Positions 1 through 64,000 of a stretch of DNA of 64,000 bases are shown in pieces. Every line of letters starts with the position of its first letter. The first letter of the stretch is position 1. The position numbers and the translations under genes were made by a program. Where the stretch lies: the NCBI RefSeq assembly GCF_004001245.1, contig NZ_AP018724.1, forward strand, positions 310,001-374,000. The letters run 5' to 3'. The stretch comes from Sulfurivermis fontis. Lineage in GTDB: Bacteria; Pseudomonadota; Gammaproteobacteria; Thiohalomonadales; Thiohalomonadaceae. The notes under the pieces were generated by a model. The model had not been told where the DNA came from and ran no database searches. It was given only the letters and a program-made list of their open reading frames with translations.

Positions 1-2003
1 AACAGTTTGTCGATGCGCTGTGCGGCAATGTGGCCGCGCTGGGCGCTGGTGCCGAAGACCTGGATGCGCGGCGGCGCCTCGCCGCGCGAGGGCGGTGCCC
101 ACTTGAAGTATTCGCAGAAGAAGTCCATCAGACCCTTGCCGCGACGGAAGTGATAGGTCAGCACCTCGCGCCAGCTGGTGACGATTACCAGGTCCATGCT
201 CTGCACCAGATTCTTGCCGGTGCCGCCATAACTCAGGGCGTCGGGGCGGCCACTGGAAATGGATTGCCCCAGACTCAGCGAGGTGAACGAGTCCAGTTCG
301 TTGTTGACGAACAACGCGCTGTGCACGATGCGCGCCGGACCGGCGTACTCTTCCAGCGAGCGGGTATCGAGACAGCCGGCAGGGAACAGTGCCTGCATGC
401 GCTCGACGATGGCTTTCAGCTCGTTGGAGGTCAGCTGGGTGATCTTGGGATACAACGCCACCACGGTGTGGCGGTCGATGATGCCGTTGAAGTAGCACCA
501 GGCCACCAGCTCGATGATGTTGCGTGCACGCTTCAGCGGCGTGGCCAGGCGCATCTCCTCGCTGGTCAGGGTGCCGCGGTACAACAGCCAGCCGGCCTGT
601 TGCTGATCGTCCAGCAGCTCTTCGATGGTCACCGCCGCCTCGCGCAGGTCGGCATTGATGCCGCGGTTGAGCAGTTCGACCTTGCCGGCCTTGCGCTCGA
701 AGGCGGCGTACAGTTTGCGCCCCAGCACAGTCAGATCGCGCTGGCTGATCAGCGATAGCCCGGCGTAGCGGCGCGCGAAGTCTGATAGAAAGCGGTAGCT
801 GGTGGTCAGTGCATCGAACAGTGTGCGTCGCTCTTCCGCTACCCGTTGTACCTTCCAGGTATTACGCGAATCGAGCAGCGTCAGATCGGCCAGCCGCCAG
901 CCCCAGTTGCGCACCAGCGACAGCAGTAGTTCGCGTTGCCAGGTGCCGTCGCGCTGCTCCTCGCTCAGGCGCTCGCCGACTTTGAAATAGAAGGCGCGGC
1001 GGGCAAGTTCCAGACGCGGCTTGTCGCCCTGCCGCTGCAGATATTCCTCCACCTTCTCCAGCATCATCAGGTAGGGGTCGAGCCGACTGGTGTTTTCCTC
1101 ACCGTCGTACAGCGCCTTCTTGAAGCGCAGGCTGAGCAGATCGATATGCGGATATTCATCGGCGTAGCTTTCGATGAGCAGCAGTTTGAGTGCGGCCTTG
1201 TAGGGTGAGTCGATACCCTTGTAAAGGTGCCACAGCGCGGCGCCGAAGAACTCTTCCGCCGGTACATGGGTCAGACCGCCGAAATTGATGTGGTCGCGCG
1301 CATGGAGGAAGCGCTTTTCCTGTAACTCGCGCACATAGTCGTCATAGTCGCCCTCGCGCGATGGCGGCACCAGCCACCACAGCGGTGCCTGTCCGGCGAT
1401 CAGGATCGCGGTGCGATAAAACTCCTCCAGCAGCAGGTTGTGCTGCGCCGAGCCGGAGCTTTCCTCTGACAGCGGCAGCACCTCGCCGCTGCGGAAGCGG
1501 TCGACGTTGACCAGATAGAAGTGCACCTCCAGGTCCAGCGTCGCCGCCCAGGACTCGATGGCGCTGGCCTTCTGTTGCAGCAGCGCGAGCTGTGCCGGGG
1601 TGAGCGCGGGATCGTGGCATACCCAGATGTCGAAATCGCTCTCTTCGGAATAGGCGATGCTGCCGGGGCTGCCGATCATGTAGAGGGCGAGGATGGGAAA
1701 CTGGCGCAGGCGCTGGCGTTTGTATTCGAAGCTGCGCGCCAGTCGCTTGGCCACCTCCAGCTCGCGCCGGGACGGATCATGGTTGGCCAGTCCGGCCGGC
1801 GCATCCTTGGCGGCGAAGCCGGGCAACATGGGGTGATTGATGTGGAACAGCAGCGGCAGGATGTCCAGCACGTCGCGCTGGCGTTCGCGCAGGGCGTCGT
1901 GAGCGCGCAGCAGACGGGCATGGTTCAGCTTCATGAAGCGGTGCCGCACCGCCTTGAAGTCTATGTCGTTGTCGGAATGCGCCGCTGTGTTGTCGCCGCT
2001 CAT
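1..2003 (-). CDS. cyaA: class I adenylate cyclase, N-terminal two thirds (cut by window edge)
   Basis: Makes cAMP from ATP in the cytoplasm. The minus-strand frame from ATG at 2003 stays open for 667 codons and leaves the window at position 1. The N-terminus has the class I pattern: LDILPLLFHINHPMLPG at residues 47-62, then the nucleotidyltransferase signature GSPGSIAYSEESDFDIWVCH around 111-130, with the two metal-binding aspartates in SDFDIW. Later stretches such as SLRFKKALYDGEE and a long helical regulatory part also fit CyaA. The enterobacterial protein is about 850 residues, so the C-terminal regulatory end is missing here. The gene starts 8 bp after the stop of the small upstream gene and is probably cotranscribed with it. 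Confidence 0.93.
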   Translation of the reverse strand, partial: MSGDNTAAHSDNDIDFKAVRHRFMKLNHARLLRAHDALRERQRDVLDILPLLFHINHPMLPGFAAKDAPAGLANHDPSRRELEVAKRLARSFEYKRQRLRQFPILALYMIGSPGSIAYSEESDFDIWVCHDPALTPAQLALLQQKASAIESWAATLDLEVHFYLVNVDRFRSGEVLPLSEESSGSAQHNLLLEEFYRTAILIAGQAPLWWLVPPSREGDYDDYVRELQEKRFLHARDHINFGGLTHVPAEEFFGAALWHLYKGIDSPYKAALKLLLIESYADEYPHIDLLSLRFKKALYDGEENTSRLDPYLMMLEKVEEYLQRQGDKPRLELARRAFYFKVGERLSEEQRDGTWQRELLLSLVRNWGWRLADLTLLDSRNTWKVQRVAEERRTLFDALTTSYRFLSDFARRYAGLSLISQRDLTVLGRKLYAAFERKAGKVELLNRGINADLREAAVTIEELLDDQQQAGWLLYRGTLTSEEMRLATPLKRARNIIELVAWCYFNGIIDRHTVVALYPKITQLTSNELKAIVERMQALFPAGCLDTRSLEEYAGPARIVHSALFVNNELDSFTSLSLGQSISSGRPDALSYGGTGKNLVQSMDLVIVTSWREVLTYHFRRGKGLMDFFCEYFKWAPPSRGEAPPRIQVFGTSAQRGHIAAQRIDKL

Positions 2004-2011
2004 GATGCAGA

Positions 2012-2257
2012 TCAGGGGTTCACGGGATCGCAGGAACCTTGCCGTAGCCAGAGGCCGTCCTGGCAGCGCAGCAGTTCATCACCACTGCAAACATAGTCGC
2101 CGCGCCGGTAGGCGACGCCGTTGAAGTGGCACACGGCCAGTTCATCCGCCTGCTGCGCGAGTTCGGGGTAGCGTTCGTCCGTCTCTTCCAGGATGGGCGC
2201 GGTGCGCTTTTCCGGATCAGGTGCACCGACATGGGGCGCTGCTATGCGTTCTGACAT
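2012..2257 (-). CDS. small cysteine-containing conserved hypothetical protein (81 aa)
   Basis: Function unknown. I start it at ATG 2257 because GGAGGAG sits just upstream; a longer frame reaches 2314 without a comparable ribosome binding site. The C-terminal half, CHFNGVAYRRGDYVC followed by LLRCQDGLWLRQGSC, has four cysteines and a G-x-W pattern. This loosely resembles the DUF1496-type small beta domains, but I would not insist on that. It ends 8 bp before cyaA and probably shares its transcript. Confidence 0.6.
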   Translation of the reverse strand: MSERIAAPHVGAPDPEKRTAPILEETDERYPELAQQADELAVCHFNGVAYRRGDYVCSGDELLRCQDGLWLRQGSCDPVNP

Positions 2258-2385
2258 GGCTCTCCTCCCTCGGTTTACCCTCGAAGGATACCGGCTGTCC
2301 GCCGGAAACGCCATGCGCGTTGGTCTGGCGCGGAAAATGCTTGGAAAAACCCGTTGTTAGCATGGGGGATGACGGGAGGACAGCG

Positions 2386-2865
2386 ATGGCGGAGCACTGG
2401 CTGCAGATCAAGGGCGACCCCTCGGTACGCCGCTTCGTCTTCGAGCAGACCCGCACGGCCAGTCTGTTCGATGCACGCATCGATGAATTGATGGCGACGG
2501 TGGCGGCCTTGCTCACCCGCCACGGCGTGTTCCACGCCAAGATCCACTTCTCCAGCAACCAGCTCACCTGCTGGCTGTACAACGACCCCTACCGCTACCG
2601 GGTGTTTGTCGGCGAGGAGGTTTTTGCGCCCGGATTCCTGGAACGCTTCGACCAGGTGGTGGCCATCGACAAGCCGTTGATCGCCGCCGCGACCGTGCCG
2701 GCCGTTCTCGCGGAGTTCCGCCGCCTGCGCCTCAAGGACGAGTCGGTCTACCTGCGCAACGGCTCGCTGAACCTGATCAACGGCCTCATCGGCATGACAT
2801 TTTCCTGTGACGGCAGTCACTACATTCCGGTGGAGGAGTTTTTTGCGACGGTGAGGAATCTGTAA
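2386..2865 (+). CDS. conserved protein, stand-alone copy of the C-terminal domain of the 24.07-25.02 kb sensor protein
   Basis: 159 aa from ATG 2386, preceded by GGGAGGA. No signal peptide or membrane segment is visible. It shares a long run of conserved positions with the C-terminal half of the protein at 24068-25024: WxQIKGDPxxR near the start, HGVxHxKxHFSS, DPxxYR, VYLRxGSLNxxNG and FSCDGSHY near the end. The domain is therefore a real family that exists alone or fused to a sensor. Its biochemical role is unknown. It is divergent from the cyaA cluster. Confidence 0.7.
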   Translation: MAEHWLQIKGDPSVRRFVFEQTRTASLFDARIDELMATVAALLTRHGVFHAKIHFSSNQLTCWLYNDPYRYRVFVGEEVFAPGFLERFDQVVAIDKPLIAAATVPAVLAEFRRLRLKDESVYLRNGSLNLINGLIGMTFSCDGSHYIPVEEFFATVRNL

Positions 2866-2871
2866 CGGGCA

Positions 2872-2993
2872 GATACAAGATGCAAGTGACAAGTGACAAG
2901 TGACAAGCGAACGAACTCGCTGTGGTCCTGTTTTTGATTCAAACCCCGTGCGCACAGCGCACACATCCACTTGTCACTTGTCACTTGTATCTG
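2872..2993 (+). repeat. inverted pair of heptad (GTGACAA / TTGTCAC) repeats
   Basis: A run of GTGACAA units at 2884-2909 is mirrored by TTGTCAC units at 2969-2990, with GATACAAG / CTTGTATC at the outer ends. The pair lies between the convergent genes ending at 2865 and 2974 and slightly overlaps the latter. The same motif recurs near 11.55-11.82, 32.42-32.51 and 44.82-44.89 kb. Confidence 0.75.
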
Positions 2994-3348
2994 ATTTGCC
3001 GTATTCCGCGGCACGCTTGGCGCTGCCCTTCACCTTGTCCACCGGATAGCGTTCCTCGTTGCGGGCCATCTTGTCCTTCACGGCGCGGATCAGATCGACG
3101 TTGAGACGGTCGGCGATGCGGATGAGATAGATCTGGATGTCGGCCAATTCCAGGCGCACCTCGTCCAGCTTGTCCTCGCTCAGGTTTTCACTCTGCTCGG
3201 CGCTGAGCCACTGAAAGTGTTCCACCAGCTCGGCGGCCTCGGCGATGAGGGCCATGGCGAGGTTCTTCGGGTTGTGGAACTGTTCCCAGTCGCGCACCTT
3301 GGCGAACAGGGCGAGGCGCTGGCGCAGGTCTTCCAGGCTGTCGCTCAT
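2974..3348 (-). CDS. MazG-like nucleotide pyrophosphohydrolase (RS21-C6 / dCTPase type)
   Basis: 124 aa, all-alpha NTP pyrophosphatase. EAAELVEHF (37-45) and ELADIQIYLIRIAD (67-80) carry the paired glutamates and aspartate that bind magnesium in this superfamily. The length matches the single-domain house-cleaning enzymes that hydrolyse non-canonical or excess dNTPs, not full MazG. It lies 13 bp downstream of the uracil-DNA glycosylase homologue on the same strand, which fits a shared role in keeping nucleotides and DNA clean. Confidence 0.85.
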   Translation of the reverse strand: MSDSLEDLRQRLALFAKVRDWEQFHNPKNLAMALIAEAAELVEHFQWLSAEQSENLSEDKLDEVRLELADIQIYLIRIADRLNVDLIRAVKDKMARNEERYPVDKVKGSAKRAAEYGKSDTSDK

Positions 3349-3361
3349 GACGTTGATCTCC

Positions 3362-4054
3362 TTAATCGATGCGCCAGTTGTCGGTAGTGACCTTTAGTTG
3401 TCGCAGGCGCGCGATGAGCAGGTCGGGGAAGCGATTGTACCAGGTGGCGTTGAGCGGCGACGGGTGCGGCAGCGGGTGCAAGCGCAGTTCGCGCCGTGTG
3501 CCGTCGCGGGCCGTGAGGGTCATCGCCGTGCTGGTCTCGAAGCGATCGTCGCGCTCCCAGAACTCTTCCAGCTGAGCCTTCACCGCCCTGTCCTGGTTGA
3601 TGGCAAACCACAGGAAGGCCTCGCGGCCGAGAGTGATGATGTCCCGGCCGCGCCAGGTGTGCAGCAGCAGGTCGGCGACCAGGGGCTGGAACTGCTTCTT
3701 CACCTTGCCGGACCACGCCTTGTTGCCGATGGGCTTGTAGGGCACGGTGTTGGCCCAGAAGAACATCTTGCCCACTTCCACCGAGGCGGCGAAATCGGGC
3801 AGCGCCTTGCCGTACAGATGCCGGTACAGTGCAGCGCGCACCTTCTGGCCGCCGGCGCCGATGAAGGGCAGGTTGTGCTGCACCTCGTCGCGGCCGGGGT
3901 CGCGGCCGAAGAAGGCGACGCGCACGTCCGGCGCGCCGAGACCGATGACGGGATCAAGCGGGTTCTTGCCATATTCCTCGTAGACCGGCAGGTCGATGCC
4001 GGTCAGTTCACGGGCGAGGGGTATGAAGTCCTGGTGCAGTTGGTCGGCTGTCAT
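3362..4054 (-). CDS. uracil-DNA glycosylase superfamily protein
   Basis: 230 aa. The active-site motif 1 position reads GRDPGRDE (50-57) and the C-terminal DNA-intercalation motif reads HPLPHPSPLN (193-202), both at the spacing seen in UDG-fold enzymes. The motif 1 variant is not the classical GQDPY of Ung, nor GEAPG of family 4, so the exact family and substrate cannot be assigned by eye. No cysteine cluster for an iron-sulfur site is evident. It is followed closely by the MazG-like gene. Confidence 0.8.
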   Translation of the reverse strand: MTADQLHQDFIPLARELTGIDLPVYEEYGKNPLDPVIGLGAPDVRVAFFGRDPGRDEVQHNLPFIGAGGQKVRAALYRHLYGKALPDFAASVEVGKMFFWANTVPYKPIGNKAWSGKVKKQFQPLVADLLLHTWRGRDIITLGREAFLWFAINQDRAVKAQLEEFWERDDRFETSTAMTLTARDGTRRELRLHPLPHPSPLNATWYNRFPDLLIARLRQLKVTTDNWRID

Positions 4055-4088
4055 GGCGGCAGTATAAATCGCTTCGGCACGGTGGTGC

Positions 4089-4742
4089 TCACTGCGGCCG
4101 CGGCAGCGTGCCGCGGCGGAATCGGTAGTAATAGTCGTAACAGGGTGGGCACAGGGAATGGCTGGTGTGCGGCGGTTGCACCGCTACCCAGGCCGGGACC
4201 CAGTCCCAGTGACCGGGCTGGGCGGCACGTTCGATGCGGCGGCAGTGGCTGCATTGCACGATGAGGCCGTGCTGATTGCGGTAACAGGCCTCATCGGCGG
4301 CATGCGTTTCGGCAGCAACAGGGTGCGGTTGTTCCACGGCAAGGCTGTTGATGATGATCATGGCCTGCCGGTTGGCCAACGGATAGCAACGCTGGTGAAA
4401 GCGGCGCAGCACGGTGTCGCTGGAACACTCGTAATCGTGTTGCCACGGCGTGCCGTCCTGCAACACCTGGGTGTAGCTCGCGAGATAAAACATCTGCAGC
4501 GGACCGCTGATGGCAGCGGCCAGCGGCGTGCCGAGTGGAAAGCGCGTGGAGATGCCGGGTTCGCCCCGGTTGACCTCGGCAAAACGGAACCAGGCCGGAT
4601 TGAAATAGCAGAGGCGCAGATCGCGGTCGAGGGCGTAGACGGCGCCGGGTTCGTTCTCCAGCGTGGCGAGCGCGAACTTGTCCAGCGCCGCGGCAAAGGC
4701 GGGCGTGACGCGTGTCGACGGTGGCTCGGCGTGGGCGGTCAT
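4089..4742 (-). CDS. PAS-domain protein with C-terminal cysteine-rich module
   Basis: 217 aa, predicted cytoplasmic. Residues about 25-130 read as a PAS fold (EPGAVYALDRDLRLCYFNPAW is the typical N-cap). The C-terminus has CSHCRRIERA, a tryptophan-rich stretch and SHSLCPPCYDYYY. This CxxC...H..CxxC layout resembles the small zinc-type module found after PAS/GAF domains in some sensor kinases. There is no kinase, GGDEF or other output domain, so it may be a free-standing sensor or adaptor. Partner unknown. Confidence 0.7.
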   Translation of the reverse strand: MTAHAEPPSTRVTPAFAAALDKFALATLENEPGAVYALDRDLRLCYFNPAWFRFAEVNRGEPGISTRFPLGTPLAAAISGPLQMFYLASYTQVLQDGTPWQHDYECSSDTVLRRFHQRCYPLANRQAMIIINSLAVEQPHPVAAETHAADEACYRNQHGLIVQCSHCRRIERAAQPGHWDWVPAWVAVQPPHTSHSLCPPCYDYYYRFRRGTLPRPQ

Positions 4743-4805
4743 GGTGGTGTGCGTCGTTGATTCGGCATTATTGGCCGCAGGACCGGTGATTGCCAGTGCC
4801 GCGTA

Positions 4806-5273
4806 TCAGCGGGCGATGGCGGCGAAGCGGGCCTGGGTGAGCGCGGCGAGATCGGCGGCGGCCAGTTCGATCTCCAGGCCGCGGCGGCCGGCGCTGACAT
4901 AGATCGTCGGATGCATGCGCGCCGACTCGTCGATCACGGTACGCAGGCGCTTCTTTTGTCCCAGCGGGCTGATGCCGCCGACCACGTAGCCGGTGGCGCG
5001 CTCGGCATCGGCCGGCCTGGCCATCTCGGCGCTGCGCGCATCCAGTGCGCTGGCGAGCTGTTTCAGATTGAGCTGGCACGCCACCGGTACCACGGCTACG
5101 ACCAGTTCCTTGCCGTCGATTTGTGCCAGCAGCGTCTTGAACACGCGGGCCGGACTCAGGCCCAGCTTGTCCGCGGCCTCCTCGCCATAGGAGGCCGCGG
5201 CCTTGTCGTGCTCGTAGCTGTGGATGGTGTGCCGGATACCGGCACGCCTGGCGGCATTGATGGCGGGCGTCAT
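4806..5273 (-). CDS. ybaK: Cys-tRNA(Pro)/Cys-tRNA(Cys) deacylase, YbaK/EbsC family
   Basis: 155 aa. It hydrolyses Cys-tRNA(Pro) mischarged by ProRS. The family pattern is clear: KTLLAQIDGKELVVAVVP, LNLKQLASALDARSAEMA, then GYVVGGISPLGQKKRL near residue 105 with the conserved glycine-rich GGISP loop. Start ATG 5273 overlaps the upstream stop by ATGA, with GGGAG upstream. It is the last gene of a four-gene translationally coupled set that begins at 6449. Confidence 0.93.
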   Translation of the reverse strand: MTPAINAARRAGIRHTIHSYEHDKAAASYGEEAADKLGLSPARVFKTLLAQIDGKELVVAVVPVACQLNLKQLASALDARSAEMARPADAERATGYVVGGISPLGQKKRLRTVIDESARMHPTIYVSAGRRGLEIELAAADLAALTQARFAAIAR

Positions 5274-5809
5274 GACTGTCGCTCCCCGAAAAAACGCTGT
5301 ATGTCGTTCATGGCGGAGTATTCGGTGACGTCGATACCGGCCTGGTGGAAGTCGATGGCATCGGGGCAGCCGCTGGCCTGTTCGCCGCGTTGCCGGGCGT
5401 CGGTGACCCACGCCGTTGCCCACACGGCGAGTGCGGCCAGCGCCGGCCCTTCAAGTTCCGCAGTGGCATATGTCAATGCCTCCCAGAAGCCGCTGCGCGA
5501 CAGCGGCCGGTAAAGCGCCGCGACGGCGCTGACGTCGCGCTGCTGCAGGGCGTGCAGCAGGCGCTGCGTGTTGTGTTGCAGCAGCAGGGTGCGTGCCTGC
5601 TCCAGATGGCGTTCCAGCACCTGGCGGATCGCCAGGTAGGGCGACCGTGCCTGCTCGCCGGCATCGACGCCGGCGGCGATGAAGGTTTGCAGCGCGGTGA
5701 GTGCGGCAAGATGCTGCTCGCTGCCTGGCGCATGCGTGGCGAGGTGACGGCAGAAATGTTCCACCTGTTCCGGGGTGTAGCGCAGCGTGAGGGTGTCATC
5801 GGCGATCAT
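5270..5809 (-). CDS. conserved hypothetical protein (179 aa)
   Basis: I do not recognise a family. It is a mostly helical, soluble-looking protein without signal peptide or membrane segment. Its stop overlaps ybaK by ATGA and its own ATG at 5809 overlaps the upstream stop by ATGA, so it is certainly translated with its neighbours. Earlier in-frame starts exist upstream but would run through the preceding gene. Confidence 0.75.
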   Translation of the reverse strand: MIADDTLTLRYTPEQVEHFCRHLATHAPGSEQHLAALTALQTFIAAGVDAGEQARSPYLAIRQVLERHLEQARTLLLQHNTQRLLHALQQRDVSAVAALYRPLSRSGFWEALTYATAELEGPALAALAVWATAWVTDARQRGEQASGCPDAIDFHQAGIDVTEYSAMNDIQRFFGERQS

Positions 5810-6186
5810 GGGGTCAGTGCCGCCTCCAGTTGCACCTCGCTCACCGGATAGATGAGCACCGCATGCAGCGGATGGATGGCGTTGAGCTTGTCGACGTGGG
5901 GCAGGTCGTCCTTGCCAGCCAGCACGATCACCCTGGCCTGCGGCGCGTGCTTCACCAGCGAGTGCAGCAGCACGTCGAGATTGCTGATGTTGGTGGCCTG
6001 GTAATAGGTGCTGAAGGCGTAGATGAAGTCGGCGATCACGAAGGCCGGCGGTTGTTTCTTCAGCGCGGCGAGTGCCTTGCGCTGGCTGTCGAAGCGCTGC
6101 TCGTCGAAGCCGAGGCGCTGATACAGCGCCGTGCAATTGGGGTGCTGCGGCGCCTCGACGATGGAATAGAGCAGGGGCGTGGTCAT
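5806..6186 (-). CDS. conserved hypothetical protein, possibly receiver-like (126 aa)
   Basis: Starts at ATG 6186, overlapping the upstream stop as ATGA. The alternation of beta-like and helical segments ([45 protein letters not shown]) resembles a response-regulator receiver fold, but the expected acidic pocket and phospho-aspartate are not evident. At best it is a degenerate receiver; the function is unknown. Confidence 0.7.
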
Positions 6187-6449
6187 GATGTCGGCATATC
6201 TTGCGCCAGGGCGAGTTTGGCGGCGCGGCTCAGCTTGCGGATAGCCGCCTCGCGTTTGCATGCATCGGAACGGCTGGCTGCCGGCTCGCAGTGCAGCAGC
6301 TTTACCGGACGGCGTGCGCGGGTATAGCGGGCACCGAGTTTGTCGTCGTTGTTGTGCTCATCGAGACGACGCGTCATGTCGGTGGTCACGCCGGTGTACA
6401 GCGTGTCGTCGGCGCAGCGCAGCAGGTAGACGAACCAGGTGTTGGGCAT
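6183..6449 (-). CDS. GIY-YIG nuclease superfamily protein (UPF0213/YhbQ-like)
   Basis: 88 aa, a single GIY-YIG domain. [20 protein letters not shown] (5-24) contains the YLL...YTG form of the GIY...YIG core, followed by the helix with R(R)LDEHN. The YhbQ-like members are small nucleases or nucleic-acid binding proteins of unclear biological role. It is first in the 6449-4806 set, and all three junctions are ATGA overlaps. Confidence 0.85.
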
Positions 6450-6479
6450 GATGGGGGGAGTATACCAATCCGGGGGGAT

Positions 6480-7253
6480 TGTTTTGGTGGGGATTCCGGC
6501 GCCTTACTCCGGTTGTGCGCGCTATCGCGCGGCTTGATTTTGGCGGGGGATTCCGTCCCCCTACGCCGGGTTACTTTTCTTTGCACGGCCAAAGAAAAGT
6601 AACCAAAAGAAAGGCCGCCCCGATGTCTCGCCGCTAGCGCGGTTCATTCGGCACATCCTTGTGCCTCACCCTTCGGGCAGCCTGCGGCTGTGCGAATCGG
6701 CTGTCCTGCCGATTCGTCCCTGCGCTACTCGCCCGGGACGGGTTTCTCCGACGGCACGTCCCTGTGCCGACGGAAGAATGCGCGCCCTCCCTGGCGCGCC
6801 CCCTGCGGGCCATTCCGCCCCGGGCTGCGTTGCTCGGCGAGACAAAGGGGTTGAACGTCAAAGACGGCTCGCCTCACGGCATCGTGCTGTGAGGTGTGCG
6901 CTATGCGCACACGGGTTTTGACTTTGGGGTTTTGATTTTGACTTTCGGTTTACCCCCCCGTCTGCCGCGCCGAGCATCGCAGCCCGAATCGGGGGAAGCC
7001 CGTAGGGGACATGCCAGGGATGGCATGTCCTCGCCTTCGCGCCAGGACGGCGCGTAGGCGAGCGCCGATTCGGGCGAGAAGCGCAGGGTACCCGCAGGGC
7101 GCGGCAATCGGGAGGCTTTTCTTTTCGTTAGTTTTCTTTGGCCGAACAAAGAAAAGTAACCCGCGCGCGGGGCGGCTCCCCGCACCAAAATCAATCCGCG
7201 CGACAGCGCGCACCAACCCGGGCTAGGGGGACGGAATCCCCCGCCAAAAAAAC
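6480..7253. repeat. non-coding inverted-repeat mosaic, two diverged head-to-head copies
   Basis: About 800 bases without a convincing gene. The left part (6482-6622) and the reverse complement of the right part (7105-7252) align over roughly 140 bases. Both contain GCGGGGGATTCCGTCCCCCT, a GCGCGC-TA/TG-TCGCGCGG hairpin and GGTTACTTTTCTTTG followed by GGCCAAAGAAAA. The interior is a chain of short hairpins (for example around 6651-6660, 6695-6717 and 6753-6773). A perfect palindrome GTGTGCGC-TAT-GCGCACAC lies at 6894-6912, near where the two halves meet, followed by TTTTGACTTT repeats. The ORFs in it are mirror reads of repeat and lack ribosome binding sites. Confidence 0.7.
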
Positions 7254-7255
7254 GA

Positions 7256-8848
7256 TCACTCGATCGCCTGACTGCGCAGGTAATCCTCATAGGTGCCACT
7301 GAAATCGACCACGCCATCGGGCGTCAATTCGATGATGCGCGTCGCCAGCGACGAGACGAACTCACGGTCGTGGCTGACGAAGATCAGGGTGCCGTCGTAG
7401 TTTTCCAGCGCCAGGTTGAGTGACTCGATGGACTCCATGTCCAGGTGATTGGTCGGCTCGTCCATCACCATGATGTTGGGCCGCTGCAGCATTAGTTTGC
7501 CGAACAGCATGCGGCCCTGCTCGCCGCCGGAAATCACCTTCACCGACTTGCCGATCTCGTCGTTGGAGAACAGCAGGCGGCCGAGGGTGCCGCGGATCAC
7601 CTGTTCATCGTCACCCGGCTTGCCCCAGTGGCCCATCCACTCGAACAGGGTCATGTCGTTGGCGAAGTCGGCAGCATGGTCCTGGGCGAAGTAGCCGATG
7701 CTGGCGTTCTCCGACCATTTGATCTCGCCGCGGTCGGCTGCGAGGTCTTTGACCAGGCAGCGCAGCAGGGTGGTCTTGCCGATGCCGTTGGGGCCGATGA
7801 TGGCGATGCGCTCGCCCACTTCCACCAGCAGGTTGAGATTGGCGAACAGCGGCTTGTCGCCGTAGCTCTTGGTGAGTCCTTCGACTTCGAGCACGTTGCG
7901 ATACAGCTTTTTCTCCTGGTTGAAGCGGATGAAGGGATTCTGCCGACTCGATGGCTTGACCTCCTCCAGCTTGATCTTGTCGATCTGGCGCGCGCGCGAG
8001 GTGGCCTGGCGCGACTTGGAGGCGTTGGCGGAGAAGCGGCTGACGAAGGACTGCAACTCGGCGATCTGCGCCTTCTTCTTAGCGTTGTCGGCCAGCAAGC
8101 GTTCACGGGCCTGGGTGGCGGCGGTCATGTAGTCGTCGTAGTTGCCCGGATAGACGCGCAGCTCGCCGTAGTCCAGGTCGGCCATGTGCGTACACACCGA
8201 ATTCAGGAAGTGGCGGTCATGGGAGATGATCACCATGGTGCTGTTGCGCGCGTTGAGTACATTCTCCAGCCAGCGGATGGTGTTGATGTCCAGGTTGTTG
8301 GTGGGTTCGTCGAGCAGCAGGATGTCCGGATCGGAGAACAGGGCCTGCGCCAGCAGCACGCGCAGCTTCCAGCCCGGTGCCACCGCACTCATCGGGCCGT
8401 AGTGTTGTTCGATGGGGATGCCGACACCAAGCAGCAGCTCGCCGGCACGCGCCTCGGCGGTATAGCCGTCGTACTCGGCGAACTGTACCTCGAGGTCGGC
8501 CACTTTCATGCCGTCCTCTTCGCTCATCTCCGGCAGGGCATAGATGCGGTCACGCTCGTGCTTCACCTGCCACAACTCGGTGTGGCCCATGATCACCGTA
8601 TCGAGCACCGAATATTCCTCGAAGGCGAACTGGTCCTGGCGCAGCTTGCCGAGGCGCTCGTTGGGGTCCAGGCTGACATTGCCGGCGGAAGGCTCCAGGT
8701 CGCCGCCGAGTATCTTCATCAGGGTCGACTTGCCGCAGCCGTTGGCGCCGATGAGGCCGTAGCGGTTGCCGTCGCCGAATTTGACGGAGATGTTTTCGAA
8801 CAGGGGTTTGGCCCCGAACTGCATGGTGATGTTGGCGGTGGTGAGCAC
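7256..8848 (-). CDS. ybiT: ABC-F family ATPase, YbiT-like
   Basis: 530 aa from GTG 8848; an ATG at 8881 would add 11 residues. I prefer GTG because the protein then begins [12 protein letters not shown] at the usual place and has the typical length of 530. It has two ABC cassettes in one chain with no membrane domain. Walker A GANGCGKS lies near 34-41 and GPNGIGKT near 350, with [11 protein letters not shown] and [10 protein letters not shown] Walker B motifs and a charged linker between. ABC-F proteins act on the ribosome, not in transport. It is separated from its neighbours by the repeat mosaic downstream and about 200 bases of non-coding DNA upstream. Confidence 0.92.
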
Positions 8849-9046
8849 GGCGGTGTTTCCAGTACGGTCGGACCAAAGCATCGGGCTGGCGCCGCAGGCG
8901 TCAGTGGGGCGAGGTCCGGGGATGCAAATTGATTTCCAGGTATCCGGCGGGCGGGAGAGCGTGCGCTGGAGCGGGCGCTATTGTCGCACAGACGCTGAGT
9001 GGCTGCACCCTGCGGCCAGTCCCGGCGACACACCGTTTTGGGAAAC

Positions 9047-9293
9047 TCAATCGGTGACCTTGCCGCGCAGCGCCTTCACCGCGCCGCGGCGGCTCTTGCC
9101 GTCCATGCGCCGGGTCTGCGAGGCGCGGGTGGGTCTGGTCGGTTTACGGGCCTTAGGGGTGACGGCGACGCTGCGGATCAGCGCCTGCAGGCGCGCCAGG
9201 GCCGCCGGGGCCGCCGGCGCGGATGGCGGACAGTTCGATCTCGTGCAACGGGATGGCGACGCGGGCGGAGATGGGCAGGGCGTCCTCCGGCAT
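9047..9293 (-). pseudogene. arfB: arfB (yaeJ) peptidyl-tRNA hydrolase remnant with internal deletion
   Basis: The first 28 or so codons from ATG 9293 read as ArfB (ISARVAIPLHEIELSAIRAGG, then PGG), and the last 45 codons ending at 9047 read as the ArfB C-terminal tail (LARLQALIRSV, KARKPTRPTRAS, RRGAVKALRGKVTD). The middle is missing, and the join shifts the frame so that the N-terminal frame stops early. The break falls exactly at GGQ: the catalytic glutamine and the following core are gone. The intact family has about 140 residues, so roughly 200 bases were lost. The flanking GGCGGCCC/GGCC sequence may have mediated the deletion. It begins 3 bp after the yajD stop. Confidence 0.82.
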
Positions 9294-9296
9294 GCG

Positions 9297-9695
9297 CTAC
9301 TTCTTGTCGTCCTTGCCCAGCATGTCCTTCAGGTTGGCGAAGGGATTGAAGGTGGCGGCTTCCTGCTTGCCCGTCGCCATGCCGTCGTAGCCGCGCACCT
9401 TGTCGACGTAGCGCTGGTGCTCATTGTCGTGGCAGTACAGGCAGAGGTTTTCCCAGTTGCTGCCGTCGGGCGGATTGTTGTCGTGGTTGTGGTCCTTGTG
9501 GTGCACGGTCAGCTCGTGCAGGTTGGCCTGGGTGAACTCGCGCCCGCAGCGGCCGCAGATCCAGGGATGGATGCGCAGCGACTGTTCGCGGTAGCCCTCC
9601 AGGCGCTTGTCCCGCTCCTTGTGGGCATTGGCCACGATCTTGTCGAGCTTGCTGTGGTCGATGGGCTTGCCGGGGGTGCGGCGCGGATCGGACAT
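9297..9695 (-). CDS. yajD: YajD family HNH nuclease
   Basis: 132 aa. The HNH core has CGRCGREF (47-54), ELTVHHKDHNHDNNPPDG with the catalytic HH, and NLCLYCHDNEH completing the zinc site. The length and N-terminus (KLDKIVANAHKERDKRLEGYREQSL) match YajD, a conserved small nuclease of unknown role. It lies upstream of the arfB remnant on the same strand. Confidence 0.9.
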   Translation of the reverse strand: MSDPRRTPGKPIDHSKLDKIVANAHKERDKRLEGYREQSLRIHPWICGRCGREFTQANLHELTVHHKDHNHDNNPPDGSNWENLCLYCHDNEHQRYVDKVRGYDGMATGKQEAATFNPFANLKDMLGKDDKK

Positions 9696-9767
9696 GACGG
9701 TTACCTGGGATCGGGAAGTCGGAGTATTTCACCGCAAAGGCGCCAGGAACGCAAAGGCACCGTTCAT

Positions 9768-9843
9768 TACCGTAGGAGCGGCTCTGCCGCGATGCATTGT
9801 CGATATCTGGCGGGTACGCCAATCGCAGCAGAGCCGCTCCTAC
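9768..9843. repeat. REP-like inverted repeat (GTAGGAGCGGCTCTGC)
   Basis: GTAGGAGCGGCTCTGC at about 9772 is mirrored by GCAGAGCCGCTCCTAC ending near 9842, with about 40 bases between. It lies between yajD and the 3' end of leuA. It has no T-run, so it is more likely a REP-type repeat than an intrinsic terminator. Confidence 0.65.
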
Positions 9844-9859
9844 AATATTACCTTTGTTT

Positions 9860-11530
9860 TCAGGCCGCCGCCGACTGCTGCGCCTGCGCCCGGTTCAGCG
9901 CCGACAGCACCGCCTTGAGCGAGGCGCTGACGGTGTCGTGGTCCAGCGCCGCGCCGCTGTAGCGGCGACCGCCGATGTTGAGCTGCACGTAGGCGGCGGC
10001 CTCGGCGTTGGTGCCGCTGCCGATGGCGTGCTCGCTGTAATCCACCACGTTGACCTGTTCACCACTGTGGTGTGCCCAGGCATCGACGAAGGCGGAGATG
10101 GCACCCTCGCCGCGGCCGGAGAGGGTGCGCGCGCTGCCGCGTTCCACCACGTCGGCGGCGATGGTGTCCACCGTGCCCTCGCGGTCGAGACGATAGCCCT
10201 GCAGCTGTACCGGCACCTGATCGGCGACGAAGTGGGTGAGGAACAACTGGTAAATGGTTGCGCTGTCGATCTCGCCACTGCACCGCTCGCTCTCGCGCTG
10301 TACCACCTGTGCCAGCTCCACCTGCATCCAGCGCGGCAAGGACAGGCCGTAGTCGCGCTCCAGCACGAAGGCGACGCCGCCCTTGCCCGACTGGCTGTTG
10401 ACGCGGATCACTGCCTGGTAGTCGCGGCCGAGGTCGCGCGGGTCGATGGGCAGGTAGGCCACCTGCCAGGGCTCGTCCGGCTTTTGCAGCTTGAGGCTCT
10501 TGCGGATCGCATCCTGGTGGCTGCCGGAGAAGGCCGTATAGACCATTTCGCCGATCCAGGGATGGCGCGGATGCACCGGCAGCGAGGTGCACTCAGTGTA
10601 GGTCTGGATGATGGCGTCCGGATTGGAAAGATCCAGTTCCGGGTCGATGCCCTGGCTGTAGAGATTCATCGCCATGGTGACGATGTCCATGTTGCCGGTG
10701 CGCTCGCCGTTGCCGAGCAGGGTGCCCTCGACGCGGTCGGCGCCGGCGAGCACGGCCATCTCCGCCGCCGCCACCGCGCAGCCGCGATCATTGTGCGTAT
10801 GCACCGAGACGATGATGCTGTCACGGCGGCTGACGTGGCGGCAGAACCACTCCACCTGATCGGCGAACACATTGGGCATGGCGCTCTCCACCGTCGCCGG
10901 CAGGTTGATGATGCACGGCCTCTGCGGCGTCGGCTGCCATACGTCGATCACCGCGTCGCACACCTCCACCGCGTAATCCATCTCGGTGTTGGAGAAGCTC
11001 TCGGGCGAATACTGGAACACCCATTCGGTGGCCGGGTATTTGGCCGCCTCGCGCTGGAGCAACTGGGCGCCGCGCACGGCGATGCCCTTGATGGCCTCGC
11101 GGTCCATCTGGAACACGCGCTCGCGCTGCACCGTCGAGGTGGAGTTGTAGACGTGGACGATGGCGCGCTTCGCCCCCTGCAATGCCTCGAAGGTGCGGGT
11201 GATGAGGTCCTCGCGCGCCTGCACCAGCACCTGCACGGTGACGTCGTCCGGAATCTGCCTGGCCTCGATGAGCCAGCGCACGAAATCGAAATCCGGCTGC
11301 GAGGCGGAGGGGAAACCCACCTCGATCTCCTTGAAGCCGAGCTGCACCAGCAAGGCCCACATCCTGCGCTTCTGCGCCACGTCCATCGGCTCCAGCAGCG
11401 CCTGGTTGCCGTCGCGCAGGTCCACGCTGGCCCAGAGGGGGGCGCGTTCGATCTGGCGGTTGGGCCACTGGCGGTCGGGCAGGGCCACCGGCGGGGCGGG
11501 GCGGTATTTGCGGTGGTCGAAGGCGGTCAT
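9860..11530 (-). CDS. leuA: 2-isopropylmalate synthase (long form)
   Basis: 556 aa. It condenses acetyl-CoA with 2-oxoisovalerate, the first committed step of leucine synthesis. DLRDGNQAL (37-45) is the DRE-TIM metallolyase start motif, VHTHNDRG supplies the metal histidines near 240, and GNGERTGN follows. The C-terminal region (GEGAISAFVDAW, AAAYVQLNIGGRRYSGAALD) is the LeuA dimerisation/leucine-feedback domain. I start at ATG 11530 because AGGAG precedes it and MTAFDHRKY is the usual N-terminus. It is divergent from an Lrp-type regulator. Confidence 0.95.
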   Translation of the reverse strand: MTAFDHRKYRPAPPVALPDRQWPNRQIERAPLWASVDLRDGNQALLEPMDVAQKRRMWALLVQLGFKEIEVGFPSASQPDFDFVRWLIEARQIPDDVTVQVLVQAREDLITRTFEALQGAKRAIVHVYNSTSTVQRERVFQMDREAIKGIAVRGAQLLQREAAKYPATEWVFQYSPESFSNTEMDYAVEVCDAVIDVWQPTPQRPCIINLPATVESAMPNVFADQVEWFCRHVSRRDSIIVSVHTHNDRGCAVAAAEMAVLAGADRVEGTLLGNGERTGNMDIVTMAMNLYSQGIDPELDLSNPDAIIQTYTECTSLPVHPRHPWIGEMVYTAFSGSHQDAIRKSLKLQKPDEPWQVAYLPIDPRDLGRDYQAVIRVNSQSGKGGVAFVLERDYGLSLPRWMQVELAQVVQRESERCSGEIDSATIYQLFLTHFVADQVPVQLQGYRLDREGTVDTIAADVVERGSARTLSGRGEGAISAFVDAWAHHSGEQVNVVDYSEHAIGSGTNAEAAAYVQLNIGGRRYSGAALDHDTVSASLKAVLSALNRAQAQQSAAA

Positions 11531-11550
11531 GATCGCTCCTGCGTCGCGGT

Positions 11551-11823
11551 GACAAGTTGCAAGTTGCAAGTTGCAAGTTACAAGTGAAAACGGCGCTGTG
11601 GCGCCGGGTGCTGTGGCGGCCCTTGTGGGGCATACCGCTTGCCGCATCCTCGTGAGAATTGGCAGGTTCAACCCGATGTTTGCGGGTTGGAGAAAGATTA
11701 CGCCAATGTGGACGGCAGGTGCTTGCGAAGTTGGCCTTATATGCGCCGTGGAGAGCAATTATATTGCGTAATAATTTGAATCGGCGCCATAATCCACTTG
11801 TTACTTGCAACTTGTCACTTGGA
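11551..11823. repeat. leuA / lrp divergent intergenic region with inverted heptad repeats
   Basis: About 300 bases without a gene separate leuA (start 11530) and the Lrp-type gene (start 11834). Near leuA a run of AAGTTGC units plus ACAAGTG (11553-11586) is mirrored near the regulator by CACTTGTTACTTGCAACTTG (11799-11818). This is the same repeat family as at 2.9, 32.4 and 44.8 kb. The AT-richer middle (11690-11790) is where both promoters should lie; I could not fix -35/-10 boxes with confidence. Confidence 0.65.
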
Positions 11824-11833
11824 ACTGACCTTC

Positions 11834-12295
11834 ATGGAACTCGACCGCTACGACCGCCGCATCCTCGAACTCCTGCAACAGGACGGCCGCATCAGCAATC
11901 AGGAACTGGCCGACCGCATCGGCCTGTCGCCCTCGCCCTGCCTGCGCCGGGTGCGTGCCCTGGAGGAGTCCGGACTGATCCTCGGCTACCGCGCCCTGCT
12001 CGACGCCAAGGCCCTCGGCCTCAGCCTGATGGCGCTGATCCACATCTCCATGGACCGCCACACCCCGGAGCGCTTCGCCAATTTCGAGGCGCGGGTCGCC
12101 GCCCTGCCCGAGGTGCTGGAATGCCTGCTGATCACCGGCCAGGACGCCGACTACCAGCTCAAGGTGGTGGTGCGCGACATGGAGGCCTACCAGGAATTGC
12201 TGCTCGACAGGATCACCCGCATCGAGGGGGTGAGCGGGGTGCATTCCAGCTTCGTGATGCGCCGGGTGGTGGACAAGACGGCCTTGCCGGTTTGA
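11834..12295 (+). CDS. Lrp/AsnC family transcriptional regulator
   Basis: 153 aa. The N-terminal winged helix-turn-helix is textbook: LDRYDRRILELLQQDGR, then ISNQELADRIGLSPSPCLRR (about 24-43). The C-terminal RAM ligand-binding domain follows, with LITGQDADYQLKVVVRDMEAY. The divergent position next to leuA suggests it may control leucine synthesis, as Lrp does elsewhere; this is inference from placement. Confidence 0.92.
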   Translation: MELDRYDRRILELLQQDGRISNQELADRIGLSPSPCLRRVRALEESGLILGYRALLDAKALGLSLMALIHISMDRHTPERFANFEARVAALPEVLECLLITGQDADYQLKVVVRDMEAYQELLLDRITRIEGVSGVHSSFVMRRVVDKTALPV

Positions 12296-12300
12296 GGATT

Positions 12301-12472
12301 AGTTCGAGTTTCGAGTTTCGAGTTTCGAGTAGGGTGCGCATTGCGCACCCGGCCTCGACCGGCACCAGAGGTGCGCGGTATCGGTATGTGTCGCAGGAGC
12401 CGAGTCCTCTCGGCGAATGAGGTTTGGCCTTACGCCGATTCGCCCACGGAGTGGGCTCCTACATTTCCGGCG
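12301..12472. repeat. CGAGTTT tandem heptads and REP-like pair
   Basis: Just after the regulator, CGAGTTT is repeated three times plus a partial copy (12304-12329), followed by a hairpin GGGTGCGCATTGCGCACCC. Then GCAGGAGCCGAGTCCTCTCGGCGAATG (12390-12416, given here only as a position) and its inverted relative ending in GTGGGCTCCTAC (12438-12463) form a REP-like pair. No gene is present. Confidence 0.6.
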
Positions 12473-13555
12473 CTACGGTCGTTCGCTGCGTTTCAAGGTG
12501 AACTTCTCGCCAAACAAGACCGGCCGATAGCTCATCTTCACCCGGCGCAGGTTTTCCAGGCCGAGGTCGTCGCCGACGTTGAGGTAATCGCAGTCGGCGA
12601 AGGTGCGGGCGAATTCGCGGAACAGGTATTGCGCCGCGCCGGGGATGGCGAAGTCGGTTTTCTCCACCAGCACGCTGGCCATGTTCTTGCTGATGCGCTC
12701 GCCGAAGGTGAAGCCTGCGAGCCGTTCATCCACCAGCAGGCACAGTCCCTGCAGGCCCAGCGCGTCGTAATGGGCCAGCGCCTTTTCTATTCCCTGCCGC
12801 TCCAGTTCAACACTGGCGATGAAGTCGGCCACGGCGGTGCCGTGCAGCCCTTCCAGGCGCGCGCGCATCCACTTGCTGAGCAGTTCGCGCAGGCCGTTCC
12901 AGTGGTGGCGGCTCAGCGGCTCGATGCGGTGGTCGGGGTGGGCGCGGCAGAACTGGTTGATCTCGCTGCGCTTGGTCTTGTAGCTGTTGCCGCGCAGTTC
13001 GATCAGGTCGGCGGTGCGGTAGATATAGTCGGGAAAGGCCGGTTCCAGTTGCCAGATGCCATCGAGGTGCGGCGAGCGGCCGTCACCGTCCAGCTCCAGC
13101 AGGCGCGCGAATTCCGGGCTGACGTAATCTACCCGGCTGTCGTCGGCTGTGTGGTTGTAGCTGTCCATGATGTCGACGCAGCTACGCAGGGCGCGCACCT
13201 GATTCTGCGCGCTGCCGATGGGCGGCAGCAGCATGCCGAGCTGGTTGCCGTTGAGGCTGAACAGGCAGAAGCAGTCATCGATGATTTGGTAGAAGCCGCT
13301 CATGCGCGACAGCCACATGAAGTTGTTGGTGAAGCTCAAGTCGGCGACGAGGAAGTCACAGGCGCTGACGTGGCTGTCGAACAGCGGTTTGGCGTCGATG
13401 CTCAGCGGCAGCAGGCGGTGTTCGCCGGCGGAGAGAAAGCGCTGTGCGGTGGTGCTGACGGGGAGAGGTGCTGCGGGCCGGACGTTGGCGGGCGCCGGGC
13501 CGAATCTATGGGGTTCCGAGGTTTCGGTACTGCCGATCTCAAGGTTGGCGCGCAT
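12473..13555 (-). CDS. phosphatidylglycerol lysyltransferase-type (DUF2156) domain protein
   Basis: 360 aa, predicted cytoplasmic with no membrane segments. The GNAT-like layout of the LPG-synthase C-terminal domain is visible: FDSHVSACDFLVADLSFTNNFMW near 65-85, YKTKRSEINQFCRAHPDHRIEPLS in the middle, and FTFGERISKNMASVLVEKTD with YLNVGDDLGLENLRRVKMSY at the end. Members usually transfer aminoacyl groups from tRNA. Without the MprF flippase half, the acceptor here is unknown. Confidence 0.8.
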   Translation of the reverse strand: MRANLEIGSTETSEPHRFGPAPANVRPAAPLPVSTTAQRFLSAGEHRLLPLSIDAKPLFDSHVSACDFLVADLSFTNNFMWLSRMSGFYQIIDDCFCLFSLNGNQLGMLLPPIGSAQNQVRALRSCVDIMDSYNHTADDSRVDYVSPEFARLLELDGDGRSPHLDGIWQLEPAFPDYIYRTADLIELRGNSYKTKRSEINQFCRAHPDHRIEPLSRHHWNGLRELLSKWMRARLEGLHGTAVADFIASVELERQGIEKALAHYDALGLQGLCLLVDERLAGFTFGERISKNMASVLVEKTDFAIPGAAQYLFREFARTFADCDYLNVGDDLGLENLRRVKMSYRPVLFGEKFTLKRSERP

Positions 13556-13730
13556 ACACGCTCCGCAAAGGACCTCTTGTTACTGAAGGGGTGTCGAGGA
13601 TCAGACCGGTCGGTCTGTCAGGAGGGGCCTCGCAGCCTCCTGCCCCGGACGCCGCTGTTATAGCGGAGCGGCGGGCGGAAAAGAAGGGGGTGAAAAAATT
13701 ATTTTGGCCGCGGGAATGCGCGGCGCGCGG

Positions 13731-14099
13731 TCAACGCCAGTGCAGGAACGGCGCCAGGGTGAAATACAGGATCGCCAGGATGATGGCGGCGTAGGCCAGC
13801 AGGCGCAGCGGGTCGCGCAGGAAGCGGTCGACCAGGGTTTCGCCATGGCCGCGCTCCCGGCGGGCGGCATAATCGGCGCGGGCCTGCCGGCTGCGCTGTT
13901 CCTGGTAGTCGTCGATGAGGCGGCGAGCTTCCTCCTCGTGGTGGGCGTCTTCGTCGCGCAGCCAGATGGCGGCGACGGAGATGCCCCAGCGCCCGGCCTG
14001 GGTCTCGTAGAAATCGATGTGGTGTGCGTCGAGCAGGGCGCGGACTTCCTCCGCCTCGTCGTCGGGCACGCCATTGAGACGAAACAGCAGGATCGGCAT
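13731..14099 (-). CDS. small membrane-anchored conserved protein (DUF6164-like)
   Basis: 122 aa. The N-terminal 60 residues (MPILLFRLNGVPDDEAEEVR, then HHIDFYETQAGRWGISVAAIWL) form a small alpha/beta domain. The charged middle (EEARRLIDDYQEQRSRQARADYAARRE) is helical, and the C-terminus LLAYAAIILAILYFTLAPFLHW is one membrane helix. I recall this architecture as DUF6164, with no known function. It follows the upstream membrane protein by 1 bp. Confidence 0.7.
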   Translation of the reverse strand: MPILLFRLNGVPDDEAEEVRALLDAHHIDFYETQAGRWGISVAAIWLRDEDAHHEEEARRLIDDYQEQRSRQARADYAARRERGHGETLVDRFLRDPLRLLAYAAIILAILYFTLAPFLHWR

Positions 14100-14100
14100 G

Positions 14101-14778
14101 TCAGGGGGCCGTGGCGGCATGTTGGATGGTCAGGCGCAGGGTATGGCTGGCTGCCGCGTCCCAGTACAGGTAGGACTGGCAGACCTGTTTGCTGGTGTCC
14201 GATTCGAGGCGCTCCTGCGGCAGTCCGGCAAAACGGCCCGCCTGCAACGGCTGCTCCGCCTCCATGCGGCGCAGGGGCTCGTCGCCGGCGGCGGCATACA
14301 GCTCGACAGCGTCGAGGGTGGTCGCGGCGGGCACGCTGGCGCACAGTTCGATGCGGGCCGGTTGTTCTTCCGTGCAGTCGGCGCACGGCGGCAGGGTGGC
14401 GCCGACGCTGACGCTGCCCCTGCCCTGACCCGAGGCGAGGGCGAGATGCTCCAGCCGGGCCGCGGTGGCATTGAGCTGGTCGAGTTTGGCGTTGAATTCG
14501 TTGCGCACCAGCTCGACCTCCTTTTTCTTGCCGGTATTGAAGTACTGCGCCAGGGCAAAGCCGCCCACCGCCGAGGCAACGAGCAGGACGATCACGGCAA
14601 CGATGGGGCCGCGCCGAGCCTGCTGCGTCACCGGCTGGCCGCGCTCACGCGCCTTGAGTTCCTTGCGCCAGGCCATGCGCAGTTGGATCAGCGCGGCGGT
14701 GATGGTGGCGGTGGCGCCGATGAGCGAGGCGATGAGCGCCGCCACCGGCATGGTGATATTGCTGATTTGAAGGTCCAT
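14101..14778 (-). CDS. hypothetical two-helix membrane protein with periplasmic domain
   Basis: 225 aa from ATG 14778. Two membrane helices are visible at about 8-30 (VAALIASLIGATATITAALI) and 60-80 (IVAVIVLLVASAVGGFAL). A coiled-coil-like stretch follows, then a C-terminal domain with four cysteines (CADC, C, C) that is probably outside the cytoplasm. No family is recognised. It is directly upstream of the DUF6164-like gene and probably cotranscribed. Confidence 0.65.
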   Translation of the reverse strand: MDLQISNITMPVAALIASLIGATATITAALIQLRMAWRKELKARERGQPVTQQARRGPIVAVIVLLVASAVGGFALAQYFNTGKKKEVELVRNEFNAKLDQLNATAARLEHLALASGQGRGSVSVGATLPPCADCTEEQPARIELCASVPAATTLDAVELYAAAGDEPLRRMEAEQPLQAGRFAGLPQERLESDTSKQVCQSYLYWDAAASHTLRLTIQHAATAP

Positions 14779-14782
14779 GCAA

Positions 14783-14810
14783 GATTCACCCGCGCAGCGG
14801 GCTCCTACGG
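14783..14810. repeat. REP-like palindrome
   Basis: GATTCACCCGCGCAGCGGGCTCCTAC has the GTAGGAGCCCGC...GCGGGTGAATC pattern common to REP elements of gammaproteobacteria. It overlaps the 3' end of the thiamine-binding gene. Confidence 0.6.
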
Positions 14811-15176
14811 AAACAGGGCGCTGCAACTATACAACGAAGCGGATGCAACGGTGAGTGGCGCGGCTGTGATGTCGTCGGCGTTGTGGCCGTCAACGGCGCT
14901 GGCCACCTTGTCCTGCAGCGACTGCTCGCGGTCGGTGCGGGTGCCGACGGAGATGAAGGTCTGGATGCGCGGTGCCCCCAGGGCATGCACCGCCTCGTGA
15001 CAGCGACGGATGGCGGCGAACACTTCGTCCCACTCGCCCTCGATATTGGTACCGTTGGCATGTAGTTCGTGATGCAGTCCGGCCGCGTCCAGCACCTGCC
15101 CGCAGGCGGCGACATAGCGCGAAACGGAGACCTCGGTGCCCACGGGCACCACTTGCAGATTGACCAGAACCTTCAT
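14805..15176 (-). CDS. MTH1187 family thiamine-binding protein
   Basis: 123 aa. MKVLVNLQVVPVGTEVSVSRYVA and the later HANGTNIEGEWDEVFAAIRRCHEAVH match the ferredoxin-like fold of the thiamine-binding MTH1187/YkoF group, as does RIQTFISVGTRTDREQSLQDKV. The family usually ends about a dozen residues after DKV. Here the frame continues for some 33 residues (AVDGHNADDITAAPL and on) with no resemblance to the family and overlaps a REP-like palindrome, so the native stop may have been lost. Confidence 0.85.
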   Translation of the reverse strand: MKVLVNLQVVPVGTEVSVSRYVAACGQVLDAAGLHHELHANGTNIEGEWDEVFAAIRRCHEAVHALGAPRIQTFISVGTRTDREQSLQDKVASAVDGHNADDITAAPLTVASASLYSCSALFP

Positions 15177-15204
15177 GCCTGTTCTCTCTTGTCGCCGGGT
15201 TGGT

Positions 15205-15262
15205 CGGCTGCAGCCGACCCTACATTAGCCGTTTTGTAGGGCCGGCTTCAGCCGGCCGGGCC
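15205..15262. repeat. paired GTAGGGTCGGCTGCAGCCGACC-type palindromes
   Basis: GGTCGGCTGCAGCCGACCCTAC (15206 on) and GTAGGGCCGGCTTCAGCCGGCC (15236 on) face each other 12 bases apart between cytochrome c4 and the thiamine-binding gene. The second form recurs, as a longer hairpin, at 39311-39342. Confidence 0.65.
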
Positions 15263-15266
15263 GTGC

Positions 15267-15857
15267 TTACTTCCCGCTCAGGTAGCGCGCCACGGCCTCG
15301 ATCTCCATCTCCGTAAGTTTGGAGGCGATGGAGTGCATGATGGCATTGTCGTTGGTGCGCTCGCGGCTGTTGAAGTCCTGCAACTGGGTGACCAGGTAGC
15401 GCAGGTGCTGGCCGGCAATGCGCGGCAGTTTCTCGGTGCCGGCGCCGTCCTCGCCGTGGCAGGAGGCGCAGGCGGCGACACCGGACCATTTGTTGCCGTT
15501 GTGGTAGATATACTTGCCGACGGCGGCGAGGTCGGGATCGGAGACGCGGTGGGCCTGCGGCGGTTTGCTGCTGAAGTACTGGCCCAGCGCGGCCATCTCG
15601 GCCTCGGTCAGGTCGGCAGCCATTTCATTCATGGTGCCCTTGCGCCGTCCGCTCTTGAAGTCGGCCAGCTGCTTGGCGATATAGGCGGCATTCTGGCCGG
15701 CCAGGCGCGGATAGATGGCGCTGGAGCTTTCACCCTCCATGCCGTGGCACAGCTGGCACTTGGCGGTGACGATTGCCTGGGCACGGGCCAGGTCGGCGGC
15801 ATGCAGGCTGCCGGCAGCGAGCAACAGCACGGCGGCGGAGAGGAGGGGGCGCAGCAT
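15267..15857 (-). CDS. diheme cytochrome c4
   Basis: 196 aa with a cleavable signal (MLRPLLSAAVLLLAAGSLHA, cut after residue 20), so periplasmic. Two heme sites occur at CQLCH (34-38) and CASCH (130-134), each half having the cytochrome c553/c4 layout with PRLAGQ / PRIAGQH and a distal methionine (MNEM; AIMHSI). It is an electron carrier to terminal oxidases, and would be a plausible acceptor for electrons released by the Sox system encoded at 45.6-48 kb. Confidence 0.92.
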   Translation of the reverse strand: MLRPLLSAAVLLLAAGSLHAADLARAQAIVTAKCQLCHGMEGESSSAIYPRLAGQNAAYIAKQLADFKSGRRKGTMNEMAADLTEAEMAALGQYFSSKPPQAHRVSDPDLAAVGKYIYHNGNKWSGVAACASCHGEDGAGTEKLPRIAGQHLRYLVTQLQDFNSRERTNDNAIMHSIASKLTEMEIEAVARYLSGK

Positions 15858-15923
15858 GGTGGTAACTCCCGACAGAAAGACAATGAGGTAATGCGAGCTT
15901 AGACCATCTTGCCGCTGGGCGGA

Positions 15924-16943
15924 TCAGCGGAACAGTTCGACAAAACGGTTGAACAGCTGGCGGTCGAAGTGGTTGGGCATCTTGTCGCGCATCAGGGTCA
16001 GCGCATCGAACGGCGTCATCGCCTTTTTGTAGGAGCGCTCGGCGGTGAGGGCGTCGAACACGTCGGCGATGCAACAGATGCGGCCGTAGATGTGGATCTG
16101 GTCGCCCTTGATGCGCTTGGGGTAACCGCCGCCGTCCATCAGCTCGTGATGCTCCATGACGATGATGCGGCACTCTTCGCTGAGCGCGTCGGCGTCGCGC
16201 AGCAGCTTGTAGCCCTGGTAGGGGTGGATGCGCATGCGGCGCATCTCGGTCTCGTCCAGCCGCGCCGGCTTGTTGATGATCGCAGCGTCCACCTTCACCT
16301 TGCCGAGGTCGTGCAGGAAGAACCCGGTGCCCAGCTCCTGCATGTCGTGGCCATTGGAGTTCTTGAACAGAGCCTTGGCCAGCATCAGGCTGGTGAGGCC
16401 GACGTTGACGGAATGGGTATAGGTGTAGAAATCGTGCGCCGTGATGCGTAGCAGATTTCTGGCTGTCTGATCGTCGCGCAAGATCAGGTCACTGACCGAG
16501 CGGATGGCCTCCTTGCCGGCGCGGATGTTTTCCGGGGCCGGCGCATCCAGCAGGCGCAGCATCATCTCGCGGCTGTGCCGATAGACCGCCTGGGCCTTCT
16601 GTTCCGGCGCCAGACGCTGGTCGTGCACCGCCTCGCGCAGTTCCGCCGGCACCAGCGTATCCGGATTCCAAAGCGGCGGCGGCGCATCCTTGGGGTCGAA
16701 GATGGTATCGCTGTGGCTGACGTACTCCAGCTCGCCGAGGGGCTCCGGGGGCGCCGGCGGCGGCACGTCGCTGCGGGCGAAGTCTACCGTGACTTCACGC
16801 AGGCCGTGGGCACGGATGGCGGCGATCTGCTCCGGCGAGGTGAGCTTGAATTTGCTGCGCAGGAAGTCGTGCTCGGTCCACGACAGCGGCAGCTCGACAT
16901 ACATGCCGACGCGCAAATCGCTGACCGGGATCTTTTGTTTCAT
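15924..16943 (-). CDS. HD-GYP c-di-GMP phosphodiesterase with DUF3391 domain
   Basis: 339 aa, cytoplasmic. The N-terminal 120 residues are the DUF3391 domain (IPVSDLRVGMYVELP). The HD-GYP domain follows with HSVN, HDLGK (211-215) and HHELMDGGGYP (265-275), so all the metal and GYP residues are intact and the enzyme should be active. It is expected to break down c-di-GMP. It is preceded by rubredoxin 22 bp upstream on the same strand. Confidence 0.93.
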   Translation of the reverse strand: MKQKIPVSDLRVGMYVELPLSWTEHDFLRSKFKLTSPEQIAAIRAHGLREVTVDFARSDVPPPAPPEPLGELEYVSHSDTIFDPKDAPPPLWNPDTLVPAELREAVHDQRLAPEQKAQAVYRHSREMMLRLLDAPAPENIRAGKEAIRSVSDLILRDDQTARNLLRITAHDFYTYTHSVNVGLTSLMLAKALFKNSNGHDMQELGTGFFLHDLGKVKVDAAIINKPARLDETEMRRMRIHPYQGYKLLRDADALSEECRIIVMEHHELMDGGGYPKRIKGDQIHIYGRICCIADVFDALTAERSYKKAMTPFDALTLMRDKMPNHFDRQLFNRFVELFR

Positions 16944-16965
16944 GGCAGTCCGCCGCTCGATCCGC

Positions 16966-17133
16966 TTACTCGTCGGTGATCAGAATGAAGGCCGCCTTGG
17001 TGGCGCCGCACTCGGGGCAGACCCAGTCGTCCGGAATGTCCTCCATGCGCGTGCCCGGAGCGATGCCGCCATCCGGATCGCCCAGGCGCTCGTCGTAGAT
17101 ATAGCCGCAAACGTCGCACAGGTAGCGCCGCAT
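16966..17133 (-). CDS. rubredoxin
   Basis: 55 aa, missed by simple length filters. [20 protein letters not shown] has the first CxxC pair and the C-terminal half carries [15 protein letters not shown] with the second, giving the four-cysteine iron site. It is a cytoplasmic single-electron carrier, possibly serving oxygen or peroxide defence or a hydroxylase. It ends 22 bp before the HD-GYP gene. Confidence 0.93.
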
Positions 17134-17476
17134 GGAGAACCTCGGGATGGGTCGGAGAAACTGCCTGCCTCTAATCTAACAGGCTTGCGGTGTGAGTAAA
17201 ACACCGACGCCGGCGTGGCGGGGCAGGATGGCTGTGCGAGGATTATGGGACTTATGGCTGCCATAAGGCGGGAGCCGTACCGGCCGGAAGCTGGCGTTCA
17301 GAGCAGAGAGTTCAACCGCCGGAACCCGTGGCACGTCCTGCTATTTTGCCACGGCAAAGGCAAAGCCTTGACCAGGGCATGGCACTGTTTCATAGTCCGA
17401 GCCGTTCAGGGATGCTCAGGGAAGCGAACGGATGCAAGCACTCTCAGCCATCGATAGGCTCGCGGACCGCACCGCA
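17134..17476. other. non-coding stretch between rubredoxin and intI
   Basis: About 340 bases at the left edge of the integron. I see no gene with a ribosome binding site, no strong palindrome and no attC. The rubredoxin promoter should lie near 17140-17230. Confidence 0.5.
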
Positions 17477-18496
17477 TCAAGGTGCCGGAGCCGGTCTTTC
17501 CCCCACCAGAGCGTCCACTGGACTGCGCACCGCCAAGCCGCCACGCTGCAAGACGTGGGTATATATCTGCGTGGTCTTCACGTCCCGGTGGCCCAACAGC
17601 TCCTGAACGGTGCGAATATCGTAGCCCGCCTCCAGCAGGTGGGTCGCAAAGCTGTGTCGGAGTGTATGAGGCGTGGCGTGTTTGTGAATCCCCGCTGCGC
17701 GCACCGCTTCCTTGAAGGCCTTCTGAATCGGGCTCGGGTCCATGTGGTGGCGCTTCTCACGTCCCGATACCGGGTCCTCGGAGCGGTTCACCGAAGGAAA
17801 CAGGTACCACCAGCCCACATCAAAGGGGGCGTTGGGATACTTCCGGTCCAGTGCGGTGGGCAGAGAAACCTCGCCAAACCCGTCCGCGAGGTCCGCGTCC
17901 CGCACCCGCTGTGCTTCACCGATCTGCTCCTGTATCGCGCCCTTCAGCGATTCAGGCAGCGGCACGAAGCGATCCTTTCCGCCCTTGCCGTTACGGACCA
18001 GGATCTGGCGGTAGCCGAAATCGATGTCCTGAATGCGCAAGCGCATGCATTCCATCACGCGCAACCCGGTTCCATACATCAAACTCGCCATCAGCCAATA
18101 CTGGCCGCGCAGACGAGCAAGGATCGCGGCCACCTCGGCCCGCGTCAGAACCACCGGGGCGCGTGCCGGCCTCTTCGCCCGCACCACATCGTCAAGCCAG
18201 CCAATGTCTATCCCGAGCACCTTCTGATACAGGAACAACACGGCACTGAGCGCCTGGTTCTGCGTCGACGCCGATACCCGCCGCTCAACCGCGAGCGCTG
18301 TCAGGAACCGCTCCACCTCAATCTTCCCCATTTCACGGGGATGACGTGTCCCCGAATACCGGATGAAATATCGAATCCAGTACACATAGGCCTGCTCGGT
18401 GCGGTAACTGTAGTGAAGCGTGCGAAGGCAGTCCCGAACCTGCTGCAGCAGACGCGGCGGCTGATTTTGCGAGGGGGAAGGCGACAGGCCAGACAT
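17477..18496 (-). CDS. intI: integron integrase IntI
   Basis: 339 aa from ATG 18496, preceded by AAGGAG; longer frames to 18691 lack this. It is a tyrosine recombinase with all catalytic residues: R146 (GTGLRVMEC), K174 (GKGGKDRF), H277 and R280 (HTLRH), H303 (LLGHRDV) and Y312 (IYTH). Between patches II and III it has the integron-specific extra domain, [20 protein letters not shown] to [10 protein letters not shown] (215-254), which ordinary XerCD-like or phage integrases lack. It is transcribed away from a cassette array on the other strand, as in classical integrons. Confidence 0.96.
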
Positions 18497-18839
18497 AATG
18501 CGCTCCTTGCATATCCATGGCGTAGATGTGTATGTATATACACCATGTGGGCCGCGATAGGCAACTGCCGCTCGGCATATTGCAGAGCAGGAGCTGTAAC
18601 GTGTTGAATTCTGGTAACCAACCGCCATCCACGGACCGCCACTATGCGGCGCATATTCCATTTTCGCTGCTATGCAGTTGTTCAGCGGCATATCAGCGGT
18701 CGAAATTCACACATGAAACAGTGGCAATCTATTGATGTTGAAAGTAATATCGGAATTCAGCGCGGGCATCCTGTCCGCATATGCGGCGGATAATTCGCCG
18801 AATAGTAGTTGTGCAGATATTTAACCAAGGGAGCAGTTC
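18497..18839 (+). other. attI region and first-cassette leader of the integron
   Basis: About 340 AT-richer bases between intI and the first cassette ORF. The primary recombination site must lie here. Plus-strand candidates for the GTTRRRY core are GTTGAAT at 18603-18609 and the imperfect GTTGAAA at 18737-18743. The region also holds a near-palindrome GTGTATGTATATACAC (18529-18544) close to the intI start, and the perfect palindrome CCGCATATGCGG (18775-18786). The exact crossover is not resolved. Confidence 0.6.
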
Positions 18840-19325
18840 ATGAAAGAAGAAGATTTGAAGGATCTATATGGGAAGAGCGAAGTAGCCAAGGCTTTCCTCG
18901 ACCATATGGCTTCCAGGCAGAGGGCGCAGTCAGAAACCAAAGTCGACCGTATTCTCCGCGTGCTGAATGATGAGGGTTTCGAGTTTTCTCGGGGCGATAT
19001 CGTCGATTTGTTTCAAAAGCTAGAGGAAATCGAATGCGGCCAATTTGTCGTCGGTCGCCACGGCTGGCCATCGAGGTTCGTTTGGAATGCCAGTTCCCTC
19101 ACGGTATCAAGAATGGCAAGTGGTGAAGGACCGGAATTAACTGAAATTGAGGAAAATGAGGAAGCAGAGGAATTGCCGGAGGAAGAAGAGGAACTGTTGA
19201 CACACACCTTCAATCTACGTCCCGATCTAACCATCACCATCGATCTTCCTCAAGACTTGACGGCAAAGGAAGCCGAACGCTTATCTTTATTTGTTAAAAG
19301 CCTCCCAATGGAAGAGTTCGAGTAG
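18840..19325 (+). CDS. cassette 1: acidic hypothetical protein with winged-helix-like N-terminus
   Basis: 161 aa, with AAGGGAG upstream of ATG 18840. Residues 30-80 (KVDRILRVLNDEGFEFSR, FQKLEEIECGQFVVGRHGWPSRFVW) look like a small winged helix. A run of glutamates (about 98-118) links to the C-terminal domain LTHTFNLRPDLTITIDLPQ with LTAKEAERLSLFVKSLP, a pattern I have seen in other small bacterial regulators. Function unknown. It is the first gene after attI, so the cassette most likely to be expressed from an integron promoter. Confidence 0.75.
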   Translation: MKEEDLKDLYGKSEVAKAFLDHMASRQRAQSETKVDRILRVLNDEGFEFSRGDIVDLFQKLEEIECGQFVVGRHGWPSRFVWNASSLTVSRMASGEGPELTEIEENEEAEELPEEEEELLTHTFNLRPDLTITIDLPQDLTAKEAERLSLFVKSLPMEEFE

Positions 19326-19326
19326 G

Positions 19327-19432
19327 GCACAACAATTGGTTGCACCCGACCCGCAAAAGCGGCGCGGTTTTGGTAGCATGATTCCGCCTGGGTGTGGGCC
19401 GCTTTTGCGGTCGGGTGAACCAAACGTTAGGG
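19327..19432 (+). other. attC site 1
   Basis: Starts GGCACAAC and ends at the core GTTAGGG (19426-19432). The inner arms GCACCCGACCCGCAAAAGCGGC and their mirror GCCGCTTTTGCGGTCGGGTG pair over about 20 bases, giving the usual imperfect attC hairpin of 106 bases. Confidence 0.88.
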
Positions 19433-19451
19433 CGAAAAAAGGAAAGCGGAA

Positions 19452-19709
19452 ATGGAAGCTGAAAGCCTAGCCTCTCAAATGTTCATCTCATGGGCTCCGA
19501 TGTCAGTCTATTGGCTGATCTGGTTCATTATTCCCGGTGCTGCCGCCGCGTACTACGCGTATCAAGATGGAGTCAAACGGATGCCTTTGGCTATGGGGGT
19601 TCATCCGGGTTGGTGGGCTCTATTCTGCTTCATCAGCGGTGCTTGGGGTCTACTCGCTTATTGGGTGATGCACCATTCGTCTCTGGTAAAGGTAAACTCC
19701 GGTGAGTAA
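19452..19709 (+). CDS. cassette 2: small two-helix membrane protein
   Basis: 85 aa. Membrane helices at about 17-37 (MSVYWLIWFIIPGAAAAYYA) and 53-73 (GWWALFCFISGAWGLLAYWV) are joined by a short basic loop (YQDGVKRMP). No family recognised. AAAGGAAAG lies upstream of ATG 19452. It is the only ORF of its cassette. Confidence 0.7.
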   Translation: MEAESLASQMFISWAPMSVYWLIWFIIPGAAAAYYAYQDGVKRMPLAMGVHPGWWALFCFISGAWGLLAYWVMHHSSLVKVNSGE

Positions 19710-19734
19710 TCCGATTTCTCTCAGCAGCGCATCA

Positions 19735-19805
19735 GCCCTAACTCGGCGCTCCACCCGACCGCGTGCCGCTTCGCGGCCCGCGTCGGGTGAGCTTGGACGT
19801 TAGGC
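19735..19805 (+). other. attC site 2
   Basis: GCCCTAAC to GTTAGGC, 71 bases. The CACCCGACC...GCGTCGGGTG arms and an inner GCCGCTTCGCGGC hairpin are clear. Confidence 0.9.
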
Positions 19806-19829
19806 CAATAAAGGGAGGTAGAAAGAGCG

Positions 19830-20090
19830 GTGAAGAAAAGCATCTTGATCGGCATGGTCGCAATGTCACTCGCCGGGTGTTACGAGCAGGCCCCTACGGG
19901 GCAGGCATGCCTAGGAGCAGACAACGACTCGCTTGTAGAGGGGCTGGGTCGCATCTGCAAGAAGGGTGACATCGTTGCGACGAAAAACCCAGCGCATTTC
20001 TGTGACTTCAACTACTCCGTGGCCTTCAATGGGTACAATTCCGCTTTCTGCGTGTACGTTGGGGAGCAAAGAGACTCTAGGGCGAAGTAG
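19830..20090 (+). CDS. cassette 3, first ORF: small lipoprotein
   Basis: 86 aa from GTG 19830, with GGGAGG upstream. It begins [20 protein letters not shown], a lipoprotein signal with lipobox LAGC and the lipidated cysteine at residue 17; the next residue is Y, which does not retain it at the inner membrane. The mature part has four further cysteines (about 27, 43, 58 and 73) that could form disulfides. No family recognised. It shares a cassette with the next ORF. Confidence 0.72.
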
Positions 20091-20122
20091 ATCTGTACGT
20101 AAACTCAGAAGGAGAAAATAGA

Positions 20123-20707
20123 GTGAAATCTAGAATCGTTACTTTCTTTTCGGCGGGTATGCTCCTTGCCGCTTCCGCAGTTAGCTCAGCTTACGCTGCC
20201 GAATATCTTGGGCTGGGACTTGGAGATCAGACCCGAGACCAAGTTATCGCTTCCTTGAAAAAGTCTGGGGCGCGTTACGAAGACAATTATGGCTACAAGG
20301 GATACGGTGGCGACCTCCCAATGATCAAGGTGACGTCGTTCGAACGATTCAATAAATTTGGCTCTGTTCGCGAGGCGTGGCTCAGCTTCGCTCCCGACAA
20401 GAAGCTGTATGATATTTCCGTAACTTGGTCCGATACTGGGGAAACCTTTAAAACGCTGAAAGACGCATTGGACACGAAGTATGGCGCTGCATCTCCCCAA
20501 GGTAGGGGATTTCAGCAAGATTACAAGTATCGGGATGGCAATGTCGATATCGTCCTAAATCGGAATACGTTCGGCTTCGGCAATCAGCAAAGTACATCGT
20601 TGACGTACACCTTTACGCCTGCGTTGCAGGAGGTGCGAAAGATGAAGGAGCTGATTGAGGACGACATCCGTCAAAAGAACGCCAAGAAAGCTGCGTCTGA
20701 CTTATAG
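20123..20707 (+). CDS. cassette 3, second ORF: exported hypothetical protein
   Basis: 194 aa from GTG 20123, with AGAAGGAG upstream. It has a signal peptide with cleavage after SSAYA-AEY (about residue 26). The mature protein ([49 protein letters not shown]) resembles small periplasmic beta-alpha domains that compare a measured form against a template, but no named family fits. The gap of 32 bases after the lipoprotein and the lack of an attC between them mean the two travel together. Confidence 0.75.
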
Positions 20708-20794
20708 GCATAACAACGCCATCAACTCGGACAGCGGAAAGCGGCGCTCCTTCGTCGCCCCGCTTTCCGCTGCCGGTTATGGCGAACGTTAGGC
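20708..20794 (+). other. attC site 3
   Basis: GCATAAC to GTTAGGC, 87 bases. The arms CAGCGGAAAGCGG and CCGCTTTCCGCTG pair. Confidence 0.9.
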
Positions 20795-20802
20795 ATGCAG
20801 AA

Positions 20803-21114
20803 ATGACCCTCGGCGAATATTTCGGCTTAATTGGTCTCGGTCTGCCCGTCGGCCTGCTCCTACTTGGCTTACTCCACGGGCCTGATAGAGCAAAAACTCG
20901 TCATTCTGTTACCAATTGGAGCCTTGCATTTGGCGGCCTGTCGGTAGTTCTCGGTGGTATTGCGGCACTCAGCCATATGGAGTTTCCAGCAACCAAAGGC
21001 GCTTTGGGCATGCTTTTCGTTGGGCTTCCTGCATTTCCTGCAGGCCTCATGCTGCTATTGCTTGGCGGCTCCACCAAATCCGCCTCCGAAAGTGAGCACA
21101 ATGGCCAAGCCTAA
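20803..21114 (+). CDS. cassette 4: small membrane protein
   Basis: 103 aa from ATG 20803, only 8 bases after the attC 3 core and without a clear ribosome binding site. Three membrane helices are visible at about 7-25, 38-56 and 66-90 (LGMLFVGLPAFPAGLMLLLLG). A hydrophilic tail ends inside attC 4. No family recognised. Confidence 0.65.
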   Translation: MTLGEYFGLIGLGLPVGLLLLGLLHGPDRAKTRHSVTNWSLAFGGLSVVLGGIAALSHMEFPATKGALGMLFVGLPAFPAGLMLLLLGGSTKSASESEHNGQA

Positions 21115-21195
21115 CATTCCGGTCGAGGCGCGGCTTCGCCGCTGGAACGCTCCGCCGGCAAGCCGGCTCCGCGCCCCTCACCTTGCACGTTAGAG
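21109..21195 (+). other. attC site 4
   Basis: GCCTAAC to GTTAGAG, 87 bases. The arms GAGGCGCGG and CCGCGCCCCTC pair, with an inner CGGCTTCGCCG hairpin. Confidence 0.88.
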
Positions 21196-21197
21196 GC

Positions 21198-21596
21198 ATG
21201 AGGTACTCATACGGAAACGGGCCACAGTCCCTGGCTTTTGTTATATATGCAGGGTTGGCAATATTGTTGGGGCTCCCCTTTTTATCGGAAGGAGACGAAA
21301 GGCTGGAAAGGCTGTGGGAAATTTATATGACCCCCATGTTTGATGAAGAGCCCATTTTTCCGCTGGTCTTCGCTGCGGTCACGTCACTCGGGTTGAGCCT
21401 GGTTTATTTCAGCAAATGGTTTTCTGAATTCAGTTCTCGCCCTTCTACTGGGCGTGTTTGTGCCCTGTTATCTATCATCTTGCTTCTTAATGCTCTCATT
21501 AACTTTAGCCACCTTGTCGTCTATGGATTTCTCTTTGCGACCTTTCCTACCCTCTGGGCCTGGTGGCGCTCTGACCCAGACGATAATTGGTTATGA
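21198..21596 (+). CDS. cassette 5: membrane protein with three or four helices
   Basis: 132 aa from ATG 21198, two bases past the attC 4 core; an upstream TTG in the same frame lies inside attC and is unlikely. Helices are visible at about 12-28, 53-72, 86-104 and 106-120. The short acidic loop EGDERLERLWE is outside or inside the membrane. No family recognised. Confidence 0.65.
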   Translation: MRYSYGNGPQSLAFVIYAGLAILLGLPFLSEGDERLERLWEIYMTPMFDEEPIFPLVFAAVTSLGLSLVYFSKWFSEFSSRPSTGRVCALLSIILLLNALINFSHLVVYGFLFATFPTLWAWWRSDPDDNWL

Positions 21597-21605
21597 GCAG
21601 ACCGC

Positions 21606-21695
21606 CTCTAACACTTCGGTCAAGGCCTCTCCCTCCGGTCGCTGGACGCTGCGCGATAAAGCGCCGCGCAGCGCCCCTTACCTACAACGTTAGCC
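21606..21695 (+). other. attC site 5
   Basis: CTCTAAC to GTTAGCC, about 90 bases. Arms are imperfect; CGCTGCGCG and CGCGCAGCG give the inner stem. Confidence 0.8.
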
Positions 21696-21698
21696 GTC

Positions 21699-22247
21699 AT
21701 GGTTTTTCAGAAAGTAACCTTTGATCGCTTGTTTCCCGCAGCCTTAAGCGGAACAGGGCTTATGAAATACACAAGTTTCGGATTTGAGGCCGCGGGGAAA
21801 CGTTATTTCTCTGTAAAGGTTCCAGGAAGGCCGCGAATCGATCAAGGCATGACGGTCATTGCGCTTCTTGAAACGCCAAACGGTCTCCGTGAAGATAATG
21901 GCCTTTTGGGCTGGGTCGATTGCCGCGATGGTTCTATCGTCTGCGATAGTATCTTCGGGTATGCCGCTATGTTTTTATTAAGTACCTTTTGGGCAATTGT
22001 GTTTCCGTTCTGGGCGCAGAATGTCATCACAACTCCCGAGAGCGCAAAAATAGCCGGTTTCTTCATTACTCTGCTATTTTGGGGCTTTGCTTTTCAAGCG
22101 CTATATATCTCGGTGAAGGCTCTTCTTGTTAAAAAAGCACTCGAAACCGTTCGCAACTTCATCCAACAAACCACTGCGGAGGCTACGGCTAACACTGCGG
22201 TTGAGAGGGACGCTTCGCCGCGGGGCGGCTCGCGCCCCTCACCTTGA
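21699..22247 (+). CDS. cassette 6: membrane protein whose C-terminus is encoded by attC
   Basis: 182 aa from ATG 21699. The soluble N-terminal half (KVTFDRLFPAALSGTG, RYFSVKVPGRPRIDQGMTVIALLE) is followed by helices at about 88-106 and 116-136. The last 20 residues (TAVERDASPRGGSRPSP) are read from the attC hairpin itself, a common result of cassette reshuffling. No family recognised. Confidence 0.65.
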   Translation: MVFQKVTFDRLFPAALSGTGLMKYTSFGFEAAGKRYFSVKVPGRPRIDQGMTVIALLETPNGLREDNGLLGWVDCRDGSIVCDSIFGYAAMFLLSTFWAIVFPFWAQNVITTPESAKIAGFFITLLFWGFAFQALYISVKALLVKKALETVRNFIQQTTAEATANTAVERDASPRGGSRPSP

Positions 22248-22256
22248 ACGTTAGCA
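22187..22256 (+). other. attC site 6
   Basis: GGCTAAC to GTTAGCA, 70 bases. GAGGGACGC and GCGCCCCTC pair around CTTCGCCGCGGGGCGG. It overlaps the end of the preceding ORF. Confidence 0.88.
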
Positions 22257-22260
22257 CTTT

Positions 22261-22746
22261 ATGAATCATCTCGAACAACTCGTTGCTGAGTGGTATGAAT
22301 ACAGAGGATATTTCGTCCGCCGGAATATTCAGGTTGGGCCTCGTGCGAATGGTGGCTACGAGTGCGAGCTTGATGTGGTGGCTTTTCATCCTGGGCAACA
22401 ACACCTGGTTCACATCGAGCCATCTATGGACGCGCACTCATGGGCAAAGCGTGAACAGCGTTATGGCAAAAAGTTTGAAGCCGGGCGGCAACATATCCCA
22501 GCGCTGTTCGACGGCATTAGCTTACCCAAGGATATTGAGCAAATTGCACTCCTTGGGTTTGCCAGCAATGCGAACGTAAAGACACTCGCAGGTGGTCGAG
22601 TAATGACAACCTCCGAGCTATTTGCAGAGATCGTTGATGGGATCGGAAACAAGAAAATTGCCAAGGCGGCGATCCCAGAGCAGTTTCCGCTGTTGCGAAC
22701 TATTCAGTTCGCCAGCGAGCACCGTCATGCCGCTGGCTGGTGCTAA
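22261..22746 (+). CDS. cassette 7: putative PD-(D/E)XK-like nuclease-fold protein
   Basis: 161 aa, starting 4 bases after the attC 6 core. The N-terminal pattern AEWYEYRGYFVRRNIQVG, then GYECELDVVAFHPGQQHLVHIEPS, has the E...D-(X)n-E arrangement of restriction-endonuclease-like folds. However, the usual E-x-K is EPS, so catalysis is uncertain. HSWAKREQRYGKKFEAG follows as a basic helix. No named family. Soluble and cytoplasmic. Confidence 0.65.
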   Translation: MNHLEQLVAEWYEYRGYFVRRNIQVGPRANGGYECELDVVAFHPGQQHLVHIEPSMDAHSWAKREQRYGKKFEAGRQHIPALFDGISLPKDIEQIALLGFASNANVKTLAGGRVMTTSELFAEIVDGIGNKKIAKAAIPEQFPLLRTIQFASEHRHAAGWC

Positions 22747-22812
22747 CAAGGTGGTCAACGGGACGCCAACTACGCTGCGCTCCGTTGGCGCCCATTACCA
22801 CTGGCGTTAGGC
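22741..22812 (+). other. attC site 7
   Basis: TGCTAAC to GTTAGGC, 72 bases. The GACGCCAAC and GTTGGCGCC arms pair around CTGCGCTCC. Confidence 0.88.
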
Positions 22813-22827
22813 GGCAAGGAGAAATCT

Positions 22828-23256
22828 GTGGAACTTGAGAGTTGGGGTGACTGGAGCGAATGGGAAAATCTCCTTCGTGCTGATTTAAGCCGGATTCCCG
22901 ATGGTCCTGGTGCTTATATGATTGCCGCTAAGAGCTCAATAAACAGAGCCTACGGAACGGACGAAGAGGGGATTTTGGATGTGGGTGAATCTGGTCGTTT
23001 GAGGCATAGGATAAAATCCTTCATTGCGTGCGCAAATGGAAATAGGCGCTCGGGACACATGGCGGGCTGGAGATTTAATCGCTTTAAATTTGATTCCAAG
23101 TTTCCGTTGGATAGTTTGTACTTATCGTGGCATAGAACGGAATCAAAGGAGGAGGCTTATAAGCTTGAGGAAAAGATACTGGAGTCTTACCTTGAGCAGC
23201 ATAGTGAACTGCCGCCTCTTAACTACAAGTATAACTGGGCGAGCCGTAATGCCTAA
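22828..23256 (+). CDS. cassette 8: GIY-YIG-like domain protein
   Basis: 142 aa from GTG 22828 with AAGGAGA upstream. PDGPGAYMIAA (25-35) then EGILDVGESGRLRHRIKSF (47-65) match the GIY-YIG layout, where GAY replaces GIY, LDVGES replaces YIG and the following arginine is kept. A conserved glutamate may be E114 (KLEEKILE). It could be a small nuclease or an inactive relative. It ends at the attC 8 border. Confidence 0.7.
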   Translation: MELESWGDWSEWENLLRADLSRIPDGPGAYMIAAKSSINRAYGTDEEGILDVGESGRLRHRIKSFIACANGNRRSGHMAGWRFNRFKFDSKFPLDSLYLSWHRTESKEEAYKLEEKILESYLEQHSELPPLNYKYNWASRNA

Positions 23257-23355
23257 CAATCGGCTGCACCGGATAAATTTCCGCTGTCATCTTTTGTGCA
23301 TGGGGCCGCACAAAAGCCGCCATCAAAAATTTACCCGGTGAGCCGGGCGTTAGAG
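23251..23355 (+). other. attC site 8
   Basis: GCCTAAC to GTTAGAG, 105 bases, the second longest of the set. CACCGGATAAATTT and AAATTTACCCGGTG pair, and CTTTTGTGC / GCACAAAAG gives the loop-proximal stem. Confidence 0.9.
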
Positions 23356-23367
23356 CTCAGTATAAAA

Positions 23368-23835
23368 ATGAGACATTTCCTGGCATTCATCTGTCTTGCT
23401 GTGATTCAAACGGCAAGTTATGCCGCTAATGATGAAGTATTGGATTTATTGCGGCGTGATCTGGGTGAGGCAATAGAAGTTGAAGGGAATAATGAAATTA
23501 GATATTGCCCAGACAACACTTGTGACTTATACAAAATCACTACACCACACAATGATTTCAGTTCCTTTGTCTATTTACATCTATTTTATGAGTCGGGATA
23601 TATCTATCTGAACGAATCATTTGGTGAAGACAAGCCGTTTCGTAAGGTGGCAGTTGAGGAATCGAGGATAAGAGGCGCTGTAAGTCATTACTGCCAAGCG
23701 ACACCTGTTACACCCAAGTGCATATTGAAAGGCATGCAAGAGCAATTAGGCATATTGGTCGGTTCAGGTAGGTATGACGAAGGCAGTTTCTGTTATGGAT
23801 TTTCTGAAAATGAAAATATCTGCAAAAAGCTCTAA
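23368..23835 (+). CDS. cassette 9: exported hypothetical protein
   Basis: 155 aa from ATG 23368. It has a clear signal peptide MRHFLAFICLAVIQTASYA with cleavage near residue 19. The mature domain has six cysteines (RYCPDNTCDLY, HYCQATPVTPKC, SFCYGF, NICKKL), which suits disulfides in the periplasm. No family recognised. Visibly AT-richer than the surrounding chromosome. Confidence 0.72.
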   Translation: MRHFLAFICLAVIQTASYAANDEVLDLLRRDLGEAIEVEGNNEIRYCPDNTCDLYKITTPHNDFSSFVYLHLFYESGYIYLNESFGEDKPFRKVAVEESRIRGAVSHYCQATPVTPKCILKGMQEQLGILVGSGRYDEGSFCYGFSENENICKKL

Positions 23836-23899
23836 CAATTCGCTCGTGTGGGACGCTTCGCCGCGATGCGGCTCGCGTCCCACAGCTTAGGCGTTATGC
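23830..23899 (+). other. attC site 9 (last)
   Basis: CTCTAAC to GTTATGC, 70 bases. GTGTGGGACGC and GCGTCCCACA pair. The 3' core is embedded in a near-palindrome GCGTTATGCG-TACGCAATAACGC (23891-23913), with CACAGC / GCTGTG further out (23881-23917). Confidence 0.88.
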
Positions 23900-23957
23900 G
23901 TACGCAATAACGCTGTGAATCTTCTTTTTGTCTGTAGCGAAAACCGGCGCGCAGCTG

Positions 23958-24055
23958 AATAGGTGTTCCGAAATACTGCCCATCTCACCCCTCATCCCAG
24001 CCTTCGCACTGAGGGAGAAGCGGAAACCGGTGGGCAGTATTTCGGAACGCCTATT
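23958..24055. repeat. 98-bp inverted repeat at the right border of the integron
   Basis: The arms 23958-23982 and 24031-24055 are 25 bases each and match at 24 positions (core TTCCGAAATACTGCCCA). A 48-base spacer holds a weaker inner stem (CTTCGCACTGAGGGAGAAG). It lies between the last attC and the convergent sensor gene, and may be a small mobile element or a transcription stop for the array. No target duplication is evident. Confidence 0.8.
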
Positions 24056-24067
24056 TAACCACCTCCC

Positions 24068-25024
24068 TCATTTATTGAGCGTCCCGAACCAGAATCCGGT
24101 ATTGCGCTCCAGGAATTCGTCCCAGCGCATGTAGTGGGAGCCGTCGCAGGAGAAGTTGAGGCCGACCATGCCGTTGACGATGTTGAGCGAGCCGGCGCGC
24201 AGGTAGACGTTTTCGTCGGCGAAGCGCAGGGTGCGGAACATCTCGAACACCGGCATGACCTCGGCCGCCGGCACCACGGCGCGCGGGTGGTACGGACGGC
24301 GCGGATAGGCCAGGCAGGTGTTGGGATCGGTGAGCTGGTCGATGGTGAGCAGACGATAGACGAAGGGATCGTCCACGTGCCAGATGGTGCCGCGGCTGGA
24401 GGAGAAGTGCAGCTTGCCGTGGTAGACGCCGTGCTCGATGATGAGCTCGTTCATGATCGGCAACACCTTGTCCATCTGCCGATCCATCAGGCTTTCGGCG
24501 CGCTGGTGCTGGAAGATGCTGCTGCGGATCGCCGGGTCGCCCTTGATCTGGCGCCAGGTGTCCGGCTCGCGGTACAGGCCGCCGGTGAGCGGCAGCTCGC
24601 GCAGGTCGTAGTCGGCACCGAGAAAGCCGATGCGCTGCCCGGCCGCATCGCGGATCACCTGAATGGCGGTGAGTGACGGACGCTTTTTGTTGCGGCTGAT
24701 GTAGGCCTCGGACAGCTTGAAATCGGTGCTGCCGATGATGCCCTGCATGTAGGGGCGGTCCATGCGGTGGCGGCCGAAGTGGGCCGCGTCGTGGCCCTGG
24801 GCGGTGATGTTGTCGGTGATCTGCACGCCGTCGGCATCGAGGATGTACAGATGCTTGCACTGCGCCAGTTCAGGCAGTGCCTGTTCCAGCAGAAGCTCCA
24901 GTTGTGCGCGATCAGTGATGGCCATGGCACAGCGCTGTGCCAGTGCGTGCATCGCCTCGGCGAGCAGGCCGGTGAGCAGTTCGCGCTGGCGGCGGATGCT
25001 CTCTTCCAGGGTGGGTGTGGTCAA
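24068..25024 (-). CDS. PDC/Cache-like sensor protein with conserved C-terminal domain
   Basis: 318 aa, apparently from TTG 25024 with GAGGA upstream; the next ATG (24955) would remove conserved helix. Residues 40-140 read as a PDC/Cache ligand-binding fold (CKHLYILDADGVQITDNI, GRHRMDRPYMQGI, AYISRNKKRPSLTAIQVI, RIGFLGADYDLRELPL). The rest (WRQIKGDPAIR, HGVYHGKLHFSS, ENVYLRAGSLNIVNG, GLNFSCDGSHYMRWDEF) is the same domain as the stand-alone protein at 2386-2865. There is no signal peptide or membrane helix and no kinase or chemotaxis output, so it may be a cytoplasmic sensor or partner protein. Confidence 0.75.
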   Translation of the reverse strand: MTTPTLEESIRRQRELLTGLLAEAMHALAQRCAMAITDRAQLELLLEQALPELAQCKHLYILDADGVQITDNITAQGHDAAHFGRHRMDRPYMQGIIGSTDFKLSEAYISRNKKRPSLTAIQVIRDAAGQRIGFLGADYDLRELPLTGGLYREPDTWRQIKGDPAIRSSIFQHQRAESLMDRQMDKVLPIMNELIIEHGVYHGKLHFSSSRGTIWHVDDPFVYRLLTIDQLTDPNTCLAYPRRPYHPRAVVPAAEVMPVFEMFRTLRFADENVYLRAGSLNIVNGMVGLNFSCDGSHYMRWDEFLERNTGFWFGTLNK

Positions 25025-25179
25025 CGGCGTATTCCTCTACGCGGCTCGTTCGGCGCTGCATTCCGCACCGCCCATTGCATAATCGCGTTACACATCCGGC
25101 AGTACGCATACAGGCGTAACTCGGTGTTGCCACCGGGGATACTGGCGCTGTCGAGCGTTTGCCACGGACGCACAGGCGG

Positions 25180-25707
25180 CTACCAGATCAGATCGTCGGG
25201 GACCTGGTAGGCGGCATACGGATCGTCGGCGGCAGGCGTCTCCGGTTCGCTGGCCACCGGCATGATCACCCGCGACGGATCGCGGGCGCGGATCTTCTCC
25301 GCCACGTCCGGGCGTACCAACTCGTGGCGCCCGCCCAGTTTGGCGATGCACACGGTGCCCTTGACCAGCTGGGCATGCAGCTCCGGGGTGACGTAGATGC
25401 GGCGGATCTTGTTGCCGTCGGTGAAGTTATAGGGCACCTCGCCGTCGGTCTTGTCGAGGCGGTTGGCCTCGATGAGCTGGCGGATGGCGGCGGCATTGGC
25501 CTTGCGCTCGGCGTCTTCCTGGCGCTGGCGATTCAGCTCCCTATCGCGCTCGGCCTTGGCCGCCGCGGCACGGCGCGCCGCCTCCGCGGCCGCCTGTTGC
25601 TGTTTGCCGCCGTCCTTGCTCTTGCGCTTTTCGTGCGCCGCCTTCTTGACCTGCTGTTGGCTGACCAGCCCGGCCTTGAGCAACTGCTCCTTGAGTGAAC
25701 CTGCCAT
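25180..25707 (-). CDS. DUF2058 family protein (YaiL-like)
   Basis: 175 aa. MAGSLKEQLLKAGLVSQQQVKKAAHEKRK is the family N-terminus, followed by a long charged, alanine-rich coiled coil (50-95). A C-terminal domain contains PYNFTDGNKIRRIYVTPELHAQL and GTVCIAKLGGRHELV. YaiL-type proteins are nucleoprotein/polynucleotide-associated; the function is not settled. ATG 25707 is the first start in the conserved region. Confidence 0.88.
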   Translation of the reverse strand: MAGSLKEQLLKAGLVSQQQVKKAAHEKRKSKDGGKQQQAAAEAARRAAAAKAERDRELNRQRQEDAERKANAAAIRQLIEANRLDKTDGEVPYNFTDGNKIRRIYVTPELHAQLVKGTVCIAKLGGRHELVRPDVAEKIRARDPSRVIMPVASEPETPAADDPYAAYQVPDDLIW

Positions 25708-25730
25708 GATGTGTTCCGTGGTGCTTGAAT

Positions 25731-26138
25731 TCAGTGAGCGGCCGTCTGGCCGGCGTGATAGGCCTCCAGCAGCGCCTGCTTGAGCGCCGGCTCGCTGTCG
25801 AGGTCCGTGATGTTCAAATGGCGCCGGGCGATGGGCGCCAGGATGGCTGACTCCAGTTCGGCGCGGCGGCGGGCCTGGAAGCAGGCGACGTCGAAGACGC
25901 CATCGTGCAGACACGGCGCAGCGACGCCGGCGGCGTTGCTGAATTCGAGATCGCAGGATTCCATCACCTCATACAGGTACGAATAGGTGTCGATGCCGTT
26001 GGCCTGCGCCAGCAGGCGGTGAAAGTCCGGCAGAGTGTCTTCGTCCAGCGGCAGGGCGTCCAGGTTCAGGGTGGCGGACAGCCGGTGGTGCTCGCCTTGG
26101 AAGGAAAATTCGAGGTGGGCGTCGATGGTGTTTTTCAC
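25731..26138 (-). CDS. conserved hypothetical protein (135 aa)
   Basis: Soluble alpha/beta protein beginning MKNTIDAHLEFSFQGEHHRL and ending in a helical region (EPALKQALLEAYHAGQTAAH). I recognise no named family. It is 23 bp upstream of the DUF2058 gene on the same strand and probably cotranscribed. Confidence 0.7.
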   Translation of the reverse strand: MKNTIDAHLEFSFQGEHHRLSATLNLDALPLDEDTLPDFHRLLAQANGIDTYSYLYEVMESCDLEFSNAAGVAAPCLHDGVFDVACFQARRRAELESAILAPIARRHLNITDLDSEPALKQALLEAYHAGQTAAH

Positions 26139-26181
26139 GATGGTTCTCCTGGCGCGGATTGTACCGGATCATCGCCGTGCC

Positions 26182-26214
26182 CCGCCCCTGCAAACTGTGG
26201 GATTGCAGGGGCGG
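26182..26214 (-). terminator. GC-rich hairpin downstream of rsgA
   Basis: CCGCCCCTGCAA and TTGCAGGGGCGG form a perfect 12-bp stem around a 9-base loop, 11 bases past the rsgA stop. There is no clear T-run, so it may be a weak terminator or an mRNA-stabilising stem. Confidence 0.6.
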
Positions 26215-26224
26215 TGAAGGCGAT

Positions 26225-27289
26225 TCAGCGTCGTCCGTGGCGTTCCTTGTCCTTCAGTACCGCCCGTACCATGCGGCCGAAGGCACGTTCCCTCTGATGG
26301 CGCTCATGGGCGGCGATGTTGTGGCGTTCCTCGGCCAGCAGCTTGAGGTAGTGTTGCCACGCGTCCTCATCCAGTTCGCCGCGCTGCCGCGCCGCCTGCA
26401 CTGCGCAGCCCGGCTCGTCCGCGTGCCTGCAGTCGGTGTAGCGGCACCGGGCGGCCAGTTCGTGCAGGCTGTGGAACTGTGCCTCCACGCCGCCGGCAGC
26501 GGGCGCCAGCCCCACCTCGCGCATGCCCGGCACGTCGATGATGCAGGCGCCGCCCGGCAGGCGGACAAGTTCGCGCGCGGTGGTGGTGTGGCGGCCCTTG
26601 GCGTCGCGCCGCGTCGCCTGGGTCGCCTGCAGTTCGGTGCCGGCCAGATTGTTGATCAGCGTCGACTTGCCGACGCCGGAGGAACCGGCCACCACCAGGG
26701 TAGTGCCGGCGCCGAGCCAGGGGGCGAGCCGCTCCGCCAGCGGCGCGTGCAGGGCGTCGATGGCGAATACCTCGCCGCCGGGCGGCAGGCGCGGCCGCAC
26801 CGCGGCCAGTGCGGGTTCGACGTCCGGATACAGGTCGGCCTTGGTGAGCAGCACCAGCGGTGTGACGCCGGCCTGTGCCGCCATCACCAGATAGCGCTCG
26901 ATGCGGTGCACATTGAACTCCGCATCCAGCCCGCTGACGATGAGCAGCACGTCGACATTGGCGGCGATGGCCTGCGGCTCGCTGCCGCCGGCACCACGCC
27001 GCAGCAACAGGCTGCGCGGCTCCAGGCGCTCGACGATGAGCGAGGCGTCCGCCTCCAGCAGCACCCAGTCGCCCACGGTGGGCAGGGTGCTGTCGGTGGC
27101 GTGGCGATGGCGGTAGCGGCCGGCGAGGGTGGCGACCTGCGCGCCGTGGCCGTCATCGATGTGGTAGTGGTCCTGCCCGACGCCGATGATGCGGGCCGGG
27201 CGCCGGGTTTCCAGTTGTTCCAGGGTGAGCTGGCGGAGAAAGTCGTTGCTCCAGCCCAGGGGCAGCAGCAGGGAAGGGTCGATGGACAT
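26225..27289 (-). CDS. rsgA: ribosome small subunit-dependent GTPase RsgA
   Basis: 354 aa. Circularly permuted GTPase: the OB fold is first (to about 100), the G4 motif LTKADL is at 148-153, and only afterwards comes the P-loop GSSGVGKST (202-210) and G3 DVPGMRE. The C-terminal zinc site CRYTDCRH...EPGC completes the family. It releases assembly factors from the 30S subunit late in ribosome maturation. Confidence 0.95.
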   Translation of the reverse strand: MSIDPSLLLPLGWSNDFLRQLTLEQLETRRPARIIGVGQDHYHIDDGHGAQVATLAGRYRHRHATDSTLPTVGDWVLLEADASLIVERLEPRSLLLRRGAGGSEPQAIAANVDVLLIVSGLDAEFNVHRIERYLVMAAQAGVTPLVLLTKADLYPDVEPALAAVRPRLPPGGEVFAIDALHAPLAERLAPWLGAGTTLVVAGSSGVGKSTLINNLAGTELQATQATRRDAKGRHTTTARELVRLPGGACIIDVPGMREVGLAPAAGGVEAQFHSLHELAARCRYTDCRHADEPGCAVQAARQRGELDEDAWQHYLKLLAEERHNIAAHERHQRERAFGRMVRAVLKDKERHGRR

Positions 27290-27530
27290 GGCGTGTCATC
27301 CTCTCAACAAATCGGTTTCGGCAGGGCGCACGGAAGCGCCGTCCTTGCGTAACGGTGTTTGCGTTGAGATGGGCCGCGCCTGCGGTCCGGTCGCGTGTCT
27401 AGCGGCGGAGCAGGCCGGCGCTGATGACGGTATCCATCGAGCCTCCGGCAGAAAGATGAGTGGGGAAACAACGTCGCGATTCTACTCCTGCGGCGTGCCG
27501 GCAGGAAAGGCAAAGTTGCGGTGGTGATGC

Positions 27531-28364
27531 TCAGCGCACCAGGCGCAGACCATCAGCCCCGATGGTGATCAGGCGTTCGCGGTACAGGGCGGAGATTGCC
27601 TGCTTGAACACCTTCTTGCTGACGCCGAAGCGGGCGTAGATGACCTCGGGCGGACTCTTGTCGGTGACGTTGATGGAGCCGCCTGCCGCCTTGATTTTCT
27701 CCAGCAGTTCGCCGGCGATGCCCTCCACCTTGGCGTAGCCCGGTGGTTGCAGCACGAGATCGATCTTGCCGTCCTCGCGCAGCTTCTTGATGTAGCCGGC
27801 GAGGCGCTGGCCATAGCGCAGCGGCTGGAATACGTCGGCGTCATGCAATACGCCCCAATGTCGGTTGTTGATGATCGCCTTGTAGCCGATGTCGGTGTGC
27901 TCGCACACCAGCAGATCCACCGCCTGCCGGGGCGTGTAGCTGGCCGGTGTGCGATCGAGGAATTTGTCCAGTCGCGTCGAGCCGACGAGGCGGCCAGTGC
28001 GCTTGTCGCGGTAGACGTGCACCACGTAGGCGCGGCCGACGGCCATGTTGCCGCTCTGCTCGGCGAAGGGCACCAGCAGGTTCTTGCGCAGTCCCCAGTC
28101 GAGGAAGGCGCCGAACCGGGTGGCGGAGGCCACCTTCATCAGGGCAAATTCGCCCACCTGGGCCAGCGGTCGCTGCGTGGTGGCGACCACCGTATCGTCG
28201 GAGTCCATGTAGACGAACACCTCCAGCGCGTCGCCGACGGCGCACGACTCCGGCGCCTCGCGCAGCGGCAGCAGCACGTCACCCAGTTCGCCGCCGTCGA
28301 GGATCACGCCATAGTTGCCCTTGCGCAGCACGGTCAGCGTGTTGAGTACACCAAGCTGTGCCAT
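27531..28364 (-). CDS. CvfB/YitL-type S1 RNA-binding domain protein
   Basis: 277 aa. Three S1-like beta domains come first: GKNYGVILDGG-type (MAQLGVLNTLTVLRKGNYGV), EFALMKVASATRFGAFLDWGL around 72-92, and GYKAIINNRHWGVLH. A C-terminal winged helix follows (SPPEVIYARFGVSKKVFKQA, ITIGADGLRLV). CvfB-like proteins bind RNA; the role in gammaproteobacteria is unclear. The next gene downstream, on the same strand, is separated by a non-coding 240 bases. Confidence 0.88.
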   Translation of the reverse strand: MAQLGVLNTLTVLRKGNYGVILDGGELGDVLLPLREAPESCAVGDALEVFVYMDSDDTVVATTQRPLAQVGEFALMKVASATRFGAFLDWGLRKNLLVPFAEQSGNMAVGRAYVVHVYRDKRTGRLVGSTRLDKFLDRTPASYTPRQAVDLLVCEHTDIGYKAIINNRHWGVLHDADVFQPLRYGQRLAGYIKKLREDGKIDLVLQPPGYAKVEGIAGELLEKIKAAGGSINVTDKSPPEVIYARFGVSKKVFKQAISALYRERLITIGADGLRLVR

Positions 28365-28366
28365 GT

Positions 28367-28759
28367 TCAGGCGCCGACCACGTTGATGGGCGCGCCGCGC
28401 AGATACGCGGCGATGGTGTCGATCACCTGTGCACAGAGACGTTCGCTCTGTGTGGCATCCGCCGGATCGGCGCCGGGAATATGACAGACGGTAATGCCGC
28501 GCTCCGCTGCCGCGGCACGGTCGATGTGACTGTAGTCATCACCGGCGGCCACGATCAGCGCCAGCTTGAAGGCCTTGTCGATGACGGCGCGATCGATGGG
28601 GGCGTGCGCTGCGACGATCACATCCGAGCGCCAACAGCGTTCCGCCAGTTCGTTGCCCGTCAATGCGGGAAATTGCTGCCAGCCGTATTTGGGAATGTCG
28701 AGCATGGGGAAGTCGGCTTCGCCGGCAATGTGGGCGGTATCTACGACGACGATATTCAT
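28367..28759 (-). CDS. stand-alone D-2-hydroxyacid dehydrogenase catalytic-domain protein
   Basis: 130 aa from ATG 28759. The sequence (MNIVVVDTAHIAGEADFPML, NELAERCWRSDVIVAAHAPI, DKAFKLALIVAAGDDYSHID, AAAERGITVCHIPGA) follows the N-terminal substrate-binding half of D-2-hydroxyacid dehydrogenases, including the LIVAAGDDYSHID strand-turn. The NAD-binding Rossmann half, with the catalytic Arg/Glu/His, is absent. It is too regular and well spaced (2 bp from the CvfB-like gene) to be decay, so it may be a binding or regulatory protein. Confidence 0.72.
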   Translation of the reverse strand: MNIVVVDTAHIAGEADFPMLDIPKYGWQQFPALTGNELAERCWRSDVIVAAHAPIDRAVIDKAFKLALIVAAGDDYSHIDRAAAAERGITVCHIPGADPADATQSERLCAQVIDTIAAYLRGAPINVVGA

Positions 28760-28809
28760 GGTGCGACGAGCCTGCGAGTAGTGGGACAGCTGGCGTAGTG
28801 CGGCGGCAG

Positions 28810-29073
28810 CTAGCGGAGCCTGATCATCTCGCCGGCCCTGGCGGCGGCATCGGTGGCCTGTTCTGCCGCGTCTTCCACGGCGCGGGTCGCCTTGTCGTAA
28901 TAGCTCATGGCGGCATCGTGCAGGTAATAGCCGTAGCCGACGTTGAGCAGCACAGCGACGACAACCAGCTTGACGGCGCGCTTGATCAGGCTGATGACCA
29001 GCAGGAGCAGCAGAATGGCCAGTCCCGCACCGTACAGGGGGTTGGCGATGATGAAGTCGAGAATCTGTTGCAT
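28810..29073 (-). CDS. small inner-membrane protein
   Basis: 87 aa. Two membrane helices at about 12-30 (PLYGAGLAILLLLLVISLI) and 32-50 (KLVVVAVLLNVGYGYYL) are followed by a helical acidic tail (KATRAVEDAAEQATDAAA). No family recognised. It is 18 bp downstream of argH and probably on its transcript. Confidence 0.7.
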   Translation of the reverse strand: MQQILDFIIANPLYGAGLAILLLLLVISLIKRAVKLVVVAVLLNVGYGYYLHDAAMSYYDKATRAVEDAAEQATDAAARAGEMIRLR

Positions 29074-29091
29074 GGTGTGCTGCTCCCTGGA

Positions 29092-30513
<1,422 letters not shown>

Positions 30514-30630
30514 GATGGCTCGGGGGTTGGGAAGCGTGAAGTGGGCCGCAGTATATCACCGGGCGCGGGGGATGCCCGCACCGCATGGTTGGGGCTATGA
30601 TGAGGCCGTTCATCCACGACAGGGACGGCG

Positions 30631-31677
30631 GTGGCCTTGGTGACTTCATCTCCGCGCAACGACAACTTCTTCCTGCCCGATTTCTGCGGCCTGCAGGCGG
30701 TGTTCGCCGTGGTCGTGCTGTCGGAGATCTTTGCCTTCATCCTCACCCTGGCCCAGCTCGGCCGTGGCGCCGAGATGTGGGACACTCTGGCGCTGACCTC
30801 GCTGTTCATGCAGTGGGCCGGTCTGACCGGGGCGGCCGTGTTGTGTACCGGGCGGCGCTGGCTGGTGCGGCTGGGCGATCGCAGTGCCGCGCTGGTGAGC
30901 TACGGCCTGCTGTTGCTGGTGATCCTGATCCTGTCCGAACTGGCCTGGTGGTTCATCCTCGATTCCGGTCTGCGCGGCGGCGGCGATCACTCCCGTTTCG
31001 TGCTGCGCAACCTGGCCATCGGCGCCATCGTCAGTGCCCTGGCGTTGCGCTATTTCTATCTTACCCACCAGTCGCGCCGGCGCCTGGTGGCGGAGAGCGA
31101 GGCGCGTTTCGCCGCGCTGCAGGCGCGCATCCGCCCCCACTTCCTGTTCAACAGCATGAATTCCATCGCCAGCCTCACGCGCAGCGACCCGGCGCAGGCC
31201 GAGGCGGCCATCGAGGACCTCTCCGATCTGTTCCGCGCCAGCCTGGGCGATGGCCGCCGCCTGATCCCGCTGGCGGAGGAACTGGCGCTGACACGGCGCT
31301 ATCTGCGCATGGAATCGCTGCGCCTCGGCACACGCCTGCATCTGGAGTGGCGGATCGATGCCCTGCCGCAGGACGCCGCCATCCCGCCGCTGACCCTGCA
31401 GCCGCTGGTGGAGAACGCCATCTATCACGGTATCGAGCAACTGGCCGATGGCGGCAGCATCACCGTGGAGGGCAGCGCGGAGGGCGACGGGCTGATTCTT
31501 TGCGTGACCAATCCCTGTCCGGCCCAGACACGCGAGCGCAGCGGCAACCGCATCGCCGTGGACAACATCCGCCAGCGCCTGGCCTTCCATTTCGGCCCCG
31601 ACGCCGTGCTGGAGGCGGAAGAAAGGGCCGGGGAATATCAGGTCCGGCTGCGCTGGCCCTACCGGAAGGCGGCGTGA
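30631..31677 (+). CDS. algZ: LytS/AlgZ-type sensor histidine kinase
   Basis: 348 aa from GTG 30631, with AGGGA upstream. Four membrane helices occupy residues about 20-145. The atypical His-kinase domain has LQARIRPHFLFNSMNSIASL with phosphorylated H170 and lacks a classical DHp. The ATP site reads LQPLVENAIYHGI, and the G box is NRIAVDNIRQRL. It overlaps the response regulator gene by one base. The symbol is by synteny and architecture. Confidence 0.88.
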   Translation: MALVTSSPRNDNFFLPDFCGLQAVFAVVVLSEIFAFILTLAQLGRGAEMWDTLALTSLFMQWAGLTGAAVLCTGRRWLVRLGDRSAALVSYGLLLLVILILSELAWWFILDSGLRGGGDHSRFVLRNLAIGAIVSALALRYFYLTHQSRRRLVAESEARFAALQARIRPHFLFNSMNSIASLTRSDPAQAEAAIEDLSDLFRASLGDGRRLIPLAEELALTRRYLRMESLRLGTRLHLEWRIDALPQDAAIPPLTLQPLVENAIYHGIEQLADGGSITVEGSAEGDGLILCVTNPCPAQTRERSGNRIAVDNIRQRLAFHFGPDAVLEAEERAGEYQVRLRWPYRKAA

Positions 31678-32417
31678 TGCGCGTATTGATCGTCGATGAC
31701 GAGCCGCTGGCCCGGGAACGCCTGCGCCGCATGGTGGAGGCGCTGCCCGGTGCCGAGGTGGTGGGCGAGGCGGGTGACGGCCGTGCCGCGCTGGAGGCCT
31801 GCGCCCGCCTGCATCCGGCAGTGGTGCTGCTCGATATCCGCATGCCGGGCATGGACGGGCTGGAGGCGGCACGGCATCTGGCACGCCTGCCCGAGGGGCC
31901 GGCGGTGGTGTTCGTCACCGCCTACGGCGATTACGCCCTGCAGGCCTTCGAGGCGCAGGCGGTGGATTACCTGCTCAAGCCGGTACGGGCCGAGCGGCTG
32001 GTCCAGGCGCTGGACAAGGCGCGGCGCCTGACGGCGCCGCAGCTGGAGGCGGTCGCCGCCGCCGATCCCGAACCGCCGGGACGCAGCCACCTGTCCAGCA
32101 CCTTGCACGGCAATCTCACCCTGATTCCGGTGGACGACATCCTGTACCTGCGTGCCGAGCATAAGTATGTGGTGGCTCATCACCGCCGCGGCGAGGCGCT
32201 CGTCGAGGACTCGCTCACCGCGCTGGAGGCGGAGTTCGGGGCGCGTTTCGTGCGCATCCACCGCAATGCCCTGGTGGCGCGTGCTGCCCTGGAGGGATTG
32301 GAAAAGGGGGGCGACGGCGGGGTGCGGGTGAAGCTGAAGGACTGCGCGGAGCGGCTGGAGATCAGCCGGCGGCACTTGCCGGAACTGCGGCGGTTGATGC
32401 GTTCGGGGGAGATTTAG
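31677..32417 (+). CDS. algR: LytTR response regulator, AlgR-like
   Basis: 246 aa, starting at ATG 31677 inside the kinase stop (TGATG). Receiver domain: DD at 8-9, phospho-Asp D53 (LLDIRMPGMDG), T/S and K105 region (YLLKPVRAERL). The C-terminal LytTR DNA-binding domain spans about 140-243 (NLTLIPVDDILYLRAEHKYV, FVRIHRNALVAR). Cognate of the AlgZ-type kinase. In Pseudomonas the pair controls alginate and type IV pili; the targets here are unknown. Confidence 0.9.
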   Translation: MRVLIVDDEPLARERLRRMVEALPGAEVVGEAGDGRAALEACARLHPAVVLLDIRMPGMDGLEAARHLARLPEGPAVVFVTAYGDYALQAFEAQAVDYLLKPVRAERLVQALDKARRLTAPQLEAVAAADPEPPGRSHLSSTLHGNLTLIPVDDILYLRAEHKYVVAHHRRGEALVEDSLTALEAEFGARFVRIHRNALVARAALEGLEKGGDGGVRVKLKDCAERLEISRRHLPELRRLMRSGEI

Positions 32418-32423
32418 AAGCGG

Positions 32424-32508
32424 TTGCAAGTGACAAGTTGCAAGAGGAAGCAAACAATCCTTGCTTGTCACTTGTCACTTGTCACTTGTCACTTGTCACT
32501 TGTCACTT
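32424..32508. repeat. inverted heptad repeats, TCACTTG array
   Basis: TTGCAAGTGACAAGTTGCAAG (32424 on) faces a run of six TCACTTG units (32465-32507). It lies between the convergent algR and soxW-like genes, where a stem of this size could act as a bidirectional stop. Longest run of the four loci. Confidence 0.8.
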
Positions 32509-32510
32509 CA

Positions 32511-33068
32511 TCAACACGTCAGATTGGTATGCGCGTCCTTGCAGGCAAAGGTGCTGCTGCCGTTGCGCACGTGGTTGTAGGCCGTGGTGATGGCGTCGTC
32601 GAGATAGCCGCCGAAGAAGTCCGGGGTGGTGAGGCCGACCATCTTGGGGGCCATGGACTTGCCCTGGTGGTCGAGGAACACCAGGGTGGGGGTGACGCGG
32701 ACCTTGTAGCGCTCGGCAAACTCCCACACGTTGACCTTGCGGCCGTCGAAATCGACGACATCGGCCCCGGCGCGCAGTTCCAGCATGCGGAACAGAATCT
32801 TGTTGTCGTAGTCGCCGCTGAACATCATCGGCTTGAGGAAGTCGTTCTTCATGGTGGTGCAGTAGGGGCAGTATTCCGACGAGAACATCACCAGGATCGG
32901 CAGGCGCCTGTCACGGGCCAGGGCGGCCTCGGCGCGCAGGTCGGTGATTTCGGGGATGACCACGCCGGTGGCGTCGGCAGGGGCATCGGCCTCCATGTCG
33001 GACCAGGCAGCGGCGGGAAGGGTGACGGCCAGCAGCAGCAGGCTCAGGGCGCGGAAGACTGTCTTCAT
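32511..33068 (-). CDS. periplasmic thioredoxin-fold protein, SoxW-like
   Basis: 185 aa. It has a signal peptide (MKTVFRALSLLLLAVTLPAAA), then a thioredoxin fold with active site SSEYCPYCTTMK (C67, C70). VTPTLVFLDHQGK carries the cis-proline. The layout (YCPYC, long C-terminal helix, extra cysteines at the end) is that of the SoxW/DsbE-like group that keeps c-type cytochromes and SoxY thiols reduced. The sox operon lies 13 kb away in this window. Confidence 0.85.
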   Translation of the reverse strand: MKTVFRALSLLLLAVTLPAAAWSDMEADAPADATGVVIPEITDLRAEAALARDRRLPILVMFSSEYCPYCTTMKNDFLKPMMFSGDYDNKILFRMLELRAGADVVDFDGRKVNVWEFAERYKVRVTPTLVFLDHQGKSMAPKMVGLTTPDFFGGYLDDAITTAYNHVRNGSSTFACKDAHTNLTC

Positions 33069-33248
33069 GCAAAAACCTATTAATAGATGCGGATTTTTCC
33101 CTAGGATAAGGACGCTACCGCCCTCCGTGCAATAGGCCCGCCCGTGCCGGGCGTGTATGATCAGACGCTCAATGGGGACCCCTTATTCCATCGGCCGGTT
33201 CCCGTCCCCTGGGCGGGGCGGCATTATAAAACGCAAAGGCTTGATTCC

Positions 33249-34181
33249 ATGGCAAAAAACCTGATCCGTATCGCGACGCGCCAGAGCCTGCTGGCGTTGT
33301 GGCAGGCAGAATACGTGTCCGCGCGGCTCAAGGCGTGCCACCCTGGTCTGGAGGTGGAGCTGGTGAAGATGGTGTCGCAGGGCGACAAGATCCTCGATAC
33401 CCCGCTGGCCAAGATCGGCGGCAAGGGCCTGTTCGTGAAGGAACTGGAGGAGGGGCTGCTGCGCGGTGACGCCGATATTGCCGTCCACTCCATGAAGGAT
33501 GTGCCGATGGCCTTTCCGGAGGGCCTGCACCTGGCCGTGATCTGCGAGCGCGAAGACCCGCGCGATGCCTTCGTCTCCAATACCTACAAGAGCTTCGATG
33601 CCCTGCCGCAGGGTGCGGTGGTGGGCACCTCCAGCCTGCGCCGCCAGTGCCAGCTGCTGGCACGTCGCCCTGATTTGCAGGTGAAGTTTCTGCGCGGCAA
33701 TGTGCAGACCCGCCTGAAGAAGCTGGACGACGGCGAATACGACGCCATCATCCTGGCCAGTGCCGGCCTGATCCGCCTGGAATTGCAGCACCGCATCACC
33801 GAACTGCTCGACATCACCGTCAGCCTGCCTGCCGTGGGCCAGGGCGCGGTGGGCATCGAGTGCCGCAGCGACGACGCCGAGGTCAATGCCCTGCTGGCGC
33901 CGCTCAACCACGCCCCCACCGCCACCCGCGTCAAGGCGGAGCGGGCGATGAACACCCGCCTCGAGGGCGGCTGCCAGGTACCCATCGGCGGTTATGCCGA
34001 ATTGGACCACGGTGTCATCGTGCTGCACGGCCTGGTGGGCCGGCCTGATGGCGGCGAGGTGGTGCGCGGCTCCATCAGCGGCAAGCCGGAGGATGCCGAG
34101 GAACTGGGCCGGGTGCTGGCCGAAGACCTGCTGGCGCGCGGCGCCGACGCGATTCTGCGCGAGGTGTATGCGTCAGCCTGA
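33249..34181 (+). CDS. hemC: hydroxymethylbilane synthase
   Basis: 310 aa from ATG 33249. It polymerises four porphobilinogens to hydroxymethylbilane. Diagnostic stretches are [15 protein letters not shown] (6-20), VHSMKDVP near 80, and [11 protein letters not shown] near 128. [13 protein letters not shown] near 240 carries the cysteine that anchors the dipyrromethane cofactor. It is first of the hemC-hemD-hemX-hemY operon. Confidence 0.96.
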
Positions 34182-34962
34182 TCTGCGCGGCCGGGGCGTG
34201 CTGGTGACGCGCCCCGCCCATCAGGCTGACAGGCTGTGCCGCCTCATCGAAGCGGCCGGCGGCCGCGCGATCCGTTTTCCCGTGCTGGCCATCGCGCCGC
34301 CGCTGGACATGACGGCGCCTCTGGCGGCGGTGACGCGGCTGGCGCAATATGACCTGGCGATCTTCGTCAGCCCCAATGCGGTGGAGTACGGTCTCGAACT
34401 GATCGCGGCGCACGGCGGTCTGCCCGCCGGCCTGCGACTGGCGGTGGTGGGCGAGGGCAGTGCGCGCGCCCTGCGGACGCGCCTCGGGCGCGGCCCGGAC
34501 CTGCAGCCGATGGAGCGTTACGACAGCGAAGGGCTGCTGGCGTTGCCGGAGCTGCAACAGGTGGCCGGCCGGCGCGTGGTGATCTTCCGCGGCGACGGCG
34601 GGCGCGAATTGCTGGGCCAGGCGCTGCGCGCACGCGGCGCCACGGTGGATTATGCGGAGGTGTACCGGCGCGAACGGCCGGATGTGGATGCGCAGGCCCT
34701 GGCGGAACAACTGGCGGCCGGTGCGGTGGATATCGTGACGGTGACCAGCAGCGAAGGGCTGCGCAATCTGCTGGAATTGGCCGGCGCCGCCAATGCGGCG
34801 CGGCTGCGGCAATTGCCGCTGGTGGTGGTGAGCGAGCGCACCGCCGAGCTGGCCAAAGAATTGGGTTTTGCACAACCGGCCATCATCGCCGCCCTGGCGA
34901 GCGATGCGGGACTGGTGGAGGCGGTGGCCCGCTGGACGGGCCACGCGGGAGAGAGTCGATGA
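34168..34962 (+). CDS. hemD: uroporphyrinogen-III synthase
   Basis: 264 aa; ATG 34168 overlaps the hemC end by 14 bases, so translation is coupled. It closes hydroxymethylbilane to uroporphyrinogen III with ring-D inversion. The family is weakly conserved but shows [14 protein letters not shown] at the start, [12 protein letters not shown], then [18 protein letters not shown] near 190 and the two-lobed length. Confidence 0.92.
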
Positions 34963-36041
34963 GCGAGATGGAACAGAAGCCGGACGAGACCGCCGTGGCC
35001 GAGATGTCGGCGGAAAGCGTGGAGACAGCGGAGACGGCCGCGCAGGAGATGGCCGCGGCGGAGCGGCCGCGCAGCGGCCGTGGACTGGCCTGGTTCGCCG
35101 TGCTGCTGGCGCTGGGTACCCTGGGCGGCGGCTACAGCCTGTGGCAGGAGGTGGACAAGCAACGTGCTGCGACCCTGCATGACAACCAGGTCCTGCACAG
35201 CCGGCTGGAGCAGCTGACGACACAGCAGCAGGAGATGGCCGCCCGTCTGGCCCAGTACAGCGGTGTGCTGGAGCAGTTGCAAAACGACACCCGGTTGCTG
35301 AATGACGCGCTGGAGAAGATGAACGAGCGGCTCGGCCGCGACCGTCATGCCTGGGTGCTGGCGGAGGCCGATTACCTGTTGCAGATGGCCAACCGCCGTC
35401 TGCTGCTGGAGCGTGACGTGGCCGGCGCCATCGCCGCCATGACGGCGGCCGATCAGCGCCTGGCCTTCCTCAATGACCCCCTGCTTACCCGTGTGCGCGC
35501 CCAGCTGAGCGAAGAGCTGCAGGCGCTGCGCGCCCTGCCCGTGCTCGATGTGGACGGCATCACCCTGGAGCTGGGTGCCCTGAGCAAGGGCGTGGACAAC
35601 CTGGTGCTGGCGGGGACGCCGCGCGAGGAACAGGACACGACGGCAGCAGCGGAGCAGCCGGATGGCTGGCGTGGACTGGTGCAGACCGTATGGTCGGATA
35701 TCCGCAGTCTGGTGGTGATCCGCCGTCATGACGCCGGCAGTCTGCCGCTGACCACGCCCGATCAGCGCCTGCTGCTGCGGCAGAATCTGCGCCTCAAGCT
35801 GGAAACCGCACGCCTGTCGCTGTTGCGCGGCCATGGCCAGGCCTATCGCGCCGCCCTGCAGGAGGCCGACGCCTGGGTGGAGCGTTTCTACGATGCCGCC
35901 TCGCCGGCCACCGTCGGCATGCGCGAGGCCCTTGGCCGTCTGGCCGCTGTCGATATCGCTCCACCGCTGCCGGCCATCGACCAGTCGCTGCACACCCTGC
36001 GCGAGATCAGCGCGCGCCTGGAGCGGAGTGCCCGTTCATGA
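34959..36041 (+). CDS. hemX: HemX family membrane protein
   Basis: 360 aa, starting in an ATGA overlap with hemD. A short acidic cytoplasmic tail (1-40) is followed by one membrane helix (about 42-60). A long periplasmic coiled coil (65-130) and a globular part complete it. Members sit beside hemCD and hemY, and some annotations call them uroporphyrinogen methyltransferases, but no methyltransferase motif is present here. Role in heme synthesis uncertain. Confidence 0.88.
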   Translation: MSEMEQKPDETAVAEMSAESVETAETAAQEMAAAERPRSGRGLAWFAVLLALGTLGGGYSLWQEVDKQRAATLHDNQVLHSRLEQLTTQQQEMAARLAQYSGVLEQLQNDTRLLNDALEKMNERLGRDRHAWVLAEADYLLQMANRRLLLERDVAGAIAAMTAADQRLAFLNDPLLTRVRAQLSEELQALRALPVLDVDGITLELGALSKGVDNLVLAGTPREEQDTTAAAEQPDGWRGLVQTVWSDIRSLVVIRRHDAGSLPLTTPDQRLLLRQNLRLKLETARLSLLRGHGQAYRAALQEADAWVERFYDAASPATVGMREALGRLAAVDIAPPLPAIDQSLHTLREISARLERSARS

Positions 36042-37288
36042 AGCTGCTGTTCTTCGTCATCGTCGTCTTGGTCGGCACGGTGGGGCTGGCCCTGCTGGCG
36101 CAGAGCGAATCCGGCTATGTGCTGATCAGCTACGGGCCGTGGAGCGTCGAAACCTCCTTCACCTTCGCCGTGCTGGTGCTGCTGCTCGGCTTTGCCCTGT
36201 GCTATGCCGCCCTGCGCCTGATTGTCGGAGCCCTGGCCTTGCCGGCACGCCTGCGCGCCTGGCGCAGCAGCCGGCGCGCGCTGCGTGCCCGTCTGGTCAC
36301 CTACCGCGGTCTCACCGCCCTGGCGGAGGGCCACTGGCTCAAGGCCGAGCGTGATCTGTCGCGTTATGCCGCGCGCAGCGAAACGCCGCTGCTCAACTAT
36401 CTCGGTGCCGCCCGCGCCGCCCAGATGCTGGGCGACGAGGAGCGCCGCGACTACCACCTCGCCATGGCCCACAAGACTGCGCCGGAAGGCGAGCTGGCCG
36501 TGGGCGTGACCCAGGCCGAGTTGCAGATGGCCAGCGGCCAGCTGGAGCAGGCCCTGGCGACACTGATGCACCTGCACGGCAAGACGCCGAAGAACGTGCG
36601 TGTGCTGCAACTGCTGCAGCAGGTCTACGAACGCCTGGGCAGCTGGAACGAACTGGTGGCCCTGCTGCCGGAGCTGCGCAAGCGCCGTGCCCTGGAAGAG
36701 GATGAGGCCGACCTGCTGGAGCGCCGCGCCTGGGAGGCCCTGCTGCGCCAGGCCCATGAGCACGGCCACCTGGACAAGCTGCGCGAGCTGTGGGAACGCA
36801 TCCCGCGTCATCAGCGCCAGCACGCTTCGCTGCTGGCGGCCTATGTGCGCGGCCTGCTGGCCCTGGGCGGCGGCGACGAGGCGGAACATCTGTTGCGCGA
36901 GGCGGTGCGCCGGCAGTGGGATGCGGAGCTGGTGCGCCTGTACGGGCTGGCCGAGGGCAAGAATCCCACTCAGCAACTGGCGGCGGCGGAGGAGTGGCTC
37001 AAGCGCCACCAGCGCCATCCGCTGCTGCTGCTGAGCCTGGGGCGGCTGGCCATGCGCGCCCAGCTGTGGGGCAAGGCCCGCGCCTATCTCGAAGCCAGCG
37101 CCGGCATGGAGGCCCGTGCCGAAACCTATCGCATGCTGGGCGAACTGCTGGAGCGCCTGGGCGAGGAGAGTACCGCCCGCGATTACTATCACAAGGGCCT
37201 GGCCCTGGTAACCGGCAACGGCAAGTCCGGTCCGGTGGTGCCGTTGAAGCGCTTTCCGCTGATGACGCGGAGCATGAAGAAACCGTAG
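36038..37288 (+). CDS. hemY: HemY: two membrane helices plus TPR domain
   Basis: 416 aa, ATGA overlap with hemX. HemY_N: membrane helices at about 3-22 and 43-63 (SFTFAVLVLLLGFALCYAAL) with the conserved segment YGPWSVETS. TPR-like helical pairs follow to the end (for example LNYLGAARAAQMLGDEERR, LLLLSLGRLAMRAQLWGKA, ARDYYHKGLAL). This is the gammaproteobacterial HemY, unrelated to protoporphyrinogen oxidase HemY of Bacillus. Last of the hem operon. Confidence 0.92.
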   Translation: MKLLFFVIVVLVGTVGLALLAQSESGYVLISYGPWSVETSFTFAVLVLLLGFALCYAALRLIVGALALPARLRAWRSSRRALRARLVTYRGLTALAEGHWLKAERDLSRYAARSETPLLNYLGAARAAQMLGDEERRDYHLAMAHKTAPEGELAVGVTQAELQMASGQLEQALATLMHLHGKTPKNVRVLQLLQQVYERLGSWNELVALLPELRKRRALEEDEADLLERRAWEALLRQAHEHGHLDKLRELWERIPRHQRQHASLLAAYVRGLLALGGGDEAEHLLREAVRRQWDAELVRLYGLAEGKNPTQQLAAAEEWLKRHQRHPLLLLSLGRLAMRAQLWGKARAYLEASAGMEARAETYRMLGELLERLGEESTARDYYHKGLALVTGNGKSGPVVPLKRFPLMTRSMKKP

Positions 37289-37331
37289 GGGCCCACGCCG
37301 CGGGGGAACCAGCGTCTGGCACCGGCGCTGT

Positions 37332-37355
37332 GCGCCGAGAGGACTCGGCTCCTGA
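37332..37355. repeat. REP-like motif between hemY and the reductase gene
   Basis: CGCCGAGAGGACTCGGCTCCTG is a short stem (GCCGAG/CTCGGC) of the same GGAGCC-type repeat seen at 12.39 kb. It lies between convergent genes. Confidence 0.5.
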
Positions 37356-37365
37356 CAGACAGGAG

Positions 37366-38379
37366 CTAGTCCTTGGCCCACTCGAAGGCGTCGGAGTAGC
37401 AGTGTTCCGGGTCGAGGCCGCGTTCCACCAGGGCCTTCCTGGCGCCGAGCACCATCTCCGGCAGGCCGCAGGCGTAGACCTCGAAGCCGGTGAGGTCGGC
37501 GAAGTCGGCCAGTACCGCGTCCTGCACGTAGCCGGTGCGACCCTCCCACTGATCCTCTGCCGCCGGGCGTGACAGTACAGGATGGTAGTGGACGTTCACA
37601 TACTCCCGCGCCCAGCGCAGCGCCCGGTCGTGCATATACAGATCGCTCTTGGTGCGGGCACCCCAGTAGATGTGGATGGGGCGCTGCACGCCTTCGGCCA
37701 GGGCATGTTCGATGATGGCCTTCACCGGGCCGAAGCCGGTGCCGGTGGCGAGCAGGATGATGGGGCGCGCGGAGTCCTCGCGCAGGAAGAAGCTGCCGTG
37801 CGGGCCTTCGATGCGCACCAGATCCTTTTCGTGCATCTCGCTGAATACCTGTTCGGTGAAACGGCCGCCGCGCACCAGGCCGATGTGGAACTCGAGGAAC
37901 TCGTCGTCGTGCGGGGCGTTGGCGATGGAGAAGGCGCGCTTCTTGCCGTCGGCGAGGAGGAAGTTGACGTACTGGCCGGCGAGGTATTGCAGACGGTCGC
38001 CTTCCGGCAGCTTGAGCCACAGGCCCATCACGTTGGGGCTGAGCTTTTCCATGCGGCCCACCTTGGCCGGCAGGGTGTGCACCGGGATATCCTTGGTGGC
38101 GGTGACTTCCTTGATCTCCAGCACCAGATCGGAAGTCGCCTTGGCCACGCAGGGCAGGGCCATGCCCACCGCCAGTTCCTGTTCGGTAAGCGCGCCGGGC
38201 TCCTCGTCGCCGTAGTCCACCTCGCCCGCGACCACCTTGCACTTGCAGGCGCCGCAGAAGCCGTTGCGGCAGCCATAGGGGAAGGCGAGGCCGTGGCGCA
38301 GGGCCGCATCGAGGACGGATTCGCCCTGCTCCACCGGGAATTCGTGACCACTGGGTTCAACCTGGACTTTGAAGCTCAT
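37366..38379 (-). CDS. 2Fe-2S ferredoxin / flavin reductase (AscD, CDP-6-deoxyglucoseen-reductase-like)
   Basis: 337 aa. N-terminal plant-type ferredoxin: YGCRNGFCGACKCKV (C37, C42, C45) plus C77 (LPCVAKA). Then an FNR-type module: FAD site RAFSIANAP (RxYS variant), NAD site LLATGTGFGPVKAIIEH, and C-terminal VYACGLPEMV. Such proteins pass electrons from NAD(P)H via FAD to the cluster. The partner oxygenase or hydroxylase is not nearby, so the physiological acceptor is unknown. Confidence 0.9.
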   Translation of the reverse strand: MSFKVQVEPSGHEFPVEQGESVLDAALRHGLAFPYGCRNGFCGACKCKVVAGEVDYGDEEPGALTEQELAVGMALPCVAKATSDLVLEIKEVTATKDIPVHTLPAKVGRMEKLSPNVMGLWLKLPEGDRLQYLAGQYVNFLLADGKKRAFSIANAPHDDEFLEFHIGLVRGGRFTEQVFSEMHEKDLVRIEGPHGSFFLREDSARPIILLATGTGFGPVKAIIEHALAEGVQRPIHIYWGARTKSDLYMHDRALRWAREYVNVHYHPVLSRPAAEDQWEGRTGYVQDAVLADFADLTGFEVYACGLPEMVLGARKALVERGLDPEHCYSDAFEWAKD

Positions 38380-38455
38380 TAACTCTACCTTGTCGCTGGG
38401 TTATTGTTGACCGTAAAGGTATGGATTATCCGCCAATCGGCCTGGGAGTTAAACG

Positions 38456-39310
38456 GTGAATTTGATCTTTATCATCGGCTGCGGCGATATCGGCCTGCGC
38501 GTCGCCCGCCTGTGGCAGGCGCGGGGCGTCACGGTCCAGGCGCTGGCCCGTAGCGAGCAGGCGGCGGCGCGTCTGGTGTCTGCCGGCGTCCTGCCGGTGC
38601 GCGGCGATCTGGATGAGCCGACCTCCCTGCTCTCGTTGCCCCTGGCTGGTGCAACAGTCTACTACTTCGCGCCGCCGCCCGGGCAGGGGGATGGCGATGC
38701 GCGCATGCGCGCCTTCGTCGCCGCCGGCCTGCGACCGGAGCGGGTGATCTACATCTCCACTTCGGGGGTGTACGGCGATCGTGACGGCGCCTGGGTGGAT
38801 GAGGACACGCCGCCGGCGCCCGCCACCGATCGGGCGCGCCGCCGCCTGGATGCCGAAACGGTGTTGCGTGCCTGGGGCCGCAAGAGCGGGGTGAAGGTGA
38901 ACATCCTGCGCGTCGGCGGCATTTACGGCCCCGGGCGCTGGCCGCTGGAGCGGCTGCGCGCGGGCACCCCGGTGCTGCGCGAAGAAGAGTGCGGTTACAC
39001 CAACCGTATCCACGCCGATGATCTGGCGGCGATCTGCGTTGCCGCCGCCGAACGCGGCGGCGCCGATCGCATCTACAACGTCAGCGATGGCAGCAACGGC
39101 ACCATGACGCAGTACTTCTATGCGGTGGCCGATCGCTTCGGCCTGCCGCGCCCACCGGCCCTGCCCATGGCCGAGGCCATGCAGCAATTGAGCCCGGCCA
39201 TGCTGTCCTACCTCACCGAATCGCGCCGCATGGACAACCGGCGCCTGCTGAACGAGCTGGAGGTGACGCTGCGCTATCCGGATCTGGCGGCGGGTTTGCA
39301 AGACGTTTGA
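38456..39310 (+). CDS. NAD(P)-dependent epimerase/dehydratase, YeeZ-like
   Basis: 284 aa from GTG 38456 with GGGAG upstream. Extended SDR: the nucleotide loop is IIGCGDIGLRVA (6-17), where the usual GxxGxxG is GCGDIG. YISTSGVYGDR then has the catalytic-region serine and tyrosine, and INGV-like RVGGIYGPGRWPLERL follows. It resembles YeeZ and related sugar-nucleotide or thiazole-type SDRs; the substrate is unknown. Confidence 0.83.
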   Translation: MNLIFIIGCGDIGLRVARLWQARGVTVQALARSEQAAARLVSAGVLPVRGDLDEPTSLLSLPLAGATVYYFAPPPGQGDGDARMRAFVAAGLRPERVIYISTSGVYGDRDGAWVDEDTPPAPATDRARRRLDAETVLRAWGRKSGVKVNILRVGGIYGPGRWPLERLRAGTPVLREEECGYTNRIHADDLAAICVAAAERGGADRIYNVSDGSNGTMTQYFYAVADRFGLPRPPALPMAEAMQQLSPAMLSYLTESRRMDNRRLLNELEVTLRYPDLAAGLQDV

Positions 39311-39342
39311 CCCGTAGGGCCGGCTTCAGCCGGCCCTACGGG
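39311..39342. terminator. long perfect hairpin between convergent genes (REP-like)
   Basis: CCCGTAGGGCCGGCT-TC-AGCCGGCCCTACGGG, a 15-bp perfect stem that begins next to the stop of the YeeZ-like gene and precedes the ParA-like gene's 3' end. The inner GTAGGGCCGGCTTCAGCCGG is shared with the repeat at 15236. It may stop transcription from both sides. Confidence 0.7.
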
Positions 39343-39370
39343 TGCGTGGGTTGGTGCGGGAGAGCGGTTG

Positions 39371-40000
39371 TTATTGCTCGGCCAGCCAGCGCAGGATCGG
39401 TTGCCACTGTTCCGTATCGACCTCCACCAGGGCCGGCGGCAGTTCGGCGATGCCAAGGCCGCGATCGGCGGCGCGGATGTAGTTCTGGCTGTCGCGCAGG
39501 GTGGTGAGGAAGGGGATGCCCAGACTGCCGAGGAAGCGCTGCAGGGTGTGGTAGATGAGGGTGTGTTCCTTCACCCGGTTGGCGATGACGGCGATGCGCG
39601 TTTCCTGGCGCGAGACGCGGCCTACCAGCAGCAACTCTTCCACGAAGCGGGCGCAGGCACGGATGTCGATGGGCGAGGGCAGTACCGGGATGAGCAGGGT
39701 CTGCGCGCGCTTGACGTGCCGCTTGAGATCCTTGCCGTGCACCGCGGCGGGGGCGTCCATGACCACGTAGTCCATCCCCAGCGGCAGCAGCAGCTTGTCC
39801 TTTTCCTCATCCAGCGAGACGTGATAGATGGTCGGCCGTTCGGCGGGCCGCACCGCCAGCCAGTCGATGCTGCTGCCCTGCGGATCGAAGTCGGCCATGG
39901 CCACCTTCCTGCCCGCCTGGGCGAGGAAGCTGGCCAGGTTGGTCGCCAGGGTGGTCTTGCCGCAGCCGCCCTTGGGGTTGAGCACCATGATCTTCTGCAT
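39371..40000 (-). CDS. ParA/MinD-family ATPase
   Basis: 209 aa. Deviant Walker A KGGCGKTT (10-17) with the signature lysine, and FDPQGSS near 38-44. YVVMDAPAAVHG serves as Walker B. No ParB or chromosome-partition partner is adjacent, so this is one of the orphan ParA-like proteins that position other cargo (chemoreceptors, pili, plasmid-type loci). The cargo is unknown. Confidence 0.88.
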   Translation of the reverse strand: MQKIMVLNPKGGCGKTTLATNLASFLAQAGRKVAMADFDPQGSSIDWLAVRPAERPTIYHVSLDEEKDKLLLPLGMDYVVMDAPAAVHGKDLKRHVKRAQTLLIPVLPSPIDIRACARFVEELLLVGRVSRQETRIAVIANRVKEHTLIYHTLQRFLGSLGIPFLTTLRDSQNYIRAADRGLGIAELPPALVEVDTEQWQPILRWLAEQ

Positions 40001-40047
40001 TGCCGTTCCTTAATCTGCGCAGGCTCCACCTGTGAGGATACGACAAG

Positions 40048-40515
40048 TCACCGTTCCGAAGTCACCTCCAGCCGTTCGCGCAGGGCACGGATCACGGCGA
40101 GGGCATCGGCCAGACGCTGCGCTGGAATCCCCTGGGCGCATTCCGCCGCCCAGGCGGCCTGCTGCTCGTCCAGCGTGCGGTAGGCGCGTTCGCCCGCCTT
40201 GCTCAGGCGGTGCAGCGGCGCGCGGCGGTGGGCCGGGTTGTCCTCGCGCAGCAACAGTCCTTCCTCCACCAGGGCATCGGCGAGACGTTGCACGCTCTGC
40301 CGCTTCAGACCCATGCGGCGTGCGATGTCGGCTACCGTAAGGGCCTTGTCGTCGAGGGCGATGGCGCCGAGCACCTGCCAGCGCGCGCTGGTGAGGCCCA
40401 GCGGTGCGCTCATCGCGTCGCCGGCGGCGATGAGGCGGCCGTTGAAGCGGAAGGTCTCCAGCACCAGCTCGGTGAACAGGCCGCCGGCGCGGCTATGGGG
40501 AGTGGCGTTCTTCAT
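40048..40515 (-). CDS. MarR family transcriptional regulator
   Basis: 155 aa. Winged HTH: LTSARWQVLGAIALDDKALT, VADIARRMGLKRQSVQRLAD (60-79) as recognition region, and the wing LVEEGLLLREDNPAHRRA. The divergent gene at 40575 encodes a membrane protein, and a pair of palindromes lies between them, so autoregulation plus control of that neighbour is likely. Confidence 0.9.
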   Translation of the reverse strand: MKNATPHSRAGGLFTELVLETFRFNGRLIAAGDAMSAPLGLTSARWQVLGAIALDDKALTVADIARRMGLKRQSVQRLADALVEEGLLLREDNPAHRRAPLHRLSKAGERAYRTLDEQQAAWAAECAQGIPAQRLADALAVIRALRERLEVTSER

Positions 40516-40516
40516 A

Positions 40517-40553
40517 TTGACAGCATGCTGTCAAATAGACAGGATCGTGTCAA
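40517..40553. promoter_or_regulatory. double palindromic operator of the MarR regulator
   Basis: TTGACAGCATGCTGTCAA (40517-40534) is a perfect 18-bp palindrome. TAGACAGGATCGTGTCAA (40536-40553) is a second, imperfect copy with centres 19 bp apart. The first begins 2 bp upstream of the marR-type start codon. TTGACA at its edge could also be the -35 of the divergent gene. Confidence 0.8.
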
Positions 40554-40574
40554 CCTGGTGCAGGAGACACACGC

Positions 40575-41006
40575 ATGAAATCCATCCCCCACGCCATCGC
40601 CGGCAGCATCGCCTTCATCACCATCCTGGTGTTCTTCAGCGCCACCGTGATCGTCGAAGTCGGCGGCGACCCGGCCGCCATCGCCCGCGTCAAGGCAGCC
40701 ATCGTGCAGGGGCTGTGGCTGCTGATCCCGGCGCTGATGATCACCGGCGCCAGCGGCTTTGCCCTCGCGCGCGGGCGCAGCGGCAGGCTGCTGGCGGCGA
40801 AGCAGAGGCGCATGCCCTTCATCGCCGGCAACGGCCTGCTGATCCTGCTGCCGACCGCGCTGCTGCTGGATCACTGGGCGGCGGCGGGCCGGTTCGACGG
40901 GATGTTCTACACGGTGCAGGCCGTGGAGCTGCTGGCCGGTGCTATCAACCTGACCCTGATCGGCCTCAACATCCGCGACGGCGTGCGTCTGCGGAGCCGC
41001 GGTTAA
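40575..41006 (+). CDS. four-helix integral membrane protein
   Basis: 143 aa. Helices are visible at about 8-28, 45-65 (GLWLLIPALMITGASGFAL), 83-100 and 112-132. No family recognised. It is divergent from the MarR regulator and shares its operator region, so it is probably its target. Confidence 0.75.
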   Translation: MKSIPHAIAGSIAFITILVFFSATVIVEVGGDPAAIARVKAAIVQGLWLLIPALMITGASGFALARGRSGRLLAAKQRRMPFIAGNGLLILLPTALLLDHWAAAGRFDGMFYTVQAVELLAGAINLTLIGLNIRDGVRLRSRG

Positions 41007-41016
41007 CCTCGTTCAC

Positions 41017-42480
41017 TCATATCCCCAACTGATCCCACAGCGCATCGACACGCTGCTTGACCTCGTCGCTCATGCGGATCGGCGTGCCCCACTCGCGGCT
41101 GGTCTCGCCCGGCCACTTGTTGGTGGCGTCGAAGCCGATCTTGGAGCCGAGGCCGGAGATGGGTGAGGCGAAGTCGAGGTAGTCGATGGGGGTGTTCTCG
41201 ATCAGCGTGGTGTCGCGTGCCGGGTCCATGCGCGTGGTCATGGCCCAGATCACGTCCGGCCACGAGCGCACGTTGACGTCGTCATCGGTGACGATGACGA
41301 ACTTGGTGTACATGAACTGGCGCAGGAAGGACCAGATGCCGAGCATCACGCGCTTGGCATGGCCGGGATATTGTTTCTTGATGCTCACCACCGCCATGCG
41401 ATACGAACAGCCTTCCGGCGGCAGGTAGAAGTCGATGATCTCCGGAAACTGCTTTTGCAGGATCGGCACGAAGACTTCATTCAAGGCTACGCCGAGCACG
41501 GCCGGTTCGTCGGGCGGGCGGCCGGTGTAGGTGGAGTGATAGATGGGATTCTTGCGCCGGGTGATGCGCTCGATGGTGAACACCGGGAAACGGTCCACCT
41601 CGTTGTAGTATCCGGTGTGGTCGCCGTAGGGGCCTTCCTCCGCCATCTCGCCGGGATGGATCACGCCTTCCAGCACGTACTCGGCGGAGGCGGGCACCTG
41701 CAGGTCGCTGCCGATGCACTTCACCACCTCGGTCTTGCCCCCACGCAGCAGGCCGGCGAAGGCGTATTCGCTCAGCGTATCCGGTACCGGCGTCACCGCG
41801 CCGAGGATGGTGGCGGGGTCGGCGCCCAGGGCCACGGCGACGGGAAACGGCTGGCCGGGAAATTTCTGCTGGAACTCGCGGAAGTCCAACGCGCCGCCGC
41901 GGTGCGACAGCCAGCGCATGATCACCTTGTTGCGGCCCAGCACCTGCTGGCGGTAGATGCCGAGATTCTGCCGCTCCTTGTGCGGGCCGCGCGTCACCAC
42001 CAGTCCCCAGGTGATGAGCGGGGCGGCGTCGCCCGGCCAGCAGGTCTGGATCGGCAGCCGGCCCAGGTCCACGTCGTCGCCTTCCAGCACGATCTCCTGG
42101 CACGGCGCATCCCTTACCACCTTGGGCGCCATGTTGAGCACCTGCTTGAACTTGGGCAGCTTGTCGAGGGCATCGCGCAGGCCCTTGGGTGGTTCCGGCT
42201 CCTTGAGGAAGGCGAGCAGCTGGCCCACCTCGCGCAGCGCGCCGACCGACTCCTCGCCCATGCCGAGGGCGACGCGCTCCGGCGTGCCGAACAGATTGCC
42301 GAGCACCGGCACGGAGTGCCCCTTGGGATGCTCGAACAGCAGGGCCGGGCCGCCCGCGCGCAGGGTGCGGTCGCAGATTTCGGTCATCTCCAGATAGGGA
42401 TCGACCTCGACAGTGATGCGTTTCAGTTCGCCGCGTCGTTCCAGCAGGGTGATGAAGTCGCGCAGGTCCTTGTATTTCAT
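41017..42480 (-). CDS. ubiD: 4-hydroxy-3-polyprenylbenzoate decarboxylase
   Basis: 487 aa from ATG 42480. Prenylated-FMN decarboxylase of ubiquinone synthesis. The N-terminus [21 protein letters not shown], the central [18 protein letters not shown] with SHRGGALDF, and [11 protein letters not shown] near 290 (E and R of the prFMN site) match UbiD over full length. The open frame continues far upstream on the antisense of the MFS gene, but that part is not coding. Confidence 0.95.
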
Positions 42481-42564
42481 GGCCGGCCTTTCGGATGTGT
42501 GATGCCGGATTATAGAGGGCAAATGGGCTAAGATGCTCGCCTTGCCAACCTTCACCGTGATTCC

Positions 42565-43869
42565 ATGACTCCCACCTACGATCCCCGCCGATTCCAGCAG
42601 GTGCGCTGGGCCATCTATGCCGTGCTGGTATTGGCCTACATGTCGGTGTTCTTTCACCGCATGGCGCCGGCGGTGGTTTCGGCTGAACTGATGATGGCGT
42701 TTCACACCACTGGTGCCGTGCTCGGCTCGCTGGCAGCGATGTATTACTACATCTATACGGTCATGCAGATTCCTGCCGGTGTGCTGGCGGATACCGTGGG
42801 CACACGTGCGGTTGTGACCCTGGGCAATCTGGTGGCCGGCATCGGCTCCATCGTCTTCGGCCTGGCCGAGTCCATGGAGATGGCGATGACCGGCCGCTTC
42901 CTGGTCGGCCTCGGCGTATCGGTGATCTTCGTCGGTCTGATGAAGAGCAACACGGTGTGGTTCCGCGAACGCATTTACGGGCTCATCAGCGGCGTTACCC
43001 TGCTGCTCGGCAATGTCGGCTCCATCCTGGCGGCGGGCCCGCTGGCCTGGCTGCTCGGGCATGTGTCCTGGCGCGCGGCCTTTGTCGGCATCGGTGTGTT
43101 TTCCCTGCTGCTGGCGGTGCTGTCGCTGCTCATCGTGCGCAACCGGCCGGAGGATGCCGGCTTTCCTTCCGTGCGCGTGATGGAGGGCAAGACAGCCCAT
43201 GCGGAGCGCGAGCGGCACTGGCTGCACGACATGCGCGCGGTGTGGGGCAATCTGCGCGTCTGGCCCGGTTTCTGGTTCAACTTCGGCATGGCCGGCGGCC
43301 TGTTCGCCTTCGCCGGGCTGTGGGGCATTCCCCTGTTGCGCGATGTCCATGGCCTGAGCCGGGACGCGGCGGCGCAGTACACCACCCTGACCCTGCTGGC
43401 GATGGCGCTGGGCACCCTGCTGCTGGGCTGGATCTCCGACCGATTGGGGCGGCGCCAGCCGGTGATGGTGGGCAGTGCGCTGCTGTATCTGCTGGTGTGT
43501 GCCGGCCTGCTGTGGCTGCCGTGGACGCCGGGCACCAGCGGCAAGTTGTTGTTTGCACTGCTCGGCCTGTGCGGCAGCGGCTTCGTGCTGAGTTATGCCT
43601 GTGCCAAGGAGGTGTGCGCACCGGCGTTGTCGGGCATGGCGATCAGCGTGGTGAATACCGGGCTGTTTCTGGGGGCGGCGATCATGCAGCCGTTGTTCGG
43701 CTGGGTGCTGGACCGGGGCTGGGATGGCACCATGCTGAACGGCGTGCGTCTGTACAGTGCCGCCGACTATCACGCGGCGCTGTGGCTGATGCTGGGTTTT
43801 GCCGCCATCGCCTTCGTGGCGGCGCTGCGCCTCACCGAAACCCGCGGCCGCAACATCACCGTCGCTTAG
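42565..43869 (+). CDS. MFS transporter
   Basis: 434 aa with about 12 membrane helices. The loop 2-3 motif reads [14 protein letters not shown] near 72-85 and the inter-domain loop is basic ([12 protein letters not shown]). The second-half copy is [13 protein letters not shown] near 291. The substrate is unknown; it resembles the organic-acid/nitrate-like arm of the superfamily. Divergent from ubiD. Confidence 0.88.
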
Positions 43870-43873
43870 TAAG

Positions 43874-44037
43874 GGAAGGTCTGAATAAGTCCATCCTGGA
43901 CTTTTCAGACCACGCCAAGCGAAAAGTGTGATTTTCGCTTGGCTTCATTTTTCAACGACTTATCGTCGTTGAAAAATGGCGGCACATCCCTGTGCCGCGG
44001 AAGCTCTGAACTTATTCAGAGCTTCCTCAGAGCTTCC
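43874..44037 (-). mobile_element. multi-hairpin MITE-like element, copy A
   Basis: Same element as copies B and C, in reverse orientation. It begins (plus strand) GGAAGGTCTGAATAAGT and ends with ACTTATTCAGAGCTTCC. An 11-bp end piece (GGAAGCTCTGA, minus strand) is duplicated. The flanks share TAA only. It fills the space between the convergent MFS and xthA genes and abuts the xthA stop codon. Confidence 0.85.
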
Positions 44038-44808
44038 CTAACGCTGAAACTCGGCGATGACCGGCGCGTGATCCGAGGGACGCTCCAACTTGCGCGTTTC
44101 CCTGTCGATGGTGGCGCTGACGCATTGCGCGGCCAGCGGCGCACTCGCCAGGATGTGGTCGATGCGCAGGCCGATGTTGCGGCGGAAGGCATTCATGCGG
44201 TAATCCCACCAGCTGTAACTTTTTTCCGGCTGCTCGAACAGGCGGAAGGTATCCACCAGCCCGGCGCCGAGCAGGCGTTGGAAGGCGGCGCGTTCCGGCG
44301 GTGAGAACAGCACGCTGTTCTCCCACGCCGCCGGGTCGTACACGTCGCGCTCATCCGGCGCGATATTGAAATCGCCCAGCACCACCAGATTGGGTGTGCG
44401 CAGCAACTGCGCTTCGACGAAGCTCTGCAACTTTTCCAGCCAGTCCAATTTGTAGGCGTACTTGTCCGAGCCCACTTCCTGGCCGTTGGGCACGTACAGG
44501 TCCAGCACATAGACATCGCCGAATTGCGCCCCGAGTACGCGCCGCTGCGGGTCATCGAGGCCGGGCAGGTCGGTGATGATGTCGCCGCCGGCGGCGGTGC
44601 GGCTGAGCAGGGCGACGCCGTTGTAGGTCTTTTGCCCGGAGTACAGCGCCTGATAACCGGCGGCTTCGAGCTCCGCACGCGGAAACTCGTCATCGGGCAT
44701 TTTGGTTTCCTGCAGGGCGAGCACATCGGGCTGCTGTGCCGCGAGCCAGTCCAGCACCTGGGGCAGACGCACACGCAGCGAGTTGACGTTCCAGGAGGCG
44801 ATTTTCAT
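44038..44808 (-). CDS. xthA: exodeoxyribonuclease III
   Basis: 256 aa. AP endonuclease / 3'-5' exonuclease of base-excision repair. MKIASWNVNSLRVRLPQVLDW at the start, LQETKMPD (E34 metal ligand), and LGDFNIAPDERDVYDP near 148 identify the family. The C-terminal WWDYRMNAFRRNIGLRIDHIL ends with SDHAPV, the catalytic histidine. Confidence 0.95.
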   Translation of the reverse strand: MKIASWNVNSLRVRLPQVLDWLAAQQPDVLALQETKMPDDEFPRAELEAAGYQALYSGQKTYNGVALLSRTAAGGDIITDLPGLDDPQRRVLGAQFGDVYVLDLYVPNGQEVGSDKYAYKLDWLEKLQSFVEAQLLRTPNLVVLGDFNIAPDERDVYDPAAWENSVLFSPPERAAFQRLLGAGLVDTFRLFEQPEKSYSWWDYRMNAFRRNIGLRIDHILASAPLAAQCVSATIDRETRKLERPSDHAPVIAEFQR

Positions 44809-44818
44809 AGCGACAGAT

Positions 44819-44892
44819 ACAAGTCGAAAGATACAAGAGAAAAGTGAGAATCAGTGCGGCAGCGTCGCCACGCCACTTGTTACTTGTATCTG
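44819..44892. repeat. heptad-type inverted repeat upstream of xthA
   Basis: GATACAAGTCGAAAGATACAAG faces CACTTGTTACTTGTATC (44873-44889). It is the most diverged of the four TCACTTG-type loci. It lies between xthA and the SH3-domain gene. Confidence 0.6.
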
Positions 44893-44895
44893 CGG

Positions 44896-45423
44896 TTAAA
44901 GTCGGAAGCCGCCGTGGCGCTCGCGGATACGCCAGTCCAGCCACATGATGCCGAGGATGAAGCCGGTCACCAGAGACACCAGCACGGCGAAGAACATCCA
45001 CCACGAGCGTGACACCTGATGATTCTCCTGCGCAGCGCGGGTCTGCTCGGCGAGCTGCCGGCGCGTGTTGTCCAGTTCTCTTACGGTGCGCTCATGCTGC
45101 TGCGCCAACGACAGCAGCAACACCTGGGCCGGCATGTCTTCCTGGAGCTGGCGCTGATGGATCCAGCCTTCGCTGCCATCCGGCAGGCGCACGCGCACGA
45201 AATCGCCCTGGCGCGTCAGTACCTGCAAGGCGGTGCCGGTGGGTAACTGCTGCATCGGCTTGCCGGCGGCGCGCGGCGCCGGATACAGGTCAGCGGCGAG
45301 GCGATCGGTGACATACAGCGTGGCGGCGGCGCCGGCCTGAAACGGCAGTAGCAGACAGAGCAGCACCATGGCTGCGCCTTGCCGATTTCCTCTCCACCGC
45401 TGCAGGCCAAATAATCGTCTCAT
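44896..45423 (-). CDS. TIGR04211-type SH3 domain protein
   Basis: 175 aa from ATG 45423. It has a signal peptide (ending AGAA, about residue 34), then a bacterial SH3 domain (LYVTDRLAADLYPAPRAAGK, VRLPDGSEGWIHQRQL, 36-95). A coiled coil (100-135) and a C-terminal membrane helix (WWMFFAVLVSLVTGFILGIMW) follow. Typical of the YgiM-like envelope proteins linked to cell-wall stress. Confidence 0.88.
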   Translation of the reverse strand: MRRLFGLQRWRGNRQGAAMVLLCLLLPFQAGAAATLYVTDRLAADLYPAPRAAGKPMQQLPTGTALQVLTRQGDFVRVRLPDGSEGWIHQRQLQEDMPAQVLLLSLAQQHERTVRELDNTRRQLAEQTRAAQENHQVSRSWWMFFAVLVSLVTGFILGIMWLDWRIRERHGGFRL

Positions 45424-45546
45424 TCCAATTAGCTTACTATCACGGTGAAGTTTTCGGCAAACCGGCATCCGTCCTGGTGGCGGTGGCAAGGCACGCTGCT
45501 TGCGCCCTGCACAGCAGGCGAGAGAGGGTGGGTACTGTGGCGGTGC

Positions 45547-45572
45547 AAAAAAAACGCGCCCCGAAGGGCGCG
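45547..45572 (-). terminator. intrinsic terminator of the sox operon
   Basis: On the minus strand CGCGCCC-TTCG-GGGCGCG is followed by eight T residues. It is a classic rho-independent terminator about 55 bases past the soxZ stop. Confidence 0.92.
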
Positions 45573-45627
45573 GGCAAACCCCATGCCTGTGGAAGGGAAG
45601 GAGGTCCCGATGAAAGCGGTGGTGAGA

Positions 45628-45942
45628 TCAGCGTATTTCCTCAGTGGCGCTGTCCTTCTCGCCCTTGTTGTCGACCCAGGCGAGGGCGACCTTGTCCCCC
45701 TTCTTGGCGCCGGAGAACTCGATGGAGAGATAGGGGTTGGCGGAGATGGCGGCGCCCCAGGCGGAGGTCAGCACGTTCTTGCCGTTGTGGGTGCAGACGA
45801 CTTCCTGGATGAAGTGGGCCGGGATGACCTGGCCGGTCTTCTTGTCCTTGCGCTGGCCGGTCTCCATCGGATGCTTGATGAGCGCCTTGACGGTGCAGAC
45901 ATCGCCCTTGAGGGTGGCGCGGATCTTGATTGAATCTGCCAT
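45628..45942 (-). CDS. soxZ: sulfur-oxidation carrier subunit SoxZ
   Basis: 104 aa, all beta, no signal peptide (carried out with SoxY by Tat). IKIRATLKGDVCTVKALIKHPMETG is the family start. The later FIQEVVCTHNGK and SIEFSGAKKGDKVALAWVDN fit SoxZ, which supports SoxY as the swinging substrate carrier for thiosulfate in the periplasm. Last gene of soxXAYZ. Confidence 0.95.
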   Translation of the reverse strand: MADSIKIRATLKGDVCTVKALIKHPMETGQRKDKKTGQVIPAHFIQEVVCTHNGKNVLTSAWGAAISANPYLSIEFSGAKKGDKVALAWVDNKGEKDSATEEIR

Positions 45943-45984
45943 TTAGATAGTCCTCTGTATCAATTCGTCAGTGTGTGCCGTGGC

Positions 45985-46461
45985 TTAACCGCCGCAGCCG
46001 CCGATGGTGACCTTCACTTCCTTGCGGCCGGCATACAGGGTGCCGCCGGCCTTGACCACGGCGACCACGTTGGAGGTCTTGCCCATCTTGACGCGGGTGG
46101 AGACGGTGCCGAGGGCATTGGGGGCCAGGTTGAAGACGGCGGTGAGGGGAGTGCCGTTCTGCTCGACGAACAGGCTGATGGACTCGATGCCCTTGATGTT
46201 GGCATTGACGGTGACCGGGACCACGGCGCCGTTCTCGGCGATGTCGGGGGCCTTGATCTCGATGTCGTTGCTGGGGGTGGTCATGTCGGCGTTGTAGACG
46301 CCCTTCAGGCTGGCAGCGATGTCCTTGGCCTCGAAGGCCTCCTTGGGCCAGGCGGCCAGCACCTGACGGGGGGAGAGCAGGCCGGCGCCGACGGCGACGG
46401 CAACGGCGCTGCCGGCCAGGGTGCCCTTGAGAAAGATCCGGCGTTGACGGAAAGCGTTCAT
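45985..46461 (-). CDS. soxY: sulfur-oxidation carrier protein SoxY
   Basis: 158 aa. It has a twin-arginine leader (QRRIFLKGT, residues 7-15). The carboxy-terminal GGCGG motif (end of the chain, VTIGGCGG) presents the cysteine to which the sulfur substrate is covalently bound. It is upstream of soxZ by 42 bp with GAGG before the start. Confidence 0.96.
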   Translation of the reverse strand: MNAFRQRRIFLKGTLAGSAVAVAVGAGLLSPRQVLAAWPKEAFEAKDIAASLKGVYNADMTTPSNDIEIKAPDIAENGAVVPVTVNANIKGIESISLFVEQNGTPLTAVFNLAPNALGTVSTRVKMGKTSNVVAVVKAGGTLYAGRKEVKVTIGGCGG

Positions 46462-46524
46462 AAATCGTTTACCTCAATAGCTGTGATGGAAGCGAGGGGG
46501 CGGCGTGCCGTCCCCCTCATGGTT

Positions 46525-47397
46525 TCAGTCGCGGGTGGAGGGGGCCACCACCGGATAGCCGTTGGACAGGGCGTTCAGGAACACCTCGAGGTCGGTGTAT
46601 TCCTGGCTGCCGATCTTGAGCGGCTGGACGCCGGCGTTGCGGTTGCACTCGGTGAAGCGCACATGCAGCGACTGCAGTTCGTCCTTGGAGCGCCAGGTGG
46701 GCCAGTGGGCGGCGTCGCCGAAGTGGGTGGTCGGCGTCTGGCCGCGCAGCTTGAGGCCGACGATCTGCGTGTGGCAGGTGGCGCAGGAGAAGTTGGTCCA
46801 GCCGGCGCGGGTGTGGAACAGCTTCATGCCCTTCTCATAGGACTCCTTCAGCGGCCCCTTGCTCACGTCCACCTTCAGCGGCATGCCGGCGCTGAAGCTG
46901 GCGATGTACACGGATACCGCGCTGTTGTCGTAACTGCCGTTGAGCAGGGTCATGCCCTCCTTGGCGGCGCAATGCTCGATCATCGCCTCCAGGCCGACGA
47001 CCTTCTTCAGGTCGTTGTTGTACTGCGGGTAGTGGTTGGCGCGCAGACCGCGCAGATCGTTGTCCTTGGCCCCCAGGCACTTGGCGAAGCGGCCCTTGGC
47101 GTTGAGCTGCTGGTACAGCGCCTCACCGCGATCCAGGGCGATGTGGCCGCCGTGCAGGGAGTCGTTGTAGGGCTCGTCCTTGAACTTCCAGTTCAGCTTC
47201 CACTGGTTGTCGCCGCTCAGCTGCGACTCGTCCAGCCGTTCCGGGTCGCGCCAGTAGCGATAGGTGTTGGTGGTGTCGGCCGCGACGTTCGGCTCATAGA
47301 ACGGCATCGGCGTGTATTCGCGGTACGGCGCCGGGTTGGCCAGGGCGGCCGTGGACGCCAGCAGCAGCGTCAGGGCGGTGGTTCTTGCTAAGCGCAT
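46525..47397 (-). CDS. soxA: L-cysteine S-thiosulfotransferase subunit SoxA, single-heme type
   Basis: 290 aa, signal peptide to about residue 20. One heme motif, CATCH (205-209), and the catalytic cysteine C251 (FTECNRN) with its loop. In the N-terminal half the place of the first CxxCH has only C107 and C143, which could form a disulfide, so this is a monoheme SoxA. It works with SoxX to attach thiosulfate to SoxY. Confidence 0.95.
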   Translation of the reverse strand: MRLARTTALTLLLASTAALANPAPYREYTPMPFYEPNVAADTTNTYRYWRDPERLDESQLSGDNQWKLNWKFKDEPYNDSLHGGHIALDRGEALYQQLNAKGRFAKCLGAKDNDLRGLRANHYPQYNNDLKKVVGLEAMIEHCAAKEGMTLLNGSYDNSAVSVYIASFSAGMPLKVDVSKGPLKESYEKGMKLFHTRAGWTNFSCATCHTQIVGLKLRGQTPTTHFGDAAHWPTWRSKDELQSLHVRFTECNRNAGVQPLKIGSQEYTDLEVFLNALSNGYPVVAPSTRD

Positions 47398-47433
47398 TGT
47401 CTCTCTCCTCGGAATTCGTGGGGCGGCGGCCGC

Positions 47434-47976
47434 TTATTGCAGGGACATCAGGTAGGCCACCACATCGGCGATCTCCTGAGTGCTCAGCACCTCGTTGGTA
47501 CCGTAGGGCGGCATGGCGGTATTGGGGTTGTTGATGCGCGGGTCGAATACCTGCTGGTAGGTCCAGACGGTATCGCGGCCATGCTGCGAGTAGCGCACCA
47601 GCGGGGGGCCGGCGGTACCGCCCTGGGCATCGCCCGGCAGCAGGTGGCAGGCGTGGCAGTTGCCCTTCGTGGTGGTGGTGGCGATCTCCTTGCCGCGGGC
47701 CGGGTCGCCGTTCAGGGGCTGCGGCGCCTGCACCGGCTCGGGGCGGCGGGTGGGCAGGGTTTCCTCGTAGCTCAGGCTGGGCCAGCGCGACAGATCCTGG
47801 CGGTGGTTCTCGTATTTCAGCTCGCCGCTGTTGGCAATGGGCTTGGGCCAGAGGGTCTTGTTGGGGGTCGAGGCGTCGTAGAGCAGATTGGACGGCAGCG
47901 TTCTGTCGGCGGCGATGGCGCCGGCGCCCGCAACGAGCAGCGCGAGCGCGCCCACCGTGGTTATTATCTTGAACAT
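47434..47976 (-). CDS. soxX: sulfur-oxidation cytochrome c subunit SoxX
   Basis: 180 aa with signal peptide (residues 1-23). One heme c site CHACH (107-111) and a distal methionine in NTAMPPYGTNEVL. Partner of SoxA. First gene of soxXAYZ; the promoter should be in 47980-48140. No soxB, soxCD or regulator is in the window. Confidence 0.95.
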   Translation of the reverse strand: MFKIITTVGALALLVAGAGAIAADRTLPSNLLYDASTPNKTLWPKPIANSGELKYENHRQDLSRWPSLSYEETLPTRRPEPVQAPQPLNGDPARGKEIATTTTKGNCHACHLLPGDAQGGTAGPPLVRYSQHGRDTVWTYQQVFDPRINNPNTAMPPYGTNEVLSTQEIADVVAYLMSLQ

Positions 47977-48366
47977 CGGTTTCTCCTGCTGTATGGATTC
48001 TGGTCAACGGCGCGGGTACACGCCTGAGCAGGACAGAGCAAGGGGCGGGCCAGCCGCCGGGGAGGTGGCCGGATGGATGTTCAAGTCAATGAAAAGATGT
48101 GAATTATCGGTCGGCGCCGACGACCGTGCCGGGTATGCGCGGCGCGGGGGGCTGGGGCATTTCGCCCCAGTGAGGAAAAAGGGGTGGGGCAAAATGCCCC
48201 AGCCCTGTAACGGCTCACCCCTTAAAGTCAAAAGCCTTCAACGCAAAGACGCAAAGTGTGTGCAGTGTCGCGCAGCGTTGCGCGATTCCGCTGCGCCACA
48301 TCGCACAGCGGCGCTTCGCAGGGTTCCCCTTTGCGCTCTTCGCGTCCTTTGCGTCTTTGCGTTTAA
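47977..48366. other. sox upstream region with hairpins and CGCAAAGACGCAAAG inverted repeat
   Basis: No gene in this 390-base stretch. 48152-48170 (CTGGGGCATTTCGCCCCAG with a small bulge) and 48185-48201 (TGGGGCAAAATGCCCCA) are short stems, enclosed by AAGGGGTG / CACCCCTT. Then TTCAACGCAAAGACGCAAAG (48237-48256) is mirrored by CTTTGCGTCTTTGCGTTT (48347-48364), the familiar intergenic repeat of many proteobacteria. Copy B of the MITE sits at its right end. Confidence 0.6.
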
Positions 48367-48572
48367 GGAAGCTCTGAATAAGTTCAGAGCTTCCGCGGCA
48401 CAGGGATGTGCCGCCATTTTTCAACGACGATAAGTCGTTGAAAAATGAAGCCAAGCGAAAATCACACTTTTCGCTTGGCGTGGTTTTGTCCACGGATGGA
48501 CTTATGTCGCGCAGCCCAGGGAGGGGCGGGAGCGACCTGAAAAGTCCAGGATGGACTTATTCAGACCTTCCT
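48367..48572 (+). mobile_element. multi-hairpin MITE-like element, copy B (with 53-bp module)
   Basis: Ends GGAAGCTCTGAATAAGT and (mirrored) GGAAGGTCTGAATAAGT. It is flanked on both sides by TTAA (48363-48366 and 48573-48576). It is 206 bases, 53 longer than copy C; the extra part (about 48480-48534) is one unit of the tandem array at 57.9 kb. Five stems are present as in copy C. Confidence 0.88.
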
Positions 48573-48628
48573 TAACGCTTGTGTTTACGCCTTCCTGGGA
48601 GGGGCGGGTAGTCATTGCGCCATTCGGG

Positions 48629-49996
<1,368 letters not shown>

Positions 49997-50077
49997 CGGG
50001 CGTTGTTTTCGTGCAGTGTGCAAACGGGGGATTGGGCGCTATTCTGGTCGCATAGCGCCACACGGAGCAACCTACCC

Positions 50078-50986
50078 ATGCAACGCCGCCATTTTCTTCT
50101 CGCCCTGGCCGGGCTGCCGCTGCTGTCGCGCGCCGCGCCGCCGGCCCTGAATCCGTGGGCCGAGAGCTATTGCGTCAGCCCGTTGCGCCGCGCCGCCGTC
50201 ATGGCGCCGACCCCCGGCGGGCTGCGCTACCAGGGTACCCACATCCTCACCTATGGCGCCCTGCGCGAACTGTCCGCCAGTTACAACCGCCTCGGCCGGG
50301 GTCCGGTGGATGTCACCGGCGGCGGCTGCGATGACGGCGTGACCGGCGTGCTGCGCGGCGAGGCCGAGTTGGGCGGGCTGTGCTGCCCGGTGGAGGAGTC
50401 GCGGGCGGCCCATCTGCCGTCGCTGCTGGTGGCGCGGGACATCAAGGTGGTGGTGGCCCATCCGTCGGTGGCGGTGGACGATATCGCGCTGGAGTCCCTG
50501 CGCCGGGTGGCGCGCGGCGAGATCCGCCGCTGGTCGGAGCTGGGCGATACGGACCGCGCCATCGCCCTGGTGGTGCGCCGCCATTGTCCGGACTACCTGG
50601 AGCCGGTGCGCGGCCTGCTGCTGGACAACCGTCCCGACTGGTCGCCCCGCGCCCTGTTCGTCGAGACCGATCAGCAACTGCTGGAAACCGTGGTGCGCTA
50701 TCCGGGGGCGGTGGGCGTGGTCAGCCGCGCCCTGGCCCTGCCCTATCTCAAGGCCGGCCAGTTGCGCGCCCTGCATGTGGACGGCGTGGCGCCGCAGCGC
50801 GAGGCCGCCGAGGCCGGCGCCTATCCCCTGGTGGGGCCGCTCAATATCGTCTACCGGGAATGGGATGAGGCGCGCATGCGCGGCTTCTTCGATTTTCTCT
50901 ACAGCCCGCTCGGCGCCGCCATCATCGGCCAGGCGCTGGTGCCGGTGAGCGCGCGGGAGGCCGGTTACGGCGCCGTCGCTGTCTGA
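50078..50986 (+). CDS. periplasmic phosphate/anion-type binding protein
   Basis: 302 aa, signal peptide MQRRHFLLALAGLPLLSRA. The type II periplasmic binding fold is suggested by THILTYGALRELSASYNRLG, VDVTGGGCDDGVTGVLRGEA (PstS-like glycine loop) and VVRYPGAVGVVSRALALPYL. No transporter follows. It lies between a sigma54 response regulator and a sensor kinase, overlapping the 3' end of the kinase gene by 22 bases, and may deliver the ligand signal to the kinase. Confidence 0.8.
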   Translation: MQRRHFLLALAGLPLLSRAAPPALNPWAESYCVSPLRRAAVMAPTPGGLRYQGTHILTYGALRELSASYNRLGRGPVDVTGGGCDDGVTGVLRGEAELGGLCCPVEESRAAHLPSLLVARDIKVVVAHPSVAVDDIALESLRRVARGEIRRWSELGDTDRAIALVVRRHCPDYLEPVRGLLLDNRPDWSPRALFVETDQQLLETVVRYPGAVGVVSRALALPYLKAGQLRALHVDGVAPQREAAEAGAYPLVGPLNIVYREWDEARMRGFFDFLYSPLGAAIIGQALVPVSAREAGYGAVAV

Positions 50987-52611
50987 GGCAGTTCCACCCG
51001 GATGACGCCGCCGGGCCCCTCGCCCACGCTCACCCGCCCGCCGTGGGCATGGATCACCGCACGGCAGCTGGCCAGGCCCAGGCCGCTGCCGCCGCGCTTG
51101 CTGGTGTAGAACGGCTCGAACAGGTGCTCCCGCGCCTCGTCCGAGAAACCCGGCCCCGCGTCCCTGATCTCGATCTCGCCATAACCGCTCAGTGGCCGCA
51201 CCGCGACGTGCAGGCGGCCCTGCGGCGCCGCCTCCTGGCCGTTGTTGAACAGATTGGCCAGGGCCTGCTCCAGGTGGTAGGGGTCGGCATCGACCCAGAC
51301 TTCCCCGCCGGTCGTCACCTGCGGCGGCGGCGCCTCGGGGCGCCCCACCTGCCAGTGCTCGACGCAGCCGCGCACCAGCGCGCCCAGCTCCAGGCGCTGC
51401 CGGCGCAGGCGGATGGGGCGGCCGTATTGCAACAGCAGATCCACCGTGGTGCGGCAGCGGCCGCAGTGATGCAGGATGCGCTGCACGTCTTCGGCCAAGG
51501 GGCTGGCGGCGGGGAGTTCGCGCAGCATCAGCCGCGCCATGTTGTCGATGACGGTGATGGGGTTGTTGATGTCGTGGGCGACGCGCGCCGCCATGCGGCC
51601 GATGCCGGACAGCCGCTCCATTTCCTGCATGCGTTCCAGATCCCCCAGCATGGCGTTGAAGGCGTGAACCAACTGGGCCACCTCGTGGCTGCCCGATACC
51701 TCCAGCCGGCGGCTGCCGAACTCGCCGCGGCCCACGGCAGCGGCGGCCTGGGCCAGGGTGCCCAGCGGCCGCAGCTCGCGGTACAGCACCGCGAGCAGGG
51801 CCAGCAGCAGCAGGCCGCCCGCCACCAGCAGGCTCAGCACCAGCAGGGTCTGCACCTTGGCCAGCGCCTGTCCCACCGTGTCGGGGAGGGCCACGGACAG
51901 CCAGGCGGAGCCGCCGGTCACATCCAGTGGGACGTACACGCCGTTGTGGGGCGCATTCTGCCGTGCGGCCACGATCCCCACCGCGGCGTCGCTGCCGAAG
52001 GCCGGTTCGAGCACGGCATCCAGCGGCCGCGCCAGTTGCAGCCAGGCCAGCAGCGCGGCGTTGCGCAGCAGCGGCGCGGTGCTGACGGCCCAGACATGGC
52101 CTTCGTGCCAGACAAGGTGGATGGTCTTGCTGCCGGGTGCCGCGGGGTCGATGGGCAGCAGGGGCAGTTCGCCGCCGATGCCGGCGACGGCGCGCCCGTC
52201 GCGGTCGAACAGCGCCAGCGACGGGACGTTGAAGGCCTGGGACAGTCGCTCCAGCGCGGCCAGGGGGTGGCTGCGTTCGCCCTCCAGATACAGGTGGTAG
52301 TACGCGGCGTTGGCCAGCTCGGCGTCGTTGGCGAGCAGCTCCGCCAGCCGCTCCAGCGCTACCCGTTCCTGGGCCACCAACCGTTCCGCCTGGGTCGCCA
52401 GCCGCTCCTGGCGTTCGGTGTGTACGGTGCGGAACTGTTCGCTGACCAGGTGATCGATGCCGACGAACAGGGCGGCGATGGTGGCGACCACGGCCACCGT
52501 CAGGATCAGCGCCACCCGCAGCAGCAGCGAGTCGTGCAGGCGGATGCCCAGCCGCGGCCTCGCGCGTGGCGGTGGAGCGAGATCAGCAGTCGTCAGATGC
52601 CGGTGTGACAT
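50965..52611 (-). CDS. membrane sensor histidine kinase
   Basis: 548 aa. Helix at about 30-50, a periplasmic double-Cache-like domain (60-250), helix at about 253-275, and HAMP (RELRPLGTLAQAAAAVGRGEF). The DHp phospho-His is in RVAHDINNPITVIDNM near 344. The N box is NLFNNGQEA, with G boxes DAGPGFS and GSGLGLA. It probably phosphorylates the response regulator at 48629; the intervening binding protein may be its co-sensor. Confidence 0.9.
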   Translation of the reverse strand: MSHRHLTTADLAPPPRARPRLGIRLHDSLLLRVALILTVAVVATIAALFVGIDHLVSEQFRTVHTERQERLATQAERLVAQERVALERLAELLANDAELANAAYYHLYLEGERSHPLAALERLSQAFNVPSLALFDRDGRAVAGIGGELPLLPIDPAAPGSKTIHLVWHEGHVWAVSTAPLLRNAALLAWLQLARPLDAVLEPAFGSDAAVGIVAARQNAPHNGVYVPLDVTGGSAWLSVALPDTVGQALAKVQTLLVLSLLVAGGLLLLALLAVLYRELRPLGTLAQAAAAVGRGEFGSRRLEVSGSHEVAQLVHAFNAMLGDLERMQEMERLSGIGRMAARVAHDINNPITVIDNMARLMLRELPAASPLAEDVQRILHHCGRCRTTVDLLLQYGRPIRLRRQRLELGALVRGCVEHWQVGRPEAPPPQVTTGGEVWVDADPYHLEQALANLFNNGQEAAPQGRLHVAVRPLSGYGEIEIRDAGPGFSDEAREHLFEPFYTSKRGGSGLGLASCRAVIHAHGGRVSVGEGPGGVIRVELPQTATAP

Positions 52612-52656
52612 GGTGCGGCTCTCCGCATTGGCGATGGAGAGCAGTCTATCCGATGT

Positions 52657-54696
52657 CTACCCGGCCATGCCGCTGTGGCGCAGCAGGGCATCGATGCTCG
52701 GCTCGCGGCCGCGGAACTCCACGAACAGCTCCATCGGTTCGCGCGCGCCGCCCTGTTCCAGGATCGCCTCCATGAAGGCCAGCCCCGTCGCGCGATTGAA
52801 CACGCCTTCCTCCTCGAAGCGGGCGAAGGCGTCGCTGGCCAGCACCTCGGCCCACTTGTAGCTGTAATAACCGGCCGAGTAGCCGCCGGAGAAGATGTGG
52901 GCGAAACCGTGCTGGAAGCGGTTGTAGTGCGGCGGGCGCACCACCGCCACCTCGGCACGCACCTCGTCGAGGATCTGCTGGATGCGGCCGCCCTGTTGCG
53001 GGTCGTATTCCAGGTACAGGCGGAAGTCGAACAGCGCGAACTCCAGCTGCCGCACCATCTGCATGCCGGCCTGGAAGTTGCGCGCCGCCCACATCTTGTC
53101 GAACAGCTCCTGCGGCAGCGGCTCGCCGGTTTCGTGGTGACGGGCGAACAGGTCCAGCGCCGCGCGCTGCCAGCACCAGTGCTCCAGGAACTGGCTGGGC
53201 AGTTCCACCGCGTCCCACGCTACACCGCTGATGCCGGCGACGCCGGCGACCTCGATGCGGGTGAGCATGTGGTGCAGGCCGTGGCCGAATTCGTGGAACA
53301 GGGTCTGCACCTCGTCGTGGCTGAGCAGGGCCGGCTTGCCGTCCAGCGGCGGCGTGAAGTTGCAGGTGAGATAGGCCACCGGCGTCTGCCGCGTGCCGTC
53401 GGGCAGGCGGCGGGCGCGAATGCACTCGTCCATCCAGGCACCGCCGCGTTTCTTCGGCCGCGCGTAGAGGTCGAGATAGAAGCGGCCGCGCAGGCTGCCG
53501 GCGCTGTCGAAGATGTCGTAGAAGCGCACGTCCTCGTGCCAGGTCTGTACCCCCGTTACTTCGCGGATGTCCAGGCCGAACAGGCGCTGCACCACCTCGA
53601 ACATGCCGGCCACCACGCGATCGGCGGAGAACCAGGGCTTGAGGTCTTCCTGCGACAGATCGTATTTGTGCCGGCGCAGTTTTTCCGCGTAATAGTTGAT
53701 GTCCCACACGGCGAGTTCTGCCTGGCCGTGCTGTTCACGGGCATAGGCGGCGATCTCCTCCAGCTCGCCCTGCGCCATGGTGAGCGAGCGCGTGGCGAGG
53801 TCGCGCAGAAAACCGAGCACCTGTTGCGGCGTCTCCGCCATTTTGGTGGCGAGGGAATGTTCGGCGTGACTGGCAAAGCCGAGCAGCTGCGCCAGCTCGT
53901 GGCGCAGGGCGAGGATCCGCTCCATCACCGGGCCGTTGTCCCAGCGTCCCGCCTGCGGACCCTGATCAGAGGCGCGGGTACTGTAGGCGGTGTACAGCTC
54001 TTCGCGCAGGGCGCGGTCGTCGGCATGGGTCATCACGGCAAAATAGCTGGGAAAATCCAGGCCGATGCGCCAGCCGTCCTGACCCTCGCGCCGCGCCGCC
54101 TGGCGCATCATCGCCTGACTGCTGGCCGGGATGCCGGCCAGACGCTGCGCGTCGGTGATCAGGACATGCCAGCCGTTGGTGGCATCGAGCAGGTGTTCCT
54201 CGAAGCGGGCCGTGGCCTGGCTCAGTTCCTCGCTGGCCGCCTTGAAGCGCGCCTTCTGCTCTGGCGGCAGGGTCACACCGGACAGGCGGAAGTCGCGCAA
54301 CAGGTTGTCCAGGTGCTTGCGCTGGGCGATGGACAGGCGCTCGTACTCCGCGCCGTCGCGCACCGATTGCAGGGCGCGGTACAGGTCTTCGTTCTGTCCC
54401 AGCTCGGTGGCGTAGGCGCTCAGTTTGGGCAGGCAGGCGTTGTAGGCCGCACGCAGTTCGTCGGAGTTCATCACCGCGTTGAGATGGCTCACCGGCGACC
54501 AGGTGCGGCTCAGGCGGTCGTCCAGCGCCTCCAGCGGGGCGAGCAGCGTGTCCCAGCAGAACGCGCCTTGTTGCAGCAGGTGCGCGATGGCGGCGCGGTT
54601 CTCCGCCAGCACGGTGTCGATGGCCGGTTCCACATGCTCCGGTCGGATGGCATGGAACGGCGGCAGGCCGTTCATTTCCAGCAGGGGATTGGGCAT
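52657..54696 (-). CDS. prlC: oligopeptidase A
   Basis: 679 aa. M3 zinc peptidase of the cytoplasm that clears peptides and signal-peptide fragments. HEFGHGLHHM carries the HExxH zinc site near 466, with the downstream E in ELPSQFLEHW. The N-terminal helical half (NGLPPFHAIRPEHVEPAIDT) matches PrlC and not the mitochondrial-type relatives. Start 54696 has GGAGTG upstream. Confidence 0.95.
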   Translation of the reverse strand: MPNPLLEMNGLPPFHAIRPEHVEPAIDTVLAENRAAIAHLLQQGAFCWDTLLAPLEALDDRLSRTWSPVSHLNAVMNSDELRAAYNACLPKLSAYATELGQNEDLYRALQSVRDGAEYERLSIAQRKHLDNLLRDFRLSGVTLPPEQKARFKAASEELSQATARFEEHLLDATNGWHVLITDAQRLAGIPASSQAMMRQAARREGQDGWRIGLDFPSYFAVMTHADDRALREELYTAYSTRASDQGPQAGRWDNGPVMERILALRHELAQLLGFASHAEHSLATKMAETPQQVLGFLRDLATRSLTMAQGELEEIAAYAREQHGQAELAVWDINYYAEKLRRHKYDLSQEDLKPWFSADRVVAGMFEVVQRLFGLDIREVTGVQTWHEDVRFYDIFDSAGSLRGRFYLDLYARPKKRGGAWMDECIRARRLPDGTRQTPVAYLTCNFTPPLDGKPALLSHDEVQTLFHEFGHGLHHMLTRIEVAGVAGISGVAWDAVELPSQFLEHWCWQRAALDLFARHHETGEPLPQELFDKMWAARNFQAGMQMVRQLEFALFDFRLYLEYDPQQGGRIQQILDEVRAEVAVVRPPHYNRFQHGFAHIFSGGYSAGYYSYKWAEVLASDAFARFEEEGVFNRATGLAFMEAILEQGGAREPMELFVEFRGREPSIDALLRHSGMAG

Positions 54697-54713
54697 AGAA
54701 CACTCCACTCAAA

Positions 54714-54787
54714 CCAAAGAAAATCCGCAAATGAACGCGAATGTACGCAAATAAATCGCACTGGTTATTCGCATGTATTTGCGTTCA
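54714..54787. repeat. half of an inverted intergenic repeat (CCGCAAATGAACGC) split by copy C
   Basis: CCGCAAATGAACGC at 54725-54738 has its mirror as GCGTTCA (54781-54787) plus TTTGCGG (54945-54951) on the other side of copy C. Removing the element and one TTCA restores GCGTTCATTTGCGG exactly. Confidence 0.85.
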
Positions 54788-54940
54788 GGAAGCTCTGAAT
54801 AAGTTCAGAGCTTCCGCGGCACAGGGATGTGCCGCCATTTTTCAACGACGATAAGTCGTTGAAAAATGAAGCCAAGCGAAAATCACACTTTTCGCTTGGC
54901 GTGGTCTGAAAAGTCCAGGATGGACTTATTCAGACCTTCC
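54788..54940 (+). mobile_element. multi-hairpin MITE-like element, copy C
   Basis: 153 bases, the cleanest copy. Terminal inverted repeats GGAAG(C/G)TCTGAATAAGT run inward from both ends; flanking direct repeat TTCA (54784-54787 and 54941-54944). Five hairpins in order: the 5' end itself (GAAGCTCTGAA..TTCAGAGCTTC), GCGGCACAGGGATGTGCCGC, TTTTTCAACGA..TCGTTGAAAAA, CCAAGCGAAAA..TTTTCGCTTGG, and GGTCTGAA..AAGTCC-AGGA-TGGACTT..TTCAGACC. No ORF. Confidence 0.9.
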
Positions 54941-54977
54941 TTCATTTGCGGACTCCGATTTGTTGTACAGTGGGGCC

Positions 54978-55970
54978 ATGGTAAACGAAATCCAGTCTCA
55001 TCCTTACGATGCCCTTACCCCGGACGTGGTGCTCGATGCCGTCGAGCAGTGCGGCCTGCGGCCCGCCGGCGGCTTGCTGGCGCTGAACAGTTACGAAAAC
55101 CGTGTCTATCAGGTGGCACTGGACGAGGGTTATGTGGTGGCCAAGTTCTATCGCCCGGGACGCTGGAGTGACGCGGCGATCCTGGAGGAACACGCCTTCG
55201 CGCAGGAGCTGCTGGAGGCCGAGGTGCCGGTGGTGGCGCCGCTGGTGGATGCCCAGGGCGAGACGCTGCATGTGCATGCCGGATTCCGCCACGCCCTGTT
55301 TCCGCGCCGTGGCGGGCGCTGGCCGGACCTGGATGTGCCGGACGTGCTGTGGCGGCTGGGGCGCTTTCTCGGCCGCCTGCATGCGGTGGGTGCGGCACGG
55401 CCGTTCTCGGCGCGGCCACGGCTGGACGTGGCCAGCTTCGGTGTGGAGTCACGTGACTACCTGCTGGCCAGCGAGTTGTTGCCACGGGAATACCAATCGC
55501 GTTACGCCGATCTCAGCGCCGAGCTGCTGGAAACGGTGACGGCAGCTTTCGCTGCCGTGCCGTCCTTGAACTGGCAGCGCATCCACGGCGATTTTCATCC
55601 CGGCAACATCCTGTGGACCGACGACGGCGCACACATCGTCGATCTGGATGATTGCCGCAGCGGCCCCGCGGTACAGGATCTGTGGATGTTGCTGTCGGGC
55701 GAGCGCCAGGAACAGTGGCTGCAACTGGACGAGCTGCTCGGCGGCTATGAGGAGTTCTGCGATTTCGATCGCCGCGAGCTGCGCCTCGTCGAGCCGCTGC
55801 GCACCCTGCGCCTGATACACTACGCCGCGTGGTTGGCGCGGCGGCGTGATGATCCCGCCTTTCCCCGCGCCTTTCCCTGGTTCGGCTCCCCGCGCTATTG
55901 GGAGGAGCACCTCATGACGCTGCAGGAGCAGCGTCTGCGCCTGCAGGAGCCTCCTCTTTCCTTCACCTGA
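54978..55970 (+). CDS. srkA: stress-response serine/threonine kinase SrkA (YihE/RdoA)
   Basis: 330 aa. Aminoglycoside-phosphotransferase-like fold: N-lobe lysine in [14 protein letters not shown], catalytic loop [12 protein letters not shown] near 200-212 (HGD..N), and metal [18 protein letters not shown]. SrkA-type kinases protect against envelope and oxidative stress. ATG 54978 is the natural start. It converges with the chemoreceptor gene, overlapping it by 8 bases. Confidence 0.93.
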
Positions 55971-57738
55971 GCCTGAATTGCCGCATCATGGTGTGCAGTT
56001 GCGCCGCCAGCTGGGCCAGACGCGCGCCGGCGGCGCTGATTTCCTCGGCCTGGGCGGTGGTGGTGCCGGCGAGGTCGCGGATGGTTATCACGTTGCGATT
56101 CATCTCTTCGGCCACCGCAGTCTGCTCCTCGGCCGCCGTGGCGATTTGGGTATTCATATCGCTGATCGCCGATACCGCCTTGCTGATGCTCTCCAGGGAG
56201 TGTTCGGTCTGACGTGACTGATCCACCGCGGCACCGGCCTGGGTCTGGCCCTGCTGCATCACCGCCACCGCCTCGCCGATGCCGTCGCGCAGGTTGTCGA
56301 GCATGGTGCGGATCTCGGCTGTCGCCGTCTGAGTGCGGCCTGCCAGGGTACGCACCTCGTCGGCCACCACGGCAAAGCCGCGGCCACTCTCGCCGGCCCG
56401 TGCCGCCTCGATGGCGGCGTTGAGTGCCAGCAGGTTGGTCTGTTCCGCAATGCCGCTGATCACCTCGGTGATGCTGCTGATGCGATCGCCGTCCTGTTGC
56501 AGGCGATTGATCACCTGGGCGCTTTGCTCCACCTCTTCGGCCAGACGATGGATGGCGGCACGCGCCGCGTTGACGACACGGCGGCCATCGCTGCTGTCCT
56601 GCTCGGCGTCGCGTGCCGATTGCGCCGCCTGCGCCGTGTTGCGCGCCACCTCCTGTACCGTCGCCGCCATTTCGTTCATGGCGGTGGCGACCTGTTCGGT
56701 CTCTGCCTGCTGCTGCTGCATGTGTTGCACGGTTTCGCGCCCGGTGGCAGAAAACCGATCCGCCGCCGCCGCCAGTTCGTCGGCGGTTTCGAGGAATTGG
56801 CCGAAGCAGGTGCGCAGGCGCGCCTGCAACAGCTTCATCGCCTGCAGCATCTGCCCCACTTCGTCGTTGTGCTCGACCTCGATGCGGCGGGCCAGGTTGC
56901 CGCCGGCCATTTCCTTGGCGAGCGTCACGACCTGGGACATCGGCCGGATGACGGTGCGGTTGAGCAGGATGCCGATGATGGTCATCAGGGCCAGGCCGGC
57001 CAGACAGATGGCGACGATGAGACGCGTGCTGTCCTGGTTGAGGGCCGCCATGGCTTCCGACAGCGGTATCTTCCCCGGGGTCGAGCCCAGGGCATCGATC
57101 GTCTTGCCCAGCGCGTTGTCGCTGCTGATGCGGCTTTCCTGCCACAGCCTTTGCACCTCGCTGACCTGGGCCATGTGCCGATCCAGCAGGCGTTGCTGCT
57201 GCGCCGTGTTGTAGCTGCTTACCAGCGCCACCAGGATCGCCAGACTGGCCAGCAGCAGCAGGCTGGCCATGACGCGCACCTGCAGGCTGATGTCGAAGAT
57301 GTTGCGGCGTTTCGGCAGCCGGGCCTTGTCATCGCTGCGCAGTTTGGCATAGAGCTGTGCGGCGGCCTCGACCTGTTGTCGGGCGGGGCGGCTGCGTACC
57401 GATTGGTAGCCCACCACCTTGTCGCCTTCGTAGACCGGCGTGACATAGGCATCGACCCAGTAATGGTCGCCGTTCTTGCAGCGGTTCTTGACGATGCCGC
57501 GCCAGCTCTGGCCGCGCTTGATGGTGTCCCACAGGTCCTGGAAGGCGATGGGCGGCATGTCCGGATGGCGGACGATGTTGTGGTTCTTGCCGATCAGTTC
57601 TTCCTCGCTGAAGCCGCTGATGTCGATGAAGTCCCGGTTGGCGTAGGTGATGGTGCCCTTGAGGTCTGTCAGCGAGGTGATGGTGACGTCGTCACCATAG
57701 GTGCGTTCCCGCTGGGTAACGGGCGTGTTGATCTTCAT
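55963..57738 (-). CDS. Aer-like methyl-accepting chemotaxis protein with PAS domain
   Basis: 591 aa from ATG 57738 with AGGAGG upstream. N-terminal PAS (20-115) has the Aer-type [22 protein letters not shown] and [19 protein letters not shown] pattern. Helices lie near 158-176 and 242-262 ([19 protein letters not shown]), then HAMP. The coiled-coil signalling domain has the hairpin tip [21 protein letters not shown] with [17 protein letters not shown]. It senses a redox or FAD-type signal and steers flagella or pili. Confidence 0.92.
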
Positions 57739-57932
57739 GACTCCTCCTTAATTTTGCTGATCCTGGCCGCGTGCATGCGGCAGAAGTCAACACGTGTCGC
57801 TGCCGCACAGCGGCGGAAGACGTGTGGTTTGTGTGGGTTATGGTCTTAGAAATCGCCTTGGAGCAAAAGAAATATCTGCTTATGGGTTGCCGGAGAGACA
57901 CAAGGAGCCGCTTATTGCAGGCGGGCGACGTT

Positions 57933-58081
57933 TCCGGCCCTCCCTGGCCTCCGCGGCATAAGTCCATCCCTGGACAAGCGCCGCTCCCGGCCCTCCCTGG
58001 CCTCCGCGGCATAAGTCCATCCCTGGACAAGCGCCGCTCCCGGCCTTCCCTGGCCTCCGCGGCATAAGTCCATCCCTGGAC
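57933..58081. repeat. tandem repeat, three 53-bp units
   Basis: CCGG marks recur at 57934, 57987 and 58040, exactly 53 apart. Each unit contains CCTCCCTGGCCTCCGCGGCA then TAAGTCCATCCCTGGACAA, whose AAGTCCA...TGGACAA part is itself a stem. Units differ by only a few bases. The same module, reversed, is the extra segment in MITE copy B. Confidence 0.88.
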
Positions 58082-58086
58082 AAAAA

Positions 58087-58110
58087 AAAGGAAGGCCGGG
58101 GCCTTCCTTT
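58087..58110. terminator. A/T-tailed hairpin after the tandem array
   Basis: AAAGGAAGGCC and GGCCTTCCTTT form an 11-bp stem with A-run upstream and T-run downstream, so it could terminate in either direction. It lies between divergent genes, which makes an insulating role or derivation from a mobile element more likely than a gene-end terminator. Confidence 0.65.
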
Positions 58111-58232
58111 TAAGGGGTGTAACAATGTCTGGGTAGAAGGAGTCTATGAATGTCGATTGATTTAGTCAAGAACTTTTTTCCCCGGGCCGCCTTGGCGCTA
58201 GAATCGGGGCATCTCCCCCTGTCCGGTGCGGC

Positions 58233-58565
58233 ATGGCCATGGAACATCGTTTCTCATACCGCTGGCCCCTCAATCTGCAGGTGGCCCTGTATTCGCGTGG
58301 CGCCCTGGTGGCGCGCGGCGTGTGCCGTAATGTGAGCCGTGATGGCATGTTCGTGCAGGTCGCTCCCGGCCTGCTGTTCCGCAATGCCCTGGTGGAGGTC
58401 GAAATCCTGGCGGAGGAGCGCAGCGGCAGACTGCGCCTGCCGGCGATGGTGGTCCATTGCGGCCATGACGGGGTGGGGCTGGTGTTCGACGAGGTGGCTG
58501 AGCCGGAATCCCTGCAGAGGCTGCATGCCTATCTGCACCACCTGCGCATGCGCGACACCGTGTAG
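58233..58565 (+). CDS. PilZ domain c-di-GMP-binding protein
   Basis: 110 aa. MEHRFSYRWPLNLQV starts with the RxxxR-like region, where R5 and R9 line up as c-di-GMP contacts. N33-S35-G38 in CRNVSRDGMFV is the (N/D)xSxxG motif. A bare PilZ domain of this size acts as a receptor or adaptor. Two GGDEF proteins and one HD-GYP protein in the window provide and remove its ligand. Confidence 0.88.
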   Translation: MAMEHRFSYRWPLNLQVALYSRGALVARGVCRNVSRDGMFVQVAPGLLFRNALVEVEILAEERSGRLRLPAMVVHCGHDGVGLVFDEVAEPESLQRLHAYLHHLRMRDTV

Positions 58566-58574
58566 ACCCCTTGC

Positions 58575-59741
58575 TCAGGCCAGCACGGCCAGATCGCGGC
58601 CGGCTTCCTTGGCGCGGTACAGGCCCTTGTCGACGCGCTGCAGCAGCGCGTCGGCGTCTTCGCCCTCCTCCAGCGTGGCGACACCGATGCTGACGGTGAA
58701 GCCGATGCTCTGATTATCCGGTCCGCGTACCCGTGCCTTGTGGCAGGCAGCACGGATGCGGTTGGCCAGGTCCAGGGCCTGCTGCTCGCTCTTGCCGGGC
58801 AGGATGGCGAGGAATTCCTCACCACCGTAGCGGCCGATGAGGTTGATGCCGGGCATCTCGCGGATCATCAGGCGCGCGAACACCTGCAGCACCATGTCGC
58901 CGGCGAGGTGGCCGTAGGTGTCATTGATGCGCTTGAACAGGTCCAGGTCCAGCAGTAACACCGACAGCGGGCGCGTGCGGTCGCGGGCGCGAGCCACTTC
59001 CAGGTCCAGCCATTTGGTGAGCACGGCGCGGTTGACCAGGCCGGTGAGGGCGTCGCGGGTGGCCTCGCGGTAGAGTTGCAGCAGCATGTGCAATTGTGCC
59101 AGTTCGGCCCACATGGCGATGCCGGCGAGCAGGCCGAGCAGCCAGATCTCGCCGAAGGCGCGCACGGTGAACAGGGTGCCGAAGGCGATTTCAGTGCCGA
59201 GCACCACCAGGCCGATGGTGATGGCGTAGGCCAGTCCCTCGATCAGGGTGAAGGGGAACAGCGCCAGCAGCGAGACCACCAGATAGGGCAGGAAGCTGTA
59301 GCCCATGAGGATGCCCGCGTCGGGCACGTCGCCACCGAGCACGATGCGCGAGCCGATGTAGAACAGGCCCGGAATGGCGATGAACAGCGCCACGCGCAGC
59401 CGTGCCAGGGTCAGGTTGTGGGGCTGCGCGGTCCATAGTCCCAGGGCCAGGAACAGGCCGCTGAAGGACAGGCGCAGCAGCAGCATCTGCTTGAAGCTGG
59501 CGCCGGAGAGCAGCACCAGGTCGATAGGAATCCACAGCGGTGCCAGCAGGGCGAAGACGAAGCTGAGCAGGCGCACGCGCAGATAGATGTATTCGGCGCG
59601 GGAGCCGTTGAAGTCGCGTGAATGGTTGTGCGACGCGACCATGTCCTGCAGGGTGGTGCGCAGCAGCCACTCGCGCAGCCCGGAGCGCGGCTCGTCGGTA
59701 ATCCATTCCTGATCGGTGAGTTCTTCTGCCGAATTGTTCAC
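58575..59741 (-). CDS. membrane diguanylate cyclase (GGDEF)
   Basis: 388 aa. Six or so membrane helices span residues 55-220 (MASE-like sensor). The GGDEF domain is at 230-388 with TRDALTGLVNRAVL, DLDLFKRINDTYGHLAGD, active loop RYGGEEF and, upstream of it, no clear RxxD inhibitory site. It makes c-di-GMP. It converges with the PilZ gene. Confidence 0.92.
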   Translation of the reverse strand: MNNSAEELTDQEWITDEPRSGLREWLLRTTLQDMVASHNHSRDFNGSRAEYIYLRVRLLSFVFALLAPLWIPIDLVLLSGASFKQMLLLRLSFSGLFLALGLWTAQPHNLTLARLRVALFIAIPGLFYIGSRIVLGGDVPDAGILMGYSFLPYLVVSLLALFPFTLIEGLAYAITIGLVVLGTEIAFGTLFTVRAFGEIWLLGLLAGIAMWAELAQLHMLLQLYREATRDALTGLVNRAVLTKWLDLEVARARDRTRPLSVLLLDLDLFKRINDTYGHLAGDMVLQVFARLMIREMPGINLIGRYGGEEFLAILPGKSEQQALDLANRIRAACHKARVRGPDNQSIGFTVSIGVATLEEGEDADALLQRVDKGLYRAKEAGRDLAVLA

Positions 59742-59762
59742 TTGGATTCTCGGTTATTGTCG

Positions 59763-60452
59763 TTATAGATAGGCAGTATACAGCGGCCGCAGTTCCTGTA
59801 GGGTTTCTTCCACGACCGCCGGCAGGGTCTTCGCATACATGTCGAGCAGCACCAGGGCGTTCACCGTGCCGTCCTCGCGCGCGGCGGCACGCAGGCGGTT
59901 GGCCATGGCGCGATTGACGATTTCCACGTTGCGGTAGAGATGGACCAGTCCCTCGAAGCCCAGTTCCGTCGGCAGTCCCTGCTGCTGGCGGAAGTACTGT
60001 CCCAGCAGGTACATGCTGGCGGCGCGATACATGGTTTCCTCTTCGCTGGCAAAGGGCAGGTGAAAGCGCGCCATGGGTTTGAAGAAGGCCATGTGCGGGC
60101 AGCCGCTGGTGGCGATGATCAGGCCCATCATGGCGCTGATGGCATTTTGCGCCGAGGTGTCGCACAGAATGCGCCGTTCCGGCGTGATGACCTCCGTTGC
60201 CACCTGATCGTAGGACAGCACATCACCCAGTACGGCCACCGTGCCGACCAGGGAGCGCGCAAGCGGGCAGTACCGCTGTACCGTTTCGTCGAGGGGGCAA
60301 TGATTGCAGCGGTGAAAGGCGAGCCGGGTCCATGTCGCCGTGTCGTCCGTGACGGGAACGGTGGGCTCCAGGGTGGCCGCGTCGAGGCGGATGGCGAAGC
60401 TGGCTTCGCGGCCGTCGGCAAAACGGAAGGTGTATTGTATGTCCAGGTCCAT
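59763..60452 (-). CDS. conserved protein, DUF6901-like
   Basis: 229 aa from ATG 60452 with AGGAGGT upstream. [20 protein letters not shown], then [17 protein letters not shown] (four cysteines, probably a metal site) and a helical C-terminal half ([18 protein letters not shown]). I recall the start as DUF6901; function unknown. It lies 21 bp upstream of the GGDEF gene and is probably cotranscribed. Confidence 0.72.
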
Positions 60453-60573
60453 GACATACCTCCTGTCGGCTAGCATATCAGATGGGTGTCGCAGGCGGCG
60501 GCAGCCTGTAGAATCTTTGCACTGCGTCAGTGCTCGCCTGACCCGAATCACCTTTGCAACCCAGGGTATCATT

Positions 60574-61926
60574 ATGACCAAACATTACGATCTGATCGCC
60601 ATCGGTGCCGGCAGCGGCGGCCTTTCCGCCGCCGAGCGTGCCGCCCTGTACGGCAAAAAGGCTGCGGTGATCGAGGTTGGCCGCATCGGCGGCACCTGCG
60701 TCAATGTCGGTTGCGTGCCGAAGAAGGTGATGTGGAATGCCGCCGGCATCGCCGGTGCCCTGCGTGATGCCACCGACTACGGTTTCGATGTGCTGGTCAA
60801 TGATTTCGACTGGGAACAGCTCATCAATTCCCGTGAGCGTTACATCCAGAACATCAACGACTGGTATGGCGGCTATCTCAAGGACTCGGGTATCGATCTG
60901 ATCCCGGGTTATGGCCGCTTCGTCGATGCGCACACCCTGGAGGTGGACGGCCAGCGTTACAGCGCCGATCACATCGTGGTGTCGCCGGGTGGCGCGCCGT
61001 TGATTCCTGCCATCCCCGGCGCCGAGTATGGTATCGATTCCAACGGCTTCTTCGCCCTGCGCGAGCAGCCCAAGCGCGTGGCGGTGGTGGGGGGCGGTTA
61101 CATCGCGGTGGAGCTGGCCGGCCTGCTCAATGCCCTGGGCAGCGAGGTGGACCTGCTGCTGCGCCGCCAGCACTTCCTCGGCCATTTCGACGCCATGCTG
61201 CGCGAGACTCTGATGGAAGAAATGGTCAACCACGGCGTCAACATCCTGCCCAACATCAATGTCGAGAAGGTGGTGAAGGGTGATGACGACCGTCTCACCC
61301 TGCACTGTTCCGGCGGCCATACCCTGGCCGGTTTCGACACGCTGATCTGGGCCATCGGCCGTGCGCCGCAGACCGCCAATCTCAATCTGGGCGCGGCCGG
61401 TGTCGCCTGCGATCCCCATGGCTACATCCCCACCGACGAATATCAGAACACCAACGTGCCCGGCATCTATGCCGTGGGTGACGTCACCGGCCGCGTCCAG
61501 CTCACGCCGGTGGCCATCGCCGCGGCACGTCGCCTGGCCGATCGCCTGTTCGGCGGCCAGCCGGAACGCAAGCTGGATTACGAAAACATCCCCACCGTGG
61601 TGTTCAGCCATCCGCCCATCGGCACCGTCGGCCTGTCCGAGGAAGAGGCGCGGGCGCAATACGGCGCGGAGTCGGTCAAGGTATACCAGACCCGCTTTAC
61701 CCCCATGTACCACGCCTTCACCCGCCACGGCTCCAAGACGGCGATGAAGCTGGTGTGCGTCGGCGTGCAGGAAAAGGTGGTGGGGGTGCACATCATCGGC
61801 AACGGCGCCGACGAGATGCTGCAGGGCTTTGCCGTGGCGGTGAAGATGGGCGCCACCAAGCGCGACTTCGACAACACCGTGGCCCTGCATCCCACCAGCG
61901 CGGAAGAGCTGGTGACGATGCGCTGA
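60574..61926 (+). CDS. gor: glutathione-disulfide reductase
   Basis: 450 aa. FAD site [10 protein letters not shown] (11-20), redox pair [13 protein letters not shown] (C42, C47), and NADPH site [11 protein letters not shown] near 172 followed by RR residues that bind the 2'-phosphate. The C-terminal ALHPTSAEE carries the catalytic His-Glu pair. It keeps glutathione reduced; in sulfur oxidisers it may also handle glutathione persulfides (inference). Confidence 0.95.
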
Positions 61927-61958
61927 TCAAGCCAGCGTGCAACTGGCCAGAAAATCAG

Positions 61959-63545
61959 CTACGGGTCGGTGGCCTCCCGTCCGTAATAGCAATAGCGGTT
62001 CTTGCCCTGTGCCTTGGCCTGGTACATGGCCGCATCGGCATGGCGTAGTAGGGTTTCCGTATCCTGCGCATCGTGGGGATAGCAGCTGATACCGATGCTG
62101 GCACCGATAGACGCGATGTGCTGTTCCAGGGGGAACGGAAGGGAAAGCGCATCCAGCAGGTTGCGTGCCACAAGCCCGGCATCGTCAGTAGTGTGTACAT
62201 CCTCCAGCAGGATGGTGAATTCATCACCGCCGAAACGGGCCACCATGTCGACTTCGCGAACATGACGCTGCAGACGTTCGGCCACGATCCGCAGCAGGAG
62301 ATCGCCCCTGGCATGACCCAACGTATCGTTAACGGCCTTGAAACCATCCAAATCGAGAAATAGCAGCGCCAGATTTTTCTTGTAGCGATGGGCCCGGGCA
62401 AGGGCATGGCTCAAATGGGCTGCAAACAGCATACGGTTGGATAATCCGGTGAGAGGGTCGTGGTGCGCTTGGTGGGCCAGCTGCTGCTGCTTTTCACGCA
62501 TTTCAGCCTCCGCCAGCGCCCGCTCGGTCACATCACGTGAACTCTCGACGATAGCTCGCAGTGTTCCGTCTTCATTCCACAGCGGGGAGGCTTGCAACTC
62601 CACGATGCGCGGTTCGCCTGCCGCGTCATAGTGTTGGTGCATGAGAATGACCGGCGCGCGGTTCTTCGCCACTTCAGCGATTGGGCAGGGATGCTCGGGG
62701 GTGGCGCAAGGACTGTCGCGCCGGTGGCTGAGCTGATAACAGAAACGGGCAGAGCCATCGTCGCCATTCAGCGCGGCGGCGGCCCGATTCATCAATTGCA
62801 CGCGGTAATCCGGGCCAATTACCATGATCGGCTCCAACACACTGTCCATGACGGTTTGCAGAAAAGCGTGCTCCTCCGCCAAGCGTGCCTCGGCGGCCTG
62901 GCGCTCTTCGATTTCATGCTGCAGGGCCGTATTGGTCCGGTGCAGTTCCTCGGTGCGTTGTGCCACCATCTGCTCACGCTGGTGCAGCAGACGGCAATTG
63001 GCCAGTAGCTGTCCCAGGGTGTTGGCGAACAGCAGCAACAGGCGTTCGTGCCAGAAATCAAAAAAACCGCTTTCGGGGTGAAACACATTCAGCACACCGA
63101 TCACCTTGCCGTCCCCACGCAGCGGCACACTGATCAGCGAGCCATGGGGTGGCGAGTTTGGCATGGGGGCGGAAAAATGCGGGTCATCGGCGCAGGAGCG
63201 GCAATGTTGCAGTTCGCCACTGGCGGCAGCACGCCCCATGATGCCTTCGCCGATACGGAACCGGTGTTGCTGGCGCTCAGTGGCGGCCCCGTTCTGCCAG
63301 AGATCATCCCAGCTGAATCCTGCCGCATTCACCAGTTCATTTTCCCGTGTGAGCAGGAAGATGGAGCAGCGCTCCAGATCCTGGTTCTGGCGCAGGGCAT
63401 CAAGGGCGCGGGTAAGCAGCGCGTTTTCATCCAACGATGCCGCCGGCAATTCGGTGAGAATGAACAGCGCCGACAGTGAATCCAGCAGGTTGACCAGATG
63501 GCGGTTGAGTTCCCGCGAGGCGTCAGCGAGTGACGAGTTGGTCAT
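61959..63545 (-). CDS. GAF-PAS-GGDEF diguanylate cyclase
   Basis: 528 aa from ATG 63545. N-terminal GAF (30-190: CSIFLLTRENELVNAAG, ISVPLRGDGKVIGVLNVFHP), a coiled coil (195-235), PAS (235-350: DYRVQLMNRAAAALNGDDG, VIL, VESSRDVTERALAEAE) and GGDEF (360-528: HDPLTGLSNRMLFAAHLSHA, DLDGFKAVNDTLGHARGD, RFGGDEFTILLED). No membrane segment. It starts 5 bp after the HDOD gene. Confidence 0.92.
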   Translation of the reverse strand: MTNSSLADASRELNRHLVNLLDSLSALFILTELPAASLDENALLTRALDALRQNQDLERCSIFLLTRENELVNAAGFSWDDLWQNGAATERQQHRFRIGEGIMGRAAASGELQHCRSCADDPHFSAPMPNSPPHGSLISVPLRGDGKVIGVLNVFHPESGFFDFWHERLLLLFANTLGQLLANCRLLHQREQMVAQRTEELHRTNTALQHEIEERQAAEARLAEEHAFLQTVMDSVLEPIMVIGPDYRVQLMNRAAAALNGDDGSARFCYQLSHRRDSPCATPEHPCPIAEVAKNRAPVILMHQHYDAAGEPRIVELQASPLWNEDGTLRAIVESSRDVTERALAEAEMREKQQQLAHQAHHDPLTGLSNRMLFAAHLSHALARAHRYKKNLALLFLDLDGFKAVNDTLGHARGDLLLRIVAERLQRHVREVDMVARFGGDEFTILLEDVHTTDDAGLVARNLLDALSLPFPLEQHIASIGASIGISCYPHDAQDTETLLRHADAAMYQAKAQGKNRYCYYGREATDP

Positions 63546-63550
63546 GGTGA

Positions 63551-64000
63551 TTATGCCCGCGCCAAAATCAGGCACATCTCACGAATGGCTTCCAGTTGTT
63601 GGCAGGTGTTTTGCCATACACCCTCCAAGCGAGCCGGAGTGATACCGAAGAGGGTAAACGTGGCATCCTCGTTGGCGGTATGCGGCCGGCCATCAACCAT
63701 CTGGTTGGCGCAGCGGGCGCAGGCTCCGCTAAGCAGTACCAGGGGCCAATGCTCGCCGCGATAACTGCGGTCGTAATGATATTGCATGACCAGCAGCAAA
63801 TTATCGGGGAAGTGCCAGCGGCTGCCCAGCCAGATGCCGGCTTGGTAGTGGTCGGTGTTCAGCACGGCCTGAATATGATCGGCCAGGCGTGACTCTGGTG
63901 CGGCGCGGTAGCTGTCAAGCGCTTGGTTCATCTCTTCAGGATAGAGGTGAACCAGTACAAGCAGGCCGATACTGTGCAGCAGACCTGCCAGGTAGACGCT
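63551..64000 (-). CDS. HDOD-domain protein, C-terminal part (cut by window edge)
   Basis: The frame is open from 64000 and ends at TAA 63551; the real start is outside. The segment YLAGLLHSIGLLVLVHLYPE, then HIQAVLNTDHYQAGIWLGSRWHFPDNLL and VMQYHYD, is an HDOD domain, a non-catalytic relative of HD domains found with GGDEF and chemotaxis proteins. It is probably in one operon with the GAF-PAS-GGDEF gene. Confidence 0.85.
   Translation of the reverse strand, partial: SVYLAGLLHSIGLLVLVHLYPEEMNQALDSYRAAPESRLADHIQAVLNTDHYQAGIWLGSRWHFPDNLLLVMQYHYDRSYRGEHWPLVLLSGACARCANQMVDGRPHTANEDATFTLFGITPARLEGVWQNTCQQLEAIREMCLILARA

Follow-up and report, generated by a model that had tools for sequence, protein, structure and literature searches.

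A dispersed two-unit intergenic repeat with pseudoknotted cores and a covarying third strand

Two diverged, inverted units of ~390 bp each occupy positions 6480-7253 of the window, the 64,000-nt stretch of Sulfurivermis fontis DNA analyzed here, and the core of each unit combines a hairpin, a pseudoknot and a purine tract that covaries with the hairpin. We tentatively favor the reading, to which we give somewhat less than an even chance, that the element works as folded single-stranded DNA, being a dispersed, probably non-autonomous, non-coding element of two units with triplex-pseudoknot cores. This reading is preferred to one in which the element works as RNA.

The whole space from a small GIY-YIG gene (6183-6449, minus strand) to an ABC-F ATPase gene (7256-8881, minus strand) is taken up by the element; genes around this and the other elements were called from open reading frames only. 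A first-pass annotation had described a head-to-head inverted repeat here, and pairwise alignment bears this out: the two halves, aligned in inverted orientation, scored 146, compared with 28 for the best same-size control window and a maximum of 28 for shuffles. The outer parts are ~80% alike over ~145 bp (6479-6620 vs 7110-7252). The motifs that had been named for the outer copies, GGTTACTTTTCTTTG and GGGGATTCCGTCCCCCT, are present in that region, as is the perfect 8+8 palindrome at the center. The interior had been called a chain of stems, and it does fold strongly, with z-scores against dinucleotide shuffles of -26 (plus-strand DNA), -27 (plus-strand RNA) and -17 (minus-strand RNA). The TTTTGACTTT runs, however, had been assigned to both halves and are instead adjacent; both belong to the linker of the right-hand unit (6916-6951). 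Linkers resembling this one also occur in distant copies, and the central hairpins correspond to the inner end of the single units at three other loci (L061, L062 and L066). Many copies skip the additional module of the left arm, the alignment passing from 6643 straight to 6718. This ~75-bp three-hairpin module with GGA loops, also seen at L063 (2417-2483), L265 and L271, was found within arms, at sites of its own elsewhere in the genome and, in other copies, within the core hairpin, and it seems to move on its own.

Table 1. Parts of the two-unit element, in window coordinates
Feature	Position	Strand	Remarks
Outer inverted repeat of left unit; GC-rich hairpins (GTGCGCGCTATCGCGC, GGGGGATTCCGTCCCCC)	6480..6568	+	~80% pairing with 7160-7252
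Left-unit core	6571..6618	+	Covariation, alignment A2
Left core, hairpin	6571-6602		
Left core, mirror third-strand tract AAAAGAAA	6605-6612		
Left core, pseudoknot tail GGCCG	from 6613		
Left arm: nested stems, mini-hairpins	6618..6850	+	Loops TCC on plus strand, GGA on minus strand
Additional ~75-bp three-hairpin module in left arm	6644..6717	+	Missing here in many copies
Two central hairpins, including GTGTGCGC-TAT-GCGCACAC at 6894-6912	6872..6912	.	
T-rich linker with TTTTGACTTT runs, inner side of right arm	6913..6953	.	
Right arm, diverged inverted copy of left arm	6955..7115	-	Inner arms 69% alike (6718-6850 vs 6957-7088); TCC loops on its sense strand
Right-unit core (hairpin, mirror tract, pseudoknot tail), reads inward	7112..7159	-	Alignment A2, row 2
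Right outer inverted repeat	7160..7252	-	End adjoins ABC-F gene stop codon (7256)

The core of a unit is built on the hairpin TTAC-TTTTCTTTG / CAAAGAAAA-GTAA, and base pairing of the hairpin loop with a tail further downstream makes it a pseudoknot. Its sequence is A/T-rich (TTTTCTTT..AAAGAAAA..AAAAGAAA), and the first loop has 8 nt (G-N6-C) in the fixed-length set A2. Cores were collected from genome contigs by a hairpin pattern scan, which returned at least 120 stretches, and were parsed so that the two directions of the palindrome were kept apart. The hairpin is conserved by construction in such a set, and the fair tests are the tail and the third strand only. For the 51 gapless cores, loop and tail, ~25 nt apart, form standard pairs in 93.6% of cells. 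Shuffling the partners lowers this value to 61%, and sliding them to 20-50%; double changes were found in all four pseudoknot pairs. Covariation supports the pseudoknot.

Between hairpin and tail lies a purine tract that repeats the hairpin's purine strand in mirror order: AAAGAAAA occurs with AAAAGAAA, AAAAGAAA with AAAGAAAA, and AAGAAAAA with AAAAAGAA. The mirror is exact in 111 of 140 cores, compared with a mean of 41 and a maximum of 57 after shuffling. The third-strand G and the C-G pair coincide in position in 117 of 119 cases (Fisher p about 1e-31), and the third base is G at 84/103 C-G levels vs 33/718 T-A levels; kinship of the sequences inflates these counts, which one-per-locus counts and the set of distant cores offset in part. 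The mirror was also seen in the other core-bearing genomes of the class sample and in two viral contigs, where the search pattern demanded an AAARRAAA tract and left its agreement with the hairpin free. Pairing between the two units fails to explain the mirror because the units of one pair mostly carry cores of different form (13 of 17 pairs, including window vs L060, L080 and L178), as if identical cores were avoided within an element.

On the sense strand the order is pyrimidine tract, purine tract and mirror purine tract, as in class II intrastrand triplexes, and a third strand lying antiparallel to the purine strand would be the purine-motif arrangement of that class. From the covariation we infer that the core can form such an intrastrand triplex, and its recurrence in several phyla suggests that evolution has kept the shape. 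The opposite strand has the arrangement of a pyrimidine-motif (class IV) triplex within an H-type pseudoknot, which resembles telomerase RNA. Triplexes of the purine motif are said to be possible in DNA but not in RNA; those of the pyrimidine motif can form in RNA (PMC4666352).

Among the matches listed, the hairpin is present in Proteobacteria, Desulfobacterota, Bacteroidota and Selenomonadales, with named records from Xanthomonas, Lysobacter, Dyella, Stutzerimonas, Dechloromonas, Thiobacillus, Burkholderia, Methylobacter and Pasteurellaceae. Outside Proteobacteria the hairpin and tract were seen, and complete two-unit elements were read in Proteobacteria only. Exact cores are patchy, occurring in 6 of 276 genomes of the class. 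Head-to-head pairs of the uptake sequence AAGTGCGGT are common in Pasteurellaceae, and in the copies from this family (L150, L178 and L203) one such inverted pair lies at the center, in the place of the window's central hairpins.

The genome-wide search that the annotation had called for revealed a dispersed repeat: by sequence search, on which all copy counts rest, the 3.25-Mb genome has about a dozen sites with pairs or single units. Most sites have two inward-facing units, and some have a single unit (L059, L061, L062 and L066). In the genus as a whole, 19 of 20 pairs of neighboring units face inward; together with the single units, this bears out the annotation's view of two ~390-bp copies meeting tail to tail. 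Because the sequence is dispersed, the element is not just one inverted duplication at this locus. Copies are also carried by related species of the genus, with the most in G004, and the elements sit in intergenic DNA at loci common to several species, so that recent jumping is not seen. Around the copies, the orientation of flanking genes is unbiased, with no preference for read-through, which argues against a 3´-UTR or terminator role.

Comparison between species revealed both loss and rearrangement. In genome G002 the element is missing at one orthologous locus (L259) with the flanking genes intact, and the G002 counterpart of L060 (L261) is reduced to outer part, hairpin, outer part, as if the interior between the two hairpins had gone. 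Compared with its flanks, the interior has the opposite orientation in G004 at both the window and L060 loci and in G001 and G002 at the L067 locus, with weak inversion at the L065 locus, and single units were inverted at no locus compared. The simple reading is that recombination between the inverted units accounts for these inversions; independent insertions in either orientation would be the alternative. In G001, the intergenic gap that corresponds to the window's (L257, ~1260-1500) holds a different palindromic insert, made of GTGCGCACCCTAC repeats, and the gap thus attracts structured repeats.

A coding origin was rejected, as open reading frames across the element gave no convincing Pfam or NCBIfam match. 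A phage or plasmid origin was rejected, with no phage matches, two stretches in 2.9 million viral contigs and only short core matches in plasmids. A RAYT/Y1 transposase partner was likewise rejected, Y1 being present in 11/12 genomes with the core and 11/12 without. Genes between distant units are mixed and unrelated, with no transposase among them, so a composite transposon with common cargo does not fit either, and neither the Y1 comparison nor these genes yielded a gene that mobilizes the element. At L065 (2821-3749), a nucleotidyltransferase-domain gene and a MUG113/T5orf172 gene lie between two inward-facing units and are possibly remnants of toxin-antitoxin or defense cargo. The genome also has a second dispersed repeat of ~212 bp with ends GGAAGCTCTGAA and about 40 near-identical copies, found in the window at 48363-48575 and near 43914-44026 and 54788-54900; at L064 one copy, bordered by CTAA at either end, lies within a unit of the main element. 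This repeat looks like an IS5-type MITE. Beside the element at L068 is a ~988-bp sequence (G000:C1:2591999-2592988) that recurs at ten other places; the 11 copies have 99-100% identity, and it is probably a recently active insertion sequence.

The arms of the units are of two kinds. In arms of the window type, the mini-hairpin loops on the unit-sense strand are TCC rather than GGA at ratios of 91:5 in the genus and 87:7 in distant units, compared with 34:27 in background blocks, and the TCC-type loops sit on 28 (genus) and 50 (distant) different stems. Loops of the form CANGGATG fall on the antisense vs sense strand of the unit at 50:2 in the genus and 48:1 in distant units, giving several ANGGA hairpin loops on one strand, as in CsrA/RsmA sponge RNAs. 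The consensus sites are A/UCANGGANGU/A for RsmE and RUACARGGAUGU for CsrA; the CANGGATG motif fits the RsmA/CsrA consensus, and the genome has one CsrA gene. The second kind of arm has long stems, with pairing far above that of shuffled partners, and a conserved apex, AACTCG-hairpin-CTCARACA, found in 27 instances vs 1 in shuffled sequence. No Rfam family was above threshold in the window, where the matches were weak only: one to the RsmV clan on the minus strand, and one to RF02421 (Bp1_684) at 17.4 bits against a gathering threshold of 44. In a Burkholderia locus (L167), RF02421 was above threshold, with two matches that cover the outer part of both units on the outward strand. RF02421 is a Burkholderia sRNA candidate detected by RT-PCR.

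These features make an RNA element a serious rival, even if we regard it as unlikely. Outward transcripts, antisense to the units, would carry CsrA/RsmA-type hairpins and, at their 3´ side, a pyrimidine-motif (U.A-U, C+.G-C) triple-helix pseudoknot; they might act as a CsrA sponge or a stabilized RNA end, and the inverted pair would serve transcription from either side. The nearly exclusive placement of the CANGGATG loops on the antisense strand, repeated on so many different stems, argues for it and counts against the single-stranded DNA reading, since a pure DNA role leaves such strand-specific loops unexplained. The CsrA gene, the weak RsmV-clan match and the RF02421 matches on the outward strand of L167 point the same way, as does the lean of arm mismatches to A-C on the sense strand (49 vs 33). 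Pseudoknot wobbles, however, lean the other way (6 vs 3), and the choice of strand from G-U vs A-C counts is not decisive. The arms of many distant copies have no GGA loops, and the flanking genes show no read-through preference. The structured-RNA function suggested in the first-pass annotation could hold insofar as the pseudoknot covaries and the arm loops fit the consensus. None of the results points to the nucleoid binding that it also suggested, and it had overlooked the pseudoknot and its covarying third strand, the wide range of the element and the inversions.

Two further rivals are less probable. A structural intergenic repeat with no mobility of its own, such as a terminator, a nucleoid or gyrase site or a BIME-like sequence spread and kept by gene conversion, would account for the intergenic position, the strong folding and the loci common to several species, but we consider it improbable given the random flanking orientation, the absence of a T-run terminator and a role that requires neither pseudoknot nor covarying third strand. 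An ordinary MITE, with outer inverted ends that a transposase recognizes in double-stranded form and an inner structure carried along as passenger sequence, has slightly poorer prospects still: the inverted ends, the lack of coding capacity, the many copies and the one empty site agree with it, but no target duplication was seen at that site (L259, the sole one compared), no parent transposon turned up in the Y1 comparison or among the genes between distant units, and conservation falls on the pseudoknot core rather than on the extreme ends. The single-stranded DNA reading is favored by the polarity of the purine motif, the presence of a core on each strand, the random flanking orientation, and inversion and loss between species. 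Besides the arm loops, the lack of a target duplication at L259, the lack of a mobilizing gene, the sharing of positions between species and the patchy occurrence of cores count against it.

According to the single-stranded DNA reading, the core on one strand would fold into the hairpin pseudoknot, and the purine tract would lie along the hairpin as its third strand, so that the pseudoknot would lock in place an intrastrand triplex of class II (purine motif). The inverted arrangement of the units gives each DNA strand one core. The element would act while DNA is single-stranded, on the lagging strand or in intermediates of transformation or recombination, and the folded core would be recognized by a trans-acting protein encoded elsewhere; spread could occur as a non-autonomous mobile element or through recombination and transformation. 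A bolder version, possible but held with less confidence, is that the element is structured mobile or selfish DNA across several phyla, its triplex-pseudoknot ends kept by selection and recognized as folded single strands by a putative enzyme.

Intrastrand triplex repeats in bacterial intergenic DNA are already known. The PIT, BoxC and TM_ECO repeats likewise have a pyrimidine, a purine and a second purine tract on one strand (class II; PMC4666352), and the PIT/BoxC repeats, those of E. coli among them, are also dispersed through intergenic DNA, have a patchy distribution in Proteobacteria, occur at times as inverted pairs and are tied to local rearrangement, with no mobilizing gene found. TM_ECO, however, is G/C-rich (CCCTCNCCC..) where the element is A/T-rich, and the core does not match the BoxC/TM_ECO pattern CCCTCNCCC N3-6 GGGNGAGGG N3 GGGNGAGGG (PMC4666352). 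Its 8-nt first loop also exceeds the loops of 1-6 nt in the ITxF search of PIT repeats (PMC4666352). Unlike PIT/BoxC, the core is locked by a covarying pseudoknot, is found at the ends of arm-bearing units of ~390 bp, and has a hairpin that also occurs outside Proteobacteria. RF02421 covers only the outer ~110 nt of the units, not core or arms. REP/BIME sequences are likewise dispersed intergenic palindromes in inverted arrangement, but they are 20-40 bp long and RAYT-linked, whereas the ~390-bp units have no Y1 association. CsrB and RsmX-Y-Z-V sponge RNAs share the several ANGGA-loop hairpins, as well as the weak minus-strand RsmV match, and differ from the element in that it has many copies per genome, inverted pairs and distant copies with no GGA loops. 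MITEs share inverted ends, many copies and the lack of coding capacity; the conserved pseudoknot core sets the element apart from them, as does the failure to find parent transposon or target duplication. A search of the literature by motif and topic, with subscription journals mostly outside it, found no earlier description of the element beyond the triplex-repeat paper. The papers searched describe neither the A/T-rich core with its pseudoknot nor the architecture of two units with arms, nor do they report the covarying third strand or the range over several phyla.

Potential triplex repeats in bacteria have been known for decades, and whether the third strand matters in cells is a long-standing question. 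Here a third strand covaries with its duplex in distant bacteria, alongside a covarying pseudoknot, which makes the question testable. The element also offers a natural example of intergenic segments whose orientation switches from one species to another, and its reading frames may explain spurious short protein calls. If the triplex reading is true, the covarying third strand would be evolutionary evidence for intrastrand triplexes in living bacteria.

What the first reader, a model, noticed from the sequence alone, without database searches (positions are those of the whole stretch)
43874..54940. Three-copy, five-hairpin MITE with reconstructable empty site
A 153-bp element occurs at 54788-54940 (copy C), 48367-48572 (copy B) and, inverted, 43874-44037 (copy A). 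All have terminal inverted repeats GGAAG(C/G)TCTGAATAAGT. Copy C is flanked by TTCA on both sides and copy B by TTAA. Removing copy C with one TTCA restores GCGTTCATTTGCGG, which is the exact mirror of CCGCAAATGAACGC at 54725. That is direct evidence of transposition. The interior is not coding but holds five well-formed stems, unusual for a MITE, so it may have an RNA role. All copies sit in intergenic gaps next to gene ends.
Basis: partly seen in the sequence, partly recalled or inferred. Interest (0 to 1): 0.85.

Follow-up and report, generated by a model that had tools for sequence, protein, structure and literature searches.

The report
Five-hairpin IS5-type mini-transposon, ~130 copies
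The repeat is a very small jumping DNA element, present about 130 times in this bacterium, that relies on another element's enzyme to move and in about one case in three sits exactly on the stop codon of a gene, so that the gene stays intact and gains a string of hairpins at its end.

Summary
The three window copies belong to a family of about 130 in a 3.25-Mb genome. Of 94 copies extracted, 78 have a perfect 4-bp target duplication, mostly YTAR, the IS5 target. It is an IS5-family MITE. Full-length IS5 relatives elsewhere carry its exact 17-bp end, and five full-length IS5 elements with similar ends share its genome; that these move it is inferred. (2) Five hairpins tile nearly the whole element, with some compensatory changes between lineages, but resident copies gain mostly uncompensated changes, so an RNA role is not shown. 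A two-way terminator is possible, untested. Closest known: MITEPsy1/ISPsy2 of Pseudomonas syringae. New member of a known kind.

The parts
54788..54940 (+). Copy C, 153-bp short form; ends GGAAGCTCTGAATAAGT / GGAAGGTCTGAATAAGT
   Evidence: one of 4 listed genome copies at 100% over 154 bp
54784..54787 (.). TTCA target duplication, left of copy C
   Evidence: single TTCA in the empty G004 gap
54941..54944 (.). TTCA target duplication, right of copy C
54788..54815 (+). Hairpin 1 of copy C: the left terminal repeat is itself part of a 12-bp stem with 4-base loop
54816..54835 (+). Hairpin 2 of copy C: 8-bp GC-rich stem followed by CATTTTTC, terminator-like on the + strand
54836..54868 (+). Hairpin 3 of copy C: 14-bp stem whose first arm reads CATTTTTC on either strand, giving a U-tract to the hairpin before it in either orientation
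   Evidence: covarying pairs
54871..54900 (+). Hairpin 4 of copy C: 12-bp stem; followed by TTCATTTTTC on the - strand, terminator-like
   Evidence: covarying pairs
54903..54936 (+). Hairpin 5 of copy C: right terminal repeat paired with its subterminal sequence
48367..48571 (+). Copy B, 205-bp long form, flanked by TTAA on both sides (48363-48366 and 48572-48575)
48486..48534 (-). 49-bp block specific to the long form, 44 of 49 identical to the 53-bp tandem unit at 57934-58083
43874..44026 (-). Copy A, 153-bp short form, inverted; flanks not a clean duplication
44027..44037 (-). 11-bp partial element end (GGAAGCTCTGA on the - strand) directly after the xthA stop codon (TTAG), probably a remnant of another insertion
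   Evidence: ORF 44038-44808; gene name from the finding

Best explanation
The repeat is a non-autonomous IS5-family element (MITE). A transposase acting in trans, most likely that of the five resident full-length IS5 elements or a close relative since lost, recognises the ends, cuts at YTAR, and each insertion duplicates those 4 bp. In this GC-rich genome most YTAR sites lie in intergenic DNA or at TAA/TAG stop codons, and insertion on a stop codon regenerates the stop, so copies accumulate at gene ends with little damage to genes. Shown: ends, duplications, one exact empty site, a stop-codon excess, and full-length relatives with the same end. Inferred: which transposase moves it; that the hairpin tiling is kept in the transposing source lineages because it helps mobility or makes insertions harmless, for example by ending or shielding the upstream transcript.
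For: About 130 copies; 41 listed at >=97% identity to copy C (40 of 164 candidates scored). Perfect 4-bp duplications in 78 of 94 copies, 64 of them YTAR. The known IS5 target is Py-T-A-Pu, with CAAG and CTTA as rare sites (passages of PMC5493358); CAAG and CTTA each occur once here as perfect duplications. Exact empty site for copy C in G004. Five IS5 elements with an NF033581/PF01609 transposase, ends GGAACTTCTGCAAAAGTCC and GGATGCTCTGAACAAGTAATCC, perfect YTAR duplications in 4 of 5. L127 and L161 from other bacteria have one end matching the MITE end 17 of 17, with YTAR on both sides (identical TTAA in L161; TTAA/CTAA in L127). Two of five resident IS copies abut a MITE with only one YTAR between them, and so do the two MITEs of L018. 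Of 20 family genomes, only this one has the transposase at E <= 1e-60, and only this one has the left-end palindrome in large number (145 hits on both strands; G003 4, G004 5, G015 1, 16 others 0). Stop-codon excess: 25 of 64 perfect-YTAR copies on a stop against 26 of 239 non-coding background YTAR sites, odds ratio 5.3, p 8e-7; window sites alone as background, 10 of 82, p 2e-4; without the gene caller at a 160-codon cut-off, 31 of 64 vs 43 of 275, p 1e-7. 4 of 6 near-full-length sister-species copies follow a TAG closing an open frame of 384 codons or more.
Against: The ends of the resident IS differ from the MITE ends (15 of 17 on the better end, 13 of 17 on the other; my count), so it may not be the parent or the mobiliser. 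16 of 94 copies lack a perfect duplication. No transposition was observed. Stem and unpaired sites change at similar rates in resident copies, which speaks against selection on the hairpins after insertion. The gene caller is home-made and trained on the window only, and a gene split by a copy would appear to it as fragments; two copies (L064, L096) do have a gene running 11 bases into the element. The empty site is exact for one copy only.
Confidence: 0.88

Rival explanations
1. Portable two-way transcription terminator or 3'-end stabiliser kept by the host: hairpin 2 followed by a U-tract on the + strand and hairpin 4 followed by a U-tract on the - strand end transcripts of whichever gene it lands behind.
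For: 7 of the 13 terminator-like matches of the region lie inside the three window copies, each copy having them on both strands. Placement at stop codons. Covariation in helices 3 and 4: 4 pairs with changes on both sides, 17 cells, against 0 to 2 cells when the pairing is slid. No clear left/right bias at stops, 19 vs 14, as a symmetrical device would allow.
Against: The number of covarying pairs (4) is reached by 33 of 500 shuffles. Changes in resident copies are not concentrated in loops. Mismatch cells do not follow the transcribed strand: copies read from their left side show 8 G-U and 10 A-C, copies read from their right side 9 G-U and 2 A-C, the opposite of what selection on the transcript predicts. 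Young copies leave little time for selection. Placement at stops is also explained by YTAR targeting plus harmlessness.
Confidence: 0.25
2. The mobilising transposase is not the resident IS5 but a lost or unsampled IS5 element with exact MITE ends; the resident IS5 is a bystander that shares the YTAR target.
For: Ends differ, while relatives such as L127 and L161 have a 17 of 17 end. G003 and G004 have diverged copies (86-94% identity) without this transposase at E <= 1e-60.
Against: The only family genome of 20 with the resident IS5 is also the one with the burst. Both use the same target, and two of five IS copies abut a MITE.
Confidence: 0.35
3. A host palindromic repeat (REP-like) that is not a DDE-type mobile element.
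For: Hairpin-rich, intergenic, many copies; solitary left-end hairpins exist in G003 and G015 (L195, L190).
Against: Terminal repeats, 4-bp YTAR duplications and an exact empty site.
Confidence: 0.02
4. The palindromes are kept by template switching or conversion at the DNA level, not by selection on RNA or on transposition.
For: A few both-side changes recur in several copies, while most differences are uncompensated: 71 distinct mismatch types against 5 alternative Watson-Crick types in 95 copies.
Against: U-G intermediates at column pair 55-76 in three sister-species copies fit ordinary two-step change.
Confidence: 0.2

Closest known systems
MITEPsy1 / ISPsy2 (IS5 family) of Pseudomonas syringae pv. 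phaseolicola (PMC3189936, 12 of 36 passages seen)
   Same: Short non-coding element tentatively IS5 (100 nt, 18-nt terminal repeats) that inserts after CTAG or YTAA and duplicates it; ends close to a full-length IS5 element; its transposition was observed there.
   Different: Few copies (5 chromosomal, 1 plasmid) against about 130 here; no stop-codon preference in the passages I saw; our element is longer, exists in two main sizes and is tiled by five hairpins.
IS5 and IS5-like elements (NF033581; plasmid hits of the resident IS are annotated ISBmu23 and ISPst7, partial matches at 72-85%)
   Same: DDE transposase, GGAA-type ends, YTAR target.
   Different: The window elements carry no transposase gene; resident IS ends are similar but not identical.
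Correia/NEMIS, RUP, ERIC and other bacterial MITEs (PMC2229807 and PMC10969869, passages seen)
   Same: Roughly 100-200 bp, often intergenic, many copies, structured transcripts.
   Different: PMC2229807 says repeat elements other than CIR contain a stem-loop made by pairing the two ends; here each end folds on itself or on its neighbour and five separate hairpins follow one another. That Correia and RUP use a TA target is recalled.

Membership tests
IS5-family MITE | Terminal inverted repeats shared with an autonomous IS5-family element | tested here: met
   L127 and L161: one end 17 of 17, other end 15 of 17, at the ends of ~1.17-kb IS5 elements found with the transposase query. Resident IS5 ends similar only.
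IS5-family MITE | 4-bp YTAR target duplication | tested here: met
   78 of 94 copies perfect 4-bp duplication, 64 of 94 perfect YTAR.
IS5-family MITE | Short, without a transposase gene | tested here: met
   153 bp (48 of 94) or 205 bp (32 of 94), the others 78-207 bp; too short for a transposase.
IS5-family MITE | Precise empty site without element and with one target copy | tested here: met
   Copy C against G004. Copy A gap without element in G004, but copy A has no clean duplication. Copy B: no orthologue at E <= 1e-100 in the 4 relatives.
IS5-family MITE | Mobilised in trans by an IS5 transposase | not testable with these tools
   Five uninterrupted transposase frames are present; activity unknown.
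REP / BIME host palindrome | No terminal repeats or target duplication (defining feature recalled) | tested here: not met
   Both are present.
Structured RNA of a known Rfam family | Match to an Rfam model | tested here: not met
   0 matches in the whole window at gathering scores; permissive threshold not run.
Intrinsic terminator | GC-rich hairpin followed by U-tract | tested here: inconclusive
   Pattern matches in the three window copies on both strands; 13 found in the region against a shuffled mean of 7.9, sd 3.0; function not tested.

The most novel reading that the evidence does not exclude
A mobile, orientation-independent terminator: an IS5-type MITE whose hairpins and U-tracts have been shaped so that landing on a stop codon, which its target preference favours, gives the gene an immediate transcript end. 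The element would thereby be harmless or useful and spread to high copy, rewriting gene ends across the genome.
Probability: 0.2. Interest if true: 0.7.

Novelty: new member of a known kind. Interest (0 to 1): 0.42.

Why it matters
It shows how a 4-bp target (YTAR) in a GC-rich genome (window 64% G+C) can act as a gene-sparing rule: a minority of such sites lie in genes (6 of 88 in the window, 34 of 191 in the flanks), and at TAA/TAG stops the duplication restores the stop. With about 130 copies, about a third of those examined at stop codons, the genome offers a natural test of what adding the same hairpin array after many different genes does to their transcripts.

Tried and rejected
Three-copy local repeat: rejected, about 130 copies. 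Known RNA family: none at gathering scores. Preference for hairpins at the target, suggested by the palindromes around copies B and C: tested on 29 intergenic sites (49 of 78 perfect-duplication sites left out for lying near a gene) against 151 background sites, no difference (p 0.80). Wider target consensus: none obvious beyond YTAR in 78 sites. RNA-strand selection by mismatch type: not supported. One search was a first version of that count which failed to leave out a G-T pair of the consensus; its G-U numbers are too high and one search replaces it. Fewer changes in the terminal 17 bp (0.18 vs 0.51 per site) are not used as evidence, because copies were found through those ends. A search set to the order returned only the same 20 family genomes. 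Literature searches for a stop-codon preference of MITEs or IS5 showed no such report among the listed titles and abstract openings (open-licence library only; most listed papers were not opened); one search found no paper with all its terms.
Full report
What is there. The three window copies are real. Copies C (54788-54940) and A (43874-44026, inverted) are a 153-bp short form; copy B (48367-48571) is a 205-bp long form. C is flanked by TTCA and B by TTAA. A has no clean duplication and is followed by 11 bases of a second element end that abuts the xthA stop codon, so it looks like the remnant of more than one insertion. The window is bases 310001-374000 of a single 3,246,214-base contig. The 17-base end pattern occurs 137 + 130 times there at up to one mismatch, and 0 times for the reversed control, hence about 130 copies; 41 listed matches are at least 97% identical to copy C (40 of 164 first-look candidates scored, so a lower bound).

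Copies examined. I fetched stretches around listed copies and extracted 94 elements with both ends: 48 of 153 bp, 32 of 205 bp, 14 of other lengths between 78 and 207 bp. The list is cut, so copies between about 2.46 and 3.01 Mb are under-represented. 78 of 94 have a perfect 4-bp duplication: TTAA 21, TTAG 20, CTAG 14, CTAA 9, ATAA 3, and eleven others once each, including TTCA, CAAG and CTTA. IS5 itself is reported to duplicate Py-T-A-Pu, with rare CAAG and CTTA (passages of PMC5493358). The site profile shows nothing obvious beyond YTAR.

Movement. The fetched loci of the other three relatives at this gene also show no element by BLAST, but their gap sequence differs. At copy A, G004 keeps the neighbouring gene end and has no element; the fetched xthA loci of the other three show none either. 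Copy B could not be tested (no orthologue at E <= 1e-100 in 4 relatives).

Family. The genome holds five near-identical elements of about 1.16 kb with a 318-aa transposase that matches NF033581 (IS5 family, 353 bits, cut-off 140) and PF01609/PF05598. Their ends resemble the MITE ends, and four of five have perfect YTAR duplications; the fifth has TTAG and CTAG. Two of the five abut a MITE with a single YTAR between, and so do the two MITEs of L018; three further copies abut another element end. Among 80 IS5 relatives fetched from named genomes (the best 80 of 563), L127 and L161 have one end identical to the MITE end over 17 bases, with YTAR on both sides, identical on both sides only in L161. 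In 20 genomes of the family only G000 has this transposase at E <= 1e-60; the left-end palindrome is found in 4 of 20 genomes, in large number only in G000.

Stop codons. With a simple codon-usage gene caller trained on the window, none of 94 copies is spanned by a gene; 45 lie between tandem, 29 between convergent and 12 between divergent genes, and 8 are unassigned. A gene cut by a copy could escape this test as fragments; in two copies (L064, L096) a called gene runs 11 bases into the element, so these may have changed a gene end. 32 of 94 abut a stop codon exactly: 19 on the left and 14 on the right, one of them on both. Among 64 copies with perfect YTAR, 25 are on a stop and 39 are not. 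Background YTAR sites (window plus 1-kb flanks, which partly overlap for clustered copies) are 26 on a stop, 213 intergenic and 40 inside genes: p 8e-7 for stops, p 3e-4 for avoidance of genes; with the window alone as background p 2e-4 and 0.04. Without the gene caller, counting only stops that close an open frame, the excess remains at 80, 120 and 160 codons (38, 34 and 31 of 64 against 84, 62 and 43 of 275; that background includes sites in genes). In sister species G003 and G004, 4 of 6 near-full-length copies follow a TAG that closes 411, 484, 392 and at least 384 open codons (L039, L042, L043, L231); partial copies (L040, L044, L195) were left out. Whether this is preference at insertion or survival cannot be told apart here.

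Structure. Five hairpins cover all but eight bases of the short form; each terminal repeat folds on itself or on its neighbour, and the reverse strand folds about equally well. On 33 aligned copies (32 distinct: copy C and 27 other own short copies, 5 from sister species; the sixth sister copy was not included), 98.3% of cells pair and 4 pairs change on both sides in 17 cells; slid controls give 0 to 2 such cells; shuffles reach the 17 cells 0 times but the 4 pairs 33 times in 500. Relatedness inflates such counts. In 48 own 153-bp copies, however, stems and unpaired sites vary alike, 0.45 and 0.39 changes per site. Over 95 copies (89 own of at least 150 bp and 6 from sister species) there are 20 distinct G-U, 24 A-C and 27 other mismatch types against 5 alternative Watson-Crick types (cells 43, 29, 50 and 27), and the mismatches do not follow the strand that a neighbouring gene would transcribe (replacing). 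So the structure seems to have been kept between source lineages, while inserted copies look unconstrained. Hairpin 2 on one strand and hairpin 4 on the other are followed by a U-tract supplied by hairpin 3; this makes a two-way terminator possible.

Two forms. The 205-bp form carries a block that is 44 of 49 identical to the 53-bp unit repeated at 57934-58083 (best of 500 shuffles 35 against a score of 78). The sister-species copies seen are of the short type. Own 205-bp copies differ more from their consensus than 153-bp ones. I cannot tell which way the block moved.

Verdict. An IS5-family MITE close in kind to MITEPsy1, with a high copy number, a marked stop-codon bias and an unusual hairpin tiling. 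The organism's name was not determined.

Noticed in passing
window 57934-58083: Tandem array of a 53-bp unit (2.8 copies, 98% alike), 44 of 49 identical to the block specific to long-form copies. Two pattern hits 53 bp apart at genome 1269419 and 1269472 suggest a second such array (not read).
   Followed up: partly
window 48225-48366 and 54725-54796: Copies B and C each sit at the edge of a large imperfect palindrome (CGCAAAGACGCAAAG...CTTTGCGTCTTTGCG; CCGCAAATGAACGC...GCGTTCATTTGCGG). In G001 and G003 the same prlC-srkA gap holds a different palindrome (CTCTCGCCAAG...CTTGGCGAGAG). No general preference for hairpins at the target was found.
   Followed up: partly
L033 1-995, 2188-3507: One resident IS5 copy lies in a region with CRISPR-like repeats (GTGTTCCCCGCGCACGCGGGGATGAACCG) and other direct repeats.
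   Followed up: no
L065, L067: Copies that appear nested in the loop of another copy's terminal hairpin.
   Followed up: partly
L195 about 1500; L190 1500-1527: Solitary left-end palindromes without the rest of the element, in G003 and in G015 of another genus.
   Followed up: no
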